13,678 bases of DNA from Calditrichota bacterium (lineage in GTDB: Bacteria; Calditrichota; Calditrichia; RBG-13-44-9; J042). Under the pieces are notes generated by a model, which saw only the letters and a list, made by a program, of their open reading frames with translations, was not told the DNA's origin and did no database searches. The DNA lies in assembly GCA_013150955.1 (NCBI GenBank), contig JAADJD010000054.1, forward strand, positions 1 to 13,678, given 5' to 3'. A program made the translations under genes and the position numbers. Of the stretch, positions 1-13,678 are shown one piece after another (the first letter of the stretch is position 1; every line of letters starts with the position of its first letter).

Positions 1-10
1 ATATCCATTC

Positions 11-179
11 ATCCCAAATAATGCATTAAACCGCAAATCACGAGTATGAATTCGAAAAAAATCAACAAAATAGCGAATATATCCGGGAAAATATTTTCAT
101 CCAGATAGAATCCAGTGCATTTTATTATTTTTATTGGTTTTCATACGTGTCATTCGTAGGCGAATGCGTAATCTAAGTT
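11..179 (+). repeat. Dispersed 169-bp inverted-end repeat, copy 1 (forward)
   Basis: Full-length copy of the intergenic repeat family, in the orientation called forward here. It opens with ATCCCAAATAATGCAT and closes with GAATGCGTAATCTAAGTT, an imperfect inverted pair. Inside each end lies a second inverted block built on CGAAT-x-ACACGAATGAA, degenerate on the left in this copy. The centre is AT-rich and asymmetric, with the landmarks TTTTCATCCAGATAGAATCC and TTTTATTATTTTTATTGG shared by other copies. No open reading frame lies in it. Its outer bases diverge from the other copies, so it is probably an older insertion. Confidence 0.85.
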
Positions 180-211
180 AAAATATCAAATCCCGAATGA
201 GCCGGTCACTT

Positions 212-227
212 ATGCATAATCTGGGTT
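212..227 (+). repeat. Solo right end of the dispersed repeat
   Basis: ATGCATAATCTGGGTT is the consensus right terminus of the 169-bp family, here without the rest of an element. It is only 32 bp beyond copy 1. AATCCCGAAT at 190-199 loosely resembles a left terminus, so this could be a heavily deleted 38-bp remnant. That reading is weak. Confidence 0.5.
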
Positions 228-691
228 AAAAGAAGGAGTTTTCGAATTCCTCCAGTAGAACAAATCAATGATTGTTGACAAGGAATCCAGATTTGGGTTC
301 CGTTGGAGTTCTTAAACCGCTAAAATAAAGAGCGATCTATGTGTTATTCGAATGACGATGCATAGAATCCACAGTTATACCCAGAATAACTCATGCAATA
401 ACAGAATTTGATAATTATTCGGAAAATTATTTCCCGCCTTCTTCAACCATTTGCAGCATTTATGCAACACACCAAATAGAAACTCACCTCATCTACAGAC
501 TAAGAGATGCTCTAACGATTTAATTATTAATAAATTGCAAAAACTAAACCTCGAAGATTATCCAGGCGGTATGGAATTTGCGAGATAATGGACAAATACT
601 TAATGAGGGAGAATTAAAATTTAATCACGAGTTTACCTGTCTATTTTATGGCGCATGAAATCAGCCATTTAAAAAGTTAGGAGGGTATAAG
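228..691. other. AT-rich intergenic region without recognisable gene
   Basis: I see no credible coding frame, RNA gene or full repeat copy in this stretch. It is AT-rich and presumably holds the promoter of the secreted-protein gene at 692, but no convincing -35/-10 pair stands out. The only clear signal is the ribosome binding site TAGGAGGG at 679-686, six bases before the ATG at 692. Confidence 0.5.
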
Positions 692-1579
692 ATGGTACAT
701 TGGATTAGATATTGTATTCTTTCAGTTTTGTTTTTTATTTCTCTGGCGTGGGGACAACCTGCAGAATATTTTCATTCTTTCCTACACAGGCCTAACGAGT
801 TTGATTTTTATCCCCATTCAGACGAACCCTCTCATTTTATTTATCCACATCCAATTCCAGCAAATGAAAATAAATTTCTAGACATTCCTCCGTACTTCCA
901 TAATTTGCCTGTTACTACCCCAGGAAATCGCTCGTTATCACCGTCCGAGAGATCAATTTTAAAAGCCATCATTGAAGATTTTCAGGTGAATGAGAATGTG
1001 GGGTCGGACGGGGCCAATCAATATTGCCCCACGGTAAGTATTAATGTTTCGGGAAGTATTGTGGTAGTCTGGGAAGATGAGCGCAATGTGGATAAGGATA
1101 TTTTTGCCCAGCGCTACGGGGCCGATGGCAAGCCTATTGGCGACAATTTTGTTGTAACCAAAAACTGCTATAAAAGCCAATTTGAGCCGGATGTTCAATT
1201 GTGGAATGGCCGAATTTATACGGTGTGGATCAGTAATCACGCAGAAGGTACCGGTTACGACATCTGGGCCAATGTGCCAGCATGGAATAATATGTACACA
1301 AATATCCGGGTAAAATCAACAGATCTGATTAATAATTATCAATTGCAACAGAATTACCCCAATCCATTCAATCCAACCACAACCATTGCCTATGCCTTGC
1401 CCAGGACTACCAAGGTTACTTTAACCATTTACAACACTCTGGGCCATAAGGGTACGTACGCTGGTAAACCGTCACCAGCCTGTCGGCCACTACACGGTGC
1501 AATGGGAGGGCCGGGATGCATCCGGTCGGCAGCGGCCGGCAGGGGTGTATTTTTACCGCCTGAAGGCTGGCCAGTTTGA
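692..1579 (+). CDS. Secreted repeat protein with type IX sorting tail, frameshifted near its 3' end
   Basis: Predicted exported protein. Residues 1-21 form a signal peptide (basic start, hydrophobic core, AWG|QP site). Residues about 97-150 hold one copy of the module repeated in the downstream paralogue (FQVNEN..., VVVWEDERN...[18 protein letters not shown]). Residues 216-228 read [13 protein letters not shown], the start of a type A type-IX-secretion sorting domain. After LGHK (residue 253) the frame departs from the family. Removing one G from the GGG at 1450-1452 restores [20 protein letters not shown] and a tail ending [11 protein letters not shown] with a stop at 1608-1610, giving 305 residues. 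The literal frame ends at 1579 in a nonsense tail. Either the gene has lost its sorting signal or this is a sequencing or assembly error. The ribosome binding site TAGGAGGG is strong. No enzymatic motif is visible. Confidence 0.8.
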
Positions 1580-1610
1580 GCAAGTGCGAAAGATGGTGCT
1601 GGTGAAATAA
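1580..1610 (+). pseudogene. Out-of-frame remainder of the sorting tail
   Basis: In the +1-shifted frame these bases encode the final [10 protein letters not shown] residues and a TAA stop at 1608-1610. They match the end of the downstream paralogue ([10 protein letters not shown]). They are not translated from the literal upstream frame, so the C-terminal sorting signal is separated from its protein. Confidence 0.7.
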
Positions 1611-1674
1611 GGAAATATTTTCTAATAGTAAATAAGGAAATAGTATTAAAGCATAAACATTGGGGGGAATTCAA

Positions 1675-3351
1675 ATGAAACGGTATATCCAGGCATATAT
1701 TTTGATTTTAATATCCCTAAACCCAATAATAAGCCAGGATAATAAAAATCACCACTTGGCTCCTTATATAAATGATAGAGAAAAAGAATTATTCTATCAG
1801 ATGTACGTTGAACATTCTGAAGAAATACCTGATAACTGGCAAAGCGAACGCAAAATCCAAAATGAGAATTTATACAATTATAATTTACCATTTATTAAAA
1901 AAGATTTTCGTGTAAATGATGATTTTGGGGATGCTTATCAGTTTTTTGCTGATATAGCAGTTGGTGATTCCGGGAATTTTATTATCGTTTGGGTTGATGA
2001 ACGGCAGGAGGATAGATATGTATATGCACAACGTTTCGACAAAAATGGTGTAGCATTAAGTCAAAATTTTAACGTTGATTCAATGGGTGTTACAACAAAG
2101 TGGACACCTCCAACTGTCATGTTTTATAAGACAGGTAAATTTCTCGTTTCCTGGCAGGATTACAGAAATGCTAATTGGGATGTTTACGCTCGAAGGTTTA
2201 ATCACAATGGTAAACCTTTACAAAAGGCATTTCGTGTAAATGATGATTTCGACAGAACCATACAAGGATCTCCGTCTGTTGCAATAGACAGTTCTGGAAA
2301 TACTTTTATTGTATGGAGAGATTGGCGTGATGATGTAGGAAATGATGAACGAAATATTTATGCACAGCTTTACGATCCAAATGGCAATGCCATTAATGGA
2401 AATTTTTTGGTAAACCCTCAACAAAATAACATCGATCATGGCGCACCTGCAGTTGCGACAAATAAAGCGGGGCATTTCGTCGTTGTGTGGGAGGATAAAC
2501 GGAATGGAAACTGGGATATTTATGCCAAATTGTACAATCATCGGGGTGAGGTAATTCTTGAAAATTTTCGTGTGAATGATGATTCGGGTACTAGAAATCA
2601 GTGGTATCCAGAGGTCGCTGTTGACGAGTCCGGGAATTTCATAATCGTTTGGCAAGATTATCGAAACGGGAACTGGGATATTTATGCCCAACGCTTCGAT
2701 TCCAATGGTATCCCACTCGGACAAAATTTTCGAGTGAATGATGATTTAGGAAGCAGTGATCAATGGTATCCAACTGTTGCAGTTGATGATTTGGGAAACT
2801 TTGTTATCGTATGGGAAGACAAAAGAAATGATAGCGGAGATATTTATGGTCAGCGCTATAATCATGAAGGCGTTCCACTGGGAAACAATTTCATAATTAA
2901 TACAGAAAAATCAAACAGACAGGGAGCACCTAGGGTCAAATTGTGGAATGGAAAAATATATACCGTATGGGAAAGTATACACGATCCAACTGCCGGCTAC
3001 GACATCTGGGCCAATGTGCTGGATTGGAATGATCCTTACACCCGCATTGCAGAGAATGGTTCAGCCGGGGTGAGCACTTACCATCTGGCTCAAAACTACC
3101 CCAACCCCTTTAACCCAACAACTACCATACAGTACACCTTACCTAAAGCAGGGAAGGTAATACTAAAAATCTACAACTCCCTGGGCCAGGTGGTGCGCAC
3201 GCTGGTGGAGGAGCATCAACCGGCGGGCCGCTACACGGTGCAATGGAATGGCCGGGATGACTTTGGGCGGCAAATGCCGGCAGGCATTTATTTTTACCGC
3301 CTGAAAGCCGGCCAGTTTGAGCAGGTGCGCAAAATGGTGCTGGTGCGGTAG
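1675..3351 (+). CDS. Secreted multi-repeat (beta-propeller-like) protein with type IX sorting domain
   Basis: Exported protein of 558 residues. I chose the ATG at 1675, preceded by a G-rich ribosome binding site at 1662-1668. A TTG at 1660 would only add five residues. Residues 1-20 are a signal peptide (MKRYIQAYILILISLNPIIS|Q). From about residue 78 to 450 there are six to seven units of roughly 45-57 residues with the pattern FRVNDD...VAVDxSGNFIIVWxDxRNGNWDIYAQRFDxNGxPLGQN. Unit starts are near 78, 131, 176, 233, 288, 342 and 396. The periodicity suggests a beta-propeller or similar surface scaffold. Residues about 469-558 are a type A sorting domain ([17 protein letters not shown] to RKMVLVR) used for export and anchoring by the type IX machinery. 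No catalytic motif is visible and the ligand is unknown. The tail is more GC-rich than the repeats. Confidence 0.88.
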   Translation: MKRYIQAYILILISLNPIISQDNKNHHLAPYINDREKELFYQMYVEHSEEIPDNWQSERKIQNENLYNYNLPFIKKDFRVNDDFGDAYQFFADIAVGDSGNFIIVWVDERQEDRYVYAQRFDKNGVALSQNFNVDSMGVTTKWTPPTVMFYKTGKFLVSWQDYRNANWDVYARRFNHNGKPLQKAFRVNDDFDRTIQGSPSVAIDSSGNTFIVWRDWRDDVGNDERNIYAQLYDPNGNAINGNFLVNPQQNNIDHGAPAVATNKAGHFVVVWEDKRNGNWDIYAKLYNHRGEVILENFRVNDDSGTRNQWYPEVAVDESGNFIIVWQDYRNGNWDIYAQRFDSNGIPLGQNFRVNDDLGSSDQWYPTVAVDDLGNFVIVWEDKRNDSGDIYGQRYNHEGVPLGNNFIINTEKSNRQGAPRVKLWNGKIYTVWESIHDPTAGYDIWANVLDWNDPYTRIAENGSAGVSTYHLAQNYPNPFNPTTTIQYTLPKAGKVILKIYNSLGQVVRTLVEEHQPAGRYTVQWNGRDDFGRQMPAGIYFYRLKAGQFEQVRKMVLVR

Positions 3352-3368
3352 GTACATCCGCACCAGCA
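3338..3368 (+). terminator. Perfect 11-bp stem-loop spanning the stop codon
   Basis: TGCTGGTGCGG (3338-3348) pairs perfectly with CCGCACCAGCA (3358-3368) around a 9-base loop that holds the TAG stop. No run of T follows (GTTCCTTATAAA), so it is not a canonical intrinsic terminator. It may instead protect the 3' end of the transcript or slow ribosomes at termination. Confidence 0.45.
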
Positions 3369-3378
3369 GTTCCTTATA

Positions 3379-3549
3379 AACCCAAATTAAAGCGTTAAAT
3401 CACGAATCACGCGAATGAATTCGAAAAAAGTCATCAAAATAGTTAACAAATCTGGAAAAACATTTTCATCCAGATAGAAACCAGTGCATTTTATTATTTT
3501 TATTGGTGTTCATTCGTGTAGTTCGTAGGTTAACGCTTAATCTGGGATT
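3379..3549 (+). repeat. Dispersed inverted-end repeat, copy 2 (forward)
   Basis: Full copy starting AACCCAAATTAAAGCGTTAA and ending TTAACGCTTAATCTGGGATT. The inner inverted block is CACGAATCACGCGAATGAAT on the left and TTCATTCGTGTAGTTCGTAGG-like on the right. The terminal stem uses AGCGTTAA/TTAACGCT in place of the usual ATGCAT-type bases, and both ends changed together. TTATA occurs just before the left end (3374-3378) and again at 3551-3555, a possible but unconfirmed target duplication. Confidence 0.88.
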
Positions 3550-3590
3550 ATTATAATCGCCCTTATTTGAGATACAAAAGGATTTGTTTT

Positions 3591-3616
3591 GGGGGAAGGC
3601 AAACGAGCCGTCCCCC
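3591..3616 (+). other. GC-rich hairpin between two repeat copies
   Basis: GGGGGAAGGC (3591-3600) pairs with GCCGTCCCCC (3607-3616) with a single mismatch and the loop AAACGA. It is preceded by TTTT and followed by ATAAG, so a poly-U tail is lacking. Nearly the same stem recurs at 8077-8102 after the isocitrate dehydrogenase gene, which suggests a small dispersed hairpin element. Confidence 0.5.
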
Positions 3617-3642
3617 ATAAGCATTGAATTGTTTTATTAGTT

Positions 3643-3812
3643 AACCCAGATTAAGCAATAGCCTACGAATGATACGAATTAACACAAATAAAACCAATAA
3701 AATACATTAGATTGTGTCTGGATGAAAATATGTTCCAGGGTTTATTCGCGATTTTGTCGATATTTTTTGGTTTCATTCGCGTGATTCGCGGCTTATTGCA
3801 TAATTTGGGATT
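3643..3812 (-). repeat. Dispersed inverted-end repeat, copy 3 (reverse)
   Basis: Full copy in reverse orientation. On the plus strand it begins AACCCAGATTAAGCAATAGCC and ends GCTTATTGCATAATTTGGGATT. The terminal stem carries GCAATA/TATTGC, different from both the consensus and copy 2, yet still self-complementary. It ends only 21 bp before the ATG of the peptidase gene at 3834, so it must lie in or next to that gene's promoter and leader. Confidence 0.88.
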
Positions 3813-3833
3813 AAAATACCATCATAATCAATA

Positions 3834-4733
3834 ATGATTAAAAGAAAATGGATTCACAATCTTTGGTACCTTGGTTTTATTGGGTTTCTGGGAAGTATCT
3901 TTGATGCATTAAAATCACTCAAAATTTTATTTTTATTCTTTTTAACTCCTTTTGTTTCTTCTCTTATTCGCACCATCATTGGGAAAAAGAAAAAACAATA
4001 CAGAAAATTACAGATTTCTTTACTGGACTTCTTTTGCCATCCAAAATTACTCATACAGATCCTAATTCACCTTTTGGGCCAGACAATCGCCTTTTTAAGA
4101 ATAAAAGGCAGCCCTCCTTCGCCGGACAAATTTAAACCGAACACCTCATTTTCACTACCGTTTGAAGGTTTCTGGACAGTTGTAAACGGAGGAATAACCA
4201 AAGAAAATTCACACTCCTGGAATGTGTTGAATCAGCGATATGCTTACGATTTTTTAATTCTGGATGACAATGGCAAAACCTACCGAAATAAAGGAAATAA
4301 ATTGGACGATTATTTTGCATTCGGTAAACCTGTTCTGGCTCCTGCTGATGGGATTGTTATTCAAGTCCAAAATCATATCCCAGACAATCCTCAACCAGGA
4401 ACCATTGATGTAGGCGCAAAAGATTTTCGAGGCAATTTTGTAATTATTAAACATTCTGACATCGAATACAGTTTTCTTGCTCATTTACAATACGGAAGCA
4501 TTCGGGTAAAAGTCGGTGATCGTGTAGTGAAGGGCCAGTTGATAGGTCTTTGTGGCAATTCAGGACACTCCACAGAACCCCATCTTCACTTTCATGTACA
4601 GGACCACCCCAATTTTTTCCTGGCAGTCAGTTTGCCGATAATGTTTGAAGATTTTTACCGTAGACAAGGTGATAAAATTTCATTCTTGAAACGCGGCTAC
4701 ATTTCTAAAGGCTGGCAGATTAAACCCAAATAA
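3834..4733 (+). CDS. Membrane-anchored M23 (LytM-type) peptidase-like protein
   Basis: Probable cell-wall metallopeptidase or an inactive relative, 299 residues. The N-terminal third is hydrophobic, with candidate membrane segments at about residues 10-26, 29-48 and 71-88 separated by a lysine-rich stretch (KKKKQYRK). The C-terminal domain is M23-like: AFGKPVLAPADGIV (152-165), FLAHLQYGSIRVKVGDRVVKGQLIGLCGNSG (214-244) and EPHLHFHV (248-255) with H250-x-H252. The canonical HxxxD at the first zinc position is not present. The segment reads NQRYAYDF, with D139 but no H four residues before it, and H127 lies further upstream. No good ribosome binding site precedes the ATG. The last codons and the TAA stop lie inside repeat copy 4a. 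Family assignment is firm; catalytic activity is uncertain. Confidence 0.82.
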   Translation: MIKRKWIHNLWYLGFIGFLGSIFDALKSLKILFLFFLTPFVSSLIRTIIGKKKKQYRKLQISLLDFFCHPKLLIQILIHLLGQTIAFLRIKGSPPSPDKFKPNTSFSLPFEGFWTVVNGGITKENSHSWNVLNQRYAYDFLILDDNGKTYRNKGNKLDDYFAFGKPVLAPADGIVIQVQNHIPDNPQPGTIDVGAKDFRGNFVIIKHSDIEYSFLAHLQYGSIRVKVGDRVVKGQLIGLCGNSGHSTEPHLHFHVQDHPNFFLAVSLPIMFEDFYRRQGDKISFLKRGYISKGWQIKPK

Positions 4734-4838
4734 TGCATGAAAACCACGAATCACGTGAATGGAGCCCCAAAATATCTAAAAACCACAATTAAACTTCGAA
4801 ACAAATCATCATCCTGATATGATCCAATGGATTTTATT
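4723..4838 (+). repeat. Dispersed inverted-end repeat, copy 4a (forward, truncated)
   Basis: Left part of a forward copy. It starts AACCCAAATAATGCAT and runs through CCACGAATCACGTGAATG to CCAATGGATTTTATTA, where it stops abruptly against the inverted copy 4b. Its first bases overlap the end of the peptidase gene and supply the TAA stop at 4731-4733. The missing right part is not found beyond 4b. Confidence 0.8.
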
Positions 4839-5007
4839 ATCCCATATTATGCATTAGCCTACGAATCATGCGAATTAACACCAATAAAAATAATTAAATG
4901 CACTTGATTCTATCTGGATGGAAAAATTTTCCCGGATATATTCGCTATTTTGTTGATTTTTTTCGAATTCATCCGTGTCATTCGTGGTCTTATACATAAT
5001 CTGGGTT
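4839..5007 (-). repeat. Dispersed inverted-end repeat, copy 4b (reverse)
   Basis: Full-length reverse copy from ATCCCATATTATGCAT to ATACATAATCTGGGTT. Its centre (TTCCCGGATATATTCGCTAT) is the reverse complement of the centre of copy 1. It abuts truncated copy 4a, so the two form a head-to-tail inverted composite that could fold back on itself. Confidence 0.87.
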
Positions 5008-5096
5008 TATATCCAACGGTAATTATTCCCTGCTTCCCCTTTTCTCATTTTCAAATTGTATAATCTCAAAAATGTATTAAATTTTTGTTCATCATT

Positions 5097-5116
5097 GGGT
5101 TGGGCTGGGTTGGGCT
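5097..5116 (+). promoter_or_regulatory. Tandem 10-mer forming a four-tract G-quadruplex motif
   Basis: GGGTTGGGCT occurs twice in perfect tandem. This yields four GGG tracts with two-base loops (TT, CT, TT) at 5097-5114 on the coding strand, about 25 bases upstream of the aminotransferase ATG. The pattern meets the usual G3-loop criteria for a quadruplex. A regulatory role is inference. Confidence 0.5.
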
Positions 5117-5139
5117 GAGACGACAAACTTGAGGCCTTT

Positions 5140-6327
5140 ATGCAAATTGCCAATCGTGTGCAGCAGGTGGAGAAGTCGGAAACCCTGCGGGTGAAGGAAA
5201 AAGCGCTGGAACTGCGTCGCCAGGGTGTGGATGTGATCGATCTGACCGCCGGGGAGCCCGATTTCCCCACCCCTTCTCACATCTGCGCCGCCGGGGAAGC
5301 GGCCATCCGCGACGGCTTCACCAAATACACCGCCAGTGCCGGTATCCCGGAGCTGCGGCAGGCGATCGTCGACAAGCTGTCCCGGGAAAACCAATTACAG
5401 TACCAGCCAGAGCAGATCATCGTCACCGTCGGTGCCAAGCCCGCCATCATTACCGCACTGTGGGCCATCTTAAATCCCGGAGATGAAGTCATCATCCCGG
5501 CCCCCTATTGGGTGAGTTATCCCCAGCAGGTGCGCATGGCCGATGGCGTTCCCGTGATTGTTGACACCCGCGATAGTGGATTTAAAATCACCCCTCAGGC
5601 TCTGGAAAATCACATCACCCCCCGAACACGGGCATTTTTGTTTAATTCTCCCTGCAATCCCACCGGTGTGGTCTATACCCCGGATGAATTGCAGGCGCTG
5701 GCCGATGTCCTGAAAGGCCGGAATATCTGGATCCTTTCGGATGAAATTTACGAGAAAATCATATTTGATGATCAGGTTCATCGCAGCATTGCCGGCTATG
5801 ATGGCCTGTATCATCAAACCATCGTGATTAATGGCGTATCCAAGGCGTACGCCATGACCGGATGGCGAATTGGATATGCCGCCGGGCCGACCGAGATCAT
5901 CCAGGCCATGAACCGATTACAAAGCCATTTTACCACCCCGCCGTCCATTTCTCAAAAAGCGGCCCTGGTGGCCTTAACCGGAGACCAGTCGCCAGTGGAG
6001 GAGATGCGGCGCCGTTTTCAGAAACGGCGGGATATTCTGGTGGACGGGTTGAAGCAAATACCCGGGCTATCGTTCGTTTACCCGGAAGGGGCATTCTACC
6101 TGTTTGTGAACGTTTCGGGATTGTTTGGTCGAAAGTGGAACCGTGGCGTTTTGAAAACCAGTCTGGATGTTTGCGATTATCTCATCGAAACCCAGCATCT
6201 GGTTGCGGTTCCTGGAAAGGGATTTGGCGCCCCCGATTACATTCGATTGTCATTTGCCACCAGCGAGGCAGTGCTGGAAAAAGCGATCGTAGCGTTGAAA
6301 CAGGCGGTTCAGGCATTAAACCAATAA
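5140..6327 (+). CDS. aspC: Pyridoxal-phosphate aminotransferase, aspartate aminotransferase type
   Basis: Class I/II fold-type I aminotransferase, 395 residues, the usual size for subgroup I-gamma aspartate aminotransferases. The expected reaction is aspartate plus 2-oxoglutarate to oxaloacetate plus glutamate in the cytosol. Visible landmarks: GEPDFPTP (38-45), KYTASAGIPELR (62-73), W124 for cofactor stacking, NPTG (173-176), D201 and Y204 in SDEIYEK, the PLP-binding K235 in SKAYAMTGWR with R243, and R369 in YIRLSF for the substrate carboxylate. The ATG at 5140 has GAGG at 5131-5134. The FmdB-like gene follows within 13 bp, probably in one transcript. A G-quadruplex motif lies in the leader. 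Substrate choice within the subgroup (aspartate, prephenate or others) cannot be fixed from sequence alone. Confidence 0.92.
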   Translation: MQIANRVQQVEKSETLRVKEKALELRRQGVDVIDLTAGEPDFPTPSHICAAGEAAIRDGFTKYTASAGIPELRQAIVDKLSRENQLQYQPEQIIVTVGAKPAIITALWAILNPGDEVIIPAPYWVSYPQQVRMADGVPVIVDTRDSGFKITPQALENHITPRTRAFLFNSPCNPTGVVYTPDELQALADVLKGRNIWILSDEIYEKIIFDDQVHRSIAGYDGLYHQTIVINGVSKAYAMTGWRIGYAAGPTEIIQAMNRLQSHFTTPPSISQKAALVALTGDQSPVEEMRRRFQKRRDILVDGLKQIPGLSFVYPEGAFYLFVNVSGLFGRKWNRGVLKTSLDVCDYLIETQHLVAVPGKGFGAPDYIRLSFATSEAVLEKAIVALKQAVQALNQ

Positions 6328-6340
6328 GCGGATGAAAAAC

Positions 6341-6628
6341 ATGCCAACGTACGAATATCGCTGTCGCGATTGTGGATTTGAGTTCGAAGAGTTTCAATCC
6401 ATCTCCGATGCGCCATTGAACGAGTGCCCTTCCTGTGCGGGAACGCTGGAACGACTGATTTCGGGTGGCGTGGGACTCATTTTCAAAGGCAGTGGGTTCT
6501 ATATTACCGATTATGCCAGAAAACACAGTTCCGGGGCTTCGGGGCGTCGGCAGGGGCAGAAAACTTCTTCCCCAACAAAGGGAAAACCGTCAATCCGTAG
6601 GTCATCCTCGGGCAAATCCAGAAAGTAG
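6341..6628 (+). CDS. FmdB-family zinc ribbon protein
   Basis: Small protein of 95 residues. I start it at 6341 because family members begin MPTYEYRC; an ATG at 6332 would add MKN. Neither start has a strong ribosome binding site, although GGATGA at 6330-6335 suits 6341. Cysteines at 8 and 11 (CRDC) and at 29 and 32 (CPSC) form the zinc ribbon. GVGLIFKGSGFYITDY (about 44-59) is the conserved FmdB stretch. The rest is a basic Ser/Gly/Lys/Arg-rich tail, probably disordered. The family was named after a putative regulator of formamidase expression in Methylophilus, but its function is generally unknown. It closely follows the aminotransferase gene. Confidence 0.85.
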   Translation: MPTYEYRCRDCGFEFEEFQSISDAPLNECPSCAGTLERLISGGVGLIFKGSGFYITDYARKHSSGASGRRQGQKTSSPTKGKPSIRRSSSGKSRK

Positions 6629-6752
6629 TCCAGAGGCAATGAAACGGATGGGATTGGGCTATGAATCGCAACCAACAAAACATTCTCGTCCAGACGGTAA
6701 AAAGAGGGTAAAGGTGGTGACGGTTTCCCGGAGAAGTTACCGGTACAAAGGG

Positions 6753-6781
6753 TTGACCGCAACGGTGGGTTAACCTATCAA
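6753..6781 (+). promoter_or_regulatory. Sigma-70-type promoter for isocitrate dehydrogenase
   Basis: TTGACC (6753-6758) and TATCAA (6776-6781) are separated by exactly 17 bases, matching five and four of six consensus positions. Transcription would begin near 6788, about 38 bases before the start codon. No competing promoter is evident between the FmdB gene and this point. Confidence 0.45.
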
Positions 6782-6812
6782 TGTTGATGGAATTCAATCA
6801 ATTTAAAGCGTC

Positions 6813-6822
6813 AAGGAGGTGA
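6813..6822 (+). promoter_or_regulatory. Near-perfect ribosome binding site of icd
   Basis: AAGGAGGTGA is fully complementary to the 16S rRNA anti-Shine-Dalgarno tail. It lies three bases before the ATG at 6826 and fixes that start. It is the strongest such site in the window and implies high expression. Confidence 0.8.
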
Positions 6823-6825
6823 ACA

Positions 6826-8067
6826 ATGTATAAGCACATTCAGGTACCAGGCTGGGGCGAAAAGATTCAGGTAAAAGACGGGCAATACATCATCCCGGAT
6901 CAACCTATTATTCCTTTTATTGAGGGCGACGGAATTGGGCCGGACATCTGGCGTGCCGCCCGCATGGTGTTTGATGCAGCCGTGGAAAAAGCCTATGGCG
7001 GTAAGCGAAAGGTCTCCTGGATGGAAATTTATGCCGGAGAGAAAGCCTACAATCTTTACGGAGAGTGGTTACCTGCGGAGACCATCGATGCCATTCGGGA
7101 ATATTACATTGCCATTAAAGGGCCATTGACCACACCGATTGGTGGCGGTTTTCGCAGTCTGAACGTAACCATCCGGCAGGTGTTGAATCTCTACGCCTGC
7201 ATTCGTCCGGTAAAATACTACAAGGGCGTGCCCAGTCCGGTAAAAGAACCCCAGAAGATGAACGTGGTCATCTTTCGGGAAAATACGGAAGACGTGTACG
7301 CCGGCATCGAATGGGCAAAGGGAACCCCGGAAGCCCGCAAGGTCATTGACTTTCTGAAGCAGGAGATGGGTGTGCAGATCGTGGAAGATTCGGGCATCGG
7401 CATCAAGCCCATCAGCGAAACCGGCTCCAAGCGCCTGGTGCGAAAGGCCATTCAGTACCTGATTCAACACAATCGCAGCAGCATCACCCTGGTGCATAAA
7501 GGCAACATCATGAAATTCACCGAAGGGGCATTCAAGGACTGGGGTTACGAGGTGGCAAAGGAGGAATTTGGCAATTTGTTCATCACGGAAGAAGAGTTGT
7601 ACAGCCAGTACAATGGCGAAGTGCCCGCCGGGAAAAAGGTGATCAAGGATCGCATTGCAGACAACATGTTACAACAGATTTTAACCCGTACGGCGGAATA
7701 CGATATTATTGCCACCATGAACCTGAATGGCGATTATCTGAGTGATGCCTGTGCTGCCCAGGTGGGCGGTCTGGGGATGGCGCCCGGGGCCAATATTGGC
7801 GATCTGCACGGCGTGTTTGAAGCCACCCACGGTACCGCGCCCAAGTATGCGGGGCAGGACAAGGTGAATCCCTCCTCCCTGATCCTCTCCGGTGTGTTGA
7901 TGTTTCAGTACATGAACTGGATCGAAGTGTGCGAGATTATCGAAAATGCACTGGAAAAAACCATTCAGCAAAAGCGGGTGACCTACGATCTGGCTCGCCA
8001 GATGGAAGGCGATATCAAGCCGCTGAAAACCTCAGAATTTGCTCAGGCAATCATTGACAATTTCTAA
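6826..8067 (+). CDS. icd: NADP-dependent isocitrate dehydrogenase
   Basis: Oxidatively decarboxylates isocitrate to 2-oxoglutarate in the TCA cycle, 413 residues, type I homodimeric form. [12 protein letters not shown] (31-42) is the family opening. [19 protein letters not shown] (110-128) is the substrate loop with S111, N113, R117 and R127; S111 corresponds to the serine phosphorylated by AceK in E. coli. Y158 in ENTEDVYAG and K225 in VHKGN are the catalytic pair. D303 and D307 in NGDYLSD bind the metal. [15 protein letters not shown] (335-349) carries K340, Y341 and V347, and TYDLARQ carries Y387 and R391, the residues that bind the 2'-phosphate of NADP in the E. coli enzyme. NADP specificity is therefore well supported. 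It has its own promoter and an excellent ribosome binding site. A GC-rich hairpin follows the stop. Confidence 0.96.
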
Positions 8068-8076
8068 ATGGTAAGT

Positions 8077-8102
8077 GGGGACGGCAAAATGGCGCCGTCC
8101 CC
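8077..8102 (+). terminator. Perfect 9-bp GC-rich hairpin after icd
   Basis: GGGGACGGC (8077-8085) pairs perfectly with GCCGTCCCC (8094-8102) around an 8-base loop, nine bases after the icd stop codon. It is followed by GATTTACC rather than a T-run, so it is at best an atypical terminator. It may equally be a 3'-end stabiliser. The stem closely matches the hairpin at 3591-3616. Confidence 0.5.
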
Positions 8103-8391
8103 GATTTACCTGCTGGGAACGTTTCCATGACGGTTTGCAATTTCGGATCTTTTCAAGGGCTAACCAGGGGCTGCCATCATTCCGATGCACAACGCGCAAA
8201 TGCCATTACGATCCACCCACGGACGGCCAGGTTGCTGGCCTGATCATTGAAATCGGTACCAGGGGCTCGGGATTAATTTTTTAATTTTCCAGAATTTGAC
8301 CTGCATAGTTTCCCCTTTCGATTTTCCCCTTCACTTTAGTGGCTTGGATGTTCGGGTAGGGGTCTGTGTACGGTAATGGGGTTTCAATGAT
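8103..8391. other. Intergenic region without recognisable gene
   Basis: No convincing coding frame. Minor structures are visible: a 6-bp hairpin GGCCAG-GTTG-CTGGCC (8225-8240), a direct repeat TTTCCCCTT at 8309-8317 and 8322-8330, and the small palindrome CACTTTAGTG (8332-8341). The repeats sit 50-80 bases upstream of the methyltransferase start, where operator sites could lie. No promoter is clear enough to call. Confidence 0.35.
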
Positions 8392-9156
8392 ATGGGAAAC
8401 ATGGTGAGAAAAGTACCACCCTATACCGCGCTGGCACCGGTATACGATCTGATGATGTCCCACGTCAATTACCGCCGGTGGGCCAATTACATTGCCCGCA
8501 TCATTACTCGTGCCGGTTTTACAGAGGTGCGTTTACTGGATGTGGGTTGTGGCACCGGCAAGTTTGTTCAGGAGATGCGCAAACTGGGCTATCAGATTGA
8601 CGGATGTGACGCCAGTCCGGAGATGCTGCGGGTTTTTCAGGAGCGAATACCCGATGCCAGGGGCTTCTGTTGCCGGCTGCCAGAATTGCCCGAAGTCCCC
8701 GCACAACGCTACAATGTTATGACCTGCCTGTACGATACGCTGAATTACCTCACCGATCAACCCACCCTGTTGCAGGCTCTGCAATGCATTTATCGAAAAC
8801 TGGACGTGCCGGGACTGTTTATTTTCGACATGGTCAGTTCCTTTCATTGCCAGCAGTACTTTCGGGATTATGTGGAGCGAGAGGTGCTGGACGAGCGCTT
8901 TGCATTTGAGCGCCGGAGCCATTTTGACGTGCACCAGCAGCTCCAGTGGAACCGAATCAAAATCTTTACCCCGGACGGTATATTCGAAGAAGAACATCAG
9001 CAGCGCATTTACGACTTCAAAGAAATAATTGAATTGATTCAACGGGAAACCGGTTTTATTATCAAAGATGTGTATCGGGATTTCACCTTTCGTCCCGTGC
9101 GGGTGGACAGTGGACGCGCCCATTTCGTTTTATTAAAACGGCCAGGACATCCATGA
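8392..9156 (+). CDS. Class I SAM-dependent methyltransferase
   Basis: Soluble methyltransferase of 254 residues. LLDVGCGTG (48-56) is the glycine-rich SAM loop. The acidic residue ending the second strand is D73 in IDGCDASPEML. YNVMTCLYDTLNYL (107-120) is the post-II region with the typical Y/F-D-x-L-N pattern of this superfamily. The C-terminal half, rich in charged and aromatic residues, is an anti-parallel extension seen in small-molecule and uncharacterised members. The substrate cannot be named. The ATG at 8392 has no clear ribosome binding site, and the ATG at 8401 is an alternative three codons in. Its stop overlaps the ftsE start by four bases (ATGA), so the two are probably translationally coupled. 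Confidence 0.85.
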   Translation: MGNMVRKVPPYTALAPVYDLMMSHVNYRRWANYIARIITRAGFTEVRLLDVGCGTGKFVQEMRKLGYQIDGCDASPEMLRVFQERIPDARGFCCRLPELPEVPAQRYNVMTCLYDTLNYLTDQPTLLQALQCIYRKLDVPGLFIFDMVSSFHCQQYFRDYVEREVLDERFAFERRSHFDVHQQLQWNRIKIFTPDGIFEEEHQQRIYDFKEIIELIQRETGFIIKDVYRDFTFRPVRVDSGRAHFVLLKRPGHP

Positions 9157-9812
9157 TCGAAATTTTCAACGTTACCGTGCATATCGGCTCCCGCAAGGTA
9201 CTGGACAACGTTAGCCTGCGGATCGAGAAGGGTGAATTTGTCTATCTGGTGGGCAAAACCGGTGCCGGCAAAACCACCCTGTTGCGCTTAATTTATATGG
9301 ATCTGTTTCCTCAGAAGGGAAACGTGATTGTGGATCGTTTCAGCTCGTCCACCATCCGCAAGCGGCAAATCCCCCATTTGCGCCGGAAGGTGGGGGTGGT
9401 GTTTCAGGATTTCAAATTGTTAACCGATCGCAATGTTTATGACAACGTGGCCTTTGCCCTTCAGGTGGTTGGGGAACATCGACGGGAAATCAAGAGTCGC
9501 GTCCTGAGCGTGTTGACCCGTGTGGGATTGCATCACAAGCGTTACCACATGCCCCATGCCCTGTCTGGAGGGGAACAACAGCGAGTGGTCATTGCCCGTG
9601 CCCTGGTGAACGAGCCGTTCATCCTGCTGGCCGATGAGCCCACAGGCAATCTGGATCCCGAGGCCTCCAGCGATATTCTGGAACTGCTGGAAGACATCAA
9701 TCGCAGCGGAACGGCCATCTTAATGGCAACCCATAATTATCAGTTGATTCAGAAATTCCCCCATCGCACGGTGTTGCTGGAAAATGGCCGCCTGAGCGAA
9801 CTGAAAATGTAG
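9153..9812 (+). CDS. ftsE: Cell division ATP-binding protein FtsE
   Basis: ATPase of the FtsEX complex, which couples cytosolic ATP hydrolysis to activation of septal peptidoglycan hydrolases. It has 219 residues, standard for FtsE. Walker A is GKTGAGKT (34-41), the Q-loop is Q85 in VVFQDFKLL, the ABC signature is LSGGE (137-141), Walker B ends in D161-E162 ([12 protein letters not shown]) and the switch histidine is H194. FQDFKLL and [12 protein letters not shown] are typical of FtsE rather than LolD. The start overlaps the methyltransferase stop and ftsX follows after a 121-base spacer, so the identification is supported by both sequence and context. Confidence 0.94.
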
Positions 9813-9933
9813 ATCGGAGATCATCCGTTGGGAATGTTCTTCCGGACTGGTGAAGCGAAAAGGTGTATTGCGGGGGGAATCATTCGTACCGGTCGTTAAA
9901 CTTTTGCAACGAAAATTGAGATGTTGAGTGATC

Positions 9934-10788
9934 ATGCGACTGTTTTTCATTTTTAAAGAAGGGCTTCAGGGATTTAAGCGCGCGCCGCTGGCCACAACCA
10001 TCTCGGTGATGGCGATTGCCATCTCCCTGTTTCTGGTTGGATTATTTGGCCTGTCCGTTTACAACTTAACCGATATTTTCCAGCGGTTTTACCAGACGGT
10101 TCATCTGGAAGTGTTCATCGATCCTTCGCTTTCGGTGGAACAGCGAACAGCCCTCCGTTCGCGGATTCAGCGCATCCCTGCTGTAGAACGCGTGGAATAC
10201 GTTTCACCCGATCAGGCGCTGCGGGAATTTGAGAAGGAATTCGGCGAAGAGCTGGTTACCGTGCTGCAGCAAAATCCCCTGCCACCTTCTTTTCGTGTGG
10301 TGCTAAAAAAGGAATTTCGAGAACTTGCCACCGTGGAGACAATCGTGGATCAAATTCTGGCTCTGCCGGAAGTGGACGAGGTGGTCTTCCAGCGGGAATT
10401 GATTCGCTTTTTTCAGAAATATTTTAAGCTGGCCTTTGCAACCGCTCTGGTGCTGGGGGCCATCATTCTGTTTATCTCGGTGCTGCTGGTCTTTAACACC
10501 ATTCGCCTGACCATTCACGGACGCCGGAATCTTATCGAGATCATGCGATTGGTGGGTGCGACGAATTTTTTTGTGAAGGGGCCATTTCTGGTGGAGGGCA
10601 TGATCCAGGGACTGATCGGGGGCGCCATCGCCTGCGGCCTGCTGTGGCTGATCATCGATCTGGCCCGCATTTTTATTACCGACAACGTCCTGCTGCCCGC
10701 CTACTTTTATTCCGCTCTGCTGGGATTTGGAATCCTGCTCGGATTTTTGGGAAGCTGGCTATCGGTAAACAAATATCTGAAATTTTAA
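9934..10788 (+). CDS. ftsX: Cell division membrane protein FtsX
   Basis: Membrane partner of FtsE. With the ATG at 9934 it has 284 residues; a GTG at 9928 would add two. The topology matches FtsX: short cytosolic N-terminus (FKEGLQGFKRAPLAT), one membrane helix at about 19-44, a periplasmic domain (about 50-160) opening with VHLEVFIDPSLSVEQ, then three helices near 164-188, 213-238 and 253-275. LIEIMRLVGATNFFVKGPFLVEG (200-222) is the conserved cytosolic loop and following segment of the family. The periplasmic domain would contact a murein hydrolase or its activator, but no such partner gene is adjacent; the M23-type gene lies 5 kb upstream. Confidence 0.94.
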   Translation: MRLFFIFKEGLQGFKRAPLATTISVMAIAISLFLVGLFGLSVYNLTDIFQRFYQTVHLEVFIDPSLSVEQRTALRSRIQRIPAVERVEYVSPDQALREFEKEFGEELVTVLQQNPLPPSFRVVLKKEFRELATVETIVDQILALPEVDEVVFQRELIRFFQKYFKLAFATALVLGAIILFISVLLVFNTIRLTIHGRRNLIEIMRLVGATNFFVKGPFLVEGMIQGLIGGAIACGLLWLIIDLARIFITDNVLLPAYFYSALLGFGILLGFLGSWLSVNKYLKF

Positions 10789-10862
10789 TTTCTTTGATAA
10801 GTGAATTGCGGCTTTCTCCGATACCCCCCTGCTGAAAGTCTGCCGGTGTGGTGATCATATTC

Positions 10863-11029
10863 AACCCAAATAATGCATCAAACCACGAATCACACGAATG
10901 AATACAAAAAATATCAACAAAATCGCGAATAATCCCCAAACCTATTTTTTATTCAGATACAACTAATGTATTTTTTGTTATTATTCGTTTTAATTCGTGT
11001 AATTCGTAGGCAATTGCATAATTTGGGTT
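10863..11029 (+). repeat. Dispersed inverted-end repeat, copy 5 (forward)
   Basis: Full 167-bp copy with the best-preserved ends. AACCCAAATAATGCA on the left mirrors TGCATAATTTGGGTT on the right with one mismatch in 15. The inner inverted block is CCACGAATCACACGAATGAA against TTAATTCGTGTAATTCGTAG. It lies 74 bp after ftsX and 105 bp before the serA start. Confidence 0.9.
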
Positions 11030-11086
11030 CAATCTTATTGGCAAACAGCCCACTTTCATTCATTTTCCAGAATAAATTCGCCTTTG

Positions 11087-11129
11087 TCCCCTGGGGAAAT
11101 CCTATTAAATTCCCCGGCAAAAAAGGGGA
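11087..11129 (+). promoter_or_regulatory. serA leader with alternating C4/G4 segments over the ribosome binding site
   Basis: Four mutually complementary segments occur in order: TCCCC (11087-11091), GGGGAA (11093-11098), TTCCCC (11110-11115) and GGGGA (11125-11129). The last is the ribosome binding site of serA. Pairing 2 with 3 gives a 6-bp stem that leaves the site free. Pairing 3 with 4 gives a 5-bp stem that hides it. A regulatory switch is only inferred. Confidence 0.3.
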
Positions 11130-11134
11130 TTGAA

Positions 11135-12748
11135 ATGGCGCCTTTTCGTGTTTTAATTGCGGATAATCTACCGCCGGAGGTGCTGGAACGATACAACCAG
11201 CTGGAGGAGCTGGAGATTCGGGATCGATCCGGGATTTCGGTGGATGAACTGGCCCGGGAGATTGGCGAATACGATGCGCTGGTGGTAAGGAGTCGCACCC
11301 GGGTGACAGCTGATATGCTTCAGAAAGCCCGCCGGTTACAATTAATCGGCCGTGCCGGAGCGGGGGTGGACAACATTGACATTCACGAGGCCACCAAGCG
11401 TGGGATTATCGTCATGAACACACCGGGTGGCAATACCATCGCCGCTACCGAACACACCATCGGGATGATGATTGCCGCGTTGCGGAACATTCCTCAGGCC
11501 TACCAGGCATTGAAACAACATCGCTGGGATCGAAAATCTTTCACCGGGCGGGAGCTGTACCAGAAGACGGTGGGCATTATCGGGCTGGGCAAAATTGGTC
11601 GGGAAGTGGCCCGGCGGCTTTCGGCATTCGAGTGCCGGTTGCTGGGGTACGATCCGTTGTTAACGCCGGAACTGGCGGATCGGCTGGGCGTGCGGCTGGT
11701 ACCGCTGGATACCCTGTTGAAGGAGTCGGACATCATCACCCTGCACACGCCGAAAATTCCAGAGACCATCAACCTGTTGAACAAGAACACGCTTCGGCAG
11801 TGTAAGCCCGGGGTGGTGATTGTCAACTGTGCGCGGGGTGGACTGGTGAACGAAAGCGATTTGCTGGAAGCGCTGGAATCCGGTCAGGTGGCCTGTGCCG
11901 CCTTCGATGTGTTCGAAGAGGAACCACCTGAAAATTGGGCGCTGGTGGATCATCCCCGTTTTATTGGCACTCCCCATTTAGGTGCCTCCACTCAGGAAGC
12001 CCAGCAAAAGGTGGCCGAACAGATTCTGGAGCAAATCGCTCATTTTGCGCGAACCCGGGTGGCGAAAAATGCGGTAAATTTTCTTTCTGTGGACGAAAAC
12101 CTGCTGCCTCTCATCCGGCCCTATTTTGAACTGGCCCGCCGGTTGGGGCACGTCTTCAGCCAGATCAAAAGTGGGCGTTTGTCGGAAGTCAATATCCGGT
12201 TTTACGGGGAGATTCTGGATTTGCCGGTGGATCCCATCGCCGCTTATTTAATGATGGGTGCCCTTCAGGGATCCGGAGAACCCGGGGTGGAATTCATCAA
12301 TCCAGTAAACGCCATGACGGTAGCCCGGGAGCGTGGCATCGAGATCGAGATTACGAAAAAAGATCATCCGCTAACCAGCCACACCAATCTGATCGCCTGC
12401 GATTTTATCACCGGGCAGGAAACAATTCATCTGGCCGGAACCGTGTATGCCCGCAATATTTTTCGATTGGTTGAGTACGGAGACTATATTGTGGACGCGG
12501 ATCTTTCGGGAATCATGATCCTCATCGAAAATGAAGACGTGCCCGGCATCATCGGACAGGTAGGTACCATTTTGGCCAGCGAAAACATCAATATCAGTCA
12601 CCTGTCTTCCGGACGCATCAAGGCACTGAAAAAGGCGGTGAATATTTTCAACGTGGAAGGCGTTGTGTCCCCGCAGATTGTTCAACAATTGCAGAAAGTG
12701 CGGGGCATTCATCGGGTGCGCGTGGTCACTCAGGAAGATGCCGGGTAG
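11135..12748 (+). CDS. serA: D-3-phosphoglycerate dehydrogenase (long form with ACT domain)
   Basis: First enzyme of serine synthesis, oxidising 3-phosphoglycerate with NAD. I start it at the ATG at 11135 (MAPFRVLIADNLP), which has AGGGGA at 11124-11129; an upstream in-frame start at 11084 would add 17 residues not typical of the family. The resulting 537 residues match the long bacterial form. Residues 4-300 are the catalytic and nucleotide-binding domains with GRAGAGVDNID (72-82), GLGKIG (150-155), R234 in NCARGG, E263 in FEEEPP and H281 in TPHLGAST. Residues about 305-455 are the intervening allosteric-substrate-binding domain. Residues 460-537 are a C-terminal ACT domain (MILIENEDVPGIIGQVGTIL), usually the serine-binding feedback site. 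It appears to be monocistronic. Confidence 0.95.
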   Translation: MAPFRVLIADNLPPEVLERYNQLEELEIRDRSGISVDELAREIGEYDALVVRSRTRVTADMLQKARRLQLIGRAGAGVDNIDIHEATKRGIIVMNTPGGNTIAATEHTIGMMIAALRNIPQAYQALKQHRWDRKSFTGRELYQKTVGIIGLGKIGREVARRLSAFECRLLGYDPLLTPELADRLGVRLVPLDTLLKESDIITLHTPKIPETINLLNKNTLRQCKPGVVIVNCARGGLVNESDLLEALESGQVACAAFDVFEEEPPENWALVDHPRFIGTPHLGASTQEAQQKVAEQILEQIAHFARTRVAKNAVNFLSVDENLLPLIRPYFELARRLGHVFSQIKSGRLSEVNIRFYGEILDLPVDPIAAYLMMGALQGSGEPGVEFINPVNAMTVARERGIEIEITKKDHPLTSHTNLIACDFITGQETIHLAGTVYARNIFRLVEYGDYIVDADLSGIMILIENEDVPGIIGQVGTILASENINISHLSSGRIKALKKAVNIFNVEGVVSPQIVQQLQKVRGIHRVRVVTQEDAG

Positions 12749-12866
12749 GCCCGACAGCCGAACTCGCAAAGAAAAAAGTGCGTCGGAACGGAAATTCGTA
12801 GGGTGACGATGGGTGCGTTGGCTTCAGGTAGCTGAAAGGAAGGTGATTGATCTAAAAGATGCATAT
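12749..12866. other. Short intergenic spacer after serA
   Basis: 118 bases between the serA stop and repeat copy 6. I see no gene, strong hairpin or T-run. Termination of serA may depend on the inverted repeat that follows or on Rho. Confidence 0.35.
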
Positions 12867-13035
12867 AACCTAATAATGTCCTTAAACCGCGAATCACACG
12901 AATAAAACCAAAACACATCCACAAAATCGCGAATAAACCACAAAACACATTTTCATCCAGACACAATCCAATGGATTTTATTGGTTTTATTTGTGTTCAT
13001 TCGTGTCATTCGTAGACGAATGCATCATCCGGGAT
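12867..13035 (+). repeat. Dispersed inverted-end repeat, copy 6 (forward)
   Basis: Full 169-bp copy with a degenerate left end (AACCTAATAATGTCC) and the right end GAATGCATCATCCGGGAT. The inner inverted block is well kept (CCGCGAATCACACGAATAAA and TTCATTCGTGTCATTCGTAG). It fills the space between the convergent serA and YbaK-type genes. Its last base overlaps the stop codon of the minus-strand gene. Confidence 0.86.
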
Positions 13036-13361
13036 CAGACGTGTTCCGCAAATGAAGCGATCACCGGCTCCACCAACCGCTGGTAATCATCGAATCGCAT
13101 CTTAATCACCTCGGTGTGGGTGGCGGCATTAAAATAAATCTCTTCGCCTTCGGTTAGCGAACGGTCAACAAAGGTGGGCAGGCCGTAAAGCATACCAAAC
13201 GGTGGCATGGCTCCCAGTTCACAATTGGGGAACAGGTTGGAGAACTCTTCTTCGCTGGCCAGTTCCACTTCCCGCGCACCGGCAATTTCTTTAAACTTAT
13301 CCAGATTAATTTTGTAAGAGGCAGGAACCACGGCCATTACTGGTTCGTCGTCGGCTTTAAC
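13035..13361 (-). pseudogene. YbaK/ProX-type aminoacyl-tRNA editing domain, N-terminus missing
   Basis: The longest ATG-started frame (13337 down to 13035) gives 100 residues beginning MAVVPASYKINLDKFKEI. It contains VELASEEEFSNLFPNCELGAMPPFG and FNAATHTEVIKM, hallmarks of the YbaK/EbsC editing-domain family that deacylates mischarged tRNAs. Family members are about 150-160 residues, and this ATG corresponds to a methionine in their middle. Coding character continues upstream as VKADDEPVM up to 13359, exactly where the repeat end AACCCAAATAATGCAT begins. Beyond it the frame runs into a stop at 13383-13385. The N-terminal half, with a lysine important in E. coli YbaK, is absent, so the gene is very probably inactive. 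Confidence 0.8.
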
Positions 13362-13375
13362 CCAAATAATGCATT
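13359..13375 (+). repeat. Repeat-family terminus next to the transposase (copy 7, 17 bp)
   Basis: AACCCAAATAATGCATT matches the left terminus of the 169-bp family (as in copies 4a and 5). Similarity ends at 13376, where TGCATATTCAG replaces the family's AAACC. It is either the terminal inverted repeat of the insertion sequence or the remnant of a repeat it entered. Confidence 0.7.
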
Positions 13376-13420
13376 TGCATATTCAGATTTTACTTGCAAA
13401 AGCGGGATAAAACAATAAGA

Positions 13421-13464
13421 ATACTCCTTTTGAGCGACCCAATGAATCGAATCAAAAGGAGTAT
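13421..13464 (+). promoter_or_regulatory. Hairpin burying the transposase ribosome binding site
   Basis: ATACTCCTTTTG (13421-13432) and CAAAAGGAGTAT (13453-13464) form a perfect 12-bp stem with a 20-base loop. The inner bases CGA/TCG can add three more pairs. The right arm contains AAAGGAG, the ribosome binding site for the ATG at 13471. In an mRNA that includes both arms the site is hidden. Confidence 0.75.
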
Positions 13465-13470
13465 AAAAAA

Positions 13471-13678
13471 ATGAAAGAATCAACGCCTGCCAAAATTACC
13501 GATTCCCACTTTGTTAATCAAGTAAGAATTGAGTTCACCTCCAAGTCGATCACCGCCTGGGGAGGACTTGGGGTGTTAATGGGGAAATTTTTAGAAAAAA
13601 TCCAATTTAGAGATTGGGTGGAGCGCCATATACCGATTGAGGAGAAATCAAACAATCGTGGTGGGGTTTACGAGAAGG
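13471..13678 (+). CDS. Transposase, N-terminal fragment (runs off the window)
   Basis: Open frame of 69 codons continuing past the window edge: MKESTPAKITDSHFVNQVRI, then FTSKSITAWGGLGVLMGKFLEKIQFRDWVERHIPIEE. The pattern of an opening segment, then 'TAWGGL..L..FLEKI.F.DWVE', resembles the N-terminal region of IS4/IS1380-group DDE transposases. The catalytic DDE residues would lie outside the window, so the family is a resemblance, not proven. Translation is expected to be limited by the hairpin at 13421-13464. The C-terminal part and the right end are needed to tell whether the element is intact. Confidence 0.72.
   Translation, partial: MKESTPAKITDSHFVNQVRIEFTSKSITAWGGLGVLMGKFLEKIQFRDWVERHIPIEEKSNNRGGVYEK

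Follow-up and report, generated by a model that had tools for sequence, protein, structure and literature searches.

A 15-bp terminus common to a probable IS1380-type insertion sequence and an abundant family of 165-bp repeats in a Calditrichota bacterium

The window analysed here, a stretch of 13,678 bp that makes up an entire contig (C56) of a Calditrichota draft assembly (66 contigs, 4.07 Mb), stops inside an insertion sequence (IS): base 13678 is the contig end, and the last 320 bases are the left end of the cut-off element (Table 1). The window also carries copies of a short repeat, and the terminus of that repeat family stands in front of the transposase gene, where another gene is broken. 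Does this terminus belong to the IS, whose transposase might then mobilise the repeats in trans, or did the IS insert into a copy of the repeat? The original prediction preferred the first reading and named the second as its competitor. We searched the whole draft for ends of the IS and sampled the genome in targeted stretches (~1.08 Mb, about a quarter of the genome) for the repeats. An Rfam search of the window gave no match. Elsewhere in the window, two adjacent genes (692-1579 and 1660-3351) encode secreted proteins with C-terminal sorting domains of the YPNPFNPTT type, and the first of them looks frame-disrupted near position 1450.

Table 1. Features of the window that relate to the IS and the repeats (MITEs).
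Feature	Position	Strand	Remarks
MITE copy, right end degenerate	13..174	+	
MITE copy	3381..3546	+	
MITE copy, 165 bp	3645..3809	-	
Truncated MITE copy	4725..4840	+	next copy directly after
MITE copy, 165 bp	4841..5005	-	
MITE copy, 163 bp	10865..11027	+	exact duplication TTCAA (10860-10864 and 11028-11032)
Diverged MITE copy	12869..13033	+	
ybaK-like gene (aminoacyl-tRNA editing), C-terminal part, IS-interrupted	13035..13360	-	N-terminus at start of contig C1
Left copy of 5-bp target duplication, TTTAA	13356..13360	.	right copy at start of contig C1
Left terminal inverted repeat (TIR) of IS, CCCAAATAATGCATT	13361..13375	+	identical to MITE consensus bases 1-15 and to IS right end
IS 5' non-coding stretch	13376..13470	+	unrelated to MITE body
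Probable IS1380-type transposase, first 69 codons	13471..13678	+	cut by contig end

The extent of the IS could be read from its other copies. DNA corresponding to 13353-13632 is found at two further contig ends, C60 and C14, at ~97% identity, and the bases outside the terminus differ among the three sites (...GGC TTTAA/CCC in C56, ...GGG TTAAA/CCC in C60 and ...GGA TTTAT/CCC in C14, the slash marking the boundary). The first base of the IS is therefore C13361, and its terminus reads CCCAAATAATGCATT. The 17-bp terminus originally described, AACCCAAATAATGCATT, is present at 13359-13375, but its initial 'AA' belongs to the duplicated target. Other features of the predicted arrangement held: the distance of 112 bp from the terminus to the transposase start is borne out by an ATG at 13471, the frame of the ybaK-like gene breaks exactly at the TTTAA directly outside the terminus, and the repeat profile aligns to the left end of the IS only over positions 1-15, so that similarity to the repeats does stop after the terminus.

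A pattern search for the terminus gave right-end candidates at three contig ends (C1, C13 and C47), where the sequence internal to it is near-identical and not that of a MITE; all end ...GAGTACGCTCTAATGCATTATTTGGG. Queries made of the outermost 26 bases on the left and 30 on the right of the IS match the genome at three left ends and three right ends and nowhere else, while reversed-sequence controls of both queries return no match in the genome. Both ends of all copies read CCCAAATAATGCATT, a perfect TIR of 15 bp, as had been anticipated for other genomic copies of the transposase. The right end of the window copy is at the start of C1, where ATGCATTATTTGGG is followed by a second TTTAA and then by the missing N-terminus of YbaK. 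The order expected beyond the contig end, a right end of the form ...GGGTT and then the start of YbaK, was thus recovered, with C1 beginning ...CTCTAATGCATTATTTGGG, TTTAA, GGATGACC..., in frame. When the flanks from C56 and C1 are joined with one TTTAA, the result is one uninterrupted 156-aa frame (MPIKKRLTEF...FAEHV) that encodes a complete aminoacyl-tRNA editing domain (PF04073, 7e-31), and the site restored in this way has no repeat within it. An intact gene in a sister species is 85% identical over residues 1-156, and its DNA aligns gap-free across the insertion junction. A second copy of the IS, in C14 and C13, is flanked on both sides by TTTAT. Together, the right end with its TTTAA, the restored ybaK-like gene and the second copy with TTTAT indicate that the terminus is the IS's own and not the leftover of a repeat. 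The third copy (C60 and C47) was paired by elimination alone, and its flanks, TTAAA and TTCAA, agree in 4/5 bases. The target sites of the IS fit WTNAW, and the copies differ among themselves at 4-6 positions in 272 bp. Immediately next to copy 3 is a MITE nested in a further MITE (C60 1339-1503), and copy 2 lies in the loop of a palindrome, GCGCAGGA-TTTAT-TCCTGCGC, apparently a portion of a different dispersed repeat.

The 69 visible N-terminal residues of the transposase match the NCBIfam IS1380 profile (NF033539) weakly (E 0.068). They align at 55% identity with the N-terminus of a 468-aa protein that a Yonathbacteria MAG encodes on a short contig. This homologue matches NF033539 over its whole length (1e-47) with 163 bits against a curated cut-off of 180, and therefore appears to represent a diverged branch of IS1380; it matches PF13701 above that profile's cut-off. 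Contig C47 reaches farther inward than the other right ends and includes the end of a reading frame, ...LDNLAVTLNCIAVESKLAPD and a stop, 157 bp before the right end, with its last ~20 residues resembling the C terminus of the homologue by eye (LNCIAVES / LNCNAVAL). The middle of the transposase, searched for with the homologue's protein, is in no contig of the 66-contig draft, and with it the stretch that would hold the DDE catalytic residues. We estimate the length of the IS at ~1.67 kb from the 110 bp that precede the ATG and a transposase as long as the homologue (~468 codons). The homologue's own right end reads ...CTGCATTATTTGGG and then ATAAA, that is, TGCATTATTTGGG and ATAAA, while its left end is lost beside another transposase gene; this terminus thus travels with the transposase type in an unrelated genome as well.

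TIRs of the IS1380 family start CC(C/T), as does the short CCCAAATAATGCATT at both ends of every copy, and the AT-rich target duplication of 4-5 bp found in that family is represented by TTTAA and TTTAT in two copies. The short TIR starting CC, the 5-bp duplication, the estimated length and the assignment of the transposase through profiles of its close homologue all suggest a place for the element with IS1247, ISPsp9 and ISEcp1. IS1247 is 1672 bp long with IR 16/13 and DR 5 (PMC3281130), and ISPsp9 is 1718 bp long with IR 21/18 and DR 5 (PMC4133298). The present IS differs from these relatives in its own TIR sequence, in the diverged position of its homologue and in a middle region that is unassembled. 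A second IS1380-type transposase gene in the genome (C18 36-1266; 38-40% identity) carries a frameshift and is truncated where the contig begins; ~135 bp upstream of it lies CCCAGATTACGCAATAG, which resembles the other end of the MITEs. The same contig has an array of short CAAAACATA / GGTTGTTTT motifs at 1960-2200.

The repeats were characterised from 83 elements in the 1.08 Mb that could be paired with both ends within 26-base matches. Their modal length is 165 bp, and the consensus starts CCCAAATAATGCATTA, the full form being CCCAAATAATGCATTAAACCGCGAATCACGCGAATGAA...TTAATTCGTGTAATTCGTAGGCTAATGCATAATCTGGG, with a long hairpin in the predicted RNA fold (-41 kcal/mol). Exact flank duplications of 5 bp are present in 33/83 elements, compared with a mean of 7.5 and a maximum of 15 when right flanks are shuffled, and duplications of 3, 4, 6 or more bp occur in 0-1; flanks agree in at least 4/5 bases in 52/83. 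The target motif is W-T-N-A-W, as at the IS sites. Nearly half of the elements with exact duplications (15/33) are nested in another MITE, and the host MITE is restored when the inner element and one duplication are removed, which is direct evidence of precise insertion. Mean pairwise identity among the elements is 81%. A count of 612 matches from nhmmer was discarded because the near-palindromic repeats match on both strands; once opposite-strand doubles are removed, 382 matches remain in the sampled sequence, 170 of them at least 150 bp long, and the profile covers 4.1% of the 1.07 Mb sampled. If the sample is representative, the genome would hold ~650 near-full-length MITEs and ~1450 matches including fragments.

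At what points, then, do the IS and the MITEs correspond? The MITE consensus matches the IS over 15 bases at the left end and 16 at the right, and the matches start at the same base as counted from the 5-bp duplication. Between the IS TIR and the second MITE end, CCCAGATTATGCATT, only 13/15 bases agree. Profile alignment to the IS ends found no similarity beyond the terminus. The 15-mer, with at most one mismatch, occurs 82 times in the 1.08 Mb, and all 82 occurrences lead either into MITE-like sequence (by a loose filter) or into this IS, the listed exceptions to MITE-like sequence being exactly the three IS right ends. A count of MITE ends in 40 genomes of the phylum gave 1392 here, two in the sister species, one each in two more and none elsewhere. 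In the same set the transposase was found in this genome and, in a distantly related form, in one relative from the class; the IS1380-type element of that relative has 30% identity and ends CCTAAATTTCTAATG, and of two copies inspected one has a TTTAA duplication. The sister species, which belongs to the same genus, lacks the transposase and has a single 306-bp element (contig C15 of that species, 1800-3400) whose ends are those of the MITEs but whose interior differs; it is flanked by an exact ATAAT duplication. Neither MITE ends nor relatives of the transposase were detected in viral contigs, and the MITE body was not detected in plasmids. The IS and the MITEs therefore share ends, duplication length and target motif, both insert precisely, and they co-occur in a species-limited manner. 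Given the same 15-letter tips, the IS of the window or a close relative most likely spread the repeats through the genome.

We are thus fairly confident in describing a ~1.67-kb IS1380-type IS with a 15-bp TIR and a 5-bp duplication at WTNAW, and 165-bp type II MITEs that keep only its TIR and are probably moved in trans. In this process, the IS1380-type transposase, encoded by this IS or by a close forerunner sharing its ends, would bind the TIR common to both elements and move the MITEs in trans, which could have amplified them to ~650 full-length copies. Such mobilisation is suggested by the shared ends, duplication length and target motif and by co-occurrence.

A different IS1380-type element with the same TIR, now lost or diverged, may instead have amplified the MITEs, with the present IS arriving later and its ends shared by descent. 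We regard this possibility as serious, if rather unlikely. Divergence is greater among the MITEs (81% identity) than among the IS copies (4-6 differences in 272 bp), which makes the MITEs look older on average; most of the amplification may therefore be owed to an earlier relative sharing these ends and not to the present copies. The frameshifted gene on C18, with its MITE-like upstream end, could belong to this historical source. However, the TIR of the present IS matches the main MITE end perfectly, and the sampled quarter of the genome showed no complete alternative element with these ends. It is very improbable that the IS inserted into or beside a pre-existing MITE and that the terminus is the MITE's, even though MITEs are dense here (a diverged copy lies at 12869-13033), nested insertions are common and IS copy 3 abuts a MITE. 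All three IS copies, at sites unrelated to one another, begin with this terminus and carry its mirror image at the right end, and no repeat body follows the right end of the window copy; this reading, the competitor named at the outset, was rejected for the window copy on the restored ybaK frame, the empty site in the sister species and the comparison of the three copies. Chance or convergence between the IS and an unrelated, for example structural or regulatory, repeat would accommodate the unrelated bodies and the long hairpin, but is the least credible explanation given 15/15 bases flush with the same 5-bp duplication at the same WTNAW target in both elements and a 15-mer whose sampled occurrences all lie in MITE-like contexts or at the IS ends.

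Returning to mobilisation by an IS1380-type transposase, the relation of an IS to type II MITEs is known in kind, while an IS1380 parent and this copy number are less usual. The repeats resemble the type II MITEs of prokaryotes as defined in a review (PMC10969869) in being short, non-coding, multicopy and hairpin-forming, with TIRs, a target duplication and homology to an autonomous IS that does not extend past the TIR, but differ from those described there in the 5-bp WTNAW duplication and the IS1380 parent, a family that the review does not mention. Their ~650 full-length copies and ~4% of the sample stand at the top of the range in the same review, where ERIC in Photorhabdus has 711 copies (PMC10969869). 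The parent was assigned here, as for MITEPye1 and the IS1182-family ISPye18, by a shared TIR and duplication (PMC11578231); that pair belongs to another IS family and has 1-3 MITE copies per chromosome (PMC11578231). In the openly accessible papers that were searched, we found no described IS1380-MITE pair.

The finding connects a bacterial repeat of unusual abundance with a defined transposase. Its exact ends, target motif and empty sites make it possible to test directly whether an IS1380-type enzyme mobilises MITEs in trans. We incline, with some reserve, to the view that such a transposase drove one of the largest known bacterial MITE expansions (~650 full-length copies, ~4% of the sample, repeatedly nested) within a single species of the genus, from a parent element present in only three copies. 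The locus also lends itself well to asking why a non-autonomous element could multiply hundreds-fold in a single species when the IS presumed to be its parent remained at three copies.
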